Source of the DNA: a virus | Direction: 5' to 3' (one strand) | Virus record (IMG/VR): IMGVR_UViG_3300021478_000028 | Location: 1 to 64,000 of that record | Length of the DNA stretch: 64,000 bases | Translations under genes and position numbers: made by a program | Notes under the pieces: model-generated | Told to the model about the DNA's origin: nothing | Database searches by the model: none | Seen by the model: only the letters and a program-made list of their open reading frames with translations | Shown: positions 1 through 64,000 of the stretch, piece by piece | How positions within the stretch are numbered: position 1 is the stretch's first letter | How the letters are laid out: each line of letters opens with the position of its first letter

Positions 1-806
1 GCGGCGCCAACCCCGCCAGCGCCGCCAGCTGTGCCCTGTGCTCCTGTTGCTCCTGTTGGTCCCCCTGGCCCCGTGGCGCCAACGCCGCCAACACCACCCG
101 CTGTGCCCTGTGCTCCCGTTGCTCCTGTTGCTCCCCCTGGCCCCGTGGCGCCAACACCGCCAACGCCCCCAGCTGTGCCCTGTGCTCCTGTTGCTCCTGT
201 TGCTCCTATTGCTCCCGTTGGTCCCCCTGGCCCCGTGGTTCCAGCAGCCCCTTGTGCCCCGGTGGGACCTGCGCTTCCAGGAGATCCCGGGCTTCCGGCC
301 GTGCCTTGAGACCCCGTGGGGCCTGTAGCGCCAACGCCGCCAGCCGCCCCCTGACCTCCAGTTGCACCCTGCCCCGTGGGGCCAGTAGGACCCGTAGCCC
401 CAACCGCGCTTTGACCCGTCGGCCCCGTTGGCCCTCCTGCTGGTCCGGCCGCACCCGTCGGCCCAGTACCCCCGCTTCCGGTAGGCCCGGTCGCACCCGT
501 AGGCCCGCTCCCGATAACGGTCGATGTCCCCGTCATCGGCACAGTGTAAAACTGAATGGTGTCCGTTTTGATCTGCGTATCAGAACTCGTTATCTGAATA
601 ACAACATCAAAAATATCACCATCCACACCGTCCTGCACAAAGAAAAATACCCGCGTCGTGCTGAATGAAACATTGCTGATGACAGCATTCGAGGACGACG
701 CGGTAACGGTCGCGGCAACAAGCCGCTGCCCCGTCTCCAGCCAGTCGGTGTAATCCACAATCCGCTGGCGAATGTCGTTGACGGTCAGCGGTTGGCGTCC
801 GAGCAT
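1..806 (-). CDS. Collagen-like virion/fibre protein, N-terminal part (cut by left edge)
   Basis: Starts at an ATG at 804-806 and reads leftward off the window, so it is partial (about 268 codons seen). The first ~110 residues are a non-repetitive domain (begins [14 protein letters not shown]) with alternating hydrophobic strands, as in Ig-like virion domains. After it comes an uninterrupted Gly-X-Y tract rich in GPTGATG and GAQGTAGG units. The DNA of the tract is itself repetitive: a ~54-base GCC-rich unit recurs at about 40-230. The N-domain layout resembles the collagen-like protein at 60264-61211. A GAGAGG lies just before the ATG but the spacing is short. Probably a trimeric fibre or head-decoration protein. 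Collagen-like tracts are common in phage fibres. Confidence 0.8.
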
Positions 807-855
807 GGTCCTCTCAGATAAAGACAGCGGGGGCGGCTAGACCCCCGCCAAGTTG

Positions 856-878
856 GACGGGGATCGTCAGACCCCGTC
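856..878 (-). terminator. Hairpin downstream of the major capsid gene
   Basis: GACGGGG (856-862) pairs with CCCCGTC (872-878), just past the capsid stop on the minus strand. There is no clear U-run, so this may be a 3' stability hairpin rather than a true intrinsic terminator. Confidence 0.4.
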
Positions 879-894
879 TAGGGAGGGCCTGGTA

Positions 895-1905
895 CTAGCT
901 ATTTGGAGTGACTATGGCTTGAACAAGTGCTTTACCATCAAGGATTTGGTAGCCATAGACCTGTAGCCCACGGAGGATTTGTCCGAAGACCATCTCACTT
1001 CTTAACGTTTCTACTTTGGAGACTTGGCTGGCAAAAGTTAACCCATGAGCGTGGCCAGCGAAGATCGGCCACGAGCCGGCGTTGAAGTTGGCCGCGTCAG
1101 TGCTGTTGTTTGGCAGCAGGTTCGAGATGTAGATCGTGAAGCGATCGACCTCGCCCAGCCTTCCGTTGCGCAGCATCGAGACGGCGTCGCCGGACAGATA
1201 GGCCTGACGCAGTTCGCTTTGTTTGATCATGCGACCTGCCCAAGAGGGCATGACGACCCATCTGCCAACCTCGGGGACGTTGTATTCGTCCAGGCACTGG
1301 CCCATGCGCATAAGGACATCGAGAATTTCGATGTCACCCGTGCCGGGGTTTTTCCCGACGACCGAGAGCGGCGTTGCCTTTACGCCGAGGTTGATGCTGC
1401 CGCTGATGATGCCGGCCGTGGCCCCTTGATTGCCGGCAGCCATGCCTCCGACGATGCCGTCGAGGACTTCGGTGTCTACGGTGATCTTTAATTGCTGGGC
1501 AGCATCATCGGACCACATAGAGAGCAGGTTGAGGTCCGACTGCAACTCCATCACATCGTCGAGGACGAGCGAGAAATAATACCCGTTCCCAATGTACAAC
1601 TCCACCGAACCGCCAATCGGGCGGTCGAGACCGAGCAGGCCGTCAGCCTTGTACGGATGGATGCTGATCGTCGGCTTCGTGCGGATTTTCACACGATCGC
1701 CGTAGTTACGAATTTCGCCTTCGTAGTCTGTGTTGCTGATCGCGGCCAAAACGGTTGAGGCATAAAATTTCTCAACCAATTTTCCCGACCATATTTCAGG
1801 AATAAAGCCTGTGGATTGCAGCAGGTTACCGGTGCTGCCTACCGGGTAGATAGCCGGGGTACTGCCTGACGTTGCGCCAGGAAAACCCGCACTCGGGATA
1901 GCCAT
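895..1905 (-). CDS. Major capsid protein
   Basis: 336 residues. A Gly/Ser/Pro-rich N-terminal arm is followed by a region typical of phage coat proteins: KFYASTVLAAIS at about 46-57, then NYGDRVKIRTKP at about 67-78. This NYGD(R/T)V pattern is seen in HK97-fold coat proteins of podoviruses. The rest contains the long central helix region (about 115-155) and the beta-rich C-terminal half expected of the fold. It lies directly downstream of the scaffold gene, the standard order. The ATG is preceded by a hairpin that includes the ribosome-binding region (1908-1931). A truncated relative of residues 46-80 lies upstream at 3115-3369. The identification is from family pattern and context. Confidence 0.85.
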   Translation of the reverse strand: MAIPSAGFPGATSGSTPAIYPVGSTGNLLQSTGFIPEIWSGKLVEKFYASTVLAAISNTDYEGEIRNYGDRVKIRTKPTISIHPYKADGLLGLDRPIGGSVELYIGNGYYFSLVLDDVMELQSDLNLLSMWSDDAAQQLKITVDTEVLDGIVGGMAAGNQGATAGIISGSINLGVKATPLSVVGKNPGTGDIEILDVLMRMGQCLDEYNVPEVGRWVVMPSWAGRMIKQSELRQAYLSGDAVSMLRNGRLGEVDRFTIYISNLLPNNSTDAANFNAGSWPIFAGHAHGLTFASQVSKVETLRSEMVFGQILRGLQVYGYQILDGKALVQAIVTPNS

Positions 1906-1907
1906 GA

Positions 1908-1931
1908 GCGGCCCCTGTGTTTAGGGGCCGC
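1908..1931 (-). promoter_or_regulatory. Hairpin covering the capsid gene ribosome-binding site
   Basis: Nine perfect base pairs: GCGGCCCCT (1908-1916) with AGGGGCCGC (1923-1931), loop of six. In the minus-strand mRNA the 3' arm carries the AGGGGCC that would act as Shine-Dalgarno, two bases before the capsid ATG. Could limit translation, or be an mRNA processing or stability element. Confidence 0.55.
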
Positions 1932-1959
1932 CGCATTTCAGTGCGTGAGCGCCCCTGGG

Positions 1960-2949
1960 TTAACGGACGCGCCCTTCTCGACCTGCGGCAATGATGAGGG
2001 CCTCGTCGGCCATCTTTTGCTGTTCACGTCCGTTGTAGGCGCCACGGCGCACATCGGCATAGAACCGGTCTACCTGGGCACGAGTGAATACGGGTCCGTT
2101 GCCAGCGGGGGCTGGGGTACCTGCGGCTGGTCTGGCCCTGCCAGGGGTTGCTATCGATTCGAGAGTGATTGCGGCCTGCCGGTTGGGAGCGCTGGGCTGC
2201 GCCGGAGGCGGGGCACTCTCGATCTGACCCGTGGCGGCTTCATCTTGGATGAAACCCTTGTAGAACGCGGCGACCCGCGGGGCATTTCCCGCATTGGCCG
2301 CCTCGGTCAACATCTGCTTCCGTAGCACTCCGGAATAAATGTCCGGTAAATTCAGCCACTGCATGAAACGGGGATCGGCATAAACCTGCCGCCAGGCGGG
2401 CACTTGGGAGTCGAGAAAGGAGGTCATGGTGCTGTGGCTTTGCTGTGCCACTATGTGGCGCAGGCGTTCGTTCTCCTGCTCCAAGGCGGACAATTTCGGG
2501 GTGATGGCCTGCTGTGCTGCTCGTTGGGTGAAATCGATCAGGTCGCGCCCGTAATTCTGTTCATCCTCCGGAGTAAGAAACGTGGGGGGCGCCTGTCCAT
2601 TTGCCGGCACCCGCTGGCCTTGCAGCCGGATCAGCTCGTTGCCCATCTCGGTGAGCTGCCGTTGCAAGTCGCCGACGGTCTGCTGGTATCGTCCCTGCAG
2701 CCCATGGAACCTCCGTTCCCAGGTCTGCTCCTCCTCTTGCCGCGGGGCAGTCTGAGGCTGCGGTTCTGGTTGAGGTTCTTGTGGGGTTGGAGCAGCCGCG
2801 GCCTCTGGAGCTGGTTGCTCTGGCGGCGGTGTGTAGAAGGCCTCGGCACGCTCTGCGGCCTCTTGGACCTGCTTGGGAACCTTGACCGATTCATCGATCG
2901 GCAGCTTGGGGGTTGTCGGTGACTCCCTCTCCACTTCTATATTGGCCAT
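1960..2949 (-). CDS. Capsid scaffolding protein (putative)
   Basis: 329 residues from the ATG at 2947-2949, chosen because AGGAG sits seven bases upstream; an earlier in-frame start would add eight residues without a better site. It has a long Pro/Glu/Ala/Gln-rich N-terminal region (about 1-90), a helical, probably coiled-coil middle (leucine/glutamine-rich, about 75-170) and a basic C-terminal tail (ends GREGRVR), as scaffolds of this type show. It lies immediately upstream of the capsid gene. No sequence-specific catalytic motif is visible. The call rests on composition and position. Confidence 0.7.
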   Translation of the reverse strand: MANIEVERESPTTPKLPIDESVKVPKQVQEAAERAEAFYTPPPEQPAPEAAAAPTPQEPQPEPQPQTAPRQEEEQTWERRFHGLQGRYQQTVGDLQRQLTEMGNELIRLQGQRVPANGQAPPTFLTPEDEQNYGRDLIDFTQRAAQQAITPKLSALEQENERLRHIVAQQSHSTMTSFLDSQVPAWRQVYADPRFMQWLNLPDIYSGVLRKQMLTEAANAGNAPRVAAFYKGFIQDEAATGQIESAPPPAQPSAPNRQAAITLESIATPGRARPAAGTPAPAGNGPVFTRAQVDRFYADVRRGAYNGREQQKMADEALIIAAGREGRVR

Positions 2950-3176
2950 CAGGTTCTCCTGTGTTTGTCGCACTCCTCCAGCACGCGCAGCATCACGCGC
3001 GCGGTGAGCGCCCGTCCTTGCATTCGCAGAACATCGTCGTTGCCCGCATCGGTAACATCGAGTGCAAGGTCCGCGACGTAGGCTCGAAGGGCCGCCAGGA
3101 ATTCAGCAAACTGCTCAGGAGCTGCGTTTCGGAGGAACAGCGCTCTCTGGGTCAACTCGTTGGTCGATGCCGTCAT
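2949..3176 (-). CDS. Small virion-module protein, unknown function
   Basis: 75 residues from MTASTNELTQ; an in-frame start ten residues earlier (3206) is possible. Mostly alpha-helical, with leucine/alanine-rich amphipathic segments and no recognised domain. Its stop TGA overlaps the scaffold ATG (TGATG), implying translational coupling. Its 5' part overlaps the 3' end of the capsid-like fragment gene at 3115-3369 in another frame. Helical proteins of this size next to scaffolds are common, but I cannot assign a role. Confidence 0.6.
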   Translation of the reverse strand: MTASTNELTQRALFLRNAAPEQFAEFLAALRAYVADLALDVTDAGNDDVLRMQGRALTARVMLRVLEECDKHRRT

Positions 3177-3369
3177 TGGCTGCTTGTTCACGCGCGAGCA
3201 TGGCAAAAATGGCGATCTCCGGCATGAGACTTAGCGCTGGGTTTGGCCGAGGCTGAAACCTCACACGGTCGCCAAGATTGAGCATTTTGTCTTCGTAGTC
3301 GATCTCACTGATAGCGGCGAGAACATTCAAATTGTAGAACCTGCGGCGTTTTGCTGGATTATTCTTCAT
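3115..3369 (-). CDS. Truncated capsid-protein-like ORF
   Basis: 84 residues from MKNNPAKRRR; GGAG lies about ten bases before the ATG and the start overlaps the preceding gene's end. Residues ~11-43 align with residues ~47-79 of the major capsid protein in this window: F-Y, VLAAIS, DYE, N, GDRV and P are shared, about 17 identities in 33. After that it diverges and ends in an unrelated Arg/Ser tail that overlaps the next gene. It lacks the rest of a coat protein. Either a decayed duplicate of the capsid gene or a retained short protein derived from it. It keeps an open frame and a plausible ribosome-binding site, so I list it as a CDS with caution. Confidence 0.5.
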   Translation of the reverse strand: MKNNPAKRRRFYNLNVLAAISEIDYEDKMLNLGDRVRFQPRPNPALSLMPEIAIFAMLAREQAANDGIDQRVDPESAVPPKRSS

Positions 3370-3682
3370 CTGGTGGAACTCCAGGCATTGGCGCAGCACC
3401 GGGCATCCCCGCACCGGTGCCTGGACCCAGAGCGCTGGCAAGATCGCTCACGCTGGGCGCGCCCGCGGAAGGAGCGCCAATAGGGGGCGTCGCCTTGCCG
3501 TAATCGTTCATGGTCCGGTCCATGGGGTCACCCTCGGTCAGCTTGCTCAGGGCCTGCCGCGATGGCAGCGTCTCCTCGGTCGCGCCCTTGCCCTTGTGCA
3601 TGGTGATCCCGTGCCCTGGCCGGCCACGGCGCTGCCCGCCGCCGCCGACCTTCAATGGGGTCATGTGCTTTTTGAAAGCCAT
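3359..3682 (-). CDS. Small basic virion-associated protein, unknown
   Basis: 107 residues. Lys/Arg/Gly-rich N-terminus (MAFKKHMTPLKVGGGGQRRG), then a middle with MNDYGKATPP and a Gly/Ala/Pro-rich acidic end. The NYGKGITPM segment of the next upstream gene resembles its NDYGKATPP, so the two may be related. Part of the tightly packed minus-strand structural operon (12-base gap to the upstream stop region, overlap with the capsid-like fragment downstream). No known domain; perhaps DNA- or head-associated from its charge. Confidence 0.6.
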   Translation of the reverse strand: MAFKKHMTPLKVGGGGQRRGRPGHGITMHKGKGATEETLPSRQALSKLTEGDPMDRTMNDYGKATPPIGAPSAGAPSVSDLASALGPGTGAGMPGAAPMPGVPPDEE

Positions 3683-3684
3683 GG

Positions 3685-3873
3685 TCAGCCACCCAATATC
3701 TTGGGGATGAGAGGACCGCCCTTAGGCATGGTTGGAGCTGCGGACATAGGGGTAATCCCCTTGCCGTAGTTCCGCGCCTCGATCGGCTTCATGCGCGGCG
3801 CCGCCATGATCGCCTTGTTGGGGTCCATCGGCTTTGGCGCGGGCACCGGCCTTGGCGGCTTCGGGAGTGCCAT
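3685..3873 (-). CDS. Small Pro/Lys-rich protein, unknown
   Basis: 62 residues from the ATG that overlaps the upstream stop as TGATG. It is proline- and methionine-rich with a basic character, and carries ARNYGKGITPM. Nothing identifies a function. Coupled between two other short genes of the structural operon. Confidence 0.55.
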   Translation of the reverse strand: MALPKPPRPVPAPKPMDPNKAIMAAPRMKPIEARNYGKGITPMSAAPTMPKGGPLIPKILGG

Positions 3874-4094
3874 CAACGCGCGCCTGTCTGTCCAGATTTC
3901 GCGGGCTGGGAGCCAGTGAACCCGAACATTTTGCCGGAGCCCCCGGTTGCAAACTTTCCACCGCTGCCGCTGGTATCGTGCCCGGTCTCGCCCTCCTCCT
4001 GCTCGGCCGCATACTGCTGCGGGAACATCTTGGTATTTCCGCCCTTGGCGAACGTCACATCGTGCTCAGACTTTTCCTTTGTCATCTTCGCCAT
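3873..4094 (-). CDS. Small Gly/Lys-rich phage protein (KGGNTKMF type)
   Basis: 73 residues; AGGAG precedes the ATG by about seven bases. It contains two related Gly-rich motifs, FAKGGNTKMFP and ATGGSGKMFGF, of a kind I recall from small uncharacterised genes in podophage structural modules. No catalytic residues. The gene starts the run of four short overlapping genes that leads into the scaffold/capsid pair; a 54-base gap separates it from the sugar-transfer island. Confidence 0.6.
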   Translation of the reverse strand: MAKMTKEKSEHDVTFAKGGNTKMFPQQYAAEQEEGETGHDTSGSGGKFATGGSGKMFGFTGSQPAKSGQTGAR

Positions 4095-4148
4095 CGCGCT
4101 TCTCCTTCATTTTCGGCCACAGGATACGGCCAAGGAGTTAATAGCACA

Positions 4149-4916
4149 TTAAGGCCGCTGGCTTTCCTTCCACGCCTTGGACAAGTTCTCATAGCTGTCC
4201 ACCGCACAGATCGTGCGCTGGTTTTCGGTAGCCCACGGCCACCGCGGCACCTGCGCGCCGGGGTACTGCGTCATGAAATAGATGAACGGAACCCGGCTGA
4301 ACATGGCCATTGCCACCGGGCCGTTCGACACGAAGAAGTTCATTTTGGCGCACTGGTACAGCCCCATCCTCACATCCAATTTGAGCGAGGCGTCTGGGCA
4401 AACGAGAAAATCTTCGAGTGGTTCTCTGGCCTTGGCTGTATCGCGCACGAAAATCACCCGCTCGCCCTTGCTGCACAGATCGACTGCAAACTTTTTCCAT
4501 TCCCGCAGGTTGCTGTTGCGATGCGGCCAATACAGGACTTCCCGCAACGTGATAACTACCGGCGACTGTCCGACAGGTACTCCAATGTGGTCTACATGCA
4601 GTCGCGGCACCTCCTCGCCCCACCTGGCCGCTGCCGCGATCTCATTCAGGAAAAGTTCAACCGACAAGAATAGCGGCTTGAATGGCAATTCGCCATTCTC
4701 GCTCTCGTCCTCCACGGCGTCGATCATGGGCAGCAGTGGACGAAATACGTTGTTGAGCCACGCTTCCGCCTTTGCGCTATCGACATTTATGAACCTAATC
4801 CGCAACGGTGCGGGCGCCTTATGCCGCTGCCTGGCCATTTCCGCATGGATCAGCCAAATCAAAAACTCGAAGCTCAGGGGATTCGTGGCGAGGTCGTACT
4901 CGAAAAGGTTATTCAT
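4149..4916 (-). CDS. Putative GT-B-like glycosyltransferase
   Basis: 255 residues from MNNLFEYDL; the start is fixed by a TGATG overlap with the upstream gene. The C-terminal half has the alternating strand/helix pattern of a GT-B nucleotide-sugar-binding domain, including KGERVIFVRDT, then a region with CAKMNFFVSNGPVAMAMFSRVPFIYF, which resembles the 'seen but powerless to move' Gly-containing donor-site loop of heptosyltransferase-like enzymes. The N-terminal half is less recognisable. It is the last gene of a four-gene island (two other putative glycosyltransferases, one methyltransferase, one small protein) inside the virion operon. The substrate is unknown; virion or host-surface glycan are both possible. 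Confidence 0.5.
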   Translation of the reverse strand: MNNLFEYDLATNPLSFEFLIWLIHAEMARQRHKAPAPLRIRFINVDSAKAEAWLNNVFRPLLPMIDAVEDESENGELPFKPLFLSVELFLNEIAAAARWGEEVPRLHVDHIGVPVGQSPVVITLREVLYWPHRNSNLREWKKFAVDLCSKGERVIFVRDTAKAREPLEDFLVCPDASLKLDVRMGLYQCAKMNFFVSNGPVAMAMFSRVPFIYFMTQYPGAQVPRWPWATENQRTICAVDSYENLSKAWKESQRP

Positions 4917-5587
4917 CAACGAATGTCGGCATATTCCAGTTTTCGGTAATTCGTGAACAGCGAAGCATCGTGATTCGCCCGATACCAGAACAGAGGCGGT
5001 CCCATCCCTCGCTGCTCCATGCGGGCGAGGGTGTTGACTTCCCAAGAGACGTTATTCGTCTCTCGCAAATGCCGTTTATAATCCTGTTTCATTGCCGTAT
5101 CGAGCGCGACAACATGCGCTCGCGGCACGACCCAGACACCTCCAGCAAAGCGCCAGCACGGCCATTCATCGCGATATTCATAATCCCGCTCCCAGGAGCC
5201 AGGGAGGGTTACTGCACGCTCGCCGGCGGCCCGCTTCATGAAGTCCCGGATGATCCTGCCGGTCACGCCGCGAAGATGAAAAATCCCGACATCCAGCCAC
5301 ACCAGGACCTCGGCGAGGTGGGCAACCGTCGTGAGCCATTCCGACTTCTGAGCTTGCACGCAGTGATAGGCCACAGAGTTTTTGGCAGGGTTCTCTGCTA
5401 CCGAATGCGTGAATGTCTTTCCGCGCTCCCGCAGGTACCTGTAGAGCCAGCAACCTTCCAACTCGCCCTCCAGGCAAACCAGTGGAATATCGGTTTCCAA
5501 CAATCGCACAAGCAAATCCCGGTATTGCTCGGGCGTGCGTGGATGCCCCGGGATTGGAACGTAAGCGGTTACAGCAACGATTTTCAT
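4916..5587 (-). CDS. Putative glycosyltransferase (HtrL/YibB-like)
   Basis: 223 residues beginning MKIVAVTAYVPIPGHPR. The N-terminal strand followed by EQYRDLLVRLLETDIPLVCLEG, the central WLTTVAHLAEVLVWLDVGIF with its acidic D in a hydrophobic strand, and a later W-rich segment (YRDEWPCWRFAGGVWV) fit the HtrL/YibB-type GT-A-like fold, where the WLD-G motif stands in for DxD. ATG overlaps the upstream stop as ATGA and its own stop overlaps the next start as TGATG, so the three genes are co-translated. Family assignment is from remembered motif pattern. Confidence 0.5.
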   Translation of the reverse strand: MKIVAVTAYVPIPGHPRTPEQYRDLLVRLLETDIPLVCLEGELEGCWLYRYLRERGKTFTHSVAENPAKNSVAYHCVQAQKSEWLTTVAHLAEVLVWLDVGIFHLRGVTGRIIRDFMKRAAGERAVTLPGSWERDYEYRDEWPCWRFAGGVWVVPRAHVVALDTAMKQDYKRHLRETNNVSWEVNTLARMEQRGMGPPLFWYRANHDASLFTNYRKLEYADIR

Positions 5588-5745
5588 TTCTCATCGAGAG
5601 GCTTCGACGCTTCGACAATTTTATACCCGGCAACCTCCAAATCATGCAGCACGGCATAGGCAAGACCAGTGGCGTCCACCAAATTTGGGGCGGCCCAATC
5701 TCTAAGTGCCTGCTCAACTCGCTCTCGAATTGTCATCGGTGTCAT
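5584..5745 (-). CDS. Short helical protein in the sugar-transfer island
   Basis: 53 residues, MTPMTIRERVEQALRDWAAPN, then a Val/Ala/Leu-rich helix and an acidic/basic end (SKPLDEK). Both ends overlap neighbours by ATGA, so it is clearly a translated link in the operon. The second ATG (5734-5736) is an alternative start. No known domain. Confidence 0.65.
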   Translation of the reverse strand: MTPMTIRERVEQALRDWAAPNLVDATGLAYAVLHDLEVAGYKIVEASKPLDEK

Positions 5746-7703
5746 CCGTCTAGAAACTTCGCGACTTCGTCAGAGAAAAGCCTGGCTATCCTGGCCTCAC
5801 AGTCACGCACCCCGTAGGAGACTACCAACGAGCCGTCCATTGCTCTAGCCAGACCCATCGCATACTCGATCTGGCGATCGTGGAAAACAAATGGCCTGGA
5901 GAGCGCAGTCAGTTTGCCATGCAGGTCGATAACAGCGAATCGGTGCGAATAGTATCGCTTTCCGTTCCATGGATTAGGCCGCGCCTCGTGCACCAGGCCG
6001 AGCCAGCCGGACTCGAACGGAATGAATTGCGTTCCCCCGCCGATGTGGTTGGTAGCAAGCTTGGGAACTTCCTCAAGGACCTTCTGGCCTTCGGCATCGA
6101 TTATGGTGCCCAGCCGATAGACCCATTTCGCGCCCCTCCACGGCGCCCAGCTCTTCTCATGCTGTTTCTGCCAGCTCGGGATGACCTTCCACCAATCGGC
6201 GATGCGGTTACCCACAAGCTGGCCGACAATTTGTTCACACCACCCTTCCGGGTTCATCTCGCGCACGCAGGATGAGAACCAGATGCCGCTCCCGCTGGGA
6301 AACAAGCGCATGTCCTCGAAACCGCGCACGGCACCCCATTGCGGAGCAGGCATGTTGATGGGGTCGTGGATCTCCAGTTGCGATAGCCACGCCATATCCT
6401 TGGACAACCGCACCAGAAAATTACGAGTTACGATGGGATTGTCCGGGCCTAACTCGGCGTTGCCGTGGATGGCGTAGTGCCCGCTCTCGGTGATCTCATA
6501 GTTCACCGTGCGCACGATCGCGATGAAGCCGTCCCCGTCGCGCGCGATGGTTGGATTCATCGCCTTCCAGTCGTCATTGACATCGAACGGGAGCGGCTGC
6601 GAGGAGAAGCGCATATACTCCGACAACGGCCGCAGATAGTGGAACAGGTTGGTGCGCGCCTGCTCGCGGGTAACCTCAGGAGCCTCACGATCGAGCGCCA
6701 GGGCATCGCATTCACGGAAGGCCTCCGCCCGGGTTTCCGGCTGATAGAAGCCGGAGATCGAAAGCTCCTCGCGCAGCCCAAACCGGTAAACGAAGTCGGA
6801 AACGAACAGCGCATCCTTACTGTACGGAATTTTCATTCCCGCCAGCGTAAAATGCGTGGCCAGCATATGATTGCCTTGCTCACGGAAGTACTTAGCCAGA
6901 TCATAGAGCGTCTCGGCGCGCGATGGCCGCAGGTTCCAGGCCAAAAGCATCTGGTGGACGAACTTGGATTCGTCTCCCAGGCTCAAGACGCAGAAGGCAT
7001 AATTGTAGAGCGCATTCCACCTCTCCTGGTCCCAGCCACCGAGTTCCACGCACCGGGCATAGGCTTTGGCTGCATTCTCCCAGTCGCCGGAATCGCGATA
7101 GGACTGACCAAGGTAAAACCAGTAGCGTGTATTGTTAGGCTCGGTCTCCAGCACTTCGCGCAGCAACTTGATATCGCGTTCGAACTTTCCTGGCCGGTTG
7201 GCCCCGTCGGCATGATCGATGAAATACGGCCCCTCTAAAGCCTCAGATTGACTTTCGTCCAGATATTCATGCACCGGACTCAGGTATCGTGCTTTTGATT
7301 TACGATTTAACAGGCGCCGGTTCCAGTAATGGAGTCCGCCGGCTCGCTGCTGCATATCGTAAGACGCCACCCCTCTGGCAATACTTCGCTCAAAGGCATC
7401 CCGATCGGGAACCACCAATTCCATATCGGCATCTGATAAAACCAAGTAGTCGAATCCCAGACGAGATTCACGCGCAAGATCGAGAGCAGCATTCCTGGAT
7501 TGGGCAAAATCATGAAAGGCCACATGGCCCACCTCTAATGGCTTGTTGGCACCGTCGAAGCAACGCTGAATAATGCGGACGGTGTCGTCCGTTGAACCCG
7601 TATCCGCCACTATGCCACAATCGATATACGGCAGCAGGCTTTTTACGCACCGCTCTATAATCGCGCTTTCATTTTTAACTATGGCGTTCCAGGCGAGCTT
7701 CAC
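5742..7703 (-). CDS. Fusion: GT2 glycosyltransferase + TPR + GH130-like beta-propeller
   Basis: 653 residues. Residues ~1-180 are a GT2 (GT-A) domain: NAIVKNES at the start, the nucleotide-binding DTGSTDDT at ~34-41 and the metal-binding SDADMEL at ~90. Residues ~190-320 are TPR-like helices (YWFYLGQSYRDSGDWENAAKAYARC). Residues ~380-653 look like the five-bladed propeller of GH130-type mannoside phosphorylases and relatives: NPTIARDGDGFIAIVRTVNY, GFEDMRLF, GGGTQFIPFESGWLGLVHEA, YSHRFAVID, YAMGLARAMDGSLVVSYGVRD. GT2+TPR combinations are common in bacteria; the C-terminal propeller makes this unusual. It could transfer and trim or recognise the same glycan. GT2 certain, propeller likely. Confidence 0.75.
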   Translation of the reverse strand: MKLAWNAIVKNESAIIERCVKSLLPYIDCGIVADTGSTDDTVRIIQRCFDGANKPLEVGHVAFHDFAQSRNAALDLARESRLGFDYLVLSDADMELVVPDRDAFERSIARGVASYDMQQRAGGLHYWNRRLLNRKSKARYLSPVHEYLDESQSEALEGPYFIDHADGANRPGKFERDIKLLREVLETEPNNTRYWFYLGQSYRDSGDWENAAKAYARCVELGGWDQERWNALYNYAFCVLSLGDESKFVHQMLLAWNLRPSRAETLYDLAKYFREQGNHMLATHFTLAGMKIPYSKDALFVSDFVYRFGLREELSISGFYQPETRAEAFRECDALALDREAPEVTREQARTNLFHYLRPLSEYMRFSSQPLPFDVNDDWKAMNPTIARDGDGFIAIVRTVNYEITESGHYAIHGNAELGPDNPIVTRNFLVRLSKDMAWLSQLEIHDPINMPAPQWGAVRGFEDMRLFPSGSGIWFSSCVREMNPEGWCEQIVGQLVGNRIADWWKVIPSWQKQHEKSWAPWRGAKWVYRLGTIIDAEGQKVLEEVPKLATNHIGGGTQFIPFESGWLGLVHEARPNPWNGKRYYSHRFAVIDLHGKLTALSRPFVFHDRQIEYAMGLARAMDGSLVVSYGVRDCEARIARLFSDEVAKFLDG

Positions 7704-7712
7704 TGTCCCTCC

Positions 7713-8306
7713 TTATCGCGACCCCGCCAACAGAACTTCACCTACGTTACAGCCACCACACTCACAATGGGCGCGGCCAAGGCCAAACCCCACAGGGAGA
7801 GCCGCCCATGTGCCCCAATTGATTTTCTCGGTGATCTTCTCCGGCCTGCAATCGAAGAGGATGTCCTCTATAAAATAAATCCCCTCCGGCGCAAGATATT
7901 TTTCCAGAAAGTTGGCGGTGAAAATCTGATGGTCGGCAACATGCGAACCGTCGTCCACGATGATATCGAATTTCTGCTTCAATGGTTTCAGTGCTCGGTC
8001 GAGCATATCTCCGCTCGCCTGATCAGCAAAAAAGCATCTGATGCGCCCCTCGTTGATTAGGCATGCCGGATTGTTGTCCAGGCCGACGATATTCGCGGAT
8101 GAGAAGTATTCCTCCCACATCCGCAGCGAGCAGCCATGGCCTACTCCGATTTCAAGAATATACTTGATCGCATATCGCTTGTCGCAGAATAGCTTATCGT
8201 AGACTTCCGTGTACCGATGACAGGTATCGCCCGCCTTCAGGTGATTGCCGCCTTTATCACTACCGTATTTGCGCGCGAGTCGGCAGAGTTCTGTTTCCCC
8301 GCTCAC
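7713..8306 (-). CDS. SAM-dependent class I methyltransferase
   Basis: 197 residues, GTG start overlapping the upstream stop (GTGA). Motif I is LEIGVGHGCSLRMWEEYF (~51-68), followed by the acidic end of strand 2 in IVGLDNNP, and motif IV-like FDIIVDDGSHVADHQ with the DDGSH signature of the sugar O-methyltransferase / cephalosporin-hydroxylase-like group. It ends in a Cys-containing tail (HCECGGCNVGE). Adjacent to the GT2 fusion (9-base gap), so sugar O-methylation is the most natural role. The acceptor is not determined. Confidence 0.75.
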   Translation of the reverse strand: MSGETELCRLARKYGSDKGGNHLKAGDTCHRYTEVYDKLFCDKRYAIKYILEIGVGHGCSLRMWEEYFSSANIVGLDNNPACLINEGRIRCFFADQASGDMLDRALKPLKQKFDIIVDDGSHVADHQIFTANFLEKYLAPEGIYFIEDILFDCRPEKITEKINWGTWAALPVGFGLGRAHCECGGCNVGEVLLAGSR

Positions 8307-8593
8307 GGCTTCAGCACGTTCAGCGCCGTGGACATCGACTTGAGTATGACGGGAACGCGCTGATCATCGATGTTCTTCAGGACAGGCACTGACGCTCCGG
8401 ACACGCCGCGACCATTGATGATGGAGGTATAGGACCTCAGTATCGGCACCACCGATTCCTTATCCACACTCTTGTACTGCTTGAACCCGGTTGCTCCGGT
8501 GACGCCGGCGATGGTCGTCATGTACGCGCCCATGGTGACGATGGCGCCTGGGGCGGCGTGCTTGGGCGTGTTGAGATAGACCTTGGTTGCCAT
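8303..8593 (-). CDS. Small virion-operon protein, unknown
   Basis: 96 residues from MATKVYLNTPKH; AAGGAGG sits six bases before the ATG, the strongest ribosome-binding site of this operon, so high expression is likely. Beta-rich, Val/Thr/Gly-rich, no known domain. Could be a head-decoration or small structural protein by position between portal and capsid genes. Confidence 0.65.
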   Translation of the reverse strand: MATKVYLNTPKHAAPGAIVTMGAYMTTIAGVTGATGFKQYKSVDKESVVPILRSYTSIINGRGVSGASVPVLKNIDDQRVPVILKSMSTALNVLKP

Positions 8594-8604
8594 CGATGCC
8601 TCCT

Positions 8605-8808
8605 TCATGTTGGCCCGGAGTAACCGGCGATGTGGATGGTCTTGAGGCCCGCTATGGTGCCCCCACTCGCCTGATAGGTTGGGACGGTATGGCCGGCCGA
8701 GGCCGCAGTAACTTGGGCGTGGGACTTCACGGAAGCGGTCTTCGTCGTGACGATGTTCACGGTCGGCTGATTCTTCCGGTTTGCGTTGGCGACGATGGCG
8801 CACGTCAT
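8605..8808 (-). CDS. Small Ala/Thr-rich protein, unknown
   Basis: 67 residues beginning MTCAIVANANRKN; GGAG lies upstream at about ten bases. Thr/Ala/Val-rich, probably beta-structured, no recognised motif. It sits between the portal gene and the highly expressed 96-residue protein. Unknown role. Confidence 0.55.
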   Translation of the reverse strand: MTCAIVANANRKNQPTVNIVTTKTASVKSHAQVTAASAGHTVPTYQASGGTIAGLKTIHIAGYSGPT

Positions 8809-8824
8809 TTGTTTTTACTCCATT

Positions 8825-11242
8825 CTACTCCGGGCCAGCGCCGACTTTAATTGCTCCAGGGCCGCTCTGGTTTCCAGTGAGGTTAGTCTGGGGACCCATG
8901 CCGGTCGCCAATGGCGAGGGTTTCATTCCCTGTGCCTGGGCAGCGCCAGGCAATCCACCCGCCTGCCCGGGAGCTGATCCGCCAGGGGGTGGAGTGCCCG
9001 GTGGAACGCCTCCAGGAGATGGGCCTCCAGGGGCGCCAGGCGGAGGCGCGCCACCCGATGGTGGCCCACCCGGAGGTGTACCCGGGCCTGACGGCTGTCC
9101 CATTGGTCCCATTGGTCCCGTTGGAAGCGTTCCAATATGAGTAGGTGCACCCTCAGGCAGTTGCTGCTGCTGCGCAAGGAGTCCCGCGGTCACTTCCGAT
9201 ACGATCTTCTGGATGCCTTGCTGCACGCCGCGCTGAATCCCCTGCTCCACCCGGTTGTTCAGCGCCTGCTGCTCACCCTGGTTTTGCTGGTCCTGTTGCA
9301 TCTTATCGAGTTCCGCCTCGGAGGGCACGATCTCGTCGCCTGGCAATCCAATGGTATGCGAGACCGAGCGCAGAATCGCGCCGCGGCCCTTGAGCCCGAC
9401 GATCTTGCTGTCCATCGGATTGGCCGTCGCGGACAAGAACTCAATCTGCCTTTGCCGCTGGGTCTCGCGCTGCACCGCCACGTTCACGCCCTCGACCGAG
9501 ATTTCCTCCTCGCCGGTGAGCAGTCCGCTGGTGTCCGTGAGCAGGATGAGGTCGAAGAGTTGGCGCAGTGCGGGCTCGAAGATATCGCGATCGACGTTGG
9601 CGCTCACGGTCTGCAGGATCTTGCTGGCATTGCCCATGAGCATGGCCAATCCAGAGGCGGTGCGGCCGGCCCCACCTCCCGCCTGTCCACCGACATATTT
9701 CGGAATCGCGGAGACGTCGTCGGAGATATCCACGAACTTCTGAAATACTGCGAGCAGTTCCTGCGAATTGCTCTGCGGCTGGAAGAAATCGACCGGCTTG
9801 TCCTGCCTGTTGCTGGATGGATCGGAGCGCACATGAAACCGCTTCCACGGGTACAATTCCTCGCCGTTCTCCTCGGGTGCCAGGCGGTCGTCGTTGATCA
9901 CCACAAACGGACCACTGCTGATTGAGAGATTGTTCACCAGGTGGCGCAGCGTAGCGTTGGCACCCTCCTGCAGATCGGCAATGAGGTCTATGAGCGAGTT
10001 GCCCACCGGGGTGCCCGGCACCTTCTCAAAACTGGTGACGAAATAAGGGTGCCGCTGCCGCGGTGAAGGCGTCATGTGCGCCCGGATAATGTGGGACCCT
10101 ATGACCCAGAGCTGCACCGCGTAATCGCGCAATCCGTCCTGGTCCTCGGGCGGAATCTCCATGCCGTATTCTTGCAGCATGCGGCCCTGAACATTGCCGT
10201 TAAATTCCATCATTGATATGAGCGCTGATCTGTTCCATGCGGGGTTCTCCCGGCTTTCCAGGACTGCCCGCTCCGCGTCCGTCGTATCCCAATTGTCATA
10301 GAGGCCACCCCTGCCGTACTCGTCGAGGACGGCCCGGACCTCGTCGTGATTGTAGCCTGGCAGATCGAGCATCTCGTTGATTTCCGCCCGGGTCAGGCGA
10401 AGCTTCTCGATCACATCAGCATTGGTGATGTCGGCAACGCCCGGTGTCCACCACAAATCAAACGGCGATACCCGCTCCCAGGTCAGCCGCGGCTTGTATT
10501 GAACCGACGGCTGCCCGCCGCCCGGCATCCATGTCACCTCCGGCATGACCCTCACCACCGGGCCTTTCATGATGGCGACGGGGAACACCGGCAGGTCGAA
10601 GAGAAACTCGGCGAAGGCGTGGTAGAAGCCGCCCTCGCGCAGCATGGTCTCGATCTTCTCCTCGCTCGTGGTGGCCTGCTTGTAAGACTTTTTCTTGGCT
10701 GCATCCCGCGCGGATTCCATCAAGGCATCGTGGCGGATCTGCACATCGGAAGGGGACTGCGACCTGCCCTGGACCTGCATGAATGTTTGCGCTTCGGCCT
10801 GCATGAGAGTGTCGATATTCTTGAGCACGTCGTCCGGTATTCTGGGGTCCGTTGGCGGGTCGAGCGCCCATGGCTTTTCCGCACCGAGATACACATCGCG
10901 CAGCAGCGATGATGCGGCCCGGCATTTCTGCGCGCTCAGGCGGGCATAGATTTCGCTGCCCGCGAACTTGCGGATTTCCTGCAGCTTGCCCGGGGAGTAT
11001 TGGCCATTGAAGGTGCGCAGCGAATCGAGCAATCGCTCCGACCAGCCGGCCACCGTATTCCTGTGATTTCTGAAAATTTCGAACTGCGAGCGCACATAGC
11101 CGACCAGTTGCGGAGACGGCGGCGGCCCCACCGCCGCATCCTCCGCTTCGGCCTGCATCCGCGCGCTCGCAGCCATACGCTCTTCCAGTGCCGCAGGAGG
11201 TACGACACGGAGAAGCCCACTCGATCCAAAACCTTCTGCCAT
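8825..11242 (-). CDS. Portal protein
   Basis: 805 residues from MAEGFGSSGL (an in-frame TTG five codons earlier is weaker). Length and layout match large P22/podovirus-type portals: N-terminal helices (YVRSQFEIFRNHRNTVAGW), the wing/stem core with FDLWWTPGV and QLWVIGSH, the helical region around PKYVGGQAGGGAGRTASGLAMLMGNASKI, which is characteristic of these portals, then a Gln-rich coiled coil (~680-735). The last ~85 residues are a low-complexity Gly/Pro tail that reads like a degenerate collagen tract. It sits divergent from terS, as expected for a packaging module. Confidence 0.85.
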   Translation of the reverse strand: MAEGFGSSGLLRVVPPAALEERMAASARMQAEAEDAAVGPPPSPQLVGYVRSQFEIFRNHRNTVAGWSERLLDSLRTFNGQYSPGKLQEIRKFAGSEIYARLSAQKCRAASSLLRDVYLGAEKPWALDPPTDPRIPDDVLKNIDTLMQAEAQTFMQVQGRSQSPSDVQIRHDALMESARDAAKKKSYKQATTSEEKIETMLREGGFYHAFAEFLFDLPVFPVAIMKGPVVRVMPEVTWMPGGGQPSVQYKPRLTWERVSPFDLWWTPGVADITNADVIEKLRLTRAEINEMLDLPGYNHDEVRAVLDEYGRGGLYDNWDTTDAERAVLESRENPAWNRSALISMMEFNGNVQGRMLQEYGMEIPPEDQDGLRDYAVQLWVIGSHIIRAHMTPSPRQRHPYFVTSFEKVPGTPVGNSLIDLIADLQEGANATLRHLVNNLSISSGPFVVINDDRLAPEENGEELYPWKRFHVRSDPSSNRQDKPVDFFQPQSNSQELLAVFQKFVDISDDVSAIPKYVGGQAGGGAGRTASGLAMLMGNASKILQTVSANVDRDIFEPALRQLFDLILLTDTSGLLTGEEEISVEGVNVAVQRETQRQRQIEFLSATANPMDSKIVGLKGRGAILRSVSHTIGLPGDEIVPSEAELDKMQQDQQNQGEQQALNNRVEQGIQRGVQQGIQKIVSEVTAGLLAQQQQLPEGAPTHIGTLPTGPMGPMGQPSGPGTPPGGPPSGGAPPPGAPGGPSPGGVPPGTPPPGGSAPGQAGGLPGAAQAQGMKPSPLATGMGPQTNLTGNQSGPGAIKVGAGPE

Positions 11243-11326
11243 GGGGCAAGCTAGCAAGGCGGGCTTAATGCCTGATTAAGCAAGCCTGGCTATGCTTGTC
11301 CCCTCGAAGGAGGGGGATTGCCCCAC
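11243..11326. promoter_or_regulatory. Divergent control region between portal and terS
   Basis: Two inverted repeats. GCTTAAT (11263-11269) pairs with ATTAAGC (11275-11281), a possible operator. A second palindrome CCCCTC-GAAG-GAGGGG (about 11300-11315) contains the AGGAGG that serves terS, so it could occlude the ribosome-binding site. The 23 bases 11294-11316 recur almost exactly, inverted, at 20385-20407. Confidence 0.5.
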
Positions 11327-11839
11327 ATGCCGAAAACCGACGTTGCCGTCGCATCACTGCCCGATCTTACCCCCGCGCAACTGGCCAAGCTCGCGCGCGA
11401 GGTGGTGATGGAAATCCGCGAGATCAAGGACATTCTGCCCCAGTTTGGCGTCACCCCGGCACAGTATGCCCGCCTCGCTGAGCACCCCACCTACAAGCGC
11501 ATTCTCGACGCCATCAGCATCGACTGGAACTGCGCCACCAACACCGAGAGCCGCATCAAGATCAGCGCCGCCGCCATCCTTGAGGAGAACCTGCCGGTGC
11601 TAGGCGCGCGCATGGGCTCCGACAGCGAGCCGCTGCGGGAGGCGATCGAGGCTGGCAAACTGTTCTCCCGGCTGGCAGGGCTGTCCAGCGATCAGGAGGG
11701 ACGCGGCGGCAGCGACGGCAAGTTCGTCATTAACATCGACCTCGGGGCCGACGCCAAGTTGCGGTTCGAAAAGGAGACCGGCAGTAAAAAACAAATCGAG
11801 GTCCTGCCGGGAATCGACCTCAGGGATGGAGCCAAATGA
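11327..11839 (+). CDS. terS: Terminase small subunit (putative)
   Basis: 170 residues from MPKTDVAVAS; an upstream in-frame TTG exists but the ATG has a normal spacing from AGGAGG. The N-terminal ~100 residues are helical with a helix-turn-helix-like part (LTPAQLAKLAREVVMEIREIKDILPQFGVTPAQYARL in two pieces), typical of TerS DNA-recognition domains. The C-terminal part is beta-rich and charged, where TerS proteins contact the large subunit. Its stop overlaps the terL start by ATGA. TerS would bind the packaging site and deliver DNA to TerL. Confidence 0.7.
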   Translation: MPKTDVAVASLPDLTPAQLAKLAREVVMEIREIKDILPQFGVTPAQYARLAEHPTYKRILDAISIDWNCATNTESRIKISAAAILEENLPVLGARMGSDSEPLREAIEAGKLFSRLAGLSSDQEGRGGSDGKFVINIDLGADAKLRFEKETGSKKQIEVLPGIDLRDGAK

Positions 11840-13323
11840 ATCTTCAGGTGGAGCAGGACCTGACCTACGTGGCGCCGCCAACCTGCGCTGCGTTCATGAA
11901 GAGCGAAGCCTTTGGCCGCATCCTCATGGGGCCGATCGGCTCGGGCAAGACCACCGCATGTGTGATCGAGCTTTTGCGTCGCTCCATGGAGCAGGCACCG
12001 GCAGAGGACGGCACCCGCTACACCCGCTTTGCCGTGGTCCGGCAGACGCTGCGCCAGCTCAAGGATACCGTGCTGCGGGATTGCGACATGTGGCTGCGCA
12101 TCGGCGATGAGCCCCTAGGGTACTGGAAGGTCAGCGACAACACCTACTACCTCAAGTTCCACGATGTTTATTCCGAATGGATCTTCATCCCGTTCGAGGA
12201 GGAGGCCGACCAGGCCAGACTTCTTAGTATGCAGCTCACAGGGGCATTCATCTCCGAGTGCATCGAGATGGACATCAATACGTTGGGGCCGATCTCCGGG
12301 CGCATGCCGCGCTACCCTTCCGGAAAGCTCGGCTCGCCAACCTGGTTCGGCATTGTTGCCGACACCAATTTCCCGATCGAACTGTCTCCCTGGCACAAGT
12401 TCGTGGAGAACCCGTCACCCAACTGGCAGGTGTTCAGACAGCCATCCGGGCTTGCGCCCAATGCCGAGAACCTCAATTGGGTGGGACAGACAGAGTTCAG
12501 CAAGAAGCTCCCGGTCGATGATCCCGAACGCATCAAGATGGGGCGCAACTATTATACCAGGTTGGTTGACAGTGCGGTGTCCGGTCGTGGTGAGCAGGAC
12601 CCCTGGGTTCGCCGCTACGTATTGGCCGAATACGGGGCCGACGCCAGCGGACAAGGCGTGTTTCAGAATACTTTCCAGTACAATTTCCACACCGTTCCCG
12701 ACACCGAGGTCATTCCAGCCTACCCGATCATCGTTGGGCAGGACTTCGGGCGCAACCCTTGGAGCCTGATCTGCCAGGTTGATCACATGGGTCGCCTGCT
12801 GGTGCACGAAGAGGTGCCTGCCGAGAATATCGGGCTGGAGAAGCAGGTGAATCAGAACCTGAAACCGCGACTGTTCTCGGGGCGCTATCTCGGCCACCGC
12901 ATTGCTGTGGTTGGCGACCCGGCCGGGGTGGCAAAGGGGACGATTGCTGAGGAGAGCTGCTTCGACGCACTCAAGCGCCTGGGGTTGCCGTGCTTTCCCG
13001 CGCCCAGCAATCTGATCGAGCCGCGGCTGCGCGCGGTTGAGGCGTTGCTCGGGCGGCAGACCAACGGCGGCCCGACGCTGATGATCAGTCGCAAGGGCGC
13101 GCCATTCCTGTGCCGAGCGATGAACGGCGGCTACCGCTTCACCAAGAGCGAGAACGGATCTCTGCGCACCACTCCGGAAAAGGACGAGGCATCCCATATC
13201 AGCGACGCATTGCAATATGTTTGCATGATTGTGCACGGCGGCCTGACCGACGACATCGCGCGACGGCTGGCGCCACGGACGCAGCGCCCGAAGGTGCGGA
13301 TGACTGCGGCCGCGTGGGCATAG
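11836..13323 (+). CDS. terL: Terminase large subunit
   Basis: 495 residues. The ATPase domain has Walker A GPIGSGKTT at 32-40 and an adenine-side RFAVVRQT; an acidic Walker-B-type strand lies near GAFISECIE. The C-terminal RNase H-like nuclease shows GQDFGRNP (~residue 300, first catalytic Asp), VVGDPAG (~355) and HISDALQY (~453), the three acidic stations of TerL nucleases. It cuts concatemers and pumps DNA through the portal. Coupled to terS by ATGA overlap and followed after nine bases by the lysis cassette. Confidence 0.9.
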   Translation: MNLQVEQDLTYVAPPTCAAFMKSEAFGRILMGPIGSGKTTACVIELLRRSMEQAPAEDGTRYTRFAVVRQTLRQLKDTVLRDCDMWLRIGDEPLGYWKVSDNTYYLKFHDVYSEWIFIPFEEEADQARLLSMQLTGAFISECIEMDINTLGPISGRMPRYPSGKLGSPTWFGIVADTNFPIELSPWHKFVENPSPNWQVFRQPSGLAPNAENLNWVGQTEFSKKLPVDDPERIKMGRNYYTRLVDSAVSGRGEQDPWVRRYVLAEYGADASGQGVFQNTFQYNFHTVPDTEVIPAYPIIVGQDFGRNPWSLICQVDHMGRLLVHEEVPAENIGLEKQVNQNLKPRLFSGRYLGHRIAVVGDPAGVAKGTIAEESCFDALKRLGLPCFPAPSNLIEPRLRAVEALLGRQTNGGPTLMISRKGAPFLCRAMNGGYRFTKSENGSLRTTPEKDEASHISDALQYVCMIVHGGLTDDIARRLAPRTQRPKVRMTAAAWA

Positions 13324-13332
13324 GAGGACAAC

Positions 13333-13494
13333 ATGACCCTTGGACTTGCCTTCTGGATCTTGATGCTGCTCTGGCTCGTGTTTGGATTGTGGGTGACGTG
13401 GCCAAATCACTACATGGTCGGCGGCAATTTGCTGTTATTCATCTTGTTGCTGCTGCTCGGCTGGAAGGTGTTTGGTGCGCCCATCCATGGCTAA
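13333..13494 (+). CDS. Two-helix small membrane protein (holin candidate)
   Basis: 53 residues; GGAGG eight bases upstream. Two hydrophobic helices (LGLAFWILMLLWLVFGLW and LLLFILLLLLGW) separated by a short polar turn WPNHYMVGGN, a class II holin-like hairpin topology. First gene of a run of membrane proteins before the endolysin. Function inferred from topology and place only. Confidence 0.6.
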   Translation: MTLGLAFWILMLLWLVFGLWVTWPNHYMVGGNLLLFILLLLLGWKVFGAPIHG

Positions 13495-13609
13495 GACTTC
13501 CATGGCTAAGACTTGGCCAACGACGTTGGTGCTTGTTCTCCTTGCCGTGGCGTTTGCGGTGGCCGTAACGTGGGTCACTGACCGGATATGGCCGGCACTG
13601 CCGCAATAA
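13487..13609 (+). CDS. Single-helix small membrane protein with duplicated start
   Basis: 40 residues. After MAKTSMAKTWPTT comes one transmembrane helix (LVLVLLAVAFAVAVTWV) and a short tail. The first 30 bases are a perfect tandem repeat of a 15-base unit (CATGGCTAAGACTT plus G/C), giving two in-frame ATGs at 13487 and 13502. A dual start could yield two forms differing by five residues, like the holin/antiholin pairs of lambda. Overlaps the previous gene's end. Confidence 0.55.
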   Translation: MAKTSMAKTWPTTLVLVLLAVAFAVAVTWVTDRIWPALPQ

Positions 13610-13701
13610 AGGAAATACGCAGGATACTCCTGCGGCTTCTACTCTATCGGTACATTCAACTGGTGATGAAGGCCCAGACCGAAAGCCCCCGGGACAAATG
13701 A
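13588..13701 (+). CDS. Short basic amphipathic peptide
   Basis: 37 residues, MAGTAAIKEIRRILLRLLLYRYIQ then a polar tail. The start lies inside the previous gene and the stop overlaps the next ATG (ATGA). It is a strongly amphipathic, Arg/Leu-rich helix, perhaps a membrane-associated lysis accessory. Short, so coding status is likely but not certain. Confidence 0.45.
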   Translation: MAGTAAIKEIRRILLRLLLYRYIQLVMKAQTESPRDK

Positions 13702-13877
13702 AAGACTGGATCAAACCCGCGGTTATCATCTTCGTGCTGGTGACGGTTACCATCAACATGCTGGCGCTGGGCTACATCGCCATGCGTGCGCAGCGAGATG
13801 CCGACGAGCAACAGGTGGAGTGCCACCAGCTGGAAGACCTGATCAAGCTCCTCAACGAGCGGATGCCGCCGAGGTGA
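13698..13877 (+). CDS. Membrane-anchored helical protein (spanin-like candidate)
   Basis: 59 residues. One N-terminal transmembrane segment (PAVIIFVLVTVTINMLALGYI) followed by a charged helix (AQRDADEQQVECHQLEDLIKLL). A type II anchored coiled coil before an endolysin fits an inner-membrane spanin, though no lipoprotein partner is seen. Coupled upstream by ATGA. Confidence 0.5.
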   Translation: MKDWIKPAVIIFVLVTVTINMLALGYIAMRAQRDADEQQVECHQLEDLIKLLNERMPPR

Positions 13878-13879
13878 TC

Positions 13880-14101
13880 ATGGGCAACACGATCGAGGAA
13901 GGCGGGACCACGGCACGCACGCTGATATCCTCGTTGGCTACGACGCCGATGATATTGGCGCTGGTGGTCTTCAATATCTTCTACATCGGCTTCTCGACCT
14001 GGATGCAGATCAAGCAGGGCGAGCGGTTCACCGAGAACCAGCAAATCTGGGAGCGCATGGTAGAGAAGCAGATGGCGTTCTGCCTGGAGAAGAGGTCATG
14101 A
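13880..14101 (+). CDS. Membrane protein of the lysis cassette (paralogue of 14672 gene)
   Basis: 73 residues from MGNTIEEGG. A transmembrane helix (MILALVVFNIFYIGFSTWM) is followed by a charged helix ending in Cys. The pattern I/L-EEGG...helix...polar helix ending in C is shared with the N-terminal half of the 155-residue protein at 14672, so the two look like duplicates now separated by the inserted homing endonuclease. Start chosen two bases after the previous stop. Confidence 0.55.
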   Translation: MGNTIEEGGTTARTLISSLATTPMILALVVFNIFYIGFSTWMQIKQGERFTENQQIWERMVEKQMAFCLEKRS

Positions 14102-14587
14102 CCGGCACCGACGGCGGCGTCTGTTGTTGGCCTGCTCTTTTGGTGTTGACCACTTTACGTTGCCGGGTTTGTAGTTGCCGCTGTTGTTGATACGATCGAT
14201 GGAGTGTCCGGGTGGGCGCTCCCCAACATCTGCGAGGAAGTTTTCAAAGCTATGCCGCCACCGTTTACAAACTCTGATACCGCGACCGCCATATCGCTCG
14301 TAGGCGATATTGTTTGGATCGTAGCAGCGTTGGAGCATGCCTTGCCAAGTAACCCAGAGCGGTTGCCGTTTCCTTCCCTTGGTATATCCGTGCGTATGGT
14401 AGCCTCTCTTGCAGCCGCAAGAACGGTAGCTACCCCAATTGAGGTCGCCAACGGTGATGATGCAGGTGTTTCCGCAGTCGCACTTGCAGAGCCACCCTAT
14501 GCTTCCAGAAGAATTTCTTTTGGCGGTTGGCCGGATCGCAACCAGCAGGCCAAAGCGCTGATTTGTGATATCAATGGCGTTGGGCAT
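14096..14587 (-). CDS. HNH homing endonuclease inserted in the lysis cassette
   Basis: 163 residues on the strand opposite its neighbours. N-terminal zinc-binding segment WLCKCDCGNTCIITVG...SCGCKRG, then the region with PLWVTWQGMLQRCYDPNNIAYERYGGRGIRVCKRW and the HNH-type core SIDRINNSGNYKPGNVKWST followed by KEQANNRRRR. This is the common free-standing phage HNH layout. Its 3' end overlaps the end of the 13880 gene by a few bases and it separates two paralogous membrane genes, so it is a selfish insertion. Confidence 0.85.
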   Translation of the reverse strand: MPNAIDITNQRFGLLVAIRPTAKRNSSGSIGWLCKCDCGNTCIITVGDLNWGSYRSCGCKRGYHTHGYTKGRKRQPLWVTWQGMLQRCYDPNNIAYERYGGRGIRVCKRWRHSFENFLADVGERPPGHSIDRINNSGNYKPGNVKWSTPKEQANNRRRRRCRS

Positions 14588-14671
14588 CGCAACCGCTCCA
14601 TCGGTTCGAGGTCAAGTGGCGGGCTCGGTGTTTGGGCACCGACCCGCCGCGCATCATAGCATAGGCCAGAA

Positions 14672-15139
14672 ATGGGCGCACTCGAAGAGGGGGGGAAAGC
14701 GGTAGGCGGCGTCATCGACGCGATGCGGTCGCAGCCTTTAGCGATTGCACTTGTGTTGATGAACCTCGGACTTCTGGTGTACCTGTATTATTACACCAGT
14801 CGGATCACGTCCCGTACCGAGATGACGGCGCAGGCCCTGTTCGACGCCAATAATAAGCTCTTCGCGCAATTTGGCAGCATCATCAAAGACACTAACATTT
14901 TGGCCGAAAAAACAATTCACTGTATCCTGCCTTCCGACGCGCTTCAGTTGCTTCAGGCTCCGCGCTCATACGTTCCCCCACCCCCCGCCGCTCCCGAGCG
15001 CCCCGCCGCTCCGGAGCGTCCGCAGGCGCCACGCGGCGATCTGAAGCTGGACCAGCCGAAGCCTGCGCCGACAACCGACCCACCGAAGCCGATCAATTTC
15101 GGAGAACTGCCGATCCCAATTGGACCTCCAAACGAATGA
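14672..15139 (+). CDS. Membrane protein with Pro-rich tail, lysis cassette
   Basis: 155 residues. A polar N-terminus (MGALEEGGKAVGG), one transmembrane helix (LAIALVLMNLGLLVYLYYY), a helical region ending at IHCIL, then ~60 residues of Pro/Glu-rich linker (repeats of PPAAPERP). The Pro-rich stretch could span periplasm or peptidoglycan, as in spanins. Coupled to the following gene by ATGA. Confidence 0.55.
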   Translation: MGALEEGGKAVGGVIDAMRSQPLAIALVLMNLGLLVYLYYYTSRITSRTEMTAQALFDANNKLFAQFGSIIKDTNILAEKTIHCILPSDALQLLQAPRSYVPPPPAAPERPAAPERPQAPRGDLKLDQPKPAPTTDPPKPINFGELPIPIGPPNE

Positions 15140-15321
15140 AGAAAATGCTTGCCACGATTGACGCTCCGCATTTCTACTGCGGGATAGTTTTGCAGGACGA
15201 CCGCGTGGTCAAGGCTGCGGACATCGTGAAATACATGCGGGGATGGCCGCGCGCGCGGGTGCGCGACTACTGCTCCGGCAAAGGTTGGAAAGTATCAGTC
15301 GTCTGGGAAATGGATCGTTAG
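15136..15321 (+). CDS. Small soluble protein before endolysin, unknown
   Basis: 61 residues, MKKMLATIDAPHFYCGIVL..., a mixed alpha/beta composition with a basic centre (GWPRARVRDYCSGKGW). Starts inside the previous gene (ATGA) and ends nine bases before the endolysin. No known family. Confidence 0.6.
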   Translation: MKKMLATIDAPHFYCGIVLQDDRVVKAADIVKYMRGWPRARVRDYCSGKGWKVSVVWEMDR

Positions 15322-15330
15322 GAGGAGCCC

Positions 15331-16863
15331 ATGCGCTTTGTCATTTCGTCCGGCCACGGGAAATATATTCGCGGCGCCAGCGGCTACCTCGATGAGGTCA
15401 ACGAGGCGCGCAGGGTGGTGGAGCGGGTTGCCGACGATCTGCGCTCGGCCAAGGTCGAATGCGTCGTTTTCCACGACAACGTGTCCACATCGCAGAACGA
15501 GAACCTCAACCGCATCGTAAATTTTCACAACTCGCAGAAGCGCGACTACGACATCAGCGTGCATTTCAACGCCTACAACACCACAAGCAAGCCGATGGGC
15601 ACCGAGTGCCTTTACGTCAGCCAGCAGGAGCTGGCCAAGAAGGTATCGCGGGCCGTCGCTGACGCCGGGGATTTTATTGATCGCGGTCCTAAAAAACGCA
15701 CCGACCTGGCCTTCCTCAATGGCACCCAAAAGCCGGCCATTCTGATCGAGACCTGCTTCGTGGATAGCAAGGCGGACTCGGACCTGTACAATAAGTATTT
15801 CGCTGACATCTGCCGATCCATCGCCTCGGCCGTCTCTGGCCAGACGATCGGGGCCGCCCCGCCGGAAGGACCACCGCCGCAGCCGCCGGAGGTGGGGGCG
15901 CCACAGCCGCCGGATTACACCGTGGAAAAGCTGCCGACGATCAAGAAGGGAGACAACGGCAGTGATGTTGTCTACCTGCAAAAGATACTGGACGTGGTAA
16001 AGGCCGACGGCGACTTCGGCTCGATCACCGACACCTGGGTGCGCGCCTTTCAGGCGGCGTGCGGATTGAAGGCTGACGGCATTGTCGGCCCGATCACCTG
16101 GGGCGAGGTCGGTGCCTTGGAAGCCCGCAAGGCTGACGGCGAGCTTCCGCTGCCGAAGGCGCTTGCCGATCAGATTGCCACGATGGCCAAGACCAGCGAG
16201 ATGTTCGACTACTCCTGGCCGGAGCGCGGCGTTGCTCCCGAAGGGTACATTTCCGGCATGTGCCTAGCTTTTGCCCATGCCGTGCGGCGCGACGACGATG
16301 CCGTGGAGGTCATGAGCAGGGCAGCAGGCAATGCGGACAAGGACGCGCTGGCGTTCTATGCCGCGGAGTTCAAGAAACTCGGCATGAGCAACAAGACACC
16401 GGGTGTTGATACGCTTCGCCATCTCTTCGTATTGCAGACGGGGCTGGGGCCGCGCGAGTCAAGCGGCCGCTACTTCGAGGGCCGCGACATGAGCGCGAGC
16501 AATGTAGAGAGCGACACGGCTGAAGCGGGGTTAACGCAAACTAGCTGGAACATCAGGAACGCCAACTCCACGATTGGGCCATTGCTCAACGAGTTCTGGG
16601 CAAACCCGAACGGTTTCCTATCAGAGTTCAAAATCGGTCTTTCGCCGACGGCGAACAATCTGAACTCGTATGGTTCTGGCGATGGGATCAAGTATCAATG
16701 GCTCAGCAGGTTCTGCCCATTGTTTCACATCATGGTCACCGGAGTGGGGCTCAGAACTCTGAAGGACCACTGGGGGCCAATTATCAGGAAAGAGGTAACG
16801 CTGAAAAAGGAGATGGATGACTTGTTGAAGGCCGTGCAGGATCTAGTCGTTGGCATAGCATAA
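15331..16863 (+). CDS. Modular endolysin: amidase_3, peptidoglycan-binding and lysozyme-like domains
   Basis: 510 residues; AGGAGG precedes the ATG. Residues 1-~170 form an N-acetylmuramoyl-L-alanine amidase (Amidase_3): SSGHGK with zinc His at ~9, SVHFNA and the catalytic Glu in ILIETCFVDS. A Pro-rich linker leads to a PG_binding_1-type domain (~205-265: KKGDNGSDVVYLQKILD, DGIVGPITW). The C-terminal ~240 residues carry GPRESSGRYFEGRD and AEAGLTQTSWN, which read like a lysozyme/transglycosylase Glu site, so the enzyme may cut both peptide and glycan bonds. No signal peptide, so it needs the holins upstream. The third domain is the least certain. Confidence 0.8.
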   Translation: MRFVISSGHGKYIRGASGYLDEVNEARRVVERVADDLRSAKVECVVFHDNVSTSQNENLNRIVNFHNSQKRDYDISVHFNAYNTTSKPMGTECLYVSQQELAKKVSRAVADAGDFIDRGPKKRTDLAFLNGTQKPAILIETCFVDSKADSDLYNKYFADICRSIASAVSGQTIGAAPPEGPPPQPPEVGAPQPPDYTVEKLPTIKKGDNGSDVVYLQKILDVVKADGDFGSITDTWVRAFQAACGLKADGIVGPITWGEVGALEARKADGELPLPKALADQIATMAKTSEMFDYSWPERGVAPEGYISGMCLAFAHAVRRDDDAVEVMSRAAGNADKDALAFYAAEFKKLGMSNKTPGVDTLRHLFVLQTGLGPRESSGRYFEGRDMSASNVESDTAEAGLTQTSWNIRNANSTIGPLLNEFWANPNGFLSEFKIGLSPTANNLNSYGSGDGIKYQWLSRFCPLFHIMVTGVGLRTLKDHWGPIIRKEVTLKKEMDDLLKAVQDLVVGIA

Positions 16864-17424
16864 ATTGGGCCGCCGCCATGGCATCCCGAGGTGCTCGGCC
16901 AGCATGTCGTTCGCTCTCCTGCGATACTCCGGAACCATAAGGTATCCCTGCCCCGTCACCGTCACGATCACCCTGTGTCCGTCGAAGTAAGCCTTGAGCC
17001 TTTGCCGCAGCGCCCACAGCACGACACTCACCACCTCCGCAGGAACAGGACCCTTCGCCGAAGGCGCGGGTCCCCTCGCCGCGCGCTGCGCCTCCAAGGT
17101 TGAATGCAGAAAGTCGCGGGTCACTTCCCGACGGCGAAGGAACTGCAGCAGCACCGCACTCTGCATCCGCGACACCGCAAAACAATAGCCGATGTGCAAG
17201 ATCAGCGTATCATCATGGAACTGCCCCATGAAAGCCGGAAGGCGCTCCTCACGCCCGGTCAACGGCGGCCAGTCGTCCTTCGGCACCGCAAGCAAATTGC
17301 CCGCTTGCACCGCCTCTCCCAACAATTCACGTACTTCTTCCGACGGGATTTGCAGGCCACGAGCAATCGCGCGTACCGGGATGCCCTCGTCCGCCAATCG
17401 CACCAGCACGCTGTTCAATTGCAT
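16843..17424 (-). CDS. Phage transcription regulator with OmpR-type winged helix
   Basis: 193 residues from MQLNSVLVRLADEG; GAGAG upstream. The N-terminal ~40 residues contain a helix-turn-helix-like stretch (IPVRAIARGLQIPSEEVRELL). The C-terminal ~60 residues match the DNA-binding winged helix of OmpR/PhoB response regulators: VVSVVLWALRQRLKAYFDGHRVIVTVTGQGYLM, i.e. the recognition helix followed by the T-V-x-G-x-GY wing. There is no receiver domain. The gene overlaps the endolysin 3' end tail-to-tail by 21 bases and is divergent from the 17822 gene, so the 400-base gap between them is a likely target. Confidence 0.65.
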   Translation of the reverse strand: MQLNSVLVRLADEGIPVRAIARGLQIPSEEVRELLGEAVQAGNLLAVPKDDWPPLTGREERLPAFMGQFHDDTLILHIGYCFAVSRMQSAVLLQFLRRREVTRDFLHSTLEAQRAARGPAPSAKGPVPAEVVSVVLWALRQRLKAYFDGHRVIVTVTGQGYLMVPEYRRRANDMLAEHLGMPWRRPNLCYAND

Positions 17425-17435
17425 GCGGCTCTCTT

Positions 17436-17463
17436 GAAAGACGCGCGCTTGGAAAGACGCGCG
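17436..17463. repeat. Tandem GAAAGACGCGCG repeat upstream of the regulator
   Basis: Two exact copies of the 12-base word, 17436-17447 and 17452-17463, start-to-start 16 bases. They sit 12 bases before the regulator's start codon and could be its own operator half-sites. Confidence 0.45.
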
Positions 17464-17821
17464 TGAACGCGCTTTCGTCCGGCCCCAGATGGCAGGGATG
17501 GTTCCAGGGGGGCCAGGAGTGTTTCCCTGCCATACGCGGCTGTCGGGGGGGGGCTGGGAGATGTCACCGCGCAACAGCACAAATAAACTATCGCGCCCCC
17601 CTTGACCAGCCTTCCTCATAAGGTGGAGGGTGAAGGCCCCGCCGGGGGCGCAATGATGCGGCGGCTAGCGCCACTCCGGCAGGGCCTTACGCAACGCAAC
17701 AAACACAACACAACCAGGGGCGAGGGAGATACAATCCCTCGCCCTTTCCATTTACGCGCTTTTGTGGCAGAAGACTAGCTTAATATCTCATTTATTTTTT
17801 CTACTATAGAGAGCATAAACA
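17464..17821. promoter_or_regulatory. Divergent intergenic region
   Basis: No gene seen. It holds the terminator-like hairpin at 17717-17747 and an AT-rich stretch (about 17775-17815, TTAATATCTCATTTATTTTTTCTACTATAG split over two words), unusual for this GC-rich genome, just before the 17822 gene. The AT-rich part is the probable promoter zone; I cannot fix -35/-10 boxes with confidence. Confidence 0.45.
17717..17747 (+). terminator. Strong hairpin with short U-run
   Basis: GGGCGAGGGA (17718-17727) pairs perfectly with TCCCTCGCCC (17735-17744), followed by TTT. In the divergent gap upstream of 17822. Could terminate readthrough or an upstream leader transcript. Confidence 0.55.
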
Positions 17822-18319
17822 ATGAAATTCGACCCTAAGCTGGAAGAGGCCAGGGTACGGGACGGGATGATGCGCTCGAACACGGGCGATCCCTACGGCG
17901 CGTTCCGACTCCAAGGCCCCTGCGGCGCACTTCTATATATGATCGCCTGCAACGGCGACGTGCCCGATCAATCCATCGCAAGCTGGGAGCACGTCAGCGT
18001 GCGCCGCGAGGGCAAGAACGTCCCGAACTGGGAGGAGATGTGCTTCGTCAAAGACCTGTTCTGGGCACCCGAGGAGCTGGTGGTACAGTACCATCCGCCG
18101 CGATCGCAGTACGTGAACAACCACCCCACCGTCCTGCACCTGTGGAGATCGACGCAGGAGAAATTCCCAATGCCGCCCGCGATCCTGGTCGGCGACAAGG
18201 ACAGAGGCGAGATCACCACCGAGAAACAGGCGCGCGAGCTATGGATCGAGATGAACGACGCGATCGGGGTAAAGCGGCGCGACTATGGGAAAGCCGCTGA
18301 CAGAGCACGAGGAAAATAG
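17822..18319 (+). CDS. DUF7694-type protein
   Basis: 165 residues. The middle resembles a widespread phage/bacterial family I recall as DUF7694: WEHVSVRREG, PNWEEMCFVKDLFW, EELVVQYHPPRSQYVN, HPTVLHLWR. Function unknown in the family. First gene after an AT-rich promoter-like stretch, and followed at 10 bases by a short gene. Soluble, no membrane segment. Confidence 0.7.
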   Translation: MKFDPKLEEARVRDGMMRSNTGDPYGAFRLQGPCGALLYMIACNGDVPDQSIASWEHVSVRREGKNVPNWEEMCFVKDLFWAPEELVVQYHPPRSQYVNNHPTVLHLWRSTQEKFPMPPAILVGDKDRGEITTEKQARELWIEMNDAIGVKRRDYGKAADRARGK

Positions 18320-18329
18320 AGGCTGAGGA

Positions 18330-18572
18330 ATGAGCCGTAAGGAAGCCGAGATCCAGCGCCTCGACGCTGAGCACGCTGGCGATCAGCAACGTCTTCTCGA
18401 CATGAAAGCAGTGCTGCAAGATTGTCTGACCGCCATGGAGGAGCGCTGGGGCGCGGTAGGTTCCCCGCCGCATCTACTCGACCAGATCCGAGCAGTTCTC
18501 GGCTCCCCGCCCCCCCGCCTGCGCGGAGGGCAAGCTTCAGAGGGCAAGCACCATGATCACGCAACGCCGTAA
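18330..18572 (+). CDS. Small helical protein with palindrome-derived C-terminus
   Basis: 80 residues, helical N-terminal two-thirds (AEIQRLDAEHAGDQQRLLDMKAVL). The last ~25 codons run through a host-type CCCCCGCCTGCGCGG palindrome (18510-18536), giving PPPRLRGGQASEGK, so the natural C-terminus was probably altered by insertion of that element. Its 3' end overlaps the next gene. Confidence 0.55.
   Translation: MSRKEAEIQRLDAEHAGDQQRLLDMKAVLQDCLTAMEERWGAVGSPPHLLDQIRAVLGSPPPRLRGGQASEGKHHDHATP
18510..18536. repeat. Host-type GC palindrome (CCCGCCTGCGCGGAGGG)
   Basis: Palindromic element of the CCCCCGCC-TGC-GCGGAGGGCAAGC type; similar copies at 18841-18884 and 19128-19158. Resembles small dispersed repeats of Bradyrhizobium-like chromosomes. 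Confidence 0.55.
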
Positions 18573-18888
18573 TTTCCTGGTCAGCCTGTTCTCCGGAATT
18601 GTCGCTGCGCCCGCGATCGTGCGCGCCTCCTCCCTCATGCCAATCCGCCCTTCGAGACGCGCCTTCGGCGCTCCTCAGGATAAACTCCTTCGTGCGGTTC
18701 CGCGCTGCGAGATTTGCTTCGGACCCTATGGGATGTGCAAGAGCACAGGCGGCCCGCTCAGCTACACCTGCGCGCCAGTATGGCCAGGTGAATGGCCGGC
18801 CGGCCTGAGCCCAGAAGACTATATTTCTGTGGGGCAAGTCCGCCCCCGCCTCCGCTGGGGGCAGGCCCTGCGCGGAGCGCAAGCGTAA
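18553..18888 (+). CDS. Tat-signal protein with a palindromic element inside
   Basis: 111 residues. It opens with a twin-arginine-type signal, MITQRRNFLVSLFSGIVAAP, then AIVRASSLMPI, a short conserved end I recall from small exported proteins of rhizobial phages. Codons for PSRRAFGAPQD correspond to a host-type palindrome (18648-18681), so it appears inserted in frame after the conserved N-terminus. Two later Cys pairs (CEIC, MCK...TCAP) could bind metal. The C-terminal PRLRWGQALRGAQA comes from another palindrome (18841-18884). Function unknown; export to the periplasm is inferred from the signal. Confidence 0.6.
   Translation: MITQRRNFLVSLFSGIVAAPAIVRASSLMPIRPSRRAFGAPQDKLLRAVPRCEICFGPYGMCKSTGGPLSYTCAPVWPGEWPAGLSPEDYISVGQVRPRLRWGQALRGAQA
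18648..18681. repeat. Bradyrhizobiaceae-type palindromic element, copy 1
   Basis: Minus-strand sense matches GAGGAGCGcCGAAGgCGCGTCTCGAA. Located inside the coding frame of the 18553 gene. The stem bases covary among the three copies (GCGCC/GGCGC here, GCGGC/GCCGC at 21895). Confidence 0.6.
18841..18884. repeat. Host-type GC palindrome, second copy
   Basis: CGCCCCCGCCTCCGCTGGGGGC followed by a degenerate GCGCGGAGCGCAAGC. Supplies the last codons of the 18553 gene. Confidence 0.45.
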
Positions 18889-19104
18889 TCAGGCAGGCGG
18901 GGGAAGCGCCTGTTGATCGGCTGGTGCCGTCCCTTCAGGAGCCGGAGGCGGCACCGGGACTTCGTCACAATTCAAAATCTCGACCGCGCCACCCTCGGCC
19001 CCCGCATCCACCGTCGCCTGTATCGCATGCTCCCGACTGTCAGCATCAACAGTCGCCTCCGTGACCGGGCTGATAGAACGGGACTTCACGACAAAAGATG
19101 CCAT
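18889..19104 (-). CDS. Small acidic protein, unknown
   Basis: 71 residues from MASFVVKSRSISPV; GAGGAGAG lies upstream. N-terminal half VTEATVDADSREHAIQATVD looks like a small alpha/beta fold; the C-terminal part is Pro/Ala-rich. Starts a minus-strand set convergent with the 17822-18888 genes, with no gap at the 18888/18889 boundary. No family recognised. Confidence 0.55.
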   Translation of the reverse strand: MASFVVKSRSISPVTEATVDADSREHAIQATVDAGAEGGAVEILNCDEVPVPPPAPEGTAPADQQALPPPA

Positions 19105-19127
19105 CTCACTCTCCTCGGTTGGCATCC

Positions 19128-19158
19128 CCCGCCCCTCCGCCTGCGCGGATGGCAAGCT
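19128..19158. repeat. Host-type GC palindrome, third copy
   Basis: CCCGCCCCTCCGCCTGCGCGGATGGCAAGC (given in full only by position) between two minus-strand genes; same type as 18510-18536. Confidence 0.5.
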
Positions 19159-19189
19159 GCGCGGAGGACAGGCCCACACTACCATACTT

Positions 19190-19420
19190 TCAACCGATGC
19201 TGGGAGGGGTCGGCGGCAATGGCATCCAATGCGTCGCGTCTTCCGGCAGAACAACATGCGCCCTGGCAGGATCAGAACTTGTCCACCAACCCGCTACTTC
19301 GCCTCGGTAGAAAGGCGAGTAGAAATTGCCCCAAAACGCAATGAAATGATGCTTACCCTTTTCCAGAACGAGAATAGACCGCCCGTCCTTCGGTGCTGTC
19401 CCGATCGGAAACCAAGTCAT
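19190..19420 (-). CDS. DUF551-like protein
   Basis: 76 residues with the pattern of DUF551-type phage proteins: WFPIGTAPKDGRSILVLE at the start, GWWTSSDP in the middle and THWMPLPPTPPS near the end. These short proteins occur in many proteobacterial phages; function unknown. Start overlaps the upstream stop by ATGA. Confidence 0.7.
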   Translation of the reverse strand: MTWFPIGTAPKDGRSILVLEKGKHHFIAFWGNFYSPFYRGEVAGWWTSSDPARAHVVLPEDATHWMPLPPTPPSIG

Positions 19421-19632
19421 TCGCCAATACTAGGGAACTTGGCCTTCACCTTCGCCCTCACCTTGGCCGCGACCGGCTTTCCAGCAGAGCGCGCCAGCGC
19501 GTTCCGCGCATGAGAAGCATCCGGGATCGGATAGCTCCCGCTCCCCTTCCCCGACTTCCCCTCACCCTTTCCAGGCAACGCAAAATCACTGCTCGGCAAC
19601 CGCTTCCTCGCAGCCATCTTCAACTTCGCCAT
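19417..19632 (-). CDS. Small basic phage protein (SDFALPGKG...SHARNAL type)
   Basis: 71 residues, strongly basic. MAKLKMAARKRLPSSDFALPG then SYPIPDASHARNALARSAG and a VRAKVKAKFP tail. This pattern recurs in many phage genes of unknown role, often near head or prohead genes. Coupled to the DUF551-like gene by ATGA. Confidence 0.7.
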   Translation of the reverse strand: MAKLKMAARKRLPSSDFALPGKGEGKSGKGSGSYPIPDASHARNALARSAGKPVAAKVRAKVKAKFPSIGE

Positions 19633-19755
19633 CTCTCATTCCCTTCATCCTAACCGTCACACCGTCACACCCCGAACAAATCAGGTACACAGCCGGCCAT
19701 AGCCTTCTCCTAAATCGCCCACCGCGACTGGTTTATTATTGGTTTATTTTGCTCC
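19633..19755. other. Short intergenic stretch with two direct repeats
   Basis: No gene. ACCGTCAC occurs twice in tandem near 19661-19680 and TGGTTTATT twice near 19730-19748. Could be weak regulator sites. Confidence 0.3.
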
Positions 19756-20127
19756 TCACCACGGCGTCCCGTCCGCCTGGTACAAATCCTCGGTACGACG
19801 CCCGGGATGGTAACAATGCCGCTCCTGATATACCGTCCCATCCTCCCGCGTCGCCGTTCTCCACTCGGACCAATCCCCTTCCCGCACACTCTTCACAGGA
19901 ATAGGCTTGTCCGCACTCACCCCCAACCGCTCCAGCTCCGCCCGCATCTCCGCCTTGCTCCGCTCCGGAACCTCCGGTCGCTCCCGCGCCGCAAGATCGC
20001 GCGTATATGCCTCCGAAGCATACCGCTGCATCCGGTCCTTCTTCATCTGCTTGCGAACATGCTCCCTGTCCCATCTCATAACACCACGCCTCCAACTCCT
20101 AACTCGATCTCGCCACTTGTTGCTCAT
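19756..20127 (-). CDS. Basic helical protein, unknown
   Basis: 123 residues from MSNKWRDRVRSWRRG. N-terminal half is Arg/Lys-rich and helical; the C-terminal half has EWRTATREDGTVYQERHCYHPGRR. The codons before this ATG are a host-type palindrome (20125-20164); an in-frame ATG at 20181 would read through it, giving 18 extra residues. The palindrome may have replaced the native 5' end, leaving no obvious ribosome-binding site. Nucleic-acid binding is possible from charge but unproven. Confidence 0.55.
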   Translation of the reverse strand: MSNKWRDRVRSWRRGVMRWDREHVRKQMKKDRMQRYASEAYTRDLAARERPEVPERSKAEMRAELERLGVSADKPIPVKSVREGDWSEWRTATREDGTVYQERHCYHPGRRTEDLYQADGTPW

Positions 20128-20164
20128 TCGAGACGCGCCCCCGGCGCTCCTCATGATGAGGATG
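20125..20164. repeat. Bradyrhizobiaceae-type palindromic element, copy 2
   Basis: Minus sense CATCCTCATCATGAGGAGC then GCCGGGGGCGCGTCTCGAA. Ends at the start codon of the 19756 gene. Confidence 0.65.
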
Positions 20165-20326
20165 AAAGCATCCACCCCCATGATATCATGTCAATAGCAG
20201 AATGCCCCATAATCCTTGACTTCCGTAAAAAAATCTGCGCTTAATTTTCCCGCCTGCTCCTCGCCTACGCGCGCGCGGCAGCAAACACCGCCAGCACAAC
20301 AAATCAGGAACAGGCAACACTAAAGC

Positions 20327-20358
20327 AAAAAAGGGTGCACCTCACGTGCACCCTTTTT
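20327..20358. terminator. Bidirectional intrinsic terminator
   Basis: AAAAAAGGGTGCAC-CTCAC-GTGCACCCTTTTT: perfect stem with A-run on one side and T-run on the other. It isolates the minus-strand accessory genes from the control region and plus operon to its right. Confidence 0.9.
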
Positions 20359-20384
20359 CGTACCCCATCCGTCCATAATCGTTC

Positions 20385-20407
20385 CCCCCTCCTTCGAGGG
20401 GGCAAGC
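20385..20407. repeat. GC palindrome, inverted near-copy of 11294-11316
   Basis: Reverse complement of this 23-mer matches 11294-11316 at 22 of 23 positions, including the CCCTCGAAGGAGGG palindrome. Confidence 0.7.
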
Positions 20408-20425
20408 CTCTTCCCCCTCACCTGA

Positions 20426-20441
20426 TGTTCCACGTGAAACA
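20426..20441. promoter_or_regulatory. parS: parS-like centromere site
   Basis: TGTTCCACGTGAAACA, an exact match to the bacterial chromosomal parS consensus TGTTNCACGTGAAACA bound by ParB. Located between the bidirectional terminator and a DnaA box. A ParB-like protein is encoded at 37461, but the site looks like the host ParB site. Confidence 0.75.
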
Positions 20442-20856
20442 TCCACCAACCGCATCGGTTGTACCATGCTCGCCCAGGTTGAAAGGGGAAAAAGGGGTCA
20501 TACGTGCAATGAGGGTACGTATATAGCGCAGCAGGGGGTACCCCCTGGCCATGGTGGGGGGAGGGTGGCCCACCCCAGGGTGCCCTGCCCCTCCCCCGCG
20601 GCAGGGGTGGGGATGGAGCCGTGCTTGACTAGCACGTAGCGTGATGTAGAAAGATGAGTGGTAGCAATGGCTTGCGAGATTAGGAATGAACGGGGTAACG
20701 CTTGAGGGTAACAGCACTGCCAAAGTATGAGCGTCGATGGCCAAGCGGTACCAGCCCCGCGAGCTTGGCCGGGGCACCAGTGGCCAACCACGAGCTTGAC
20801 CACGAAATAGCGGGTTGCGACAAAACCCACCTTTCCTGCTTCCTGTGCGGGCTGCG
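20442..20856. other. Gene-free control stretch
   Basis: No convincing gene on either strand. G/C-rich runs around 20535-20620 (GGGGTACCCCC, GGGTGGCCCACCC, several self-complementary) could form structure. Bounded by parS and the 20857 gene. Confidence 0.4.
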
Positions 20857-21165
20857 ATGGCGGCGTTACTGACCAAGATGCGAGAGTGTCGTTCGCGATC
20901 GGTTCCGCGATCGAACAACCCGTTGGTGCTGGCGATTGCGAGGGTTTTGCCGGCGGACTTGGATGAGATCACGAGCGCGACGCTGGCTGATCTGATGGGG
21001 GTACGGGCGAGTGCTATAGGGACGCGAGCGAAGCTTGCGAGGGCGATGTTAGAGTTGGGGTGGCTTCCATTTCGGCAGCGGCGGTCGAGCGGGCACTGGC
21101 GCGGGCAGGAGCTGCGTGGGTTTACGCGGATTGTGAGGAGCCCGAGGACGGGGGCGCGGTCCTGA
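20857..21165 (+). CDS. Putative winged-helix DNA-binding protein
   Basis: 102 residues from MAALLTKMRE; other in-frame starts at 20815 (TTG) and 20878 are possible because no site has a clear Shine-Dalgarno. The core NPLVLAIARVLPADLDEITSATLADLMGV...TRAKLARAMLELGWLPFRQR has the helix-turn-helix then wing pattern, ending with RGFTRI. It lies in the parS/DnaA-box region, so a role in replication or its control is reasonable but inferred. Confidence 0.5.
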   Translation: MAALLTKMRECRSRSVPRSNNPLVLAIARVLPADLDEITSATLADLMGVRASAIGTRAKLARAMLELGWLPFRQRRSSGHWRGQELRGFTRIVRSPRTGARS

Positions 21166-21182
21166 AGCTATCAGGGCTAGTG

Positions 21183-21191
21183 TTATCCACA
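21183..21191 (+). promoter_or_regulatory. DnaA box
   Basis: TTATCCACA, the exact consensus strong DnaA box. Single copy noted in this region. Confidence 0.6.
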
Positions 21192-21509
21192 GCCGTAGTG
21201 AGTGACATCACGGGAACGTGATCTATTGTCACGCCCTTGTGAACAATAGTTGATGGTAAGCCTTGCAATGTCTGCGCTTTCCGCATACTGTGTGGCTTCG
21301 TTGTTAGCTTGCCCTCGTGAAGACGGGGGCTGTTGTTTGAAAATTCGGGCGCCCTGGACAGCCCCTCCACCCGGCCCCAGGCATTACCCGCAGCCCGATA
21401 CATAGTCCCACCAAGTGGAGCGCTGGCGCGCCGAATGTGGAGGGGACGTAAAGAATACGGAGAAACGAGCGAGGCGGCCGGAGCGGCCGTCTTTCCCGTC
21501 TCTTGACGG

Positions 21510-21530
21510 CCGACTGCATGGCGCGGTCGG
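21510..21530 (+). repeat. Intercistronic hairpin, copy 1
   Basis: CCGACTGCATGGCGCGGTCGG, with arms that pair around a central ATG-containing loop; ribosome-binding site and start of the 21551 gene follow. Confidence 0.6.
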
Positions 21531-21550
21531 AATAGAAGGAAAATGGACGA

Positions 21551-21748
21551 ATGACGAAGTTAGAGCAGCGAACGGCGCAAGGGTTGCGCGCATTTCGGAA
21601 GAACGAAGGCTTTACCCTCACTTGGGAGCAATATGAGGCGCTGGTCGATCAGATGGCTCTCATGTGCTGCGATATGACGGGCATTGCCATTGATTATGCG
21701 GCGTTTTGCGACGCATGTGGGCGAGGCGAGGCCTGCCCTCGGACTTGA
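21551..21748 (+). CDS. Small protein with C-terminal Cys cluster
   Basis: 65 residues, MTKLEQRTAQGLRAFRKNEG. C-terminal CCDMTG...FCDACGRGEAC could bind zinc. AAGGA upstream. First gene of the plus-strand accessory operon. No family recognised. Confidence 0.55.
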   Translation: MTKLEQRTAQGLRAFRKNEGFTLTWEQYEALVDQMALMCCDMTGIAIDYAAFCDACGRGEACPRT

Positions 21749-21810
21749 TCCGCGGGATTGAGGGACTAGCGCAAGGGCCGTGGCGAGCCCTTGTTCCCGT
21801 CTCTTGACGG

Positions 21811-21832
21811 CCTGCCCCCGTGGAGACGGGGG
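21811..21832. repeat. CCCCCG-TGGAGA-CGGGGG palindrome
   Basis: CTGCCCCCGTGGAGACGGGGG-type element; copies also at 23325-23347 and 25030-25052 and a variant at 21310-21332. Host-type dispersed palindrome. Confidence 0.6.
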
Positions 21833-21837
21833 AGCGG

Positions 21838-21857
21838 CGGTCGCATGGCGCGATCGG
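21838..21857 (+). repeat. Intercistronic hairpin, copy 2
   Basis: CGGTCGCATGGCGCGATCGG; followed by GGAGCAATAGGAAAGG and the 21880 start. Confidence 0.6.
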
Positions 21858-21879
21858 AGCAATAGGAAAGGCAATCAAC

Positions 21880-22104
21880 ATGAGAATGAGCGGACCTCAT
21901 AGTGAGGAGCGGCGAAGCCGCGTCTCGAACTACCGGATGACTACGCGAGTGTGGTCCGAGGTTATGAGCGAGCGCACCGCGGCCGCGATCGATGCGGCGC
22001 TGGCTCTAGAGTGGAATGACCCCGTTTGGGACACGGTGCTCGAGGCGGCATGGCTTGAGCATGATCGAAGCGTCGTGCTGATGACGGGGGGCTTCGATGA
22101 CTGA
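21880..22104 (+). CDS. Small protein with an in-frame palindromic element
   Basis: 74 residues from MRMSGPHSEER; AGGAAAGG upstream. Codons 6-17 (HSEERRSRVSNY) are encoded by the third Bradyrhizobiaceae-type palindrome (21895-21930), which keeps the frame. The remainder is helical and acidic (AIDAALALEWNDPVWDTVLEAAW). It overlaps the next gene's start. Unknown function. Confidence 0.6.
   Translation: MRMSGPHSEERRSRVSNYRMTTRVWSEVMSERTAAAIDAALALEWNDPVWDTVLEAAWLEHDRSVVLMTGGFDD
21895..21930. repeat. Bradyrhizobiaceae-type palindromic element, copy 3
   Basis: CCTCATAGTGAGGAGCGGC then GAAGCCGCGTCTCGAAC. The complement of copies 1 and 2, located within the open frame of the 21880 gene. Confidence 0.65.
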
Positions 22105-22282
22105 CATCGCAAGAGCCTATGCAATGGGGCGCAACGCGGCGCACCGTGGTGGGGTGATTAGTGAGCCTCGGTTCGATCGTGCGGGTAACGTCACCGAGGA
22201 AGCGCAATGGCTGGCCATCGCCTTTTGGAACGGCGTTCATGACCTCAAAGCGGAAGATCGGTTGAACCGGGAGGAATGGTGA
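22097..22282 (+). CDS. Small RMF-like protein (putative)
   Basis: 61 residues. ARAYAMGRNAAHRGGVISEPRF...AQWLAIAFWNGVHDL has the A/Y-x-x-GR-AA...W-x-x-G layout of ribosome-modulation-factor-like phage proteins. Overlaps the previous gene by 8 bases and the next by TGATG. The RMF link is by pattern only. Confidence 0.55.
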   Translation: MTDIARAYAMGRNAAHRGGVISEPRFDRAGNVTEEAQWLAIAFWNGVHDLKAEDRLNREEW

Positions 22283-22449
22283 TGACCGAGCAACAGCTTG
22301 ATGCCTATCGGCTCATGTACAAGGCGCTTGGGCGCGCCTTGGATGAGATCCACAATCCGGGATTTGGTCGCGTTTGTGGGCTGGACATTGTGAGCCACAT
22401 TGAAGCGATCCGCAAAGAAGCGGCGCGTGTGGCACCGGAAGAATGGTGA
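22282..22449 (+). CDS. Small helical protein, unknown
   Basis: 55 residues, MTEQQLDAYRLMYKALGRAL...; coupled by TGATG to the upstream gene. Two predicted helices, ends PEEW like the upstream protein (REEW). No family recognised. Confidence 0.55.
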   Translation: MTEQQLDAYRLMYKALGRALDEIHNPGFGRVCGLDIVSHIEAIRKEAARVAPEEW

Positions 22450-22513
22450 GAGACAAGCGGAGCGGCCGTGGCGGGCCGTTCTTCCCGTCTCTCGACGAGT
22501 GGCAGACGGGGAG

Positions 22514-22533
22514 CGGCCGCATGGCGCGGTCGG
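22514..22533 (+). repeat. Intercistronic hairpin, copy 3
   Basis: CGGCCGCATGGCGCGGTCGG followed by AGCAAAGGAAAGG and the 22554 start. The preceding 60 bases hold another CCCGTCTC...GACGGGGAG inverted repeat. Confidence 0.6.
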
Positions 22534-22553
22534 AGCAAAGGAAAGGCAATCCA

Positions 22554-22634
22554 ATGGAGCTTATCATCGCGGCCGGCCTCTTTGGCGCGGCCTTTGTGTT
22601 CTTCGTTGCAGCTGTGATGGACGCGTGGAAATGA
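22554..22634 (+). CDS. 26-residue membrane peptide
   Basis: MELIIAAGLFGAAFVFFVAAV plus MDAWK, one transmembrane helix. AAAGGAAAGG upstream and an ATGA overlap with the next gene support translation. Confidence 0.5.
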   Translation: MELIIAAGLFGAAFVFFVAAVMDAWK

Positions 22635-22993
22635 GCCAGCAAACATTCCCCGGCATGGGGAAGCCCGACGTGGGCGGCATGCTGCAACGGCGCATGAACG
22701 CGCGCTTGCAACCTGGGGCAGCTCAAAAGGCGTGCGACGATGGCCTGTTCAGCGAAGCAGCGCGCGGCGTTGTGCAGGTCGATCTAAAGGAAAGGACAGA
22801 CATGAAACCGCGCTACCGTTTCAGCCTTGTTTGTCCGCAGTGCAAGCGGACAAGCGAGACGACATGCGAGTGGAGCGACTTGCACGCAAACGAAAGAGGT
22901 GAGCCGGTGCCAAGCGTGAATTGCGGCGACTGCCTGATGGAACGTGTTGAGGTTGTGGGGATGAAAGTAACCAGGGTGGAGGTGATGCCGTGA
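22631..22993 (+). CDS. Zinc-ribbon protein with a second internal start
   Basis: 120 residues from the ATG overlapping the membrane peptide's stop. The second half, MKPRYRFSLVCPQCKRTSETT, with CPQC and later NCGDC, is a zinc ribbon. An internal ATG at 22801 has an excellent site (AAAGGAAAGG), so either a 63-residue ribbon protein is also made or two genes have been fused in frame. Confidence 0.55.
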   Translation: MSQQTFPGMGKPDVGGMLQRRMNARLQPGAAQKACDDGLFSEAARGVVQVDLKERTDMKPRYRFSLVCPQCKRTSETTCEWSDLHANERGEPVPSVNCGDCLMERVEVVGMKVTRVEVMP

Positions 22994-23217
22994 AAATGAA
23001 CTTTCACAGCGATAACGGCGCGGCTTGTTGGCGGTGCTCTGGCACAATCTACACCTACACCGTGGATGACACCGTAACCTACGTTGACGCACGCTGTGTC
23101 AGCTGCGGCGCGGATAACATGTTTTACCCGCGATCGGCGGTTGACACACCGCAACATGTGTCATGGGCGCACCGCGACACCTACTCGACACAGCGCAGAT
23201 GCGTGGGGAAGGCGTGA
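22990..23217 (+). CDS. Small zinc-ribbon protein
   Basis: 75 residues from a GTG that overlaps the previous stop (GTGA); an ATG two codons on is an alternative. CWRC...CVSCGADN gives a four-Cys zinc ribbon. Possibly regulatory or ribosome/nucleic-acid associated; unknown. Confidence 0.55.
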   Translation: MKMNFHSDNGAACWRCSGTIYTYTVDDTVTYVDARCVSCGADNMFYPRSAVDTPQHVSWAHRDTYSTQRRCVGKA

Positions 23218-23324
23218 AAGAGTTCAACGCTGCGGCCACATCGATACAGACCCAACTCATGAAAGCGCATAGCTAGACCAGCCCATAGCGCTCTAAAGCG
23301 AGCGCTATGTTCGGGCCTAGCCCG

Positions 23325-23347
23325 CCTGCCCCCGTGGAGACGGGGGG
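23325..23347. repeat. CCCCCG...CGGGGG palindrome, second copy
   Basis: CCTGCCCCCGTGGAGACGGG-type; identical core to 21811-21832. Confidence 0.6.
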
Positions 23348-23366
23348 CGGCCGCATGGCGCGGTCG
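23348..23366 (+). repeat. Intercistronic hairpin, copy 4
   Basis: CGGCCGCATGGCGCGGTCG, followed by GAAGGAAAG and the ATPase start. Confidence 0.6.
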
Positions 23367-23393
23367 TTCCACAATGAAGGAAAGCACAAACAC

Positions 23394-24962
23394 ATGACGA
23401 CTAAATCACAAACGGTTGCAGCGGATGTTTACGCGCTGCTACGGGCGCGAGCACCGCTGACTTGGATAGTGACGCGCGAGGAAACCCGCGCGGAAATGTA
23501 CATCGCGGAAGCCGCAATGGCCGCGAATTACGTCCCCATGACTTGGGACATCGCGGCCGGCGTGCGCGAGCTTGGCGGCAAGCCAGTCAACGGGTTCAGC
23601 CCTGATCCCGTAGAGACTATGCGCGCAATCGGCGCGCGGGCAGAAGCCGGGACGGCAGGACGCGGACTGTTCTTCCTTCGCGACCTGCCATCGTGGCTTG
23701 AGGGTCAGGCGGGAGCGATGACGCTGCGGGCGCTGCGCAACCTCGCGCAGCAATTGCCGCGACCAACGGCCAGCCCGCAAGCCGTTGTCGTCATCTCGCC
23801 CAATGGCAATGTCCCCCCCGAGCTGTCATCGCTGGCAACAGTCATAGAGTGGCCGTTGCCCGATAGAGATGAAATCGCCGCACTGCTAGACGCGTCTCTT
23901 GAGGTTGCTGGCGACAAGGTCGAAGCGTGCACCAATGGCACACGCGACCTCGCAATAGACGCGGCAATCGGGCTCACGGGCGACGAGGCACAATCGTGTT
24001 TCAATTGCAGCCTAGTCCAACATAAGAAGGTGGACGCGGTTGCAATCGCACAAGAGAAAAAGCGCACGATTGCTTCAGGTGGCTTGCTTGAGTGGTTCGA
24101 TCCCCTTAAAGGCGGATTGGACGCGGTCGGCGGGCTTGAGAACTTAAAATCGTGGCTTGTTGGCCGTGCCATTGCTTGGACACCGGGAGCACGCGCCTAC
24201 GGCCTGCCAACTCCGAAAGGCGCGCTGCTAGTCGGCGTTCCCGGTTGTGGAAAGTCGCTCACGGCAAAGGCGATATCAACAGCATGGCAAGTGCCCTTGC
24301 TCCGTCTGGACTTGAACTCGCTCAAAGGCAAGTTTGTCGGACAGAGTGAAGGCAATCTGCGCAAGGTCATAAGCATCATAAATGCACTTGGAAGGTGCGT
24401 GGTATGGCTTGACGAAATAGAGAAAGCGCTGGCCGGCGCAACGCAAGGCGCGGCCGACGGCGGTGTGAGCAGCGACGCGCTAGGAACAATCCTGTCATGG
24501 ATGCAGGAGCGGAGCGGCGAAGCATTCGTCATTGCGACGGCGAATGATGTTTCAGCATTGCCGCCCGAGCTGTTGCGCAAAGGCAGATTTGACGAAGTGT
24601 GGTTTGTCGATTTGCCCACTGCAACCGAGCGCGCTGGCGTGCTCACGGCAGCACTGCGATCACACGGCCGCACGGCGGATGCTAATGAAGTTGCAAAGAT
24701 TGTACCCGCAACGGAAGGCTTCACGGGCGCGGAGATTGCGGCAATCGTCCCCGACGCATTATTCGCAGCGTTCGCGGATGGTGCCCGCGAGGTAATCGCG
24801 GCCGACTTGCTGGCCGCAGCAGCAACCGTCGTGCCGCTGGCCAAGACCGCAGCGGAGAAAATCGCGGCGTTGCGAACATGGGCTGCGGGGCGAGCACGGC
24901 CGGCATCCAAGCCGGAAGCGACCGCATCAAAAGCCGCGGGCTTGCGAGCGATCGATATCTAG
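23394..24962 (+). CDS. Ycf46-like AAA+ ATPase
   Basis: 522 residues from MTTKSQTVAAD; GAAGGAAAG upstream. N-terminal ~225 residues form a separate inactive P-loop-like region (LTWIVTREETR, GLFFLRDLPSWLE, QAVVVISPNG), as in Ycf46 proteins. The AAA+ core has Walker A GVPGCGKS at 281-288, Walker B VVWLDEIEKAL at ~336-346, sensor-1 IATAND and the arginine finger in LLRKGRFDE (~393). Ends with an Ala-rich lid. Energy-driven remodelling is the general role; substrate unknown. It is followed by a 261-residue helical protein that may be its partner. Confidence 0.8.
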   Translation: MTTKSQTVAADVYALLRARAPLTWIVTREETRAEMYIAEAAMAANYVPMTWDIAAGVRELGGKPVNGFSPDPVETMRAIGARAEAGTAGRGLFFLRDLPSWLEGQAGAMTLRALRNLAQQLPRPTASPQAVVVISPNGNVPPELSSLATVIEWPLPDRDEIAALLDASLEVAGDKVEACTNGTRDLAIDAAIGLTGDEAQSCFNCSLVQHKKVDAVAIAQEKKRTIASGGLLEWFDPLKGGLDAVGGLENLKSWLVGRAIAWTPGARAYGLPTPKGALLVGVPGCGKSLTAKAISTAWQVPLLRLDLNSLKGKFVGQSEGNLRKVISIINALGRCVVWLDEIEKALAGATQGAADGGVSSDALGTILSWMQERSGEAFVIATANDVSALPPELLRKGRFDEVWFVDLPTATERAGVLTAALRSHGRTADANEVAKIVPATEGFTGAEIAAIVPDALFAAFADGAREVIAADLLAAAATVVPLAKTAAEKIAALRTWAAGRARPASKPEATASKAAGLRAIDI

Positions 24963-25004
24963 GCAAGACGCAAGCCCCGTAGCGGGGGCTTGTTGCGTGC
25001 CTAG
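24959..25004 (+). terminator. Long hairpin after the ATPase gene
   Basis: CTAGGCA (24959-24965) pairs with TGCCTAG (24998-25004), ACGCAA with TTGCGT and GCCCC with GGGGC inside. Includes the stop codon. There is no long U-run after it, so it may protect the 3' end or attenuate. Confidence 0.6.
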
Positions 25005-25009
25005 CACGG

Positions 25010-25028
25010 CGACCGCATGGCGCGGTCG
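25010..25028 (+). repeat. Intercistronic hairpin, copy 5
   Basis: CGACCGCATGGCGCGGTCG, a near-perfect palindrome, between the ATPase and its downstream partner. Confidence 0.65.
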
Positions 25029-25029
25029 A

Positions 25030-25052
25030 CCTGCCCCCGCGTAGGCGGGGGT
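25030..25052. repeat. CCCCCGCGTAGGCGGGGG palindrome
   Basis: Third copy of the CCCCCG...CGGGGG type; directly follows hairpin copy 5. Confidence 0.6.
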
Positions 25053-25076
25053 TCACCAAGAGAAAGGACTAAAGCT

Positions 25077-25859
25077 ATGCTTAATCCCACGACACTGCGG
25101 CCAGGATTGCTGGTCAACGTCAATACCAGCATTCGCGGCAATGTCCGCTATACAAAGCAGACAATCGAAGCCGAGCACATCGTTGAAACCGGTGCAGCAA
25201 AGGCGAGCTGGAATACCGAAAAAACGGTGACAGATCCGGGCGAGCACAAGCGCGCCACGGAAGTGCGCGGCAAATGCCGATCGCTTATCAGCGCGTGTTG
25301 CGCGAACAGCGCGTTCGGCTTGCTTTGTCCCGACAACCGGGCGGACGACCTCGACAAGGCGACACGCGAGGCAGAAGCACTCGTGACCGCGTTCAACGCG
25401 ACCGCCGAAGTGACGCGAGTGCAATTCTACATCATGGCCGGACGCGTTGCGGCCGACGACGTGGAAGCCGCACGCAAGATCAGTGGCGAATTGCGCGACT
25501 TGTTGGACGACATGCAACAAGGCGTGCAGAACCTCGACGCGGAAGCAATCCGCGAGGCAGCCAACAAGGCGCGCAGCGTGGGTCAGATACTGACACCCGA
25601 GGCGCAAGCCAAGCTGGCAGACGGTATCGCGGCGGCTCGCAGCGCGGCGCGCGTTATCGTCCGGGCGGGCGAGAGTGCCGCAGGCGAGATCGACCGCATG
25701 GCGCTTGAGCGCATTGCCAAGGCGAGAACGGCGTTCGATCTTGGCGACGAGGCGGAGGTTGCCGCCCCGGTTGCGGCCGGCCGATCGATCGACTTCGAAA
25801 GCGGGGACGGGCCTAGCTTTGCAGCCATGGTGCGGCCGCAGATGACGTTTGAACTATGA
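25077..25859 (+). CDS. Helical protein next to the AAA+ ATPase, unknown
   Basis: 260 residues from MLNPTTLRPG. N-terminal beta part (LLVNVNTSIRGNVRYTKQTIEAEHIVETG), then long Ala-rich helices (about 90-230) suggestive of coiled coil, and an acidic end. Two Cys at CRSLISACC. Its position right after the ATPase, with the same leader hairpin, suggests a substrate or cofactor role, which is inference. Coupled to the next gene by ATGA. Confidence 0.6.
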   Translation: MLNPTTLRPGLLVNVNTSIRGNVRYTKQTIEAEHIVETGAAKASWNTEKTVTDPGEHKRATEVRGKCRSLISACCANSAFGLLCPDNRADDLDKATREAEALVTAFNATAEVTRVQFYIMAGRVAADDVEAARKISGELRDLLDDMQQGVQNLDAEAIREAANKARSVGQILTPEAQAKLADGIAAARSAARVIVRAGESAAGEIDRMALERIAKARTAFDLGDEAEVAAPVAAGRSIDFESGDGPSFAAMVRPQMTFEL

Positions 25860-26008
25860 CTGACAAAGAATGGAAAGCGGCAATTGCGGAAATTGAAAGC
25901 TTACGCTTTCAATTGGTCAACAACATCATGCCGCTAACAGAACGTGAAGACTTGCGACGCAAGCTTACAGTTAGTTTATGCAGGCTTGCAAGGCGGGACA
26001 TGCCTTAA
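25856..26008 (+). CDS. 50-residue helical protein
   Basis: MTDKEWKAAIAEIESLRFQL then a basic helix LTEREDLRRKLTV. ATGA overlap upstream; ends just before the first duplicated stem-loop. Unknown function. Confidence 0.5.
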   Translation: MTDKEWKAAIAEIESLRFQLVNNIMPLTEREDLRRKLTVSLCRLARRDMP

Positions 26009-26010
26009 CC

Positions 26011-26060
26011 TAATGCAGCGGGGGACGCACCTATAGGGTGCGTCTCACGCCGCTGCACTA
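26011..26060 (+). ncRNA. Duplicated structured RNA element, copy 1
   Basis: TAATGCAGCGG pairs with CCGCTGCACTA as outer stem; GACGCAC-CTATAG-GGTGCGTC-type inner stem (about 26023-26044). Differs from copy 2 by paired substitutions, so the pairing seems selected. Followed by CCGGCCATGGCGGCCG (26068-26083) and the 26109 gene. Confidence 0.6.
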
Positions 26061-26067
26061 GCAGCAA

Positions 26068-26083
26068 CCGGCCATGGCGGCCG
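26068..26083 (+). repeat. Intercistronic hairpin, copy 6 (diverged)
   Basis: CCGGCCATGGCGGCCG, a shorter variant of the CCGCATGGCGCGG element at the same relative place before the next start. Confidence 0.5.
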
Positions 26084-26108
26084 ACCAACAGAGAAAGGAC
26101 CAAAGCAA

Positions 26109-26462
26109 ATGCCGTGCGACACGAGATTAAAACCAAAACAGACTATCAGCGAGCGCGCTGCTGAAATACGCAAAGCCGTTCTGAATATCGACCGCTTGTT
26201 GCTGCGGCGCGCGGTGCGCCCCGTAGTAGATCGCGTCACGGGCGCAATCGCGTTCGCTGGCATCCCCGAGGACGTGCGCGACGGGCTTACGGATGCCTGC
26301 ATTTTCCGCCGCATACTTGCGACAGGTAGCGCACTCGCTCGTGCAGAGATCACCCGCGCCGAACAGATGGCAGGGCGCGGCGTGAACAAGCAAGCGGTAG
26401 CGACCGGTGTGCACTCTCACGATGGCGGAAGGAGCTGGCACCAATGGCCACTGAAACAGTGA
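26109..26462 (+). CDS. Small protein, unknown, possibly DNA/RNA metabolism
   Basis: 117 residues, MPCDTRLKPKQTISERAAEI. Contains VTGAIAFAGIPEDVRDGLTDACIFRRIL, a pattern I recall from phage hypotheticals that follow Ycf46-type ATPases, but I cannot name a family. C-terminus HDGGRSWHQW. AGAAAGG upstream. Overlaps the next gene by 19 bases. Confidence 0.6.
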   Translation: MPCDTRLKPKQTISERAAEIRKAVLNIDRLLLRRAVRPVVDRVTGAIAFAGIPEDVRDGLTDACIFRRILATGSALARAEITRAEQMAGRGVNKQAVATGVHSHDGGRSWHQWPLKQ

Positions 26463-26680
26463 GCTTCAGACGCATTACCAGCACCTATGGCGTAACCGTG
26501 GACGGACACGATTACCGCGTCACCTGCGATAGGTGGGGCGGTACTCCATGGAACCCGGAAAAGTGTGAGAGATGGACAGTTATTGTCTCGAATAACGACC
26601 GCTGTTGCGATCCTGACAAACCCACATTCAAGCGTGTGGTAACTGCCGTCAAAGCAGCGCTCCAGGAAAGGAACAACTAA
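26444..26680 (+). CDS. Small beta-rich protein, unknown
   Basis: 78 residues; SFRRITSTYGVTVDGHDYRVTCDRWGG reads as beta strands, C-terminal helix TFKRVVTAVKAALQ. Starts within the previous gene and shares its last base with the next start (TAATG). Confidence 0.55.
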   Translation: MATETVSFRRITSTYGVTVDGHDYRVTCDRWGGTPWNPEKCERWTVIVSNNDRCCDPDKPTFKRVVTAVKAALQERNN

Positions 26681-26916
26681 TGCGACAACGCGAATATACC
26701 CGCCTTGTGCGGCATCTGGTCTCCGCAAGTGCAGAGCTTTTCCAAGACCATGATTTAGGCTTCCCGCAAACCCGTGACGAGTACATGCGCGCAATGTGGC
26801 AAGAAGACACGGAAATGAAACACTGGAAAGCTACTCGCGAAGATTACACCGACGCACTGCGCGAGGCCTATGACATCGTCAAGGTCTACAGCATCATTAA
26901 AGAGAACCGCCGTTAA
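26680..26916 (+). CDS. Small helical protein, unknown
   Basis: 78 residues, charged and helical throughout (EYTRLVRHLVSASAELF, YTDALREAYDIVKVYSII). Its stop codon lies at the base of the second duplicated stem-loop. Confidence 0.55.
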   Translation: MRQREYTRLVRHLVSASAELFQDHDLGFPQTRDEYMRAMWQEDTEMKHWKATREDYTDALREAYDIVKVYSIIKENRR

Positions 26917-26963
26917 TGCAGCGGGGGACGCTCCTATAGGGAGCGTCTCACGCCGCTGTATTA
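26914..26963 (+). ncRNA. Duplicated structured RNA element, copy 2
   Basis: Same 50-base stem-loop as at 26011. Inner stem reads GACGCTC...GGAGCGTC where copy 1 has GACGCAC...GGTGCGTC, and the outer stem has G-U where copy 1 has G-C. Followed by hairpin copy 7 and the 27011 gene. Confidence 0.6.
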
Positions 26964-26971
26964 GCAGCGAC

Positions 26972-26988
26972 CCGGCCATGGCAGCCGG
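26972..26988 (+). repeat. Intercistronic hairpin, copy 7 (diverged)
   Basis: CCGGCCATGGCAGCCGG, then ATGAAAGGAAA ribosome-binding region of the 27011 gene. Confidence 0.5.
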
Positions 26989-27010
26989 CTAACATGAAAG
27001 GAAAATCCAT

Positions 27011-27322
27011 ATGGCCAAGCCGTTCGCTCCCCCGCGTTACATCGCTCGCCTGTGCAACAACGCAGGCGAGCTGGACTTTGTATCGGCTGACAGCATTCGC
27101 ACTCTCGCGCGCCATCTTGGCAAGCGATTGATTGCGCAAGAATGGCTGCTAGCCGACGGCGACACAATCCACATTGAACGAAGAGAGCAACAAGAGCAAC
27201 CGCAAGGCGTGTGCATTGCCGTTGCAATGGGCGGTTCCCATTGCGTGGGGCGGTGCCAAGACCCGCGCGATTGTAGCGCACGACCGCGGACGTGTACCAA
27301 GCAGGAGCCCAACCATGGCTGA
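27011..27322 (+). CDS. Small protein with Cys-rich tail, unknown
   Basis: 103 residues. N-terminal alpha/beta part (RYIARLCNNAGELDFVSADSIRTLARHLGKRL, in a longer run) then CVGRCQDPRDC...CTKQEP. The C-terminal tail with KQEP is encoded by AAGCAGGAGCCC, which also serves as the ribosome-binding site of the next gene. Confidence 0.55.
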   Translation: MAKPFAPPRYIARLCNNAGELDFVSADSIRTLARHLGKRLIAQEWLLADGDTIHIERREQQEQPQGVCIAVAMGGSHCVGRCQDPRDCSARPRTCTKQEPNHG

Positions 27323-27599
27323 CCATCCAATCTTGGAGTGCGAGGAGACCGCCAAGCACATCATCGCGCGCGGCGGAACGATCTATCAAAAGTGGAGTTG
27401 CGGGGGCTGCGGCTCCCGCATTACCGCCAACAAGCCCAACGTGTTCACAATCAAGGGGCATTGCGAGGATTGTGGGCATGTCACCGACTTGATCGCGGCG
27501 GGCTGCAATTACCTCGCTGTCATCCCGGTTGGCCGAGCCCCTGGCCAGGGAACGTGTGCCAATCCCCGGATCAAGTCCGAGGAGGAGCCCAGGCAATGA
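27315..27599 (+). CDS. Zinc-ribbon protein
   Basis: 94 residues from MADHPILECEETA; AGGAGCCC upstream. WSCGGCGSRI and GHCEDCGHVTDL give two CxxC knuckles. Possibly nucleic-acid binding. Overlaps both neighbours (8 bases, then ATGA). Confidence 0.6.
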   Translation: MADHPILECEETAKHIIARGGTIYQKWSCGGCGSRITANKPNVFTIKGHCEDCGHVTDLIAAGCNYLAVIPVGRAPGQGTCANPRIKSEEEPRQ

Positions 27600-27742
27600 G
27601 GACCATAAAAGCCAGGAGGAGAACCCTCACCATTAAGGGCCTGCGTCACCCGTCCGGGCCGGTGACGAGGCCAAACCCGGCGGGCAACCGCCGGGAGCGC
27701 CGCGCCGCAAAGGCGTGTGCCAAGCAGGAGCCCAAGCCATGA
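27596..27742 (+). CDS. Short strongly basic protein
   Basis: 48 residues, MRTIKARRRTLTIKGLRHPS...NRRERRAAKACAKQEPKP. Overlaps both neighbours by ATGA. Charge suggests nucleic-acid binding; no fold assigned. Confidence 0.5.
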   Translation: MRTIKARRRTLTIKGLRHPSGPVTRPNPAGNRRERRAAKACAKQEPKP

Positions 27743-27981
27743 GCCCGAAAGTATACCAACACCTGCAAGTAGACCTCGGGCTGACCCAGCGTGCGATGGC
27801 GCGCATGCTGGACGTGGCCGAGCGCACCGTGTTCGAGTGGAAAAAGGACGGCGTACAGGGCGGCCCAGCAGGGCTATTGCTCGCGTTGCTCGCCCGCGGC
27901 AAGATCACGCCGCAGGATTTGTGGGACTTGCGCCTGGAATACGAGCGATCGGTAGAAGCGCAGCCCGGACATCCACCGTGA
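27739..27981 (+). CDS. XRE/Cro-type helix-turn-helix regulator
   Basis: 80 residues, MSPKVYQHLQVDLGLTQRAMARMLDVAERTVFEWKKDG: a canonical helix-turn-helix where GLTQRAMARML is helix 2 and ERTVFEWKK the recognition helix. Last gene of the accessory operon, coupled by ATGA; may autoregulate the operon. Confidence 0.7.
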   Translation: MSPKVYQHLQVDLGLTQRAMARMLDVAERTVFEWKKDGVQGGPAGLLLALLARGKITPQDLWDLRLEYERSVEAQPGHPP

Positions 27982-28035
27982 GCATCTCTGGCCTGTTCTT
28001 TATCCTTTCCTTCAGGCTCAGGTGCCCGGCGGCTA

Positions 28036-28065
28036 GGGGGCGGGGGGCGCCATCCCCTCGCCCCC
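28036..28065. terminator. GC-rich hairpin between convergent genes
   Basis: GGGGGCG (28036-28042) pairs with CGCCCCC (28059-28065). Located between the plus-strand operon end and the minus-strand 28071 gene. No U-run. Confidence 0.4.
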
Positions 28066-28070
28066 GCATT

Positions 28071-28400
28071 TCATGTCATAAGGATTGCCAGATAGGCGAG
28101 CCCGCGCGCTGTTATGCGGCACAGATATCCACTCTTGCCGGATGGCGTCGGCGCGCGCGCGCCAGTACGCTCGATGAAGCCCGCCGTGCGCAGATCGGAG
28201 CAACGTTGACCATCGCAAGCATGTGGCGGAAAACCTGCCCGCCGGTATGCGTCAACATCAAGCAATGCAGAGCCGTCCCGGTAGGATCGCAATATCAGCT
28301 TCGCCTGTTTTGTTATATCGATACTTTCTGCTGCTTCATGCGACGTGGCAGGATCGCTAGCGCGTGCGTGAGCATATGAGAACAGGTCCGGGTCAGTCAT
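28071..28400 (-). CDS. Phage winged-helix-like protein (DPATSHEAA type)
   Basis: 109 residues. Opens MTDPDLFSYAHARASDPATSHEAAESI, a motif common in phage proteins of unknown role, followed by DITKQAKLILRSYRDG, CDGQRCSDLRTAGFIERTG and a beta wing, which together look like a winged helix. Last gene of the minus-strand set from 29785. Confidence 0.6.
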   Translation of the reverse strand: MTDPDLFSYAHARASDPATSHEAAESIDITKQAKLILRSYRDGSALLDVDAYRRAGFPPHACDGQRCSDLRTAGFIERTGARAPTPSGKSGYLCRITARGLAYLAILMT

Positions 28401-28626
28401 TGTTGCTCAGCTCTCGTGATCTACGATCGTAATCTACGATGTCGTGATCCACGATGCGAACGCGCGTGTATTTGGCGATTGTTGAATGGCGCCCATCCGA
28501 CATTGTTATTCGCAGCTTCTTGTTTTCCAGCCCCTCCTTGATCATCTCGGGATTGGCGTTGACTTGGCACACCTCAATCCAGCGCTCAGATCCGTATTGA
28601 ACCGCCTCGATCGAATAGCGCGCCAT
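28393..28626 (-). CDS. Small protein, unknown
   Basis: 77 residues from MARYSIEAVQYGSERW. Beta-rich first half, then NPEMIKEGLENKKLRITMSDGRH. Overlaps the downstream start by 8 bases. No family recognised. Confidence 0.55.
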   Translation of the reverse strand: MARYSIEAVQYGSERWIEVCQVNANPEMIKEGLENKKLRITMSDGRHSTIAKYTRVRIVDHDIVDYDRRSRELSNND

Positions 28627-28628
28627 CA

Positions 28629-28976
28629 CTAATGCTCCATCTTCGAACTGGGCATTTGCTCCTGTTCAACCAACGGCACCGGGAATGCTGCCTTCACTTC
28701 TTCCGGGTTGAAGGTCACCACCAATGAAGGAGGCGCACCTCTTTGTTTTAAAAATTTCCACAGAAATTTGGCAGTGCGACGAGATAAACGCGGACTCGGA
28801 CTGACCACCTGAACGATATACTCCGCATTGTCCCGAGAAAAAAATTCCGGCGGCACCGCCCACCACCGCGTCTGATCCCCCTCTACCTCCACGCGACAGT
28901 GAATGGTACCAGCAGCAAGAGCGCAGTAAGCCTCAAACATCGCGAATGGTAAAAGTCGCGCCAGGTCGTCCATCAT
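28629..28976 (-). CDS. Small protein, unknown
   Basis: 115 residues from MMDDLARLLPFAMFEAYCA. An ORF 56 codons longer exists, but that extension is a different frame of the small gene at 28973-29137, whose stop overlaps this ATG (ATGA). RWWAVPPEFFSRDN and SRRTAKFLWKFLKQRG suggest an alpha/beta fold. Function unknown. Confidence 0.6.
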   Translation of the reverse strand: MMDDLARLLPFAMFEAYCALAAGTIHCRVEVEGDQTRWWAVPPEFFSRDNAEYIVQVVSPSPRLSRRTAKFLWKFLKQRGAPPSLVVTFNPEEVKAAFPVPLVEQEQMPSSKMEH

Positions 28977-29137
28977 CCTACCCGCATCTCGCATTTCCAA
29001 CTGAGCTTGCCGTAGGCCCGCTGGAACACCGCGACCTGAATGCGCGCAGCCTCCCGGCACTGCTCCTGCGATTGGTACTGACCACTTTCGAAAGGCGGGA
29101 TTGACCAACCCCAGAGGATCAGAAACCAGATGGCCAT
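28973..29137 (-). CDS. Small exported or membrane-anchored protein
   Basis: 54 residues, MAIWFLILWGWSIPPFESGQ with a hydrophobic start, then YQSQEQCREAARIQVAV...KLSWKCEM with a Cys pair. The layout (short hydrophobic N-terminus, E-x-C-x-x-A, later K-C) matches the 35961 gene (EERCIANG...FKCVV), so the two may be the same family. Missed by simple length cut-offs. Confidence 0.55.
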   Translation of the reverse strand: MAIWFLILWGWSIPPFESGQYQSQEQCREAARIQVAVFQRAYGKLSWKCEMRVG

Positions 29138-29140
29138 GGT

Positions 29141-29362
29141 TCATGCCTTATTAAACCGTGCTTCAACTTCGGCTCGCCCAATTGCGCGATAAAGTAATTC
29201 CTCTACGGCCCGCATTTCTTCATCTGTCAGGTATTGTAAGGCGTGGCCGAAACTATTAGCCAATAGCTGCCGATGCTCACGGCGCTCTTGATCTTCACGC
29301 TTCTGTAACTTGGCAATAAGGGCATCTGCTGCCTTGTCCTCGCTGCGTATTCGCTTGCTCAT
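29141..29362 (-). CDS. Small helical protein, unknown
   Basis: 73 residues from MSKRIRSEDKAADALIAK; GAGGTGG six bases upstream. Highly charged coiled-coil-like helices. No known domain. Confidence 0.6.
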   Translation of the reverse strand: MSKRIRSEDKAADALIAKLQKREDQERREHRQLLANSFGHALQYLTDEEMRAVEELLYRAIGRAEVEARFNKA

Positions 29363-29369
29363 CACCACC

Positions 29370-29567
29370 TCACTGCTTTTTCCCGTACACGATCTCGCGC
29401 CCCTGCTCGAACGGCCCGATTGGCCGGCCGTATTTGGCCGTCATCTCCGCATACGACTGCCCCTCGGGCGGGTGCAACTCCCGCTTGAACCCCGGCCGCG
29501 CTCGCTTGAGCCACGGGTACTCGTCGGTGAATGTAGTCCTGCGTTGCCAGTATTCGCCGTCGCTCAT
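29370..29567 (-). CDS. Small protein, unknown
   Basis: 65 residues, MSDGEYWQRRTTFTDEYPWL, ending PIGPFEQGREIVYGKKQ. The start overlaps the upstream gene's stop (ATGA). No family recognised. Confidence 0.6.
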   Translation of the reverse strand: MSDGEYWQRRTTFTDEYPWLKRARPGFKRELHPPEGQSYAEMTAKYGRPIGPFEQGREIVYGKKQ

Positions 29568-29785
29568 TTCTTCCTCCGCATTTTCTCAGCAATGATCTCC
29601 GCCTCCGAGGGGCCGTTCATCTTGCGGTGCTCGCGCATGGCGCGATTGTAGAACGCATTGATGCTTTCACGCGGCCTGTGAATATCCCGGGCAACGCGCG
29701 AGGGCTCGACAATCAGCGTCTCCCCTCTGCGCTCCGCATAATACCACCACGCCGCCTCTTGCCAGTTGGGATCGTTCCAGCTCAT
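29564..29785 (-). CDS. Small Trp-rich protein, unknown
   Basis: 73 residues, MSWNDPNWQEAAWWYYAERRGE... with a central PSRVARDIHRPRESINAFYNR that could be a helix-turn-helix. First gene of the minus-strand set; the hairpin at 29811-29830 lies just upstream. Confidence 0.6.
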   Translation of the reverse strand: MSWNDPNWQEAAWWYYAERRGETLIVEPSRVARDIHRPRESINAFYNRAMREHRKMNGPSEAEIIAEKMRRKK

Positions 29786-29810
29786 TGGCTTCCTTCTTCG
29801 TCGCGTCCCC

Positions 29811-29830
29811 GGCTGACCTAACGGTCAGCC
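29811..29830. promoter_or_regulatory. Perfect palindrome upstream of a small-gene operon
   Basis: GGCTGACC-TAAC-GGTCAGCC, 26 bases before the 29785 start; operator or leader hairpin. Confidence 0.5.
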
Positions 29831-29871
29831 TCTGAGCTTCACGGATAGAACCTTTCGTTTAATCGCTTAAG

Positions 29872-29909
29872 CCGCCGCCCACGGGCTGTTTAATTGCCCG
29901 GGGCGGCGG
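29872..29909. other. Very stable 14-bp hairpin
   Basis: CCGCCGCCC (29872-29880) with GGGCGGCGG (29901-29909) and inner CGGGC (29882-29886) with GCCCG (29896-29900). Between the palindrome and the structured-RNA promoter; insulator, terminator or part of a leader. Confidence 0.55.
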
Positions 29910-29956
29910 AGTCCTGGTGCTGCCTAGAGTATCCAACTGACTGCTGGAGCTTTCTG

Positions 29957-29985
29957 TTACTTACCTTTCTTCTATTGGCTATAGT
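29957..29985 (+). promoter_or_regulatory. Candidate sigma-70 promoter of the structured RNA
   Basis: TTACTT (29957-29962), 17-base spacer, TATAGT (29980-29985). Start would be near 29992. Confidence 0.5.
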
Positions 29986-29991
29986 GCTTGC

Positions 29992-30450
29992 TTAGGACAC
30001 GACCCCCCAACCCCCCGCGGAAATGATCGGATTTAGCTGCCCGCCCTTTCCCGATTTTGTCGAGGGATTGGCGGATCATCCGGTTTCCACAAGGGACCGC
30101 GCAATGTGTGGTCGAGCCATTGGCCCAGTCAGCCCACGCGGTTTCGTTGGGGGATCGTCCGAGCCGGCACCTGGCAATCCAGGTGTCCTCATCCGAGGAG
30201 GCCCGCACGTGACCGGTCTATAACCGCATCCGGTCGGGGAAACCCCTACCCTACGGAGGCAATTACGCGCCCATTGACACTGCTGTAGGAAACCGCTTTG
30301 GATGCTGATGACCAGCGCGCCTACAGCTCGCGTTGGTCTCAGGGCTCACGTTCCGGCAAAAGATCGTGGGCCTTCTGGTGTCCCTGGTCCAGATCCCAGG
30401 TTGACGCCTCGCCCGGCGGGCTCCTCCAAGGCCCGACCGGGCTTCTTTTT
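29992..30450 (+). ncRNA. Candidate large structured RNA
   Basis: No convincing gene in either strand, but dense pairing: CACCTGG/CCAGGTG (30168-30185), CCTC/GAGG (30187-30198), GACCGG/CCGGTC (30211-30235), GGGG/CCCC with GAAA-like AAA loop (30236-30246), GCTGTAGG/CCTACAGC (30282-30289 with 30320-30327) enclosing GCTG/CAGC, a 10-bp helix AGGGCTCACG/CGTGGGCCTT (30341-30350 with 30365-30374), CCTGG/CCAGG (30383-30400), then a terminator hairpin with T-run ending at 30450. A promoter-like pair lies upstream. I do not recognise it as a known RNA family; GOLLD/ROOL-type phage RNAs are the conceptual comparison. Confidence 0.55.
30411..30450 (+). terminator. Intrinsic terminator of the structured RNA
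   Basis: GCCCGG-c-GGGC (30411-30421) pairs with GCCC-ga-CCGGGC (30431-30442), followed by TTCTTTTT. Confidence 0.75.
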
Positions 30451-30481
30451 CTGCCTCCAGGCGAAGCCAGTCAAGGACTTT

Positions 30482-30599
30482 CCGCAACGCTCCACATCCC
30501 TGAGGAAATTCGGGAGGGGACCGATCCAGGTACCCCCTCCCCAGGCTGAAATGATACACTGGATCGACATACCAGCCTGCTAGGCCGCAACGCTCCACA
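30482..30599. repeat. Direct repeat pair at the 3' end of rusA
   Basis: CCGCAACGCTCCACA at 30482-30496 and at 30585-30599. The right copy encodes the last codons of the resolvase; the left lies in non-coding DNA downstream, so it is a remnant of a partial duplication or a binding site. Confidence 0.5.
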
Positions 30600-30987
30600 C
30601 CCTCACGAGCACGCCTTCCGGCGCCTCGCCCCTGGTAACCGTCAATTTACGCAGGAATTGGCGGCTGTCCCCCTGCACCAACTCGATGTTCACCAAGTAG
30701 TCCAAGAGGCTCTTTAGGACGTTGTCGATGTCGTGCCGAACCTTCTCCGAAAGGACGACGTGCACTGCATAGGGGCCGGCGATCTTCGGGCAGTTTTTGC
30801 GCTGCAACATGACATGCTGATCGGCTCTCCGCGCCCAGGCTTCGTGCTTGGTCTTCTTGGCCAAATCGATCTTGCGGGTCTCGTTCACCGAGGGCGGGCA
30901 CGGCAGGTGCAGCTCGATCCGGGGCTGGGGTTGGTCCTCGGATGCCTTCTCGGCCCCCCTATCGTCCACGTACACGCCACCGCTCAT
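30580..30987 (-). CDS. rusA: RusA-type Holliday junction resolvase
   Basis: 135 residues from MSGGVYVDDRG (GGGG six bases upstream; alternative start at 30999). ELHLPCPPSVNETRK is the N-terminal RusA motif and VRHDIDNVLKSLLDYLVN carries the two catalytic Asp residues of the D-x-D-N-x-x-K signature; VQGDSRQF follows as the third acidic station. Cuts recombination intermediates and branched DNA before packaging. In the neighbourhood of exonuclease and ERF genes. Confidence 0.85.
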   Translation of the reverse strand: MSGGVYVDDRGAEKASEDQPQPRIELHLPCPPSVNETRKIDLAKKTKHEAWARRADQHVMLQRKNCPKIAGPYAVHVVLSEKVRHDIDNVLKSLLDYLVNIELVQGDSRQFLRKLTVTRGEAPEGVLVRVWSVAA

Positions 30988-31008
30988 GAGTACCCCCATG
31001 GAAAGACC

Positions 31009-31311
31009 CTAGTCAGGCGCCGAGGCCCCCGCTGAAAACCCTATCCTTCGCCGCCGTTTGCGCGGCTTTGTCGGGGTTTGCGCCGCCAGCAGGTCGCGCA
31101 AGTGGATGGAAATATCCAGCTTGGCGCCCTCTTCGATGATGCGTGCCCAGTGCCGCGAGGTGATTCGGCCCTTGCGCTTCATCTCGCTGGCCGCCTGTTG
31201 CTGCACGCCGATCGCGCGGGCGAACGCGCTCACGCCGCCAAAGGCGCGCATGATCGACGACACCGTCCAGGGCAAATCCTTGGGATGGCTGTTTCCCGAG
31301 CGCTTCACCAA
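31009..31311 (-). CDS. Cro/CI-like helix-turn-helix regulator
   Basis: 100 residues. IMRAFGGVSAFARAIGVQQQAASEMKRKGRI has the classic helix-turn-helix (AFARAIGVQ, then QQAASEMKR as recognition helix), followed by SRHWARIIEEGAKLDI, like phage XRE repressors acting on single half-sites. Arg-rich tail KPRKRRRRIG. Start codon is TTG or the following GTG. Divergent from the 31480 gene, so it may control both. Confidence 0.7.
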   Translation of the reverse strand: MVKRSGNSHPKDLPWTVSSIMRAFGGVSAFARAIGVQQQAASEMKRKGRITSRHWARIIEEGAKLDISIHLRDLLAAQTPTKPRKRRRRIGFSAGASAPD

Positions 31312-31479
31312 TTTGGCACCATGAGTTATTGTATACGCTTAGATTAGCACAGCGCTCGATGCAGGCAAGCGGCTTTTCCACAACTTCCCACCGGCACAAT
31401 TTTTTGTGTTGACGCCAACGGGGTGGGGTGTAGATTGCCCCGGCTTGATTTGCGAGCAACCGAGAAGGAGATATCGGAA
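31312..31479. promoter_or_regulatory. Divergent regulatory region
   Basis: Holds ATTGTATACGCTTAGATTAG (about 31327-31346) with a GTATAC palindrome, a likely operator or promoter between the repressor-like gene and the 31480 gene. Ends in AAGGAGATATCGGAAATG, the strong ribosome-binding site of the 31480 gene. Confidence 0.5.
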
Positions 31480-31950
31480 ATGGCTGCCGTTGAAGTGACT
31501 ATCAGTGGGGTACTTTACGACAAGTTCAACAGGACGACACAGCAGGTTGTCCTCATTGGTGAGGCAACCCTCACTGGCATCGGCGTTGGCGGCGGTCCGA
31601 TTATCCCGCCGGCTCAACCGCCGGGTGAGCCGGGAATACCGACATTCCCAATTGCGGGTTACCCGGATTTCCCGTATCCAAGCCAGCCGATCTATCGTCC
31701 TGGCTATCCAGGCGGATCGCCCCCGCCGTCCTTCCCCCGTCCGCCTGTTACATTGCCACCGGAAGTCACGCCGCCGAACCCGGGTGATCCGCCCACAGCT
31801 TTGCCGCCGCCAGCAGGGAGTGCGGGTTGGCCAGTGCAAGGGATCGTGCCGCCGCCCTTTATCATCGTGAACTACCCCGGCGTCGGGCCAATCGTGGTGG
31901 CGCCGCCAGCAACGGCCGCAACCACACCGCCGGCTCAGCCACAGCAGTGA
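31480..31950 (+). CDS. Pro-rich protein, highly expressed candidate
   Basis: 156 residues from MAAVEVTISGVLYDKFNRT; AAGGAG nine bases upstream is the best site of this module. About 40 residues of beta-rich domain (VEVTISGVLYDKF, VVLIGEATLTGIGV) are followed by ~110 residues of Pro/Gly-rich low complexity. Possibly an early highly expressed protein; function unknown. Confidence 0.6.
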   Translation: MAAVEVTISGVLYDKFNRTTQQVVLIGEATLTGIGVGGGPIIPPAQPPGEPGIPTFPIAGYPDFPYPSQPIYRPGYPGGSPPPSFPRPPVTLPPEVTPPNPGDPPTALPPPAGSAGWPVQGIVPPPFIIVNYPGVGPIVVAPPATAATTPPAQPQQ

Positions 31951-31986
31951 CGTGGGACGCGGCTGGATGAGCACATCCGGGGAACT

Positions 31987-32014
31987 GGCGGGGAGGACTG
32001 ACAGCCTCCCCCGC
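31987..32014 (+). terminator. GC hairpin after the Pro-rich gene
   Basis: GCGGGGAGG (31988-31996) pairs with CCTCCCCCGC (32005-32014) with one bulge; no U-run. Confidence 0.4.
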
Positions 32015-32039
32015 GCCCCGCAGTGACGAGACCCTGGAA

Positions 32040-32282
32040 ATGATCGATCTCAATCTACCACAGCACAGGCCGGAAGTTATCCCGCACGCGGCCCAGAGCC
32101 TGCGTGACATCGAGATCAAGGCGCAGACCCTGGACGGAAAGGATCGCCTGGAATTTTTGCAAGCGACGCACGACGGCTGGTGCGAGCTGTACAACAGTTA
32201 CGTTGCCAAGTTTCCGCTGGAAGACCCGTCTGATTTTATCTTGATGGTGGTTGGCATTCGCCGCTTGATGGAACGCATCTGA
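32040..32282 (+). CDS. Small protein, unknown
   Basis: 80 residues, MIDLNLPQHRPEVIPHAAQSL; helical. Weak ribosome-binding site. First of a run of short genes leading to the recombinase genes. Confidence 0.55.
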   Translation: MIDLNLPQHRPEVIPHAAQSLRDIEIKAQTLDGKDRLEFLQATHDGWCELYNSYVAKFPLEDPSDFILMVVGIRRLMERI

Positions 32283-32292
32283 GGAGTCTGCT

Positions 32293-32514
32293 GTGGAGCC
32301 GCAAGAAAGATTGCAACTGATTGCAATGCTGGCCACCGACGATGCATGGGAAGCGGTGATCAAAGTCGGAGAGACCCTGCTTGATCATTACTACCCCAAG
32401 CATGTCTTCACGGGCGAGAGCGGGGACTCCGGTCCTCTATACATCGTGGCCCTGCGCGAAGCTTTCGAGGCCCTGCGCGAAGCTTTGGGCGCTGTCGAAC
32501 GGAGTGGCGCATGA
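32293..32514 (+). CDS. Small protein, unknown
   Basis: 73 residues from a GTG; LREAFEALREALGAVE is a tandemly duplicated heptad (the DNA GAAGCTTTCGAGGCCCTGCGC is nearly repeated). Stop overlaps the next ATG (ATGA). Confidence 0.55.
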   Translation: MEPQERLQLIAMLATDDAWEAVIKVGETLLDHYYPKHVFTGESGDSGPLYIVALREAFEALREALGAVERSGA

Positions 32515-32654
32515 GGAACATGGGCGTGCCACGGCGCGAGCAGCAAAATCATCGGATCGATTGGGCCGCGTTGGCGGTGGTGATCGGTTGCAGCCTAGGG
32601 ATCATCGCGGGGCTGTGTGTCATTGCGAAGTACATCTGGAGCTTTGGAGGGTGA
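32511..32654 (+). CDS. 47-residue single-pass membrane protein
   Basis: MRNMGVPRREQQNHRIDWAA then a transmembrane helix (LAVVIGCSLGIIAGLCVIA) and a short tail. ATGA overlap upstream and one base before the next ATG. Confidence 0.55.
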   Translation: MRNMGVPRREQQNHRIDWAALAVVIGCSLGIIAGLCVIAKYIWSFGG

Positions 32655-32655
32655 G

Positions 32656-33204
32656 ATGACGGACAAGCCTACGTTTTTGCAGCGCAAGCTGTCAGCAGTG
32701 CCGGCGCCAGGGAACAAATTTGATCCGCGGGTGAGCGAGTTCTTGGCCGACTTTGCCGCTACCGGCGAGGCCGTGCAGAACCAGCGGCGCGAAATCGAGC
32801 GGCAGGAGGTCGAGATCGAGAAACTGCACGCGCGCGCCGGCTATGCCGACACCGAGCTGAAGCGTGTGGCGCGCGCGAGAGATCAATTCCAGGCTCAGTA
32901 TTGCGAGTTGAAAATTGCTCTGGAGGTCGTGATCACGAGTGCCGTTAACGCATGCGAACAGAGCAAGGCGGCAATTCACGCGGCCAAGTCAGCCTGCATC
33001 ATGGCCGCGGAGAATGCATGCAAGATCTCTGAGGACAGCTGCCAGAGCGTTATCGACCAAGCCAGGGCAACGCTCGCTAGCGTAAAGGCGGAGTTGGTGC
33101 GGGCCGGCGTCGAGGCGCCGGGTGAAATCCAGACGCTCACTCCAGAGGAGGAGGAGAGCGCGCGCCAGTTCGGAATGCGGTACGCACCGCGTCCGACGGA
33201 TTGA
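32656..33204 (+). CDS. Coiled-coil protein, unknown
   Basis: 182 residues from MTDKPTFLQRKLSAV. Central heptads (EIERQEVEIEKLHARAGYAD) then an Ala/Cys-rich helix with ACEQSKAAIHAAKSACIMAAENACKIS in which Cys recurs every 6-8 residues. Located directly before the exonuclease gene. Confidence 0.6.
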   Translation: MTDKPTFLQRKLSAVPAPGNKFDPRVSEFLADFAATGEAVQNQRREIERQEVEIEKLHARAGYADTELKRVARARDQFQAQYCELKIALEVVITSAVNACEQSKAAIHAAKSACIMAAENACKISEDSCQSVIDQARATLASVKAELVRAGVEAPGEIQTLTPEEEESARQFGMRYAPRPTD

Positions 33205-33265
33205 CTTTCAGGTTATCGGCCCTTGCCCCAAACGACAATCTGGCGAGCAGAATAAAAGGCCCGTC

Positions 33266-34063
33266 ATGCTCTCCCCTGAACAGAAGGCAGTCAGAGCTGG
33301 TCGGCTGACTGCGAGCAGGATCGCAGCGTTGATGAATGGCAATGCGGAAGAGATCATGCGGCTGTACTTGGAGATGATTGGCGAGGCGGTCGAGGAAGAC
33401 TTGAGCAGGGTCTGGCCGGTGCGACTGGGAGAGGCGACCGAGCAGCTGCAACTCGATTGGTTTCAGGAAAAGTACGGCCTTCCCGTCACGCGCCGCGGCG
33501 AGGTCGTGGTGCACCCGGTGGTTCAATGGGCCGCTTGTACGCTGGACGCATGGGTAGAGGACGGCGGCGCGGACTATCCCATAGAGTGCAAGCATGTCGG
33601 TGGCAGAGAGCCAGTCGAGATTGTGATCGATCGCTACCAGCCTCAGATGCAATGGCAGATGTTCGTCACGCGCGCAAAGGAGCTGGCGCTAAGTATCATC
33701 ATTGGGGCCTCTGAGCCCGTCGTGGAATACGTCGATCGCAACGACCCTTACATCGCCGAGATGCTTACGCGCGGGACACAATTCATGGAGTTCGTCGCCA
33801 GGCGCGAGCCGCCGGTAGTGCTTGATCCGGTGCCGCCGCCGATCGACATGAGCAAGATCTATGACATGGGAGGCTCAAACGAATGGGGGAGTGCGGCAGC
33901 AGAATGGATCGCAACCGAGCCGTTTGCGCGCAAAGCATTGGATGCAGCAAAAACCCTCAAGAACCTCGTGCCCAAGGATGCGAAGAAAGTATTTGGACAC
34001 GGGGTTCGTATAACCAGAGACAGAGCGGGACGCTTGTCCTTGCGTATGGATGATTTGAAATGA
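33266..34063 (+). CDS. YqaJ-type viral recombinase (lambda-exonuclease fold)
   Basis: 265 residues from MLSPEQKAVRAGRLTASRIAA, the R-x-x-x-I-x-A-S-x-x motif of the family. LGEATEQLQLDWF holds the catalytic Glu helix; CTLDAWVEDGGADYPIECKHV carries the D...E-x-K nuclease core; YQPQMQWQMFVT follows as the final helix. A 5'-3' exonuclease that makes 3' overhangs for the ERF annealase encoded downstream. An in-frame upstream extension lacks a better site. Confidence 0.85.
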   Translation: MLSPEQKAVRAGRLTASRIAALMNGNAEEIMRLYLEMIGEAVEEDLSRVWPVRLGEATEQLQLDWFQEKYGLPVTRRGEVVVHPVVQWAACTLDAWVEDGGADYPIECKHVGGREPVEIVIDRYQPQMQWQMFVTRAKELALSIIIGASEPVVEYVDRNDPYIAEMLTRGTQFMEFVARREPPVVLDPVPPPIDMSKIYDMGGSNEWGSAAAEWIATEPFARKALDAAKTLKNLVPKDAKKVFGHGVRITRDRAGRLSLRMDDLK

Positions 34064-34089
34064 AAACTAAGCCAATTTGCTCAACATCA

Positions 34090-34176
34090 GTCCAACCTTT
34101 CCTTCGCTACAGGCCAGAGATAGAGCCGTTTTTGCAATGTTACACTGCGCCGCAAAGGTTGGACCAGTCCAACCTT
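34090..34176. promoter_or_regulatory. Repeated operator-like sites between exonuclease and annealase genes
   Basis: GTCCAACCTT at 34090-34099, then the perfect palindrome AAGGTTGGAC-CA-GTCCAACCTT at 34155-34176 (20 paired bases in two arms). Three copies of one half-site. Ends 26 bases before the ERF gene start. Strong candidate for a repressor target. Confidence 0.65.
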
Positions 34177-34202
34177 GATGTCCGTCAGACTGGAGCAACA
34201 TC

Positions 34203-34952
34203 ATGTGGTCTGAGCGATCTGAAGAAATCAATGAGATAGCGGCCGCGCTTGCCAAGGCGCAGGGTCAGATGGAAAATGCGCCGTTCGATCGCACCAACCC
34301 GCATTTCAGGTCAAAGTACGCCTCCCTTGCCAGCGTCGTAAACGCAGGGCGCAAGGCGCTCTCCGAGAACGGCATCGCCGTCAGCCAGTTGATAAACAAT
34401 GGAAACCTGACCACGCTGATGATGCATGCGTCAGGACAGTGGTTGAGCAGCACGATGTCGCTCCCGGTCACGCCAAGGCCGCAGGAGCTGGGGTCCGCGC
34501 TGACCTATTTCAGGCGCTATCACCTGTCCTCGATCATGGGGATAAGCGCCGATGACGATGATGATGCAAACGCGGCCGAGGAGGCGGCGAAGCGGGGCAA
34601 TGGCCGACGGGCGCCCCCTCCACCAGGCGAGAACGTGATGCACAAGCACCAGCTATCTACCGGCGGTCCATACGATCCAGAAACCGGTGAGGTGAGACAG
34701 GAGGAGGTTGACAGCTCCCCCGCACGGCCCTCGCCGGCCCCGCCCGCTCCTGCTCTCGAACAGACAGGAGCGGGCGGTTCCACTCTGAGCGACCCAGCCA
34801 TAGCGAATATCAGGTTCCTGGCTACGGAAGCCGCCAAGCGCGGCCGGGAGCAACTGAACGTGTACTTCAAGGGATTGCCGCCCGAGGGAAAAAGGATCGT
34901 TACCCTGATGCAAGCCGAGCTGGAGAAAATTCTCCCACCAAAGACACCGTGA
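34203..34952 (+). CDS. erf: ERF-family single-strand annealing protein
   Basis: 249 residues. EEINEIAAALAKAQGQMENAPFDRTNPHFRSKYASL is the ERF signature (K/R-x-N-P-H-F-x-S-K-Y), with VSQLINNG, QWLSSTMSLPV and ALTYFRRYHLSSIMGI completing the ~130-residue core. A disordered acidic/Pro linker leads to a C-terminal helical tail (TLSDPAIANIRFLATEAAKRG). Pairs with the exonuclease upstream. Confidence 0.85.
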   Translation: MWSERSEEINEIAAALAKAQGQMENAPFDRTNPHFRSKYASLASVVNAGRKALSENGIAVSQLINNGNLTTLMMHASGQWLSSTMSLPVTPRPQELGSALTYFRRYHLSSIMGISADDDDDANAAEEAAKRGNGRRAPPPPGENVMHKHQLSTGGPYDPETGEVRQEEVDSSPARPSPAPPAPALEQTGAGGSTLSDPAIANIRFLATEAAKRGREQLNVYFKGLPPEGKRIVTLMQAELEKILPPKTP

Positions 34953-34956
34953 TCAA

Positions 34957-35466
34957 GTGTCAAGAAAGCCGTTGACTGAGGAGCAGCGCGAGCGGAACCG
35001 CAATCGGAACCGCCGGTATTATGCCGCCCACAAGGAGAAAGAGCACGAACGGACCCGCCGGTATTATGCCGCGCACAAGGAGCAAGCGAAGGAGCGGGAT
35101 CGTCGGTATTATTCCGCGTTGACTGAAGAGCAGATGGAAAGGAGGCGCGAGCTAGCCCGCCGATATTATGCCGCCCACAAGGAGAAAGAGCGCGAACTGA
35201 ACCGTCGATGGTATGCCGCGCACAAGGAGCAAGTGAAGGAGAGGGCTCGTCGGTATCATGCCGCGCACAGGGATGAATTGCGGGAGACGCGCCGCCAGTG
35301 GGGCCTCGCCCATCCGAATTATAATCGCCTGCGCTACACGTTCTTAGCCGAGATCAAAAAATCCGGTCTCTATGACGGGATCGACTCACCCCCGACAATT
35401 ACCATCCTACGAAAACTTGGCCTGCTCGAAGGCGCGTGGCCGCATTGTTCAACAGAGGAGAAATAA
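34957..35466 (+). CDS. Protein with RRYYAAHKE repeats
   Basis: 169 residues from a GTG. At least six repeats of a ~14-18-residue unit with core RRYYAAHKE(K/Q), highly charged and helical (residues ~15-110), then a unique C-terminal part (NYNRLRYTFLAEIKKSGLYDG, WPHC). Such arrays are known in phage HNH-like or DNA-associated proteins but no HNH core is seen here. Repeats may grow or shrink by recombination. Confidence 0.6.
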   Translation: MSRKPLTEEQRERNRNRNRRYYAAHKEKEHERTRRYYAAHKEQAKERDRRYYSALTEEQMERRRELARRYYAAHKEKERELNRRWYAAHKEQVKERARRYHAAHRDELRETRRQWGLAHPNYNRLRYTFLAEIKKSGLYDGIDSPPTITILRKLGLLEGAWPHCSTEEK

Positions 35467-35468
35467 AA

Positions 35469-35951
35469 ATGTCTACCCAGGAGAGCTTTACTACGGGGAA
35501 ACGTCGGCAGCGCGCCTACCAGCCGAGAACTCCGAGCGAGCTGCTGATAAGCTTGAATAGGCAACATCCAAAGAAGTCGCGCGAGGAGATTGTCGACCTC
35601 TTTGCTAATATCCTGCCGTCCTACGAGGAGCCCCAAAGGATCGTCAACAAGGATTGGGCTTCGCTGAACCTCAACCGGCTCACGCATGCAGATCCAACAC
35701 GGGAAGAAAGACGAGCAAAGGCAAAAACAGAAGCAAAAGCCGACAGTGAAGAGGTGATGACGAAGGTTAAAAAGAACATGACGAGGCTCGTGCTCCTCGA
35801 AACGAAAATGCCGAACGGGAAGGCCTATCGCGACTGCACCCGCGAGGATCTTGAGCAGATGGGGGGAGAGATGTCCGCGATGATTGTCACCCTGAAGCCA
35901 GGGCAGCGCGTTGGCGACGTGTACAAATCCAACGAAGAACTGCCGCGTTAG
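35469..35951 (+). CDS. Basic helical protein, unknown
   Basis: 160 residues from MSTQESFTTGKRRQRAY; AGGAG upstream. Middle KKSREEIVDLFANILPSYEE resembles a small DNA-binding helix set; the rest is charged. Function unknown. Confidence 0.6.
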   Translation: MSTQESFTTGKRRQRAYQPRTPSELLISLNRQHPKKSREEIVDLFANILPSYEEPQRIVNKDWASLNLNRLTHADPTREERRAKAKTEAKADSEEVMTKVKKNMTRLVLLETKMPNGKAYRDCTREDLEQMGGEMSAMIVTLKPGQRVGDVYKSNEELPR

Positions 35952-35960
35952 GGCCTCGCC

Positions 35961-36164
35961 ATGATCGAGTATCTCCTCATGATAATGGTGTGCTCCAACA
36001 TTGATGGGGATTGCACCTGGTCCAGGGGGGGCAGTTTCCCAACTGAAGAGCGCTGCATCGCAAACGGGCTGCAAGCACTCCCAGCGCAGTTCAAGTGCGT
36101 CGTGATCGAGCATCGCGCCGGGCCGGACCAGCGCATCCCCTTGCCACGACCCCGCCCATTGTGA
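35961..36164 (+). CDS. Small exported protein with Cys pair
   Basis: 67 residues, MIEYLLMIMVCSNIDGDCTWSRGGSF then EERCIANGLQALPAQFKC. Hydrophobic N-terminus suggests export; four Cys suggest disulphides. Similar layout to the 28973-29137 gene. Confidence 0.55.
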   Translation: MIEYLLMIMVCSNIDGDCTWSRGGSFPTEERCIANGLQALPAQFKCVVIEHRAGPDQRIPLPRPRPL

Positions 36165-36176
36165 TCTAACAGTATT

Positions 36177-37340
36177 ATGCGCGTGAGAATCACTCAGATT
36201 GATGGAAAATTGCCGAACCTGGCTTTAATGAAGCTCGCGCACTATCATCGCGAGCGCGGAGATGAGATCATTTTCACAAAGAGGGTTGACTATGACTCGC
36301 GACTGATGGAGCCGTTGCAACGCTATGACCGCGTTTATGGCTCAGCGATCTTTGCGTTCTCAACCAAACGAGTTGCCGAGTTCAAGCATAATTTCCCCGA
36401 TGCCATTGTAGGCGGGACGTGGAACATAGCCGATAACAGCACAGTCGAGGAACTGATCGGAGAGCATAAAGGCTACGATTACACGATCTATGATAAAGAA
36501 GAGTTCACCATCGAGCGCGCGAATTGGGGTAAGCACGAGAAGCGATCTGGTTTTAGAGACTCGATTGGCTTTACGCAGCGAGGCTGTCGGCTCAAATGCG
36601 GGTTCTGTGTCGTTCCGAAGAAGGAGGGCAAGAATCGCTCTGTCAACACAATCAATGACATCTGGCGCGGTGAGCCATGGCCGAAGCATCTGCATCTGCT
36701 CGACAATGACTTCTTTGGCCAACCACGCGAGCAGTGGCTAACACGCAAAAAAGAGATCGTGGACGGCAGGTTCAAAGTCTGCCTCAACCAGGGCATCAAT
36801 ACCCGGATGATCGACAAGGAGTCGGCCGAAGCAATCAAGGAAATGGGTTATTGGGACGACCGCTTCGCGTATCCGCGTCTCTACACGGCCTGGGACAATA
36901 TCGGTGATGAGAAACGATTCTTTGACGGCGTAGAGACACTAGAGCGCGCAGGTATCCCTTCGCGCCATCTGCTTGTCTACATGCTGATCGGCTACGATAA
37001 GCGGGAAACGTGGGAGCGATTATTCTTCCGGTTCAAGCGAATGGCCGATCGCCACATCATGGTCTACCCAATGGTGTACGGCGACCGCAAACGGACACTC
37101 CAGAATGGTGCATTGCAGCGAACAACGATCGAGCGCGGCGAAAAATGCCTTCTTGTCATTGGCGACCCGAGCGACAAGCGCCTGGAGAAGCGGACCCTGG
37201 AGCAGTTCCAGCGCTATGTGATCAAGCGGTATTATACGGTCGGCTTCCCGTTCGAAGAGTTCCAATTCGCACAGTGGAAAAAGAGCCAAGACGTGCTCAT
37301 ACGCACTCAGACGCCAACGGATGCTCAATTTTTAATTTGA
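36177..37340 (+). CDS. Radical SAM enzyme
   Basis: 387 residues. Cys137-x3-Cys141-x2-Cys144 in RGCRLKCGFC is the radical SAM 4Fe-4S cluster motif. Residues 1-~115 look like a cobalamin-binding-type N-domain (RVRITQIDGKLPNLALMKLAHYHR, GSAIFAF, GTWNI), as in B12-dependent radical SAM proteins, though no DxHxxG is visible. TIM-barrel strands follow (HLHLLDNDFF, FKVCLNQGINTRMI, RHLLVYMLIG, HIMVYPMVYG). Substrate unknown; nucleotide or tRNA modification is possible. Next gene is ParB-like. Confidence 0.85.
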   Translation: MRVRITQIDGKLPNLALMKLAHYHRERGDEIIFTKRVDYDSRLMEPLQRYDRVYGSAIFAFSTKRVAEFKHNFPDAIVGGTWNIADNSTVEELIGEHKGYDYTIYDKEEFTIERANWGKHEKRSGFRDSIGFTQRGCRLKCGFCVVPKKEGKNRSVNTINDIWRGEPWPKHLHLLDNDFFGQPREQWLTRKKEIVDGRFKVCLNQGINTRMIDKESAEAIKEMGYWDDRFAYPRLYTAWDNIGDEKRFFDGVETLERAGIPSRHLLVYMLIGYDKRETWERLFFRFKRMADRHIMVYPMVYGDRKRTLQNGALQRTTIERGEKCLLVIGDPSDKRLEKRTLEQFQRYVIKRYYTVGFPFEEFQFAQWKKSQDVLIRTQTPTDAQFLI

Positions 37341-37460
37341 CGACCTCGCACGCATATGATTGTATGCTGATGCCGGCTCACTGTCAGAGACAGAAAAGCC
37401 CGGACGGCGTTGCAGCGCTGCCCGGGTCAGAGGTCGGCTTTATCCAAGGAGTAAATCTAG
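37341..37460 (+). promoter_or_regulatory. Leader of the ParB-like gene
   Basis: GCATA-TGATTG-TATGC inverted repeat (about 37352-37367), then a GCCCGG...CCCGGG hairpin (about 37398-37426), then AAGGAG nine bases before the ATG. Confidence 0.5.
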
Positions 37461-38534
37461 ATGACTATGAACCAAGGCGGAAACAAGCAGCAAATCTTTG
37501 AAGAGATCATGCTGCACAAGCCGCCACCGCTGAAAATCCAGCACACCAAGGTTCCGACAAACAAGGTCCGCTTCGACACGGAGAACCCCCGACTTAAATA
37601 CCAAAAGCAACTCTTCCCCGACAAGTCGGACAAGGAGTTGCTGTTCAAGGAACCGGATACAAATTGGCTCTTGAAGGACATCGCAGAGAAGGGTGTTCTT
37701 GAAGCAATCTACGTCAAGGCCCTGCCGGATAGTCAGGGATGGGTTGTGGTCGAGGGCAACCGCCGCACAGCCGTGATGCAGGACTTACAAGAAAAGCATC
37801 CCGACAATCCCAACTACTCCTATATCCCGGCCAAGGTGTTGCCGGAGCAAACCACGGCCGAGCAGCAAGCGGTTCTCATGGCGTCGTATCATGTCGCCGG
37901 AAAGATCAAATGGGATGCCCACGAAAAGGCGGGCCATATCTGGTATATGATCAACGTACTGCGCATCCCAGAAAGCGAACTGGTCAATACTCTGCACATG
38001 GGAGCACCATCAATCAAAAAGTCGGCAGAATCGTATGGCCTTCTGGAGCACTTCAAAAGGTGTGACGGCGGCAAGTATGCCAAGGATGCCGAGGGCAAGT
38101 GGTCGTTCTTCGCTGAGATGCTCAAGGTCAAGGACTTCTATGAGCGTCACAAGAAGGGTGGTTCGGACTGGGATGACGACTTCTGTCGTTGGGTCGGTGA
38201 AAAGCGTATCCCGAAGGCGGAGGATGTGCGGGTTCTGCCGTTGATTTTGGCAAAGAAAAAAGCTCGTGATCTATTCAGTGACGAGGCCGCCGAGGAAGCC
38301 TTCGAGAAGGCTCGAAAAGAGGTGGACAAATCCACTCCAAGCCGCAACTCCAAGTTCTACAAGGATTTGGAAAACTTGGTTGTCTCCGGCAAAGCTGCGT
38401 CACTTAATGATCTCGACGCCGCTAGCAGCAACGAGGCGGCCCGCGATACCGTCCTTGAGGCGTACTCGGTGCTACTCACCTTCATGGAGAAGTCGGGTGT
38501 GCGCGTGCCTGCCACTCCCAGGCGCGTAGCCTAA
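37461..38534 (+). CDS. ParB/Sulfiredoxin-fold protein
   Basis: 357 residues; strong AAGGAG. Residues ~30-130 follow the ParB N-domain: KVPTNKVRFDTENPRL, DIAEKGVLEAIYVKAL, then WVVVEGNRRTAVMQDL, the G-N-R-R motif equivalent to the ParB CTP-binding GERR/GHRR box. The next part (SYHVAGKIKWDAHEKAG) is ParB-like in order. The C-terminal half is helical and charged, without a clear KorB-type DNA-binding match. It could be a partition-like CTPase, a nuclease or a DNA-modification helper; the neighbouring radical SAM gene and the distant parS site both matter. Confidence 0.75.
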   Translation: MTMNQGGNKQQIFEEIMLHKPPPLKIQHTKVPTNKVRFDTENPRLKYQKQLFPDKSDKELLFKEPDTNWLLKDIAEKGVLEAIYVKALPDSQGWVVVEGNRRTAVMQDLQEKHPDNPNYSYIPAKVLPEQTTAEQQAVLMASYHVAGKIKWDAHEKAGHIWYMINVLRIPESELVNTLHMGAPSIKKSAESYGLLEHFKRCDGGKYAKDAEGKWSFFAEMLKVKDFYERHKKGGSDWDDDFCRWVGEKRIPKAEDVRVLPLILAKKKARDLFSDEAAEEAFEKARKEVDKSTPSRNSKFYKDLENLVVSGKAASLNDLDAASSNEAARDTVLEAYSVLLTFMEKSGVRVPATPRRVA

Positions 38535-38545
38535 CGCGATCGCGA

Positions 38546-38574
38546 AGGCCCCGGGGCTCACCCCCGGGGCTTAT
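38546..38574 (+). terminator. Terminator after the ParB-like gene
   Basis: GCCCCGGGG-CTCAC-CCCCGGGGC (38548-38570) followed by TTATT, flanked by an outer CGCGATCG/CGATCGCG pair. Confidence 0.7.
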
Positions 38575-38604
38575 TCGATCGCGACCTCGACCGGTATATG
38601 CACA

Positions 38605-38898
38605 ATGAAAAAACCAGTCCTATGGACCACGGAGGAGATCGCCGCCGTAACCCAGGAGGATGTCATGCGTGCGGGGCTGGAGCTTGCCCGTGAACTCTAC
38701 AACGTGCTCTATGCCAATCATCCCTTTGTGCAAGGCATCGCCCTTGCGGATGCGCTCTCCATGTGGGTTGCGAGCCACGTTGAAGCGAATGTGACGTCCA
38801 GAAAAAAGTTGTTAGATGATCACCGGGAGCTTGTGGAAAAGCTGCTGCCGGACAACATCAAAACCGTGAAGAAACTGAGGCGCAGTTTGCGCCTCTAG
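38605..38898 (+). CDS. Helical protein, unknown
   Basis: 97 residues, MKKPVLWTTEEIAAVTQEDVM, mostly helical. Last gene of the plus-strand module; its 3' end contains a perfect AGGCGCA...TGCGCCT hairpin (about 38877-38896) shared with the convergent minus gene's end. Confidence 0.55.
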   Translation: MKKPVLWTTEEIAAVTQEDVMRAGLELARELYNVLYANHPFVQGIALADALSMWVASHVEANVTSRKKLLDDHRELVEKLLPDNIKTVKKLRRSLRL

Positions 38899-39305
38899 CT
38901 TCGAGGCTTGTTCTGCTTGACCTCTGATTTGGGCTTGGCCTGCGCTTTCTCACCGCCCTTGTCGCTGTAATCCTGCTTCTGCTTGTCCGTTCGGAACGTA
39001 TCTGGCGTTTTGAAGAAGTCGCCGGAGTGCGCCAGCACGGCGCCGCCGGCAGCATAGCTTGCGGTCTTTGCGCCCTTGCCCTTGGCGTCCTCACGCGATT
39101 CGTATTCGCGAATCATCTTGCCGAAGAGCTTGCGGTCTTCGGCCTCATCGCTATGCACTTGGCCGCCTGCTGCGTATTTCATCTTGTCTCCTTTCTGGCC
39201 TGGAAATTTTCCCCCGCCTGCGTAGTAAAGTCGGACCTGCGCTAGATTGAAGTGCTTGCCGCTCGGGCCGACGTAGTCGCCTTGGCCTTTTTTCTGAAAT
39301 GGCAT
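38895..39305 (-). CDS. Small virion-operon protein, unknown
   Basis: 136 residues from MPFQKKGQGDYVGPSGKHFN. Tyr/Gly/Lys-rich with two similar motifs, KYAAGGQVHSDEA and SYAAGGAVLAHSGD, then a Lys/Gln-rich tail. Last gene of the right virion operon. The repeated AAGG(A/Q)V pattern also occurs in neighbouring 45553 and 46936 proteins (YQAGG). Confidence 0.6.
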   Translation of the reverse strand: MPFQKKGQGDYVGPSGKHFNLAQVRLYYAGGGKFPGQKGDKMKYAAGGQVHSDEAEDRKLFGKMIREYESREDAKGKGAKTASYAAGGAVLAHSGDFFKTPDTFRTDKQKQDYSDKGGEKAQAKPKSEVKQNKPRS

Positions 39306-39310
39306 GGCTC

Positions 39311-40951
39311 TCATCTAACTCGTCTGGCGGAAATGTACCCGGTCGCACTTAATGTTCCGCCCGAGAATGCCGACTGCCCCGCCAGAAAGACGTTAGTGGC
39401 CGCGCTGACATTAACGCGACAAATGCCGGCTTGCATGATTTGCACGGTGCCCTTGGCAAACCCCAGGCTGTATTGTGTCATATTGCCCGTTCCTCCCGCA
39501 ATCTGCGCAGCGGTAGGTAAAGTTGCGGAGGTGATGGAAACAGCAGCGGCAAGCATTGTCGGGACGGTGTTAGCTGCGCTCGTGAAAACGACAACGCCCG
39601 AGACAGACCAGTCGCCCGCAGTAAGAGCCAGTGTCGCGACGTTCGCCGTAACGGCCGTTGTGAGCGCAACGCCGGCCGTGTTGTTGGCGGAGAGCTGCTC
39701 GCCCACCACACCCGCAGCCGCGTTGTCTGCCGCAACCGTGCCCTTGAGATTGAGCACGCCGGACATGCTGCCGCCAGCGAGCGGTACAAGCGAAGCGTCG
39801 TGCGGAACGAAGACCAGCTTGTCGGTGCCGAGGACTGCCGTGTTGTTCGCATTGGCGGAAACCGCGTTGGGTCCAGTTGGTCCGGTAGCCCCTGCTGGTC
39901 CTTGAATGCCGACCGTCCCTGGAGTGCCGGCTGTACCGGTCGGGCCAATAGATCCTGCTGGGCCAGTGGCCCCCGCTGGACCTTGAACGCCTTGAGCGCC
40001 TGCGGGGCCGATGGCGCCTTGCGCCCCGGGAGTTCCCTGATCACCCTTACCCCCTTGAGGGCCAGCCGCGCCCTGTAGCCCGGTCGCGCCAGGAGGTCCC
40101 GCAGCACCTGGGGCACCTACGTCCCCAGCAACTCCCGCCGGTCCCTGCGGACCTGCGGCACCCGCCAGCCCTTGCGCTCCCGTAGCGCCGTCCGCGCCGG
40201 CCGGACCTTGCAAGCCTTGCGGCCCCATAACTCCAGCCGGCCCTTGCGGGCCAACTGGACCTTGCACGTCGCCCAGAAGCACCCAGCCCGATGGGGTGAG
40301 CGTGGCGCCAACCCACAAACAAACTTCCTGAGTGACCGTGTAGAGCAGACCCTGGCCGTTCGCCATTTGATTGCCGGCCGGCGGGTTACCCGGTGAATCC
40401 CAGTCGGCCGGGACGTACCCAGACGGCGGCAGATCGGCCGGCGTCTTGTTTGTAAAGCTCCCAATAATCGTGACAGTCTGGCCAGCTGGACCAGTGGCAC
40501 CTGCAGGGCCGGCACCTCCGGCTGGGCCTTGCGCCCCAGGTAACCCTTGCGGCCCCTGGCCTCCAACCGCGCCTTGCGCTCCATCCTGGCCAGCCGGCCC
40601 TACCGGTCCAGTAACGCCAACACCGGGAGAGCCTGCGTCGCCCTGTGGGCCTGCGGGGCCGTTGGCACCAGCCACGCCTTGCGGCCCGGTTGCACCCGCT
40701 GGGCCGGGAACGCCTTGAGGACCTTCAGGTCCGGCGGGGCCAGCAATGCCTTGGGGTCCTTGGGGGCCTTGAACGCCCTCGCCGCCGGTTGGAGTGCTGG
40801 GAAAGGCAGGCCCGGCAGGCCCTTGAGGACGGGAGATAGCAAACCAGTCCAAAATTTGTTGGGCCGGCCCCCCCGGATAGAATTGATCGAACTTGTACGG
40901 GTACGTCGCCGGGGCCGTCGTTTTTAGTTCAGGCTTGGGTTTGTCAGCCAT
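39311..40951 (-). CDS. Collagen-like fibre protein with C-terminal trimer domain
   Basis: 546 residues. Short N-terminal anchor (1-40), a Gly-X-Y tract (~50-160), a folded insert (~165-225: IGSFTNKTPADLPPSGYVPADWDSPGN, a putative chitin/peptidoglycan-binding-like insert), a second Gly-X-Y tract (~230-365), then a C-terminal beta domain (~365-546) with NNTAVLGTDKLVFVPHDASLVPLAGGSMSG, as in tail-fibre C-terminal trimerisation domains. Likely a receptor-binding fibre. Confidence 0.8.
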   Translation of the reverse strand: MADKPKPELKTTAPATYPYKFDQFYPGGPAQQILDWFAISRPQGPAGPAFPSTPTGGEGVQGPQGPQGIAGPAGPEGPQGVPGPAGATGPQGVAGANGPAGPQGDAGSPGVGVTGPVGPAGQDGAQGAVGGQGPQGLPGAQGPAGGAGPAGATGPAGQTVTIIGSFTNKTPADLPPSGYVPADWDSPGNPPAGNQMANGQGLLYTVTQEVCLWVGATLTPSGWVLLGDVQGPVGPQGPAGVMGPQGLQGPAGADGATGAQGLAGAAGPQGPAGVAGDVGAPGAAGPPGATGLQGAAGPQGGKGDQGTPGAQGAIGPAGAQGVQGPAGATGPAGSIGPTGTAGTPGTVGIQGPAGATGPTGPNAVSANANNTAVLGTDKLVFVPHDASLVPLAGGSMSGVLNLKGTVAADNAAAGVVGEQLSANNTAGVALTTAVTANVATLALTAGDWSVSGVVVFTSAANTVPTMLAAAVSITSATLPTAAQIAGGTGNMTQYSLGFAKGTVQIMQAGICRVNVSAATNVFLAGQSAFSGGTLSATGYISARRVR

Positions 40952-40969
40952 CGGCGTCGTTCCTAAATT

Positions 40970-43900
40970 TCACGGATTAGCTCGCCTAGTCCGATCGAAG
41001 ATCGCATTGCCACGCTTGGCGATCTCCATTGCCTGCAAATATATCAGATCGATGTTTTGTCGTTTGTCGTCCGCAGACATCTTCGGGTCTTCGTAAATGT
41101 TGCGGATCGCCTTGAACTGGGCGCCGAGGGCCTTGTGGATCGGCTCCGCCACTGTCACTGAATTGGCTTCCCGTAATGCCTGAGCTACTGTGGGTTGGCC
41201 GTGTTTCTGCATGTAGTCGGCCGTAGTCTTGGTTTTCTTGCGCTCGTCGTAGGTGTCGTAGAAGTCCTGGACGCTCTGCACCGAGGCGCTGGGAAAGCGT
41301 GCGACGAACGCCTTGATGCCGGGCATGTCGGCAAGTGTTGGCGTCGGCTCGACCTTCGGCAGCGTGACGCCACTGGCCTGAAGGCTTTTGTCGAGCAAGC
41401 TGGTAACGTGCTGTCCCAGACCACCGCTCCACTGCCGGATGTAGTTATCGATGATGGCCGGCGATGCAAACGATCCAGCCCCCGGAATGTTGGAGATAAG
41501 ATTGCCGATAACCTTGGCCGTTTCACTTGTGTAGGGCGTTGCTTGATACTTCGGTTGCAGACCTTCGAGATATTTCGGTACCAGTGGCCGATCGAGAAAC
41601 ATTGAGCGGTTAGCGAATTGCTCAATCAATGGGGCGGCGGCCTGTGGCAGAAAACCTGGGAACAGCGCCTGACCCACCGATTTATGCAGATCCTTGAAGG
41701 CGTGCGGATTGTCGGTAAAGAACGCGTCGAGAACACGCTCGGGGACGGAACCAAATAGCACGCCCAACTCAAATGGCTTCGGGATGCGCCAAATCGTACC
41801 GTCGTTGCGTTGCCACTGACCGTTCGGGAGCTGCCGCTTGTAGGCGGTGCCCACCTTGCCGGCATCAGTAGCATTCATGGGAACCCACTTGTCCGTAGGA
41901 ATTATCCAGAACAAGTCTTTCTGCCACTCCGGCAACTCCTTCCAGCGTGGGTCGTCTTTATTAGCCATCCACAGCAGAACGGAAGGCATCGTGATCGACA
42001 TACCGACCGTGGCCAGAAACTTGGTTCGATTGTCGCGAAAAGCGCGCGCGGCGCGATCGACGCCTTCTACCTGCGCATTGAAGAATGGAATAATTGAGTT
42101 AATTGCCTGGGTCTTCGCACCGAGACGCGCAAAGTCGAGCGTTCCTTCGCGTGATTGGAACGCCGCCTCCGTTGGAGATGCGCCAGCTTCGATGGCGCGC
42201 TTAAAAATACCCAGCCGTGTCGAGTTCTCCATCAACTCGGATATCATCCGCAACGACTCTAGCGGGTTGGTGACGACGTTCTTCAGCTTGCCAACAAAGT
42301 CTTTGGGATTTTGGCTGATGTAGCTGCGGTCGAGCGAAACCAGATTGGCATTGGCCCCACCGTGTGTCATCCAATTCTGGTAATCGGCGTCCTTCTTCAA
42401 CAGGCCGCCTAGTCCTTTGACCATGTCGTAAACTGGGACATATCCGTATTTGGAGAAGGCGAGTGCAGAGAACTGATCACGTATCGGATTGCGCAATATG
42501 AACTCGGGCGACAACACCGCTCCAGCTCGCAGCATCCTCGCTGGCGTTGCAAGAATCCTGGTAAGCATATTGAGTGAGTCGCGATTCATGCCGTTTATTG
42601 CGCGAGCAACTGCTGGAGGAGCGTCGTAGATTTTTGCTTTGCCGTCGTTGAAAACCCTGATCTTATCATCCTTTGGATTAAACAGGTCAGGCCGGAAAAT
42701 CTGCATGGTATCCGCGACCGACGCCGGAATGCCCTGCTGCTTCATGAACCGATTTATTTCCTCCGGCGTCACCGTGATCGGATGGACATCCTTGGAACGC
42801 GTCAGGAATCGATCTCCCTCAGGACGGCTGAGGTCCCATTTCTCCAATGCCTGCAGGACGCGATTGCGCTCGGCGAGACCTGTAAAAAGGTAAGTGTTCT
42901 TGACGATGGAATCGATCGGATCGAATACCGGACGGTCAGATCCTTTGATCTCGTATATCGGATCTCTGACTTTCAGATCCCTGCCTACCCCGAGCTGTTG
43001 ACCCAATTCGCTTTTTGGATCGAGCATCCGATAAAACGGCACATATGACTTGTTCAGTGCCCGCATTGCCTGGATGCCCTTGGCACCAACGATGTCCGTC
43101 ATGTTGTCGAGGACGCGGTCCTGAAAGCCTACAAGCTCGCGGAGAACCGGCTCGAACTCCCCTGCCCTGGCCATCATGGCATTTGCTTCAGGCATTGGTA
43201 TCCCGCTGTTGATACCGCGCTGTTCCAGTTCGATCGCGTGCTTGGCCAGCGCATAAGCGGTGAAGCCCTCCGGGTCCTTCTCGACCGGTGCGAGAACCTT
43301 ATCGAGCGAGATGCCATTCCCCTGCCCGGTTTTGATATCGTAGGTGCCCAATTCCAATTGCTGGCGAACGCGCCCAGCGAGGCCTCTAGTCAGGCGTGCG
43401 AGCGTATAAAAGCTTTCTTGCGGTGTAAGAGGCGGCCCTTGCTTTTCAAGTTGTTCGAGCGGATCGAGATCATTCTTCGCGTCTTCATAGAATCGCCTCC
43501 ACCCAGCTTTGGCCTCATCCCAGGTCTTGGGTATGCGGCTTAGCCATGATGGTTTCTGCGCGACGCGTCCAAGAATAGCCGCTTGTGCAGCGGCTACTGT
43601 TGTGGGTGTTCCCGGCGCTGCTCCACCACCCCCGGGTGGCGGCGCGGGCTCGGAGTCGGGCGGCATGGGACGGCGCGGTCCACGCGCCATGCCCAAGGTC
43701 TCGACGCGGCCCATGCGCTCGGGCGGCAACTCGCGCTCCGGTATGGTGCCCCGCTCTATCTGGGTTACCCGCTCGCCAATCCGGCGGGTGATAGCTTCAG
43801 CGGCCTTTTCTGATCCCCCGTAGCGCGCGGCTTCGGCCTCTATCTGCCCTCGCTCGCCGGCTTGACGTTCGCTTAAATCAGTTTGCTGGGCGCGTTCGCC

Positions 43901-45598
43901 AAACAAGCCCTCATCGGCCGGGCGCTGGTCTGCTGTGGGCCTCAGCCGTTCGTCGGCACGGCGTTGGACTAGCTCGGCGTCCGAGATGCGTTCCGCGCCG
44001 GGGAGGACGAATTGCTCTCCCTGTGGAGTTTGCTCGGTCGTCGGAGCGCGAGCTTCGATAGGTGGACGTGCTTGCTCGCCGCCTCCAGGTAAAGCTTCTT
44101 GCGCTCCGGGTCCGGCTCTTTCTTCGCCCGCTCCCGGTGCAGGCTCGCCAGGCGGATATGCTGGCCTGCGTTCAGCAGCATCATCAAATCCCTCGAAGTC
44201 GCGATAGTATTCGTCGTCTTCTGGCCTGGCTAGACCTTTCTCCCGATTGTCTGCCATGACAGCGCGTTCCCAGGCACTCTCCGGGTCGAGCTCCTCGCTC
44301 ACAACAAGCTTAGCTGCGCGCTCCACATCTTGAGGATTAGGCTTTCCTTGATATTCCGTGTCCCGCAATAGTTTCAGAACCGCTTCCGTCGCCTGGGGCA
44401 GTTCCTGCTGCTCCTGGATATCGCGGCCAGTGGGGCCAGCAGGCTCCCTGATCCCTGCATTTGGGAAAACATCGCGCCCACCCGGGAGCGCCTCAAGCAG
44501 CGCATTTTCGCCAGCTCTGGCTGGCCCTTGGGTTAAACCAAGAGCGGCAGGGTCGTTGATATGGCGGCTCTCAATAGCGGCACGAACCAGCTTATCGAGG
44601 GTCAGGCCACCCTCGCCTTTCTTCCGAATGAGCGCGCCAAACCCGGGGACAAATCCTCCTCCAATAGCTTGCCGCACATCAGAAAGCCTTGGCTCATCTG
44701 CGCTGATGCCGCCCTTGGAGGCAATGAACTGCCACAGGTTCAATCGTTTGTAGACGGCAGGCGCTCTTGGTGCTCGCGGCGCTTTCCCCTCGGGGGCAGC
44801 ATCTGGATTGGTCTTCCACTTATCTGCCTGCCCAAGCGCTGATTTTTCGTTGGGAAACGTCTTCCCTCTGTTGTTGCCCTCATCATCGACAATCTGCCAT
44901 TGCTTTTTGCCCAGCACCTTGTTGACGAAAAATTCCGGACCTTTGATTGTCTCGTCTGGAGCGCGAGCAGCGGCTGCTTCCGGTGCCCGCGCGGCTTCTT
45001 CACGCGCTCTCGCGCGAGCAATCACTGTATCTATCGGGCTTGGAACGGCCGGTGGTGGCTCAGGGCGCCGTGGGAAGGTTGCCGGTTCTCCCAGCGGCCT
45101 CGCCTGGGCTGCGGCATTCGGGATGACGGGAAATTCTGCGTTTAGCCGGCTCGTTGCAGGGCCGGGCGGCTCCGGTGGAGGCTCCGGCGGCGGAGGAGTT
45201 GGGCGAGCTTCAGGTTGGGCCGCATCCATTGCCGCGCGCACATCGGGAGCAACATCGCCTGCTGTCGTTACCTCCTCTGTCCTGGCCTGCGTTCGGTCCT
45301 TGCTATAGTCCTGATCTGTCCTTCCAGCATTCTTGTCGGCGTTCACCGCTGACTCAGACGCGCCACGGGTCGCTATATTGGGCGATGGCTGGCCTTCTTG
45401 TGGTGGCGTTTGTGGTGCGCCTCCACCAGGGAGGGCTGGTTCCGCAGCATCGCGCGTTCCCGCCGCCTGTGCAGCTTTACCGCCCGGTAGCGGCTCTTCC
45501 GGTGGACGAAACCGTGCCCCTATCCGCTCCCCTGCCGCCGCCGCAGGCTCCATCAAGGCGCGCCCCAGCCTCGTAGGCGCACCGCTGAAAACACCCAT
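40970..45598 (-). CDS. Giant polyvalent protein (LPD38-like), main part
   Basis: 1542 residues. Residues 1-~210 are Pro/Ala/Glu-rich and probably disordered. Small domains follow: FFVNKVLGKKQWQIVDDEGN (~225) and LNLWQFIASKGGISADEPRLSDV (~287), both of types found in phage polyvalent proteins. The C-terminal ~600 residues match the LPD38-type large polyvalent domain: LSPEFILRNPIRDQFSALAF, INSIIPFFNAQVEGVDRAARA, PSVLLWMANKDDPRWKELPEWQKD. Such proteins are packaged and injected. The 5' end appears to be joined by a -1 shift to the 45553 gene. Function: internal virion/ejection protein, host-directed activity unknown. Confidence 0.75.
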   Translation of the reverse strand: MGVFSGAPTRLGRALMEPAAAAGERIGARFRPPEEPLPGGKAAQAAGTRDAAEPALPGGGAPQTPPQEGQPSPNIATRGASESAVNADKNAGRTDQDYSKDRTQARTEEVTTAGDVAPDVRAAMDAAQPEARPTPPPPEPPPEPPGPATSRLNAEFPVIPNAAAQARPLGEPATFPRRPEPPPAVPSPIDTVIARARAREEAARAPEAAAARAPDETIKGPEFFVNKVLGKKQWQIVDDEGNNRGKTFPNEKSALGQADKWKTNPDAAPEGKAPRAPRAPAVYKRLNLWQFIASKGGISADEPRLSDVRQAIGGGFVPGFGALIRKKGEGGLTLDKLVRAAIESRHINDPAALGLTQGPARAGENALLEALPGGRDVFPNAGIREPAGPTGRDIQEQQELPQATEAVLKLLRDTEYQGKPNPQDVERAAKLVVSEELDPESAWERAVMADNREKGLARPEDDEYYRDFEGFDDAAERRPAYPPGEPAPGAGEERAGPGAQEALPGGGEQARPPIEARAPTTEQTPQGEQFVLPGAERISDAELVQRRADERLRPTADQRPADEGLFGERAQQTDLSERQAGERGQIEAEAARYGGSEKAAEAITRRIGERVTQIERGTIPERELPPERMGRVETLGMARGPRRPMPPDSEPAPPPGGGGAAPGTPTTVAAAQAAILGRVAQKPSWLSRIPKTWDEAKAGWRRFYEDAKNDLDPLEQLEKQGPPLTPQESFYTLARLTRGLAGRVRQQLELGTYDIKTGQGNGISLDKVLAPVEKDPEGFTAYALAKHAIELEQRGINSGIPMPEANAMMARAGEFEPVLRELVGFQDRVLDNMTDIVGAKGIQAMRALNKSYVPFYRMLDPKSELGQQLGVGRDLKVRDPIYEIKGSDRPVFDPIDSIVKNTYLFTGLAERNRVLQALEKWDLSRPEGDRFLTRSKDVHPITVTPEEINRFMKQQGIPASVADTMQIFRPDLFNPKDDKIRVFNDGKAKIYDAPPAVARAINGMNRDSLNMLTRILATPARMLRAGAVLSPEFILRNPIRDQFSALAFSKYGYVPVYDMVKGLGGLLKKDADYQNWMTHGGANANLVSLDRSYISQNPKDFVGKLKNVVTNPLESLRMISELMENSTRLGIFKRAIEAGASPTEAAFQSREGTLDFARLGAKTQAINSIIPFFNAQVEGVDRAARAFRDNRTKFLATVGMSITMPSVLLWMANKDDPRWKELPEWQKDLFWIIPTDKWVPMNATDAGKVGTAYKRQLPNGQWQRNDGTIWRIPKPFELGVLFGSVPERVLDAFFTDNPHAFKDLHKSVGQALFPGFLPQAAAPLIEQFANRSMFLDRPLVPKYLEGLQPKYQATPYTSETAKVIGNLISNIPGAGSFASPAIIDNYIRQWSGGLGQHVTSLLDKSLQASGVTLPKVEPTPTLADMPGIKAFVARFPSASVQSVQDFYDTYDERKKTKTTADYMQKHGQPTVAQALREANSVTVAEPIHKALGAQFKAIRNIYEDPKMSADDKRQNIDLIYLQAMEIAKRGNAIFDRTRRANP

Positions 45599-46932
45599 CG
45601 AGGCTGCCTGAGCGGCAATCTGCTTCGGATCGAAGTCCTGACCTTCAGGTACTCTTGGCCCGCTTCCAAGCCACCGCCCAGCAGCGCTCCTGCGGCTGCC
45701 TGTACGCGCGGGCTCTCCATCAATCGTGTTCCTGCTGCCCCCGCTTTCCAGAAAGCAGACGGTCGGCCGAACAGAGCGGGCAACGCAGCCTCGCCCGCCA
45801 GTGCGGCATACGGATGTGCCTCACGGTTGACGGCGCGCTGCTCCTCATCGTTAAGACCGAGCTTCTTGAGCGCCCACTCCTGCAGGCCGGAGGCTGCAAT
45901 GCCGCCTGCAATGCCACCACCAATGGCGCCAACAAATCCTCCGATTGGACCCGCGCCAAGCATGCCCAATCCCGCGCCAGTAAGCGCGGCAGTTCCTACA
46001 CCGGCCGCCAACGGCACGGCCTCGTGCGCAGTCTCGCGCAGCACAGTACCGGCGGCACCCTCGTCTTTCGGCCGCTTCTCTTCAGCGATCTCATAGCCGG
46101 GTGGAATCCGAAAGCCGCCTGCGCCTTTCTCCGGGGAAGCAATCTCGTATCCGGGCGGAATCTGAAATCGAGGTTGCCTCGCCGTTTCGCGTTCTGGAGG
46201 GGAAATTTCATAGCCGGGCGGGACTTGAAATCCGCCGCCCCCTGTCGCAGCTCCAGTGCCTGAGGTTCCTATCAGCGTCGGAGCTGCAACCATGCGCTCC
46301 GGCTGCTCTTCCTCTTCGACCTCTCCACCCGCCTGGTAAGCAACGGCGCCGCCATTCTGATAGCGCGGGGTAGGTGCAACCCCGATCCGGCGCTCGGCAC
46401 GCGCAAAGACCGGCTCGGTCTCCCGCGTCCTTGGAGCATCATGCACGTTGCGGTGCGGATAGGGATACAAGTCCAGATTGGGCGGCGGGTTGGGCGGGTT
46501 CTCGTGCTCGATCGGGGCAAGCCATTGCGCCCAGTGCTGCTGATATGGCCCCCAGGCGGTTGGTCCGAGATGCTTCTCCACCCACATGCGCTCGGCCCGC
46601 TCTGCGGCGTGATGCGCCATTTCGTAAATCTGGTTTCCAGCGTGGGCGTGCCCCTCTTGCAACTGATCGGCAATATGCTGTTCTACAATTTCGTGAATGG
46701 CCGTCGGCCTGGCCGGGTCGTATCTTCGGCCATTGATCACATCTACCTGAGGAACGTGGCGGTCGATATTGACAACGCCATCCTTCGTTTTGTTTGGACC
46801 GGCCCCGTATGGCACGTCGAAATTGTGCGTAAACTTTGGATTAGCGATCGTTGCTCGGACGTAGGGATCCTGCAGGACGCGATTGATTACGATGTCTCCG
46901 GGTACACGTTGAGCGAAGACAGAGCGCGGCAT
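45553..46932 (-). CDS. N-terminal segment of the polyvalent protein (frameshifted end)
   Basis: 459 residues as read. N-terminal ~130 residues contain AIHEIVEQHIADQLQ and HHAAERAERMW, His/Glu-rich, perhaps a metal site. Three F(Q/R)(V/I)PPGYEI repeats at ~235-280, then a Gly/Ala membrane-like region (AALTGAGLGMLGAGPIGGFVGAIGG). The last ~20 codons overlap the 40970 gene out of frame. Reading the -1 frame from about 45640 gives EGQDFDPKQIAAQAASMGVF, which flows straight into the 1542-residue protein, so the two are probably one gene broken by an indel or joined by frameshifting. Confidence 0.65.
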   Translation of the reverse strand: MPRSVFAQRVPGDIVINRVLQDPYVRATIANPKFTHNFDVPYGAGPNKTKDGVVNIDRHVPQVDVINGRRYDPARPTAIHEIVEQHIADQLQEGHAHAGNQIYEMAHHAAERAERMWVEKHLGPTAWGPYQQHWAQWLAPIEHENPPNPPPNLDLYPYPHRNVHDAPRTRETEPVFARAERRIGVAPTPRYQNGGAVAYQAGGEVEEEEQPERMVAAPTLIGTSGTGAATGGGGFQVPPGYEISPPERETARQPRFQIPPGYEIASPEKGAGGFRIPPGYEIAEEKRPKDEGAAGTVLRETAHEAVPLAAGVGTAALTGAGLGMLGAGPIGGFVGAIGGGIAGGIAASGLQEWALKKLGLNDEEQRAVNREAHPYAALAGEAALPALFGRPSAFWKAGAAGTRLMESPRVQAAAGALLGGGLEAGQEYLKVRTSIRSRLPLRQPRWVFSAVRLRGWGAP

Positions 46933-46935
46933 CGA

Positions 46936-48828
46936 TCATGGAGCTTTCTTCAGTGGCACCCATTTTGAACCGTCCCATATGTCCTCAACCGCATCTCCGC
47001 CACCCTGATGCGGACGCCTTTGATTTACGAGCGGCGTGAGTCCAGCGCCGGCAGGTGCCGCGGCTGCTGGTGCTGCAGCTGCTGGTGCTGCAGCTGGGCG
47101 TGCAGCAGCCCCACCGGGCGCGTGGCGTGCATAAATGGCGTTAACCGCAGCAGTCAATTCGTCGCTTGGGGGAGGGCCGCCCTCTGCGGATGCGGCCTGT
47201 TTCCTAATCCTGTCGTAGTGCTGCAGGAGTGCCGTCTCATGATCCGGCTCTATCGCTGCTCTTTGTTTTTGGGGGAATATAGCTCCAGATATTTCCTTCT
47301 CCCGCTGCATGCTAGCCGGACTGTACGGGTTTAAGGTGGGAAGACCCCTAAACTGCTCGCGCACAGCCGCTCCGCGTAATTGTTCCGGTGTAAATTCCTC
47401 CGGTTTACCGATCACGTAGCGTCCGCGTGAAATCTCATACGGCCGCGCCCCCGCAGCACCGTATGGCTGTCCCGGCATGTTTGGCACATCCATTGCCGCC
47501 AGCTTTCTTAGATTATCGTTTATCTGGTCGCGATTCAGGGTTTGATGATCTATCTCCGAGAGCCTTCCATGCATGAATGCGTACATCTGGTGCTTGTTCA
47601 GAATATGCGTTGTTGTAGGATACTGGCCCGTCTGGGGGTCAGGGCCATTGAGCCTGTCCTCTCTGGTTATTTGGAAGCGATTGTCTGGAAGAACCTTAGC
47701 TGTCGTCTTGAAACTATCCGGCACCATGTTCTGCGCTTTGTTAAAAAGCTCAGCAGCGTTATCGAGGTGATCCTGCTGCAACGCTGCTTGGGCAGATTTC
47801 CTCGTCTTCATCTCCAGGTCTTTGAGGGCCTGATAGCCACTTACGCCCCTGGCCAATCCCTCCGGCGTATTAGCTGCGTCACCTAGAACACGTTGCCCGC
47901 CAGGTCCGGTGTCTTGTCTTGTGATATGGGCAATAAGGTCTGCAGCGTCGGCGTTTGGATTATTCATCTTGAGAGATTCATCGCGTGTTTTGAGCAACTC
48001 CTTGTCACCACCCGCGCCGCCTGCCCACCCTAATAAATTGAAAAATCCTCCCCCGCTTGGACGTTCTTGAGTGGGTTGTCCTGCGGACACAGCTCCCTCG
48101 GACGGCCTACCCTCGTACTCGCCAGGTACCACCTTCGACAAAGGTTCATCGGCGATCGACTCAAGCGACCCTGTAGCCCTTGTGCGGGGGTTCACATTTC
48201 GCGCTCGTTCCTTCAATTGTTCCAGTGTCGGCGCTGGCGCATCAGGTTGCCCAGCATAACCCGTCTCCAACCACGGGTTGCTCTCAGCGGGGGGCGTCGG
48301 TACCTGAGCAGGTGGTGGGACGACGGCTGGGGGTGGAGGCGGAGGCTGTGGCCCTGCCACTGGGTCTTGAACGTCTTCAGGAATGTCACCGCCATATTGA
48401 TAAGCTAACGCTTTTCGGCGGTGCAACGGCGAGCGCGAAGGATGACGTGTCCCCGGACCGGTCAGGCCAAACAAATAATGGCCATGGTGTATAACGTCAT
48501 GGACCGTTGCGAGCGCCCTTCTGCGATCTGTGCTCGGTGGACGAGCGCTCGGATCTACACCCAAGCCACCCACGGAGCCGCCTATCTGAAAACTCTGGTC
48601 CCAAGAAGGTCTTCGCGGCATCTCCCCAGTCGGAGGAATAGCTCGCGACGTCTCGCCAAGATCTGAAGGTGCTATTTGCAGCTCCCCCTTGGACGGGTCT
48701 GATGGGTCCATAACCGCCGTAGGTCCCAAGTCAGACGGAATGCGTTGCAAGTCTTGCCGCCAAGGCGGCGCTTTACGTGCAACAGCCCCGCCCGCTTGAT
48801 ACATGCCGGTCTTTTTTACTTTTGCCAT
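46936..48828 (-). CDS. Internal virion / ejection-type protein
   Basis: 630 residues from MAKVKKTGMYQAGGAVARK; starts by TGATG overlap. Low-complexity Pro-rich segments alternate with helical ones (DKELLKTRDESLKMNNPNADAADLIAHI, KDLEMKTRKSAQAALQQDHLDNAAELF). Contains QAGG and YQYGGD motifs as in neighbours. Ala/Pro repeats near the end. Likely an internal or ejection protein by size, composition and place. No catalytic motif seen. Confidence 0.6.
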   Translation of the reverse strand: MAKVKKTGMYQAGGAVARKAPPWRQDLQRIPSDLGPTAVMDPSDPSKGELQIAPSDLGETSRAIPPTGEMPRRPSWDQSFQIGGSVGGLGVDPSARPPSTDRRRALATVHDVIHHGHYLFGLTGPGTRHPSRSPLHRRKALAYQYGGDIPEDVQDPVAGPQPPPPPPAVVPPPAQVPTPPAESNPWLETGYAGQPDAPAPTLEQLKERARNVNPRTRATGSLESIADEPLSKVVPGEYEGRPSEGAVSAGQPTQERPSGGGFFNLLGWAGGAGGDKELLKTRDESLKMNNPNADAADLIAHITRQDTGPGGQRVLGDAANTPEGLARGVSGYQALKDLEMKTRKSAQAALQQDHLDNAAELFNKAQNMVPDSFKTTAKVLPDNRFQITREDRLNGPDPQTGQYPTTTHILNKHQMYAFMHGRLSEIDHQTLNRDQINDNLRKLAAMDVPNMPGQPYGAAGARPYEISRGRYVIGKPEEFTPEQLRGAAVREQFRGLPTLNPYSPASMQREKEISGAIFPQKQRAAIEPDHETALLQHYDRIRKQAASAEGGPPPSDELTAAVNAIYARHAPGGAAARPAAAPAAAAPAAAAPAGAGLTPLVNQRRPHQGGGDAVEDIWDGSKWVPLKKAP

Positions 48829-51800
48829 CACACCCTCGCTTGGGCCATTTGCGGCCTGGCCGGAGCGCCAGCTTTTGTTTGACGCGACTTTTTGATCAGA
48901 TTTTGGAAAAATTCCTGTCCTTTCCAGAGGGCCACATCTCTCGGGATCACAAACTCATTCGCGTTTAACCGTGCCATCCCGCCGGTCTGATTGATGACGG
49001 CTGGTACATCGTCCGTTCGCATGCCACCAGAGGGGCTCAATCCCGGCGGGACGATGCCGCCGCCTTGCTGATAGTAGCCGCCTGGTATGGGTCCGCCGCG
49101 AGCAGCGTAGCTCGCCGTGTTGTAGGAGGGAGCAAGCTCACCGCGGAACAGATTAGGATCGGGGTTCTGTAGTTCTGGCGGAATTTGCTCTAGCGGGTTT
49201 TGTTGTCGCCATTCTTCCATCGTTGGAGAACGGGGCGCAGGCCCGCGCGGTGCATCAAATGGCCTCCGTTGTGGCATAGGAACAACGTCAGATGGGGGCG
49301 GTGTTGAATCGGGAGATGAGGACGGTGCTGAATCGGGCGGCAACGCATCAGCGCCAGGGGCGTCACTGGGTCGAGGCCGTGGGAGGGGAGTTTCCCAGGA
49401 AGCTGCTGGCTTATCAGCTGGCGGATGCGCTTTAAGCCAGTCTTGCCCAGCAGGGGTTTGCCCCATCTTCCTTCGGATTTCGCTCGGACTGGAAGTATCC
49501 ACCGGCGCATTGCTGATCATCTTGGGCTTAGTAGCCGCGACTTGGTCGGGCGTGGGTACGCGGCGGATGATGGGGCTGCCAGATCCAACGTCTTCGACAC
49601 TTCCTGGTACAGGGCGTATGCGGGGATCGTTGGGGTTGGGCCTGAGTATGCGGGGATCGTTGGGGTCGTAAACCCTCTGAAAAGGCCCCGGAGTGGGGGC
49701 AGCAGCGCCATAGCTAGGGGCACCATAGGTAGGAGCGGCTGCAGCCGCAGCTGTAGGAGCGGCACCCCTAGCAACAGATTGATCGTCAGACGCACGTTGC
49801 GCCGTCACAGCCTGTTGCCCCGCCTGCTGCACGAATGCCTGCCCCGCCTGCTGCTGCTGCGCCAATTGCTGCTGCGTGAATGCCTGCGCCAGCTGCTGCG
49901 CAAATTGAAACGCCTGCGTCGGATCAGTGATACCGCGCTCCTGGGCCGCCTTCAGGCCCTCGCGGATAAGGGAGGGATCGACGTGCGTCGGTAGCATCGG
50001 TACCTGCACCGGGACGAAACCACCGCTTTGCATGTGCGGTCCCATTCCCGCCGCCGCCATTGGGCTTCCACCGATGCCCTGCGCAGCCCACGCTGATCTT
50101 GGATCGGTCGGACCTGGCCAATTTGGCCACGGGAACGGACCCGCTGATTGCAGATGAGCTGGGTTGCGAGCATCCACTACTGCTCCCGAGGGAGGACGTG
50201 GTCCACCGCCACCACCGCCACCACCGCCACCGCCAATCTTTGAGCCAGGAGTACCAGAGCCGATTTGCTGGTCTAGCTTGTTGAGCCTGTCCTCAAGGCT
50301 GCCAGGAGGCGGCCCATAATTTGGTCCGCTGTCTGTGTAGTAGCCGTCCGCCGCACCACCATCCTGGAAGAAGCGAGTAGGCGTGAGCGGGACAGGGCGA
50401 AGCGGGACATAACGGAAGGGGGCCGGACCGCCACCGCCTCCTCGGCCGCCACCACCGCCTCCTCGGCCGCCGCCCCCGCCTCCGTGACCACCACCTATCG
50501 TCGCTCCTGGAGTACCGGAGCCGATTTGCTGGCCGAGCTTGTAGAGTTTGTCCTCAAGACTGCCAGGGCGGGGTCCCCAACTGGGTGCCGCAGCTTCGGC
50601 TTGAGCTTGAAGTCCGGCTGTTCCATACGGATCGGGCTCACCGTATGCATCAACCCCGCCGCCCGACTGAAAACCTTGGCCCGCCGCCATGCCTGCGGCG
50701 AGCATATTCGGATCGATCCCGGCGCTGCCAGCCGAGGCCCCCATACCTTGGGAGAGAAGGCTTTGATTGATGCCGGCTTGGGAGGCCGTGTTGCTGGCCA
50801 ACCCCAGCCCATAGGCGATCGGGTCTGTCCCGTAGGTCGACTGCAACGACGGCTGTAGTTGTTGGGAGGAGTTGTCCTGCCCAAATCCGTAGTTGTTCTC
50901 GTAACCAGGGGCGCTGCCGTCCCCATAGCCACCACCGCTATAGTCGGTATAGCCGCTCCCATAACCGCCGCCGCCACCGCCGCCGCCTGCACTGCCGTAG
51001 TACGCGCTGTAGTCGCCGCCACCACCATAAACGTCACCACCTTCTTGGTAGGCCGGGTTGACCTCGATCGGGCCGCCGCGGGCTGACATGTTCACCAATG
51101 TGTTTTGCTTGAAGCCTGGAGTCACATTAGCAATGGGGCCGCTGGTGCCTGCGCCGGAACTGCCGGAACTGCCAGAGCCAGAACTGCCGAAGCTCGGCGG
51201 GTTATATGACGTCGAGGTACCCTGCGAACTCCCGCCCCCAGATGACAGGTTGCTCCCAGTTGATTGCGATGTACCCGTTGACTGCGATATGCCACTCGAA
51301 TCTGACGTGCCTTGAGACGTGCTCGTGCTTGTCGAGGCTGTTCCCAATGGCGAATACGGCAGCTTGATTGCCGTGCCCAGATATTGATTGGGCATCGCCA
51401 TCGCCTGCGTTCCAGCGTTGTATGCCCCGGTCTGCGCACTGACGGCTTGGCCAAGAGCAGCCTGATACTGCTGCTGATCAGCAACGCGCTGCTGATTGCC
51501 TGCACCCGCTGCCGCAGCCGCTCCCTGCACATTCATGGCCTGCGTCAGCTCCTGGTTGCGACCAGACGATGGATCGATGCCGTATGATTGGAGGCTCTGC
51601 TGGGCGGCCAATAATGCCGCTTGGGTTGCTTGCGTGACCCCCGCCTCGGCCTGCCCCATGTCAGAGGCGATGTGGTAGGGCGAATTGAGCTGGTTCGCCA
51701 AACTATAGAGCTGATTTACGTTGCCCTGGAGAGCGTTGTAATTCTGAGTCGCCCAATCCATCATCGGCTGGGCGTAGCCCTGCGCCTGATTGGCGACCGA

Positions 51801-52166
51801 CTCCAGGATTGGGGTCTGGCTGTAATCGGGAATGAACGAAGTGGAGTTGGCGAGCGCATCCGCCGTCTGCTGCGATGTCGCCTGCTGCTGCGACATCGCC
51901 TGCTGCAGTGATGAAGCCTGCTGCACCGCAGCTGCTTGCTGATCCTGCGCCGCTGACTGTTGGTTCGTAGAGAGGCCGGGGACGGCTATTAGCGGCGCCG
52001 ATGCCTTTGGCGCCGACGGAATGGTTGCACCTGGCAGTGTTGGGGTGGCCGCCGCCGGCAGCGGGGCCGTCGATACGCCAGTGGAAGTCGTAGGCGTCAA
52101 CGGCGTAGGCGGCACGTACGGCGCTGGACTCCCAATGGTATCGATAGATCCAAAATTAAAAGCCAT
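48828..52166 (-). CDS. Large Gly/Ser/Gln-rich virion protein
   Basis: 1112 residues. N-terminal ~250 residues: Gln-rich helices (QQAASLQQAMSQQQATSQQ), then a Ser/Gly/Thr-rich region with alternating STGTSQSTG units and Gly runs (GGGYGDGS). Repeated AARGGPI or SARGGPIEVNPAYQEGG segments near several points. C-terminal IPRDVALWKGQEFFQNLIKK is a conserved-looking end I recall from phage internal or tail proteins (an IPxDVxxWxGxxFFQ box). Probably ejected or tail-fill protein. Confidence 0.6.
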   Translation of the reverse strand: MAFNFGSIDTIGSPAPYVPPTPLTPTTSTGVSTAPLPAAATPTLPGATIPSAPKASAPLIAVPGLSTNQQSAAQDQQAAAVQQASSLQQAMSQQQATSQQTADALANSTSFIPDYSQTPILESVANQAQGYAQPMMDWATQNYNALQGNVNQLYSLANQLNSPYHIASDMGQAEAGVTQATQAALLAAQQSLQSYGIDPSSGRNQELTQAMNVQGAAAAAGAGNQQRVADQQQYQAALGQAVSAQTGAYNAGTQAMAMPNQYLGTAIKLPYSPLGTASTSTSTSQGTSDSSGISQSTGTSQSTGSNLSSGGGSSQGTSTSYNPPSFGSSGSGSSGSSGAGTSGPIANVTPGFKQNTLVNMSARGGPIEVNPAYQEGGDVYGGGGDYSAYYGSAGGGGGGGGYGSGYTDYSGGGYGDGSAPGYENNYGFGQDNSSQQLQPSLQSTYGTDPIAYGLGLASNTASQAGINQSLLSQGMGASAGSAGIDPNMLAAGMAAGQGFQSGGGVDAYGEPDPYGTAGLQAQAEAAAPSWGPRPGSLEDKLYKLGQQIGSGTPGATIGGGHGGGGGGRGGGGGGRGGGGGPAPFRYVPLRPVPLTPTRFFQDGGAADGYYTDSGPNYGPPPGSLEDRLNKLDQQIGSGTPGSKIGGGGGGGGGGGPRPPSGAVVDARNPAHLQSAGPFPWPNWPGPTDPRSAWAAQGIGGSPMAAAGMGPHMQSGGFVPVQVPMLPTHVDPSLIREGLKAAQERGITDPTQAFQFAQQLAQAFTQQQLAQQQQAGQAFVQQAGQQAVTAQRASDDQSVARGAAPTAAAAAAPTYGAPSYGAAAPTPGPFQRVYDPNDPRILRPNPNDPRIRPVPGSVEDVGSGSPIIRRVPTPDQVAATKPKMISNAPVDTSSPSEIRRKMGQTPAGQDWLKAHPPADKPAASWETPLPRPRPSDAPGADALPPDSAPSSSPDSTPPPSDVVPMPQRRPFDAPRGPAPRSPTMEEWRQQNPLEQIPPELQNPDPNLFRGELAPSYNTASYAARGGPIPGGYYQQGGGIVPPGLSPSGGMRTDDVPAVINQTGGMARLNANEFVIPRDVALWKGQEFFQNLIKKSRQTKAGAPARPQMAQARV

Positions 52167-52259
52167 CTGCGTACCTGCTGCTGCGACCGTGCCTGCTGCG
52201 TGGAGAGCCTATCCCGGCTAGGTTTAAGCCGTATTAATCACGGATTTTCAGCACTGAAA

Positions 52260-54236
52260 TCATCCAGGCACTATTGTTCCAACAGCTATGCCCGTAACCG
52301 TGTCGGTAGTGGTCACCGATGTAACCTTGTAGGCGACATTCCATGTAAAGCCGCCGTCCTCCGACCAGGCAATCGAAGGAAAGTTGACATTGGTTCCACT
52401 TCCCCCCCCTCCCAATCCTCCCACCACGAAAAATTTTCTTCCATCAGAGGCACAGCATCTAACATCTCTTATTAGTGAGGGACAAACATCTGTGCCGACA
52501 AGTACTCCGTTTCGGAATATCTTATCGCCATTTACGTAATCAATCGATATAACTATCGGAGTATTATCATCAATGTTGAAACCATAAGCTCTGTCCCGGG
52601 ATGCTTGGAGAATGTTAATGTTTGCCGTGTCCTGTTCTGGATCGCCGCCGCTGCTGATGTTAAAGTTTATCGGAGACGTTGAACCCGGTAAAATTACTCC
52701 TTTCACACCAGTTGCTCCCGTTGCACGCCAGGTAATTCCATCAGTTGACGCATATTGCAGCCCTCCCGGCAGCGACGCGTATGCTTGCTTGGATTGCATA
52801 TCAAAAGACATGCCATCTACAGAGCCAATAAAATTGATAATAGACGAAGGCGGCGGGATCAGTGTGGCAAGAAAGCCGCCGTCTTGACCACCATTCAGTG
52901 AATAAACAATAGCTGCCCCAGGTGACGTTGGGGATTTGAATCCTCCGAGCACCCACACGGGCCTGCCCTCAGGCACAAACCCCTCCCTAAACCATCCGCC
53001 ACACGTAACAGTACCCCCCGTACCGAGGATGGTGGCCTCTAAAGGCGTCCATGCCTTTCCGTCGAGGGAGTATCCCAGGAAACAACTAACATCTCCCACA
53101 AAAAAGTTAGCTGGTCCTGACAGAAACCCGGGCGGCCGGGACGGTTGTGGCTCTTGGGGTTGGAGGCCTGCGATTCCTCCAGCCGCTATGGCCCGAAGTG
53201 TGAAGGCAATACTGACAGATGTAACGTCAGTTACCAACGTCCATGAAATTCCACCGTCATCGGACCATGCTACGGCATTTTTATAAATGGTAGAGGTTTC
53301 ATCTCTGCCGCCTAAAACGAAAAACTGTTGCCCATCTGATACACAACAATTGACGCTATTGAGCACAGCTCCGACACCATTAGAATCACCAAAAAACGGA
53401 ATAGGCACGCCATTTCTAAGCACCCTACCCTGGCTTATTTGTTCTACCGTGAGGGCACACTCGATAACTATTTGGCTGCCAGAATTATCAATGCCATATG
53501 CTTGATACCTGGATGCCTGAAAAATGTTGATGAAATCAGTGTTTCGCGCCGGATCGTCGCCAAAGGCAACATTAGCTCTCGATGTTCCCGGGGACCTGGA
53601 ACCTGGCAAAATCTTCCTCAAGTCGTTATCCGACACAATGGTTCCTGTCCAATTGACTCCATCCTGTGAAACATATTGCAATATATCCCCAAAGAAAGTT
53701 GCGGAATGAGCATATACGGAGCCCGTGGCCGGGTCGAAAGACATGCCATCCACCGATCCATAAGGAACTGGGTCCAGGGTGGCAAAAAAGCCACCATCCG
53801 CGCCACCATTAAATGAATATACGATAACCCCTAGAGTACCATACTGGCTATATCCACCTAACAACCACACAGGTCTTCCAGTATCGACAAAGCCCTGCCT
53901 GAACCATCCCCCGCAAAAAATATTCCCCGCGTTAATAAGAGTGTTCTCTAAAGGCGTCCAATTTTCCCCATCCGGTGAATATCCCAGATAGCTACCATCA
54001 TCCCCGGCAAAATAGGCGGAAGGACCGGATACGACTACACCACCTCCACCTGCACCCGCACCTGCGCCGCCAGTTATCCAGCTCACGCCTGTAATGATTT
54101 GGAGGAAGTCCTCGTTATAGGGTGCCCCGCTGGTGTCGAATGGAGTATTTCCGGAGGCGGGATAGGGCTCTCCTGGCCCTACAACAATCTTGCTGGGAAC
54201 ATTATCATCAGCCACGCCTAGCGTTCCCAGACCCAA
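52260..54236 (-). CDS. Two-lobed Asp-box (BNR) tail protein
   Basis: 658 residues. Several Asp-box-like motifs S-x-D-G-x-x-W: YSPDGENW, SQDGVNW, SDDGGISW, YSLDGKAW, STDGITW, SEDGGFTW. The first and second halves repeat the same order (FAGDDGSYLGYSPDG...GRPVWLLGG vs FVGDVSCFLGYSLDG...GRPVWVLGG), so it is an internal duplication of a ~300-residue beta-propeller. BNR propellers in phage tails bind or cleave sugars. No clear catalytic Arg triad identified. Confidence 0.7.
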   Translation of the reverse strand: MGLGTLGVADDNVPSKIVVGPGEPYPASGNTPFDTSGAPYNEDFLQIITGVSWITGGAGAGAGGGGVVVSGPSAYFAGDDGSYLGYSPDGENWTPLENTLINAGNIFCGGWFRQGFVDTGRPVWLLGGYSQYGTLGVIVYSFNGGADGGFFATLDPVPYGSVDGMSFDPATGSVYAHSATFFGDILQYVSQDGVNWTGTIVSDNDLRKILPGSRSPGTSRANVAFGDDPARNTDFINIFQASRYQAYGIDNSGSQIVIECALTVEQISQGRVLRNGVPIPFFGDSNGVGAVLNSVNCCVSDGQQFFVLGGRDETSTIYKNAVAWSDDGGISWTLVTDVTSVSIAFTLRAIAAGGIAGLQPQEPQPSRPPGFLSGPANFFVGDVSCFLGYSLDGKAWTPLEATILGTGGTVTCGGWFREGFVPEGRPVWVLGGFKSPTSPGAAIVYSLNGGQDGGFLATLIPPPSSIINFIGSVDGMSFDMQSKQAYASLPGGLQYASTDGITWRATGATGVKGVILPGSTSPINFNISSGGDPEQDTANINILQASRDRAYGFNIDDNTPIVISIDYVNGDKIFRNGVLVGTDVCPSLIRDVRCCASDGRKFFVVGGLGGGGSGTNVNFPSIAWSEDGGFTWNVAYKVTSVTTTDTVTGIAVGTIVPG

Positions 54237-54652
54237 AGCTCGCCGGTGTTCTCGTTGCGCATGACCAGCTTATTGATACGCACCACGTCAACCCACTGAG
54301 TATCATCATTCGGGTTGGTCAACCGAACCTGCTCTGTTACTCGCTCGATCTGGTACAGGGCGCTCTTGCGCTGGCCGAGCGCCTGATTGTTGGGATTTGG
54401 GCCAGCAGCGTTGACCGCACGAGCATTGTTGGCCTTTGCCATCGTGGCACCGCCAACTTGGCTTACACCCCCTTTGCCATTGTTTCCGCCGTTCGCCACA
54501 GTGGTGGATAAATTATTGAGCGGCATTTTCTGCCCTGATATCTGCAGAAGCGTGTTTTGAATTTGGTTGATGGCATTCACGATATCCACAGTTGATGCGT
54601 TCGTGCTCAACTTCGGTATTACTGGGACGTTAACTTGAACGGGCTCGGCCAT
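54218..54652 (-). CDS. Small tail protein, unknown
   Basis: 144 residues from MAEPVQVNVPVIPKLS. N-terminal helix with NASTVDIVNAINQIQNTLLQI, a Gly/Asn-rich middle, then a beta-rich C-terminus (VVRINKLVMRNENTGELWVWER). Overlaps the Asp-box gene start by 19 bases. Role unknown; may cap or join the fibre. Confidence 0.55.
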   Translation of the reverse strand: MAEPVQVNVPVIPKLSTNASTVDIVNAINQIQNTLLQISGQKMPLNNLSTTVANGGNNGKGGVSQVGGATMAKANNARAVNAAGPNPNNQALGQRKSALYQIERVTEQVRLTNPNDDTQWVDVVRINKLVMRNENTGELWVWER

Positions 54653-54662
54653 TGCAATAACC

Positions 54663-56999
54663 TTAGATCCCCCCAAGCTCCTTGACGCTCTCGGCGCACT
54701 GAATGTTGCTGATTGTCACACGTGATTCAATCTCGAACGCCCAGTCCTCGAACTTTCCACCCGAGTTGATGCGCAGTAGTTCTCCACTACTCCATATCTC
54801 TCTCGTTGTGAGCAAATTGCCGTCAGCGTAGACCCGTACAATCCCATATTGTCCGGCGTCGAGCGTCGGCTGTTGCGCGGCAACATTGCGTGTCAGATTG
54901 TGCGGCGTGCCAGGAGGTACGCTGAAGAAAACCTTCATGGCCGCCATATTACGCTTTGCCAGCATCTGATAGGTTTTTGATCGCCACTTGTAGGGGACCA
55001 TGGTTGGCATCGGTTCCGCGTAATCGTAAAAATAAATACTGCCAGCTTGCACGAGCATACCAATTCCCGTCCATGGATCGTGCAGCACGTTGTCAACGGA
55101 CAATCCGGGATTGGGCGGCGATAATTCCACAAACCCATTCATATTTTGCGTGATTTGGGTTCCCGTCGAAATAGTAAAACCATCTGCGGTGGACGGTGAA
55201 AAACTGAAATAAAACACGGTCAGTTGGATCGCGCGATTATCCTTCCCGGTTACGAGCTGCTGCCAATCCTGACGCGGAACCCACTGCTCGGTGATGTTCT
55301 GCCCCTGGCCACTCTGTAGAACCTCGATAATCCCATTCGGAGACTGGTACATTGCGGCCATGTCGTTGCCGATAATGGAACCGCGCGAGACGCAAGGCTC
55401 CGGTATCAGAACCTTGCTCATCGACATCGACCCTGGCGCTACGCCATTGACCACGTAGGGAGTACCCTCCGTGCAAACGACAATGGATTGACCGCACACG
55501 CCAAGACCGACGATCGGAAACTCCGTGGTGAGGACATAGCCAGGCGGCCATGCGTGGGGGCGGTAAACCTCGGAGAACCACAACTCGTTATCGCGCCAGC
55601 CGGCGGTTACGCCATTCGGGACCGATACTATTCCTTGCAAGTCGTCCGGTGGTGGAAACCAGAAATAACTTGCGAGCTGCGGCTGCACCGCAATGACATC
55701 GTCGAGAACCACATCGGTGTAGTCCGTCTGTGTAGCTGGGATCTCTGCTACCAGATAGTACGTGGTCTGCCCGGTCGTGGAACTGACTGTCCGGTATATC
55801 CGCGTGGTCTCGATGGTCCTGTTGGTACCCTGATCCAGCGGATCGGGCGGCGTAACGCTGACGCTCCAGATGCCTCCCGAGGTTCCGTTGACCAACGTCG
55901 GCGGACTCGGCGGTCCTTCCTCGCCGTAAGTGGTAACCCAAGTGTAGACATAAGCTCGTGCGGAAATGACATCTGCAAAGTTGCCAGCACTGAGATCCAT
56001 ATCGACGCATGCAGACGTGTAACCCCCGGCGGCGAAGAAATTAAAAATAGGAGGTGCGCCATTGCTGTAGCTCGCAGAATTAAACCACGTCAAATTAACA
56101 CCAGGAAAATTAACGCTGTCCGGCGGGGGAAGCTCCATGACTATATCCACGTTGGTCATTAGACCAGCCCAGTATTTCGTGCCTGGCTTCATGGTCGGTG
56201 GATTGTCAAAATTGATAGTGAAGTCAGCACCAGCCATGTCCAACAGACCATCATCTGTGACAGTAAAGGCTGCACCGTCAGGAAACCTGGCAGGGGCCAT
56301 GCTAGGACCCTGTGTAAGCAGGGTTCCTGGCACTCCATTATCGTCGCTGTAAAAGACAGCTCTCATTTGCAGGCTTTGGTCGGGATTGGAACCGGGAAAT
56401 GGCGTTCCGTCAGACTGGGCCGGAAATCCGGTGACGATATTGACAGCAAAAACAGTTCCAGCATTATACTCGTACTGAGTCAGAACAATCGTATTGGCTG
56501 GAAATCCTACCGGCGTAAATTCTGGTCCTGCTCCTTGAATAGGGCCGATCAGGCCCGGCGGGCTGCCAGAGCCAGTAACTTGGACATCTGGCGCCACGGT
56601 TGGTGCTGGAACACCTAGCAGCCAAGGCGGACTTCCTGCGACGATGCCGTCGTAGGTATTGTATTTCGGCAGATCGCTCGCGCTGGCGATGTAATACCGC
56701 TTGAATTGATCATCCACTACGGGAGTGGGAATGACGTTGGTATCGATGTCTGGAAACTCCAGCCAAATGGAGTCCGGTGCATCGATGGTGGTGTCGTTGG
56801 TATCGCGATTAGGAATGCGATAGGCGTATTTTGCTGTGGGATCGGTAAGCGCCCGCAGCAGTTTTGGTTGCCGCCATCCCGTGAGCGCGCCCGACAAGAG
56901 GTAACAGTCGCGGGCTATGGTGGCCTGGCCGTCTGGAAGAAGGTGATCCTCATAGGCGGGCAAGCTCCCGCCAAAATTAAAAATCTTTATGGCCGCCAT
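54663..56999 (-). CDS. Tail adaptor / stabilisation protein (P22 gp10-like)
   Basis: 778 residues from MAAIKIFNFGGSLPAYED. The opening FNFGGSLPAYEDHLLPDGQATIARDCYLLSGALTGWRQPK matches the N-terminal pattern of podovirus tail accessory proteins of the P22 gp10 type. The rest is beta-rich with repeats of PPTLVNGTSGGIWSVSVTPPDP and a fibronectin-like segment near 380-450 (ETTRIYRTVSSTTGQTTYYLVAEI). Consistent with a large beta-propeller adaptor joining portal ring to tail needle. Confidence 0.6.
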   Translation of the reverse strand: MAAIKIFNFGGSLPAYEDHLLPDGQATIARDCYLLSGALTGWRQPKLLRALTDPTAKYAYRIPNRDTNDTTIDAPDSIWLEFPDIDTNVIPTPVVDDQFKRYYIASASDLPKYNTYDGIVAGSPPWLLGVPAPTVAPDVQVTGSGSPPGLIGPIQGAGPEFTPVGFPANTIVLTQYEYNAGTVFAVNIVTGFPAQSDGTPFPGSNPDQSLQMRAVFYSDDNGVPGTLLTQGPSMAPARFPDGAAFTVTDDGLLDMAGADFTINFDNPPTMKPGTKYWAGLMTNVDIVMELPPPDSVNFPGVNLTWFNSASYSNGAPPIFNFFAAGGYTSACVDMDLSAGNFADVISARAYVYTWVTTYGEEGPPSPPTLVNGTSGGIWSVSVTPPDPLDQGTNRTIETTRIYRTVSSTTGQTTYYLVAEIPATQTDYTDVVLDDVIAVQPQLASYFWFPPPDDLQGIVSVPNGVTAGWRDNELWFSEVYRPHAWPPGYVLTTEFPIVGLGVCGQSIVVCTEGTPYVVNGVAPGSMSMSKVLIPEPCVSRGSIIGNDMAAMYQSPNGIIEVLQSGQGQNITEQWVPRQDWQQLVTGKDNRAIQLTVFYFSFSPSTADGFTISTGTQITQNMNGFVELSPPNPGLSVDNVLHDPWTGIGMLVQAGSIYFYDYAEPMPTMVPYKWRSKTYQMLAKRNMAAMKVFFSVPPGTPHNLTRNVAAQQPTLDAGQYGIVRVYADGNLLTTREIWSSGELLRINSGGKFEDWAFEIESRVTISNIQCAESVKELGGI

Positions 57000-57000
57000 C

Positions 57001-57726
57001 TCAGACCTCGATGGCCACGAACTGCACATCTTTGATAGAGCAACCGCCCGCCGTCACCGCTTGCAGCGTCAAGTCAAAATAATAGGTCACTCCCACCGTC
57101 AAGCTGGTTCTAACGCCGGTTATCGTAAATCCCTGCTGGCCAGCCGTTGTGGACGCAATAAAGTGCTGCGGCGTGGCAACAGCGGTTCCAAACCCTGTAG
57201 TAGCGCCTGCAGCTGGTCCTGACCCAATACCGCTGTAAGCCTTGATGGTAGTGCCGTCGCCAACCGCTGTAGAATTGAGGACCATCCCAGCAAAGATAAA
57301 AAAGACGGTTCCAGTCACGACTGGCTGGATCTGAAGATTAAAGCCCATTGCAGTTTCGGTAGTGCTGACGTTGGTAATGGTCGGGTTGGCAGCATTGAAG
57401 GAAACTTGGGCTGCCGTCGCCATGCCAAGTCCCTGCGATCCTTGCGGCCCTGTGCTCCCTGCCTTTCCCGTCGCTCCTGTCGAGCCCACTCCGGGAGGTC
57501 CGGTGTTTCCCCGCGGGCCGGCGGGGCCGGTCGCGCCAGCTCCCGTGGGACCAGTGGCTCCCGTTGGCCCGGTGACCGCGCTTCCCGCTGGCCCGGTCGC
57601 TCCAATATGTCCGGTCGGGCCTGCTGGCCCCCCACCCGGGCCGGTCGGCCCGGTGGCTCCAGGTAGAGTGCTGGAAATCGCCGTTATCCCGCCCGTCGGC
57701 CCCTGAATAACATTGATGACCGCCAT
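57001..57726 (-). CDS. Collagen-like tail protein
   Basis: 241 residues from [13 protein letters not shown]. Gly-X-Y tract (~22-105) then a C-terminal beta domain (~110-241: [32 protein letters not shown]) like C1q/trimerisation heads. Stop is just before the next ATG. One of five collagen-like products seen in this window. Confidence 0.7.
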
Positions 57727-57727
57727 C

Positions 57728-58108
57728 TTAGGTAATCCCGCTCTGGACGCAGACGGTGCCACGAAACATCGGCACCAGGACCGGCGGACTGCCGGGGCTG
57801 CTCATGATCAGGTCATACACGTAATCGCCGGGCACCAGTGCGTTTGAAAGATCGGTTGGATTGACGTTGAAAAAAATCACTCTCGCGACTGCATCCGTGA
57901 TGACAATACGACCGTTGGCAGTCGTCATCGAAAGGAGGGGTGTCGTGTCATTCTCACTCCCTTTGACCGACATTCCAAATGTCTTCCCGGTCAGATTCCA
58001 ACTGGTGTCTGCCGGGTCGCCGAATTGGAATCCATCAGCCCAAGTGCAGTTGAGGGCGATGGCAAAATCAACGCGATCACCAACCTCCGGGCAGTCGCAA
58101 TTGGACAC
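57728..58108 (-). CDS. Ig-like baseplate/tail protein (BppU-N-like)
   Basis: 126 residues from a GTG at 58106-58108 (AAGGGGAAG upstream). [79 protein letters not shown] read as Ig-like beta strands with the S-x-G-x-I/N-x-x-A pattern of BppU N-domains. Longer in-frame upstream codons are the shadow of the 58110 gene. Confidence 0.55.
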
Positions 58109-58109
58109 G

Positions 58110-58415
58110 TCACTTCCCCTTCGCCTTGGTTTCGTGGACGTAGTTGCGAGGTCGGAACACCGGGACCATCGTGCCCTCGCTCGGGTCAGGGGGCGGCTGC
58201 GGTCGTCCCGCCGCTTGCTCCTCGAAAAACCTGGTGCGTCTGCGGCCGGCCTCCTGCTCCGCTTCGATCTGCTCCAGTTGCCGCTGTGTAGGCTTCCCGG
58301 GTTGCGGCGGCACCCCCGCGGGCTTCGGGGCGCGGGCTTCGTAGAGCTGCTCCAAAAAGACTTGCTGCTCCTTCTCGTGCTCGATGAGGCGATTTTCGGC
58401 AACTTGTGACGGCAT
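58110..58415 (-). CDS. Coiled-coil protein, unknown
   Basis: 101 residues from MPSQVAENRLIEHEKEQQVFLEQ; GGAG upstream. Glu/Gln-rich helix followed by Pro-rich stretches and a basic C-terminus (PVFRPRNYVHETKAKGK). Possibly a linker or small tail protein. Confidence 0.55.
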   Translation of the reverse strand: MPSQVAENRLIEHEKEQQVFLEQLYEARAPKPAGVPPQPGKPTQRQLEQIEAEQEAGRRRTRFFEEQAAGRPQPPPDPSEGTMVPVFRPRNYVHETKAKGK

Positions 58416-58459
58416 GGTTTTCTCCATAAACGAGCGCAGTTAATGCTGCATTAAATAGC

Positions 58460-60244
58460 TCAGGACAGGACCGGTTGAGGGTCTATATACCACGTAGTGG
58501 AGGGTTTGGCGCACAAGACACGGAGGTGGATCGGGCCGGTTTGAGCAGGTTGCGGAGAAGAAAGCGTCACGCTCATCTTGAACGGTGTTGTCGATCCGCC
58601 CCAGGTCGAGCTGTCCGACGAAAGCGCTGATCCAGCCGCCAGATTATTCGCTTTGGTTGAATTGATAAAGGACCCTTGAGGAAAACTAGCAGATCCCAGA
58701 TATTCTGCTTCAATCCAGATGTCGTCGTTGTTTGGAACAGCGCCGCCACCCCATATTCCAAAAACTGTCACGGTAACATTCGTAGCGGTGGATTTATTCT
58801 CCACCAGCATGAACGGGCTCTTATATGGCCATAGCCATTTAGAATTGGCAGTCGTGACAATCTTCCAGCTTAAGGGCGTACCCTCTATAGCGGCGCCACC
58901 TGTCCTGACAATTGTAGTCTCGACAGTCTGGGTCGCCTCATAGGCGTACCTCTCGTGCCGATAATTGGTGCCGCTGCTGTCGGATCGAATGACAGTCGTT
59001 ATATATCCTCCTATCACGCTTGGATTGCCTGACACCGTAACTGACGCATTAAGCCTACAGTCAATAAAATTGAAGGTTCCTGGCATGCCCACCCCACTGC
59101 GCACCAAGGTTTTACCACTGCCTGCGGCGCTGAGATCAACGCCCCTTATCGTGTGTATCCCAAGAACTGTTGATGTACTGAACAAGTTTGTAGGCACCGC
59201 AGAACCAACAAGAGCAGATGGCGTATTCTCCCACACAAATTCATTGATGTTCGAGATAATAACTTGACTGACATTGTTAAAGCCGACAGTCGTGTTGACA
59301 AACCAGAGTCGAGTGGCATTAAAACCATTGCCAAAATTCATTGTCGAGGCGGCAGAGGTTCCACCCAACACCACGCTACAATTCTCCATTTTCTGGGCAA
59401 ATGCAGTATTAGCAGCACCAAAAGTAATGTTACCTTGGCTTGAACCAGAGCCGGCCGTAAAAGTGAGCCCATAATAATAGGCATATCCGCCGTTGAACCC
59501 GAGGTTGGACGCGCCGGTAACCGACCATGTCCCCGTTGTTTTCAGATTTGAGGAAGTTGGAGGGGCTACCGTGTGGTCAACACAAATGACCGAAATGGGA
59601 GCGGTGGTAGTTCCTTGATTGCTTAGATTGACGCTCGCGGCATTGGTCTCAGCCGAGTTATCACCGAAAAATACGGAATTTCCGGCCTGCGCCCATGTTG
59701 AAGCCGTCGCATTATTCAGTCTCGCGTGCGGAGCTGCCCATGCAGAGAAGCTCGCTCCTAGGGTCGTCCAAGTGACAGTGTTGTCGGCAGTAGTTGCCCC
59801 AGCATTCGTGAAAGCGGCCCAAGAAGGTTCTGCCCCGTTGCCTGCCGTGCCCGCAGTCGTGCAGATGAGAATGAGCGTCCCAGCTACATTTTGGATGACC
59901 TGCCCGAGCGTAACAGCAGTATTCTTAACAGTGGCCCATGTTGGCGTGTTTGTTAGATCACCATTAAGAGCAGCTACGCCCGTAGCCTCCTGCCACGTTA
60001 CGGTGTTGTCAGTAAATTTCTGCCCTCTGCTTGTGGTGCTCCATGTTGGTTCCGTTCCGCCCGTGGTGCCAGTGCCACCCGTGGATGCTATACAAACAAA
60101 ACAGCGCTCCGTAAGTGCGGGTGATACCGTCGCTTGGCGGATTATATTTCCACAGACTTTCGATGCACCGGTAGCCCAGGCGGTTACACCAAACCATCCA
60201 GTGGATGACCCGTTCCCAAAGTTCGTGTAGAAAGCATTGTCCAC
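58460..60244 (-). CDS. Beta-helix-type fibre/spike protein
   Basis: 594 residues. Thr/Gly/Asn-rich with repeated short strands (CSVVLGGTSAASTMNFGNGFNATRLWFVNTTV, QVIISNINEFVWENTP), the pattern of parallel beta-helix spikes. Repeated GTxxNGAEPSWAAFTNAGATT and ...TEPTWSTTSRG units at the N-terminus resemble a known phage tail N-repeat. Could bind or degrade a host glycan; no catalytic site identified. Confidence 0.65.
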   Translation of the reverse strand: MDNAFYTNFGNGSSTGWFGVTAWATGASKVCGNIIRQATVSPALTERCFVCIASTGGTGTTGGTEPTWSTTSRGQKFTDNTVTWQEATGVAALNGDLTNTPTWATVKNTAVTLGQVIQNVAGTLILICTTAGTAGNGAEPSWAAFTNAGATTADNTVTWTTLGASFSAWAAPHARLNNATASTWAQAGNSVFFGDNSAETNAASVNLSNQGTTTAPISVICVDHTVAPPTSSNLKTTGTWSVTGASNLGFNGGYAYYYGLTFTAGSGSSQGNITFGAANTAFAQKMENCSVVLGGTSAASTMNFGNGFNATRLWFVNTTVGFNNVSQVIISNINEFVWENTPSALVGSAVPTNLFSTSTVLGIHTIRGVDLSAAGSGKTLVRSGVGMPGTFNFIDCRLNASVTVSGNPSVIGGYITTVIRSDSSGTNYRHERYAYEATQTVETTIVRTGGAAIEGTPLSWKIVTTANSKWLWPYKSPFMLVENKSTATNVTVTVFGIWGGGAVPNNDDIWIEAEYLGSASFPQGSFINSTKANNLAAGSALSSDSSTWGGSTTPFKMSVTLSSPQPAQTGPIHLRVLCAKPSTTWYIDPQPVLS

Positions 60245-60263
60245 TAATGCAATGACACGCCTC

Positions 60264-61211
60264 CTACATGAAGAAGAAGGCTACTGACCCGGCAGGACCC
60301 GTTGGCCCGATTCCTCCCGTCGCGCCTGTGAGGGATGCAGTCCCTGCAGGACCCGTGGTGCCAGTGCTTCCAGTAGGGCCTGTGGCGCCTATTCCTCCTA
60401 TGCTGCCAGTTGGCCCCGTGTTTCCAGGCCCCGTGCTTCCCGTAGGTCCGCCCGGGCCGATGCTGCCAACTAGTCCCGTAGGTCCAATAACACCTGTTGG
60501 TCCGGTGGGGCCGATAGGCCCGCCGGCTCCCGTGGGTCCTGCCCCCGTGGGACCTGACGGCCCGATCTGACCCTGCAGCCCCGTGCTTCCCGTCGGGCCG
60601 GTCGGACCGCCGGGATTGCCTGTGGCACCAACCGGACCGGTAGTGCCCAACGGCCCAGTGGGGCCGGTGGGGCCACCCGCTGGACCAGTGTTTCCGATAG
60701 ATCCCGTGGCGCCCGTGGGACCAGTAACAAAAGCCCCCGTCGCCCCCGTCGTTCCCGGGGTCCCCGGCGTTCCCGCAGGTCCCGTTGCTCCAATGCCCGT
60801 CGGGCCAGTTGGACCGCCAGCAGGACCGGTCGGACCGGGACCGCCCAAGCCTGTCGGGCCGGTGGGTCCACCTGGACCCACCAACGAAAGCATCAGATCG
60901 CTGTTACCGGAGGTGATCGTCGGGCCGCCATTGGTCTCTATGAACACTTCCAGCCGGTCGAGACGACGCTGCCCCAGCGTCGTCGTGGCTTGGATAATGA
61001 CGTTGAACTGATCTCCTAACGTGCCGCCGCCAACGATGAAGCTCGCGGATTGCTTGTCTGCACCGATCTTGATCGTATCAACGGCAGCAGTGCCCTGATC
61101 AACCGTGCATACAACATTGGTGATGGCCTCTCCGGTAAGCAGCCAGCGAGCATAATCGACGCGGATGAGATCGCGTGCGCCAACCAGTTGAACGAAGCGA
61201 CCAAGCAGCAT
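60264..61211 (-). CDS. Collagen-like protein with N-terminal Ig-like domain
   Basis: 315 residues. N-terminal ~110 residues ([49 protein letters not shown]...) form a beta domain resembling the 806-end protein's N-domain in place and length. Then a ~200-residue Gly-X-Y tract with dominant GPTGPTG, ending at VAFFFM. Thr-rich Y positions would suit O-glycosylation by the island at 4149-8306 (inference). Confidence 0.75.
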
Positions 61212-61215
61212 CCAG

Positions 61216-61377
61216 TCACCTCACTGCGTCGTCTGCTGCAGGGGTACTGGCAACAACCAGTATTGGATCATCACATTCCACCAAGAACGTACAATTCTCC
61301 TCCAGCAGACCGTACTCGCACTCGGATTGCACCTGAAAGATTGGCACCTCTGGCACGCTGAAAAACCGCTCTCGCAT
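61216..61377 (-). CDS. Small acidic protein, unknown
   Basis: 53 residues, [20 protein letters not shown]..., ending with [13 protein letters not shown] overlaps the upstream stop (TGATG); the stop is a few bases before the collagen-like gene's start. Tightly coupled, so real; function unknown. Confidence 0.6.
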
Positions 61378-62006
61378 CAGGTAAACCTTTCCTGATTTCC
61401 GACGCTGATGCCACCGCGCTGGCTGCGCATTTTAATGTCTTGCGGGAAAGCCCATGCCTGCACGCCGAAAGCATTGCGGCGCAGCGCGGCCACGCGCGCG
61501 GCTGCGATCGCGTTGCGAAAGCGGGATAGGTGATAATTGGCAATGCCCAAATTCGCGTAGGGCTTGCCCATCTGCTCCATCATATGACCGACCAAACCGC
61601 CCAGGATGCCAACCCCCCAGACCGCCAGGAAACCATCCGGCAGAACCGGCACAAATTCCTTGCCCGTGGGCAGCACCACATTCTTAACCACCGTCGCAGT
61701 GAAGGTAGCCGCACTGGCGTAGGGCGAACGAAAGAGAATGGTGCCGATCGTCGGCATGATCGCCGGCTGCAGGATCATGTTCTGATCCACCACGCCCGCC
61801 AGCCGGATGATCTGCCCGTCCGAGGGAACCAAGTCATAGGCGACAGTGTCCGGGATGACGTTGACGGCAATGTCCTCCATCCACCACGACGAGTCGTTAA
61901 AGAACTCCTGCAGCACATCGAATAGCTTATGCTGGATTGCCGCGTCCGAGGCGGCGGGCAGCTCCACCCGCGCTTGATCGAAAAGGTGCTCAACGTCAGG
62001 GGACAT
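61377..62006 (-). CDS. Head-tail / tail-tube adaptor
   Basis: 209 residues from MSPDVEHLFDQARVELPAAS; GGAGGT upstream. DVLQEFFNDSSWWMEDIAVNVIPDTVAYDLVPSDGQIIRLAGV is characteristic of podovirus adaptor/tail-tube A proteins. The C-terminus is basic and helical (FRNAIAAARVAALRRNAFG). Coupled to upstream by TGATG and downstream to the 53-residue gene. Confidence 0.6.
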   Translation of the reverse strand: MSPDVEHLFDQARVELPAASDAAIQHKLFDVLQEFFNDSSWWMEDIAVNVIPDTVAYDLVPSDGQIIRLAGVVDQNMILQPAIMPTIGTILFRSPYASAATFTATVVKNVVLPTGKEFVPVLPDGFLAVWGVGILGGLVGHMMEQMGKPYANLGIANYHLSRFRNAIAAARVAALRRNAFGVQAWAFPQDIKMRSQRGGISVGNQERFT

Positions 62007-62407
62007 CACCTACCTCCGCCAGTAACCTGCGGCGGTGTCGTGGGCGATCCCACCAGCGCCGACTGGAACATCTGCAGGAACGTAGTTGCTCGCGCATCCT
62101 GGTAATCGTCCTGATCCCGCGCGAGCGCATGCCCAACGAGCCCGTACACCACGGGCAACCGGAACGAGGTCTCCATATGCACCCTTTCCGTATCCACACC
62201 TGCATAGTTTGGCATGTCCATGTGGTGCCCCTGCCTGTCGTGTCGGTAAACGAATAGATCCGCGCGCAGCCGGCGAGCCTCCAGCAAGGTGACGTTGAGC
62301 GCGGTCACCAGTGAGGGATCGTCGTACCGATAGGGCGGGATCAGATCCTGCAGCAGAGTTCGCGCATCAGCGACGTAATCGGCGACGGTATCGAGCGGGC
62401 TGACCAT
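62006..62407 (-). CDS. DUF6682-type head/tail protein
   Basis: 133 residues. Opening VADYVADARTLLQDLIPPYRYDDPSLVTALN then VVYGLVGHALARDQDDYQDARATTFLQMFQSALVG matches a small podovirus family I recall as DUF6682. GGAGGG upstream. Likely head-tail completion protein. Confidence 0.6.
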   Translation of the reverse strand: MVSPLDTVADYVADARTLLQDLIPPYRYDDPSLVTALNVTLLEARRLRADLFVYRHDRQGHHMDMPNYAGVDTERVHMETSFRLPVVYGLVGHALARDQDDYQDARATTFLQMFQSALVGSPTTPPQVTGGGR

Positions 62408-62416
62408 AGTGCCCTC

Positions 62417-62986
62417 CTAGACAAATGGGTGAATGTTAAAAACACTTGCAGCAGCAGCAACGATGGGACCACCGCTCCAATCGTCCAGTTTTTCACCGCC
62501 CTGGAATGCTCCAAGCCCGGGCTGACCACTGCTGTAAGTTGCGTCCGTCTGGGTAGTGCGGGTAGTTCCGTTGCGCTTCATGGTGAATGTCGTACCCGCA
62601 ACTTCGAGCCTGACCACGTCACCGGCGACAGCAGAGCCTCCCGAGGTGCCGTGTATTTGGGTAAAACTTCCACTGTCAAAACGATATAGATTGTCGTTCG
62701 GACCATTTTCATAGTACAAATAGAAATTGGAGTGACCAGTAACATCATGGCGGACGAGAACTCCACCGAAGTTTCCCGAATTGGCGGTGACGTATGTAAC
62801 TTGCGCGTGCTGATCAGCGCTGAAGGTGTTTACGGCCGGGTTCCAATAAGCCACGACATTCGCACCCTGCGCCGTTACAGCGTTGCTGGCGATTGCCAGC
62901 GGCGTTCCGCTAACATCCAGCGTGTTCAGCCAATTGCTCCCAAGACTGCCGTCGGCTCGGTTGAAATTGTCGGTGACATCTGTCAT
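62417..62986 (-). CDS. Concanavalin-like carbohydrate-binding protein
   Basis: 189 residues. TDNFNRADGSLGSNWLNTLD, VTYVTANSGNFGGVLVRHD, NFYLYYENGPNDNLYRFDSGSF, VVRLEVAGTTFTMKRNGT and PGLGAFQGGEKLDDWSGG follow the strand order of LamG/DUF1080-like jelly rolls, usually sugar-binding. No catalytic acids identified. Likely part of a tail or adhesion assembly. Confidence 0.65.
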   Translation of the reverse strand: MTDVTDNFNRADGSLGSNWLNTLDVSGTPLAIASNAVTAQGANVVAYWNPAVNTFSADQHAQVTYVTANSGNFGGVLVRHDVTGHSNFYLYYENGPNDNLYRFDSGSFTQIHGTSGGSAVAGDVVRLEVAGTTFTMKRNGTTRTTQTDATYSSGQPGLGAFQGGEKLDDWSGGPIVAAAASVFNIHPFV

Positions 62987-62989
62987 CTA

Positions 62990-63535
62990 TCAGAACTTCA
63001 CCGGACCGAAATGCAGGTCCGCATGACCTCCTACTGCAACTAGCGTCTTCAGGTGCTCCCTATGCAATCTGCCCTCATACACCACGTCATCCAGCGGCTT
63101 CTTTAAATATTCAAGATCAGGATGCCGCTTTCCAAAGAGCCGTTGTGTGATCGAATGCCGCGCTGCGATGAACCGCCATAATTCACGATGTGTGGTTTCG
63201 GGTTTTACCCAATCGCATGGAATGCCGTTTTCCTCCAACGCGATAGTCTCAGGATGTGCTCCGCCTATCGCCGAGTTTAAATAAGTCTGCACCGCATTGT
63301 CGTCTGCGAGCTCTCGCGACAGCGGTGTAATATCGGAATCAGTTGACATTTTCGCGTGCAGCTCTGTAGGACACAGAGCCAAGCAGAACATCATCTTGTG
63401 CGTATCGTTCGCCCAAGACCAATACTGAGTGTCCCCAATCGGAAGATAGTCGCTCACCTTGGGACGGAAGGCGGTTTCTGGCGTCTTGCCGTCGCCTATC
63501 GTCTTGGCAACATAGAGTCGGTATGTGCTGGCCAT
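62990..63535 (-). CDS. Virion-operon protein, unknown
   Basis: 181 residues, MASTYRLYVAKTIGDGKTPE. First part resembles phage structural proteins with (A/V)-K-x-I-G-x-G-T/K; middle has NGIPCDWVKPETTHRELWRFIAARH. Two bases from the next gene's stop. No family named with confidence. Confidence 0.5.
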   Translation of the reverse strand: MASTYRLYVAKTIGDGKTPETAFRPKVSDYLPIGDTQYWSWANDTHKMMFCLALCPTELHAKMSTDSDITPLSRELADDNAVQTYLNSAIGGAHPETIALEENGIPCDWVKPETTHRELWRFIAARHSITQRLFGKRHPDLEYLKKPLDDVVYEGRLHREHLKTLVAVGGHADLHFGPVKF

Positions 63536-63536
63536 T

Positions 63537-64000
63537 CTACTGAAGCGCCTTGACGTTATAAGAGTAGATTCCGGTGACTCCCCACATCATCAGCGAGAAT
63601 TTATGACCGCTGGTCGTGTCAAGCGCGTCACCCGTAGCGGCACCAACGGTCCATCCCGAGAACGTCACCGCGCCCGCGCTCGCGAGGTTCACGATCGTGA
63701 GAATACAACTCCCGCTGTTTGACGGCGCAGTGATGGTGAACGCGGCGTTGTTATAGACGTACTGGATCGGATTGAGCGAAAAATCGATCGTGATATTGCC
63801 GGTGGCGTAGCGGAAGGGCGTGGAGAAAACCCCGCCACTGAGATTTTGCCCGGTGGCACCGAGCAGCATAACGCCTGCTGGCGTCGCTCCCGTCGGGCCT
63901 GTTACTCCGGTTGGGCCACCAGACCCCGTCCCTCCAAGTGCCCCGGTTGGGCCTGTGATTGCCGCACCCGTGGCCCCGGTTGTTCCTACCGCACCCGAAG
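63537..64000 (-). CDS. Collagen-like protein, C-terminal part (cut by right edge)
   Basis: Runs off the right edge. The visible part starts in a Gly-X-Y tract (GATGAAITGPTG, ~43 residues) and ends with a ~110-residue beta domain (LLGATGQNLSGGVFSTPFRYATGNITIDFSLN...). It may be the C-terminal end of the protein cut at the left edge if the genome is circular, but the reading frame needs missing bases for that. Confidence 0.65.
   Translation of the reverse strand, partial: SGAVGTTGATGAAITGPTGALGGTGSGGPTGVTGPTGATPAGVMLLGATGQNLSGGVFSTPFRYATGNITIDFSLNPIQYVYNNAAFTITAPSNSGSCILTIVNLASAGAVTFSGWTVGAATGDALDTTSGHKFSLMMWGVTGIYSYNVKALQ

Follow-up and report, generated by a model that had tools for sequence, protein, structure and literature searches.

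To our knowledge, only a few large RNAs of the GOLLD and ROOL kind are known from phages, none of them with a known function, so that any further class would be valuable. Lambda OOP is a terminated antisense phage RNA of about 77 nt that overlaps its target, cII. GOLLD members are often more than 800 nt long and situated near tRNA islands, a context that is frequent but not obligatory, and the solved example of ROOL, a class that is also often found near tRNA islands, has 659 nt (PMC12286853). The DNA analyzed here, referred to as the window, comprises 64,000 nucleotides and covers all but a small part of a virus record of 64,115 bases (IMGVR_UViG_3300021478_000028, positions 1 to 64,000). A first-pass annotation of this DNA had proposed an unrecognized large structured RNA recalling GOLLD and ROOL in a gene-free stretch near 30 kb.

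The candidate resembles GOLLD in being phage-borne, long, and situated in a gene-free stretch, and it resembles ROOL as a putative phage-borne noncoding RNA of several hundred nucleotides. However, at about 455 nt it is shorter than both, no tRNA gene was found by ARAGORN in the 64-kb window, and neither GOLLD nor ROOL gave an Rfam score, even at E 10, in positions 29700-30700 or 29980-30460. No Rfam family matched at gathering either, and the suggested likeness to GOLLD and ROOL was not upheld by the covariance model search. Across the proposed transcript, the Rfam family scoring highest on the plus strand was Atu_C7 (RF02501), a Rhizobiales sRNA, with 16.2 bits and an alignment spanning the 3' third (30294-30447; E 0.14-0.29, not significant). 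Both RNAs finish in a GC-rich terminator, but the score is far under the Atu_C7 gathering score of 45, and the weak matches to HCV_ARF_SL, Atu_C7, and sX13 were judged to be due to chance. Like OOP-type RNAs, the candidate would be a terminated phage transcript opposing neighboring genes of a regulatory region; unlike the ~77-nt OOP, which overlaps cII, it has about 455 nt and ends before the neighboring gene.

Gene-free interval and transcription signals

The first-pass annotation had described about 460 bases with no convincing gene. The absence of a gene was confirmed, and the gap itself proved to be larger, extending over 794 bp (29786-30579) between two minus-strand genes. On its right lie genes for a RusA-like Holliday junction resolvase (30580-30999, minus strand; PHROG 34, E 2.3e-12; Pfam RusA above cut-off) and a Cro/repressor-like regulator (31009-31311, minus strand; PHROG 35; weak Pfam P22_Cro). 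On its left, the next minus-strand operon begins with a gene (29564-29785; coding score, +4.4) to which no function was assigned and which heads a minus-strand run of small genes, also without assigned function, from 29785 down to 28071; plus-strand genes upstream of the interval reach to about 27.98 kb. Coding scores came from a frame-specific Markov model of simple design, for which the long genes of the same phage served as the training set. None of the six frames of the interval carried a coding signal, all of its ORFs scoring from -3.7 to -11.6 bits per 100 nt, below every other ORF tested; small neighboring ORFs were mostly positive (up to +7.5), with some of unassigned function slightly negative. 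No PHROG or Pfam domain was detected when all six frames were translated with stops read through, and a pseudogene, which was considered as well, was not seen, as these frames gave no family match. An 18-bp direct repeat (94% identical) occurs at 30482-30499 and 30585-30602. The second copy takes in the final codons of the RusA-like gene, and the repeat may be a trace of local duplication or recombination at the 3' end of that gene. Two very stable hairpins without a T-run (29811-29830 and 29872-29909; local fold z of about -5) lie in the stretch from the promoter-like site described below to where the minus-strand operon begins.

The promoter-like TTACTT-17-TATAGT that had been reported upstream of the candidate is indeed present (29957-29985, plus strand; pattern match and weight-matrix scan), and its -10 element is good. 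The site is nevertheless weak: the -35 element, TTACTT, agrees with TTGACA at 2 of 6 positions, and the site ranks 92nd of 3393 in the weight-matrix scan, about 90 sites in the window scoring better. No other match to TT-N21-TATANT exists in the window, where 1.43 would be expected by chance. Ranks 12 and 23 in the same scan are taken by sites near 31.4 kb, in the presumed immunity region.

The GC hairpin with a T-run noted at the end of the stretch was substantiated. All hairpin-plus-T-run candidates on both strands of the 64-kb window were scored, with three 64-kb shuffles as the control, and the strongest was a predicted intrinsic terminator at 30411-30448 on the plus strand, consisting of a 12-bp stem with one bulge followed by TTCTTTTT (-25.4 kcal/mol, compared to -20.9 for the runner-up, near 20.3 kb, and -20.0 for the best candidate in the shuffles). 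The runner-up is a near-perfect hairpin, GGGTGCACGTGAGGTGCACCC, at 20329-20354, with A and T runs on its flanks, and would act as a bidirectional terminator. The loop of the 30411-30448 terminator exposes CCTCC, the complement of the Shine-Dalgarno sequence GGAGG. Promoter-like site and terminator lie on the same strand, 430 nt apart, and together they hint at a transcription unit, short of proof. With its start placed from the -10 element and its end from the terminator, the proposed noncoding transcript would run from 29992 to 30448 on the plus strand (about 455 nt). Within it, 30196-30223 reads AGGAGG-7-GTG ACC GGT CTA TAA, a Shine-Dalgarno-like motif followed by a four-codon mini-ORF.

Predicted fold and search for relatives

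The plus strand of 29990-30455 folded to -210 kcal/mol (z = -4.43 versus dinucleotide shuffles), a value as low as which was reached by none of 100 shuffles. Among 64 windows of coding sequence from this phage (mean, -0.63; standard deviation [SD], 1.12), 2 attained a similar z, and the lowest fold z among 460-nt windows genome-wide was -5.7. With the terminator region included, the opposite strand gave a z of -3.75; with the terminator removed, the plus and minus strands gave -3.07 and -3.25, respectively, and the body of the RNA thus shows no strand preference, while its fold energy is still about 2.4 SD under that of the coding windows of this phage. Local 120-nt z-scores, computed for about two thirds of the windows, were not exceptional. 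The "at least eight helices" of the first-pass annotation fared unevenly, in that the listed stems do appear in the minimum-energy fold but the count of long stems is near the shuffle level: stems of 7 to 10 bp were about as many as in shuffles, with 8 Watson-Crick stems of 7 bp versus 5.95 expected and 6 stems of 10 bp, counting G-U pairs, versus 3.7. Likewise, of the proposed large structured RNA, a fold below shuffles was retained, and strand specificity and Rfam likeness were not. The claim of structure is therefore modest, not strand specific without the terminator, and softer than it first appears.

Several plus-strand elements are predicted with high pair probability. A 5' domain (29999-30158) is closed by CCCCCAAC/GTTGGGGG (30004-30011/30146-30153; inverted repeat I2), the 8-bp core of which has a pair probability of 1.00. 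It is followed by the hairpin GGCACCTGG-CAAT-CCAGGTGTC (30166-30187; 0.92-0.95) and by a 10-bp hairpin, GACCAGCGCG/CGCGTTGGTC (30310-30338; 0.97). A possible pseudoknot or switch (30282-30327) is suggested by the perfect 8-nt complementarity of GCTGTAGG (30282-30289) to the loop sequence CCTACAGC (30320-30327), a pairing that would compete with the stem 30250-30256/30283-30289.

DNA homologues were sought by distant blastn against phages, plasmids, and E. coli genomes, in the whole records of about 90 related viral contigs, and, with local blastn and nhmmer, in related loci totaling 2.5 Mb; only short matches of 14 to 37 nt, at chance level, were returned. Three short DNA matches were inspected; none resembles the candidate RNA, and one lies inside a collagen-like repeat gene. 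Back-translated 24-mers, searched in three frames in IMG/VR and in one frame in GTDB genomes, gave a single match, in contig L211, which was rejected as a homologue because it lies inside an unrelated protein gene and its local alignment scores are below those of shuffles. Single-sequence covariance models of two domains gave nothing better than E 0.14 against the relatives, and with neighboring genes as bait (rusA, exonuclease, AAA ATPase, and the left operon) the RNA was present in no relative found. These negative results do not prove absence, as records very close to that of the window may have lain outside the searches. In the two relatives inspected around rusA, other minus-strand genes directly follow this gene, which suggests that the segment either was gained by this phage alone or evolves beyond recognition. 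A gap that lacks genes and faces an opposing terminator was also sought among relatives; one in contig L183 looked alike but was rejected as a counterpart, since it holds minus-strand ORFs and has an ordinary fold (z = -1.43).

Possible orphan transcript or transcription boundary

The best explanation, to which we assign a probability of roughly 0.45, is that the interval carries an orphan noncoding transcription unit of about 455 nt on the plus strand of a soil podovirus and that the transcript is probably a regulatory RNA. The unit is plausible from the 794 bp without a coding signal, the window's best terminator, the promoter-like site 430 nt upstream of it, and the fold z of -4.43; against it stand the weak promoter, the absence of a homologue-based signal of selection, and the strand-neutral structure without the terminator. 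Moreover, because the unit opposes the flanking minus-strand genes, it would be neither their leader nor their terminator. The dedicated phage transcript proposed by the first-pass annotation is thus plausible in its lack of a gene, its terminator, and its opposed orientation, and the weakness lies in the promoter. Transcription by the host RNA polymerase would begin near 29992, at a weak promoter of sigma-70-like type, and yield an untranslated plus-strand RNA of about 455 nt, and the strong terminator at 30448 would stop the polymerase before it ran antisense through rusA and the Cro-like regulator gene. The RNA might then pair with mRNAs, for example via CCUCC in the terminator loop, which is a reasonable guess given that CCUCC is complementary to Shine-Dalgarno sequences.

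A plain insulator without RNA function is nearly as likely as a transcript. The strong plus-strand terminator at 30411-30448 could simply mark a transcription boundary, keeping stray plus-strand transcription from reading rusA and the regulator gene in the antisense direction, and the rest of the interval could be promoter and leader of the minus-strand operon starting at 29785, a leader to which the two strong hairpins at 29811-29830 and 29872-29909 would then belong. We regard this arrangement as possible; the stray transcription would be read-through from the plus-strand operon ending near 28 kb, plus-strand genes being present upstream to about 27.98 kb. A weak promoter-like site and a helix count near chance are consistent with a boundary, but 450 to 790 bp is more than an insulator needs, and the fold energy of the body, about 2.4 SD under coding windows, also speaks against it. 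The interval may hold a real structured RNA or just a folded-looking spacer.

We consider it unlikely that the interval encodes a large ornate RNA of elaborate fold and GOLLD- or ROOL-like action (self-assembling, high-copy) from an unrelated family. A gene-free stretch in a phage, a global fold that beats 100 of 100 shuffles, and one possible loop-stem pseudoknot would suit such an RNA; yet GOLLD and ROOL have no Rfam score at E 10, tRNA genes are absent from the window, the candidate is shorter than either class, long helices number near chance, strand asymmetry is absent without the terminator, and the homologue searches came back empty. Those empty searches would agree as well with debris of mosaicism, in which case the stretch separating rusA from the next operon would be a gene segment that has decayed or been replaced and is without function today. 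A mosaic early region would agree with it too, as would the direct repeat at 30482-30499/30585-30602, read as a local duplication around the end of rusA. Debris is about as unlikely as an ornate RNA: no frame gave a family match even with stops read through, and decay would not put the genome's best terminator there. Returning to the orphan transcription unit, it is similarly improbable that its ~455-nt RNA constitutes a new class of elaborately folded phage noncoding RNA, perhaps containing a pseudoknot switch and known so far from a single soil phage. Its present value is that of a single, unsupported candidate, a marked coordinate to revisit once a phage relative or a transcriptome appears.

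Phage genome and its mosaic relatives

In its portal protein, the phage shares 55% identity with Rhizobium phage RHph_TM27A and, among the matches listed, 57 to 72% identity with about 80 viral contigs. Kinship to the Rhizobium phage points to alphaproteobacteria as the likely host. Head, portal, and terminase genes are common to 15 long contigs of the portal-related group, 8 of which also have a single gene located near 39 kb, but no early gene in the region from 14 to 38.9 kb is shared with these 15. Relatives of the early genes fall elsewhere: the AAA ATPase and two downstream genes occur in one set of contigs, and the exonuclease occurs in another set, sometimes with RusA-like, annealing, or endolysin genes. 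Such separate relatives for the early genes and for the head, portal, and terminase genes indicate that the phage genome, early region included, is a mosaic. Among the head genes is a 653-aa gene (5742-7703), the N-terminal half of which matches a phage beta-1,4-glycosyltransferase family. A 42.6-kb contig from an Acidobacteriaceae MAG (L222), probably a phage contig binned with that MAG, carries ATPase, exonuclease, and RecT-like genes in the same order as in the early region of the window. In the related viral contig L183, positions 4750-4900, downstream of a terminator, contain a long palindrome, GGGGGTCTCTCTCCC...GGGAGAGACCCCC, along with several repeats resembling CTGCGCCAG.
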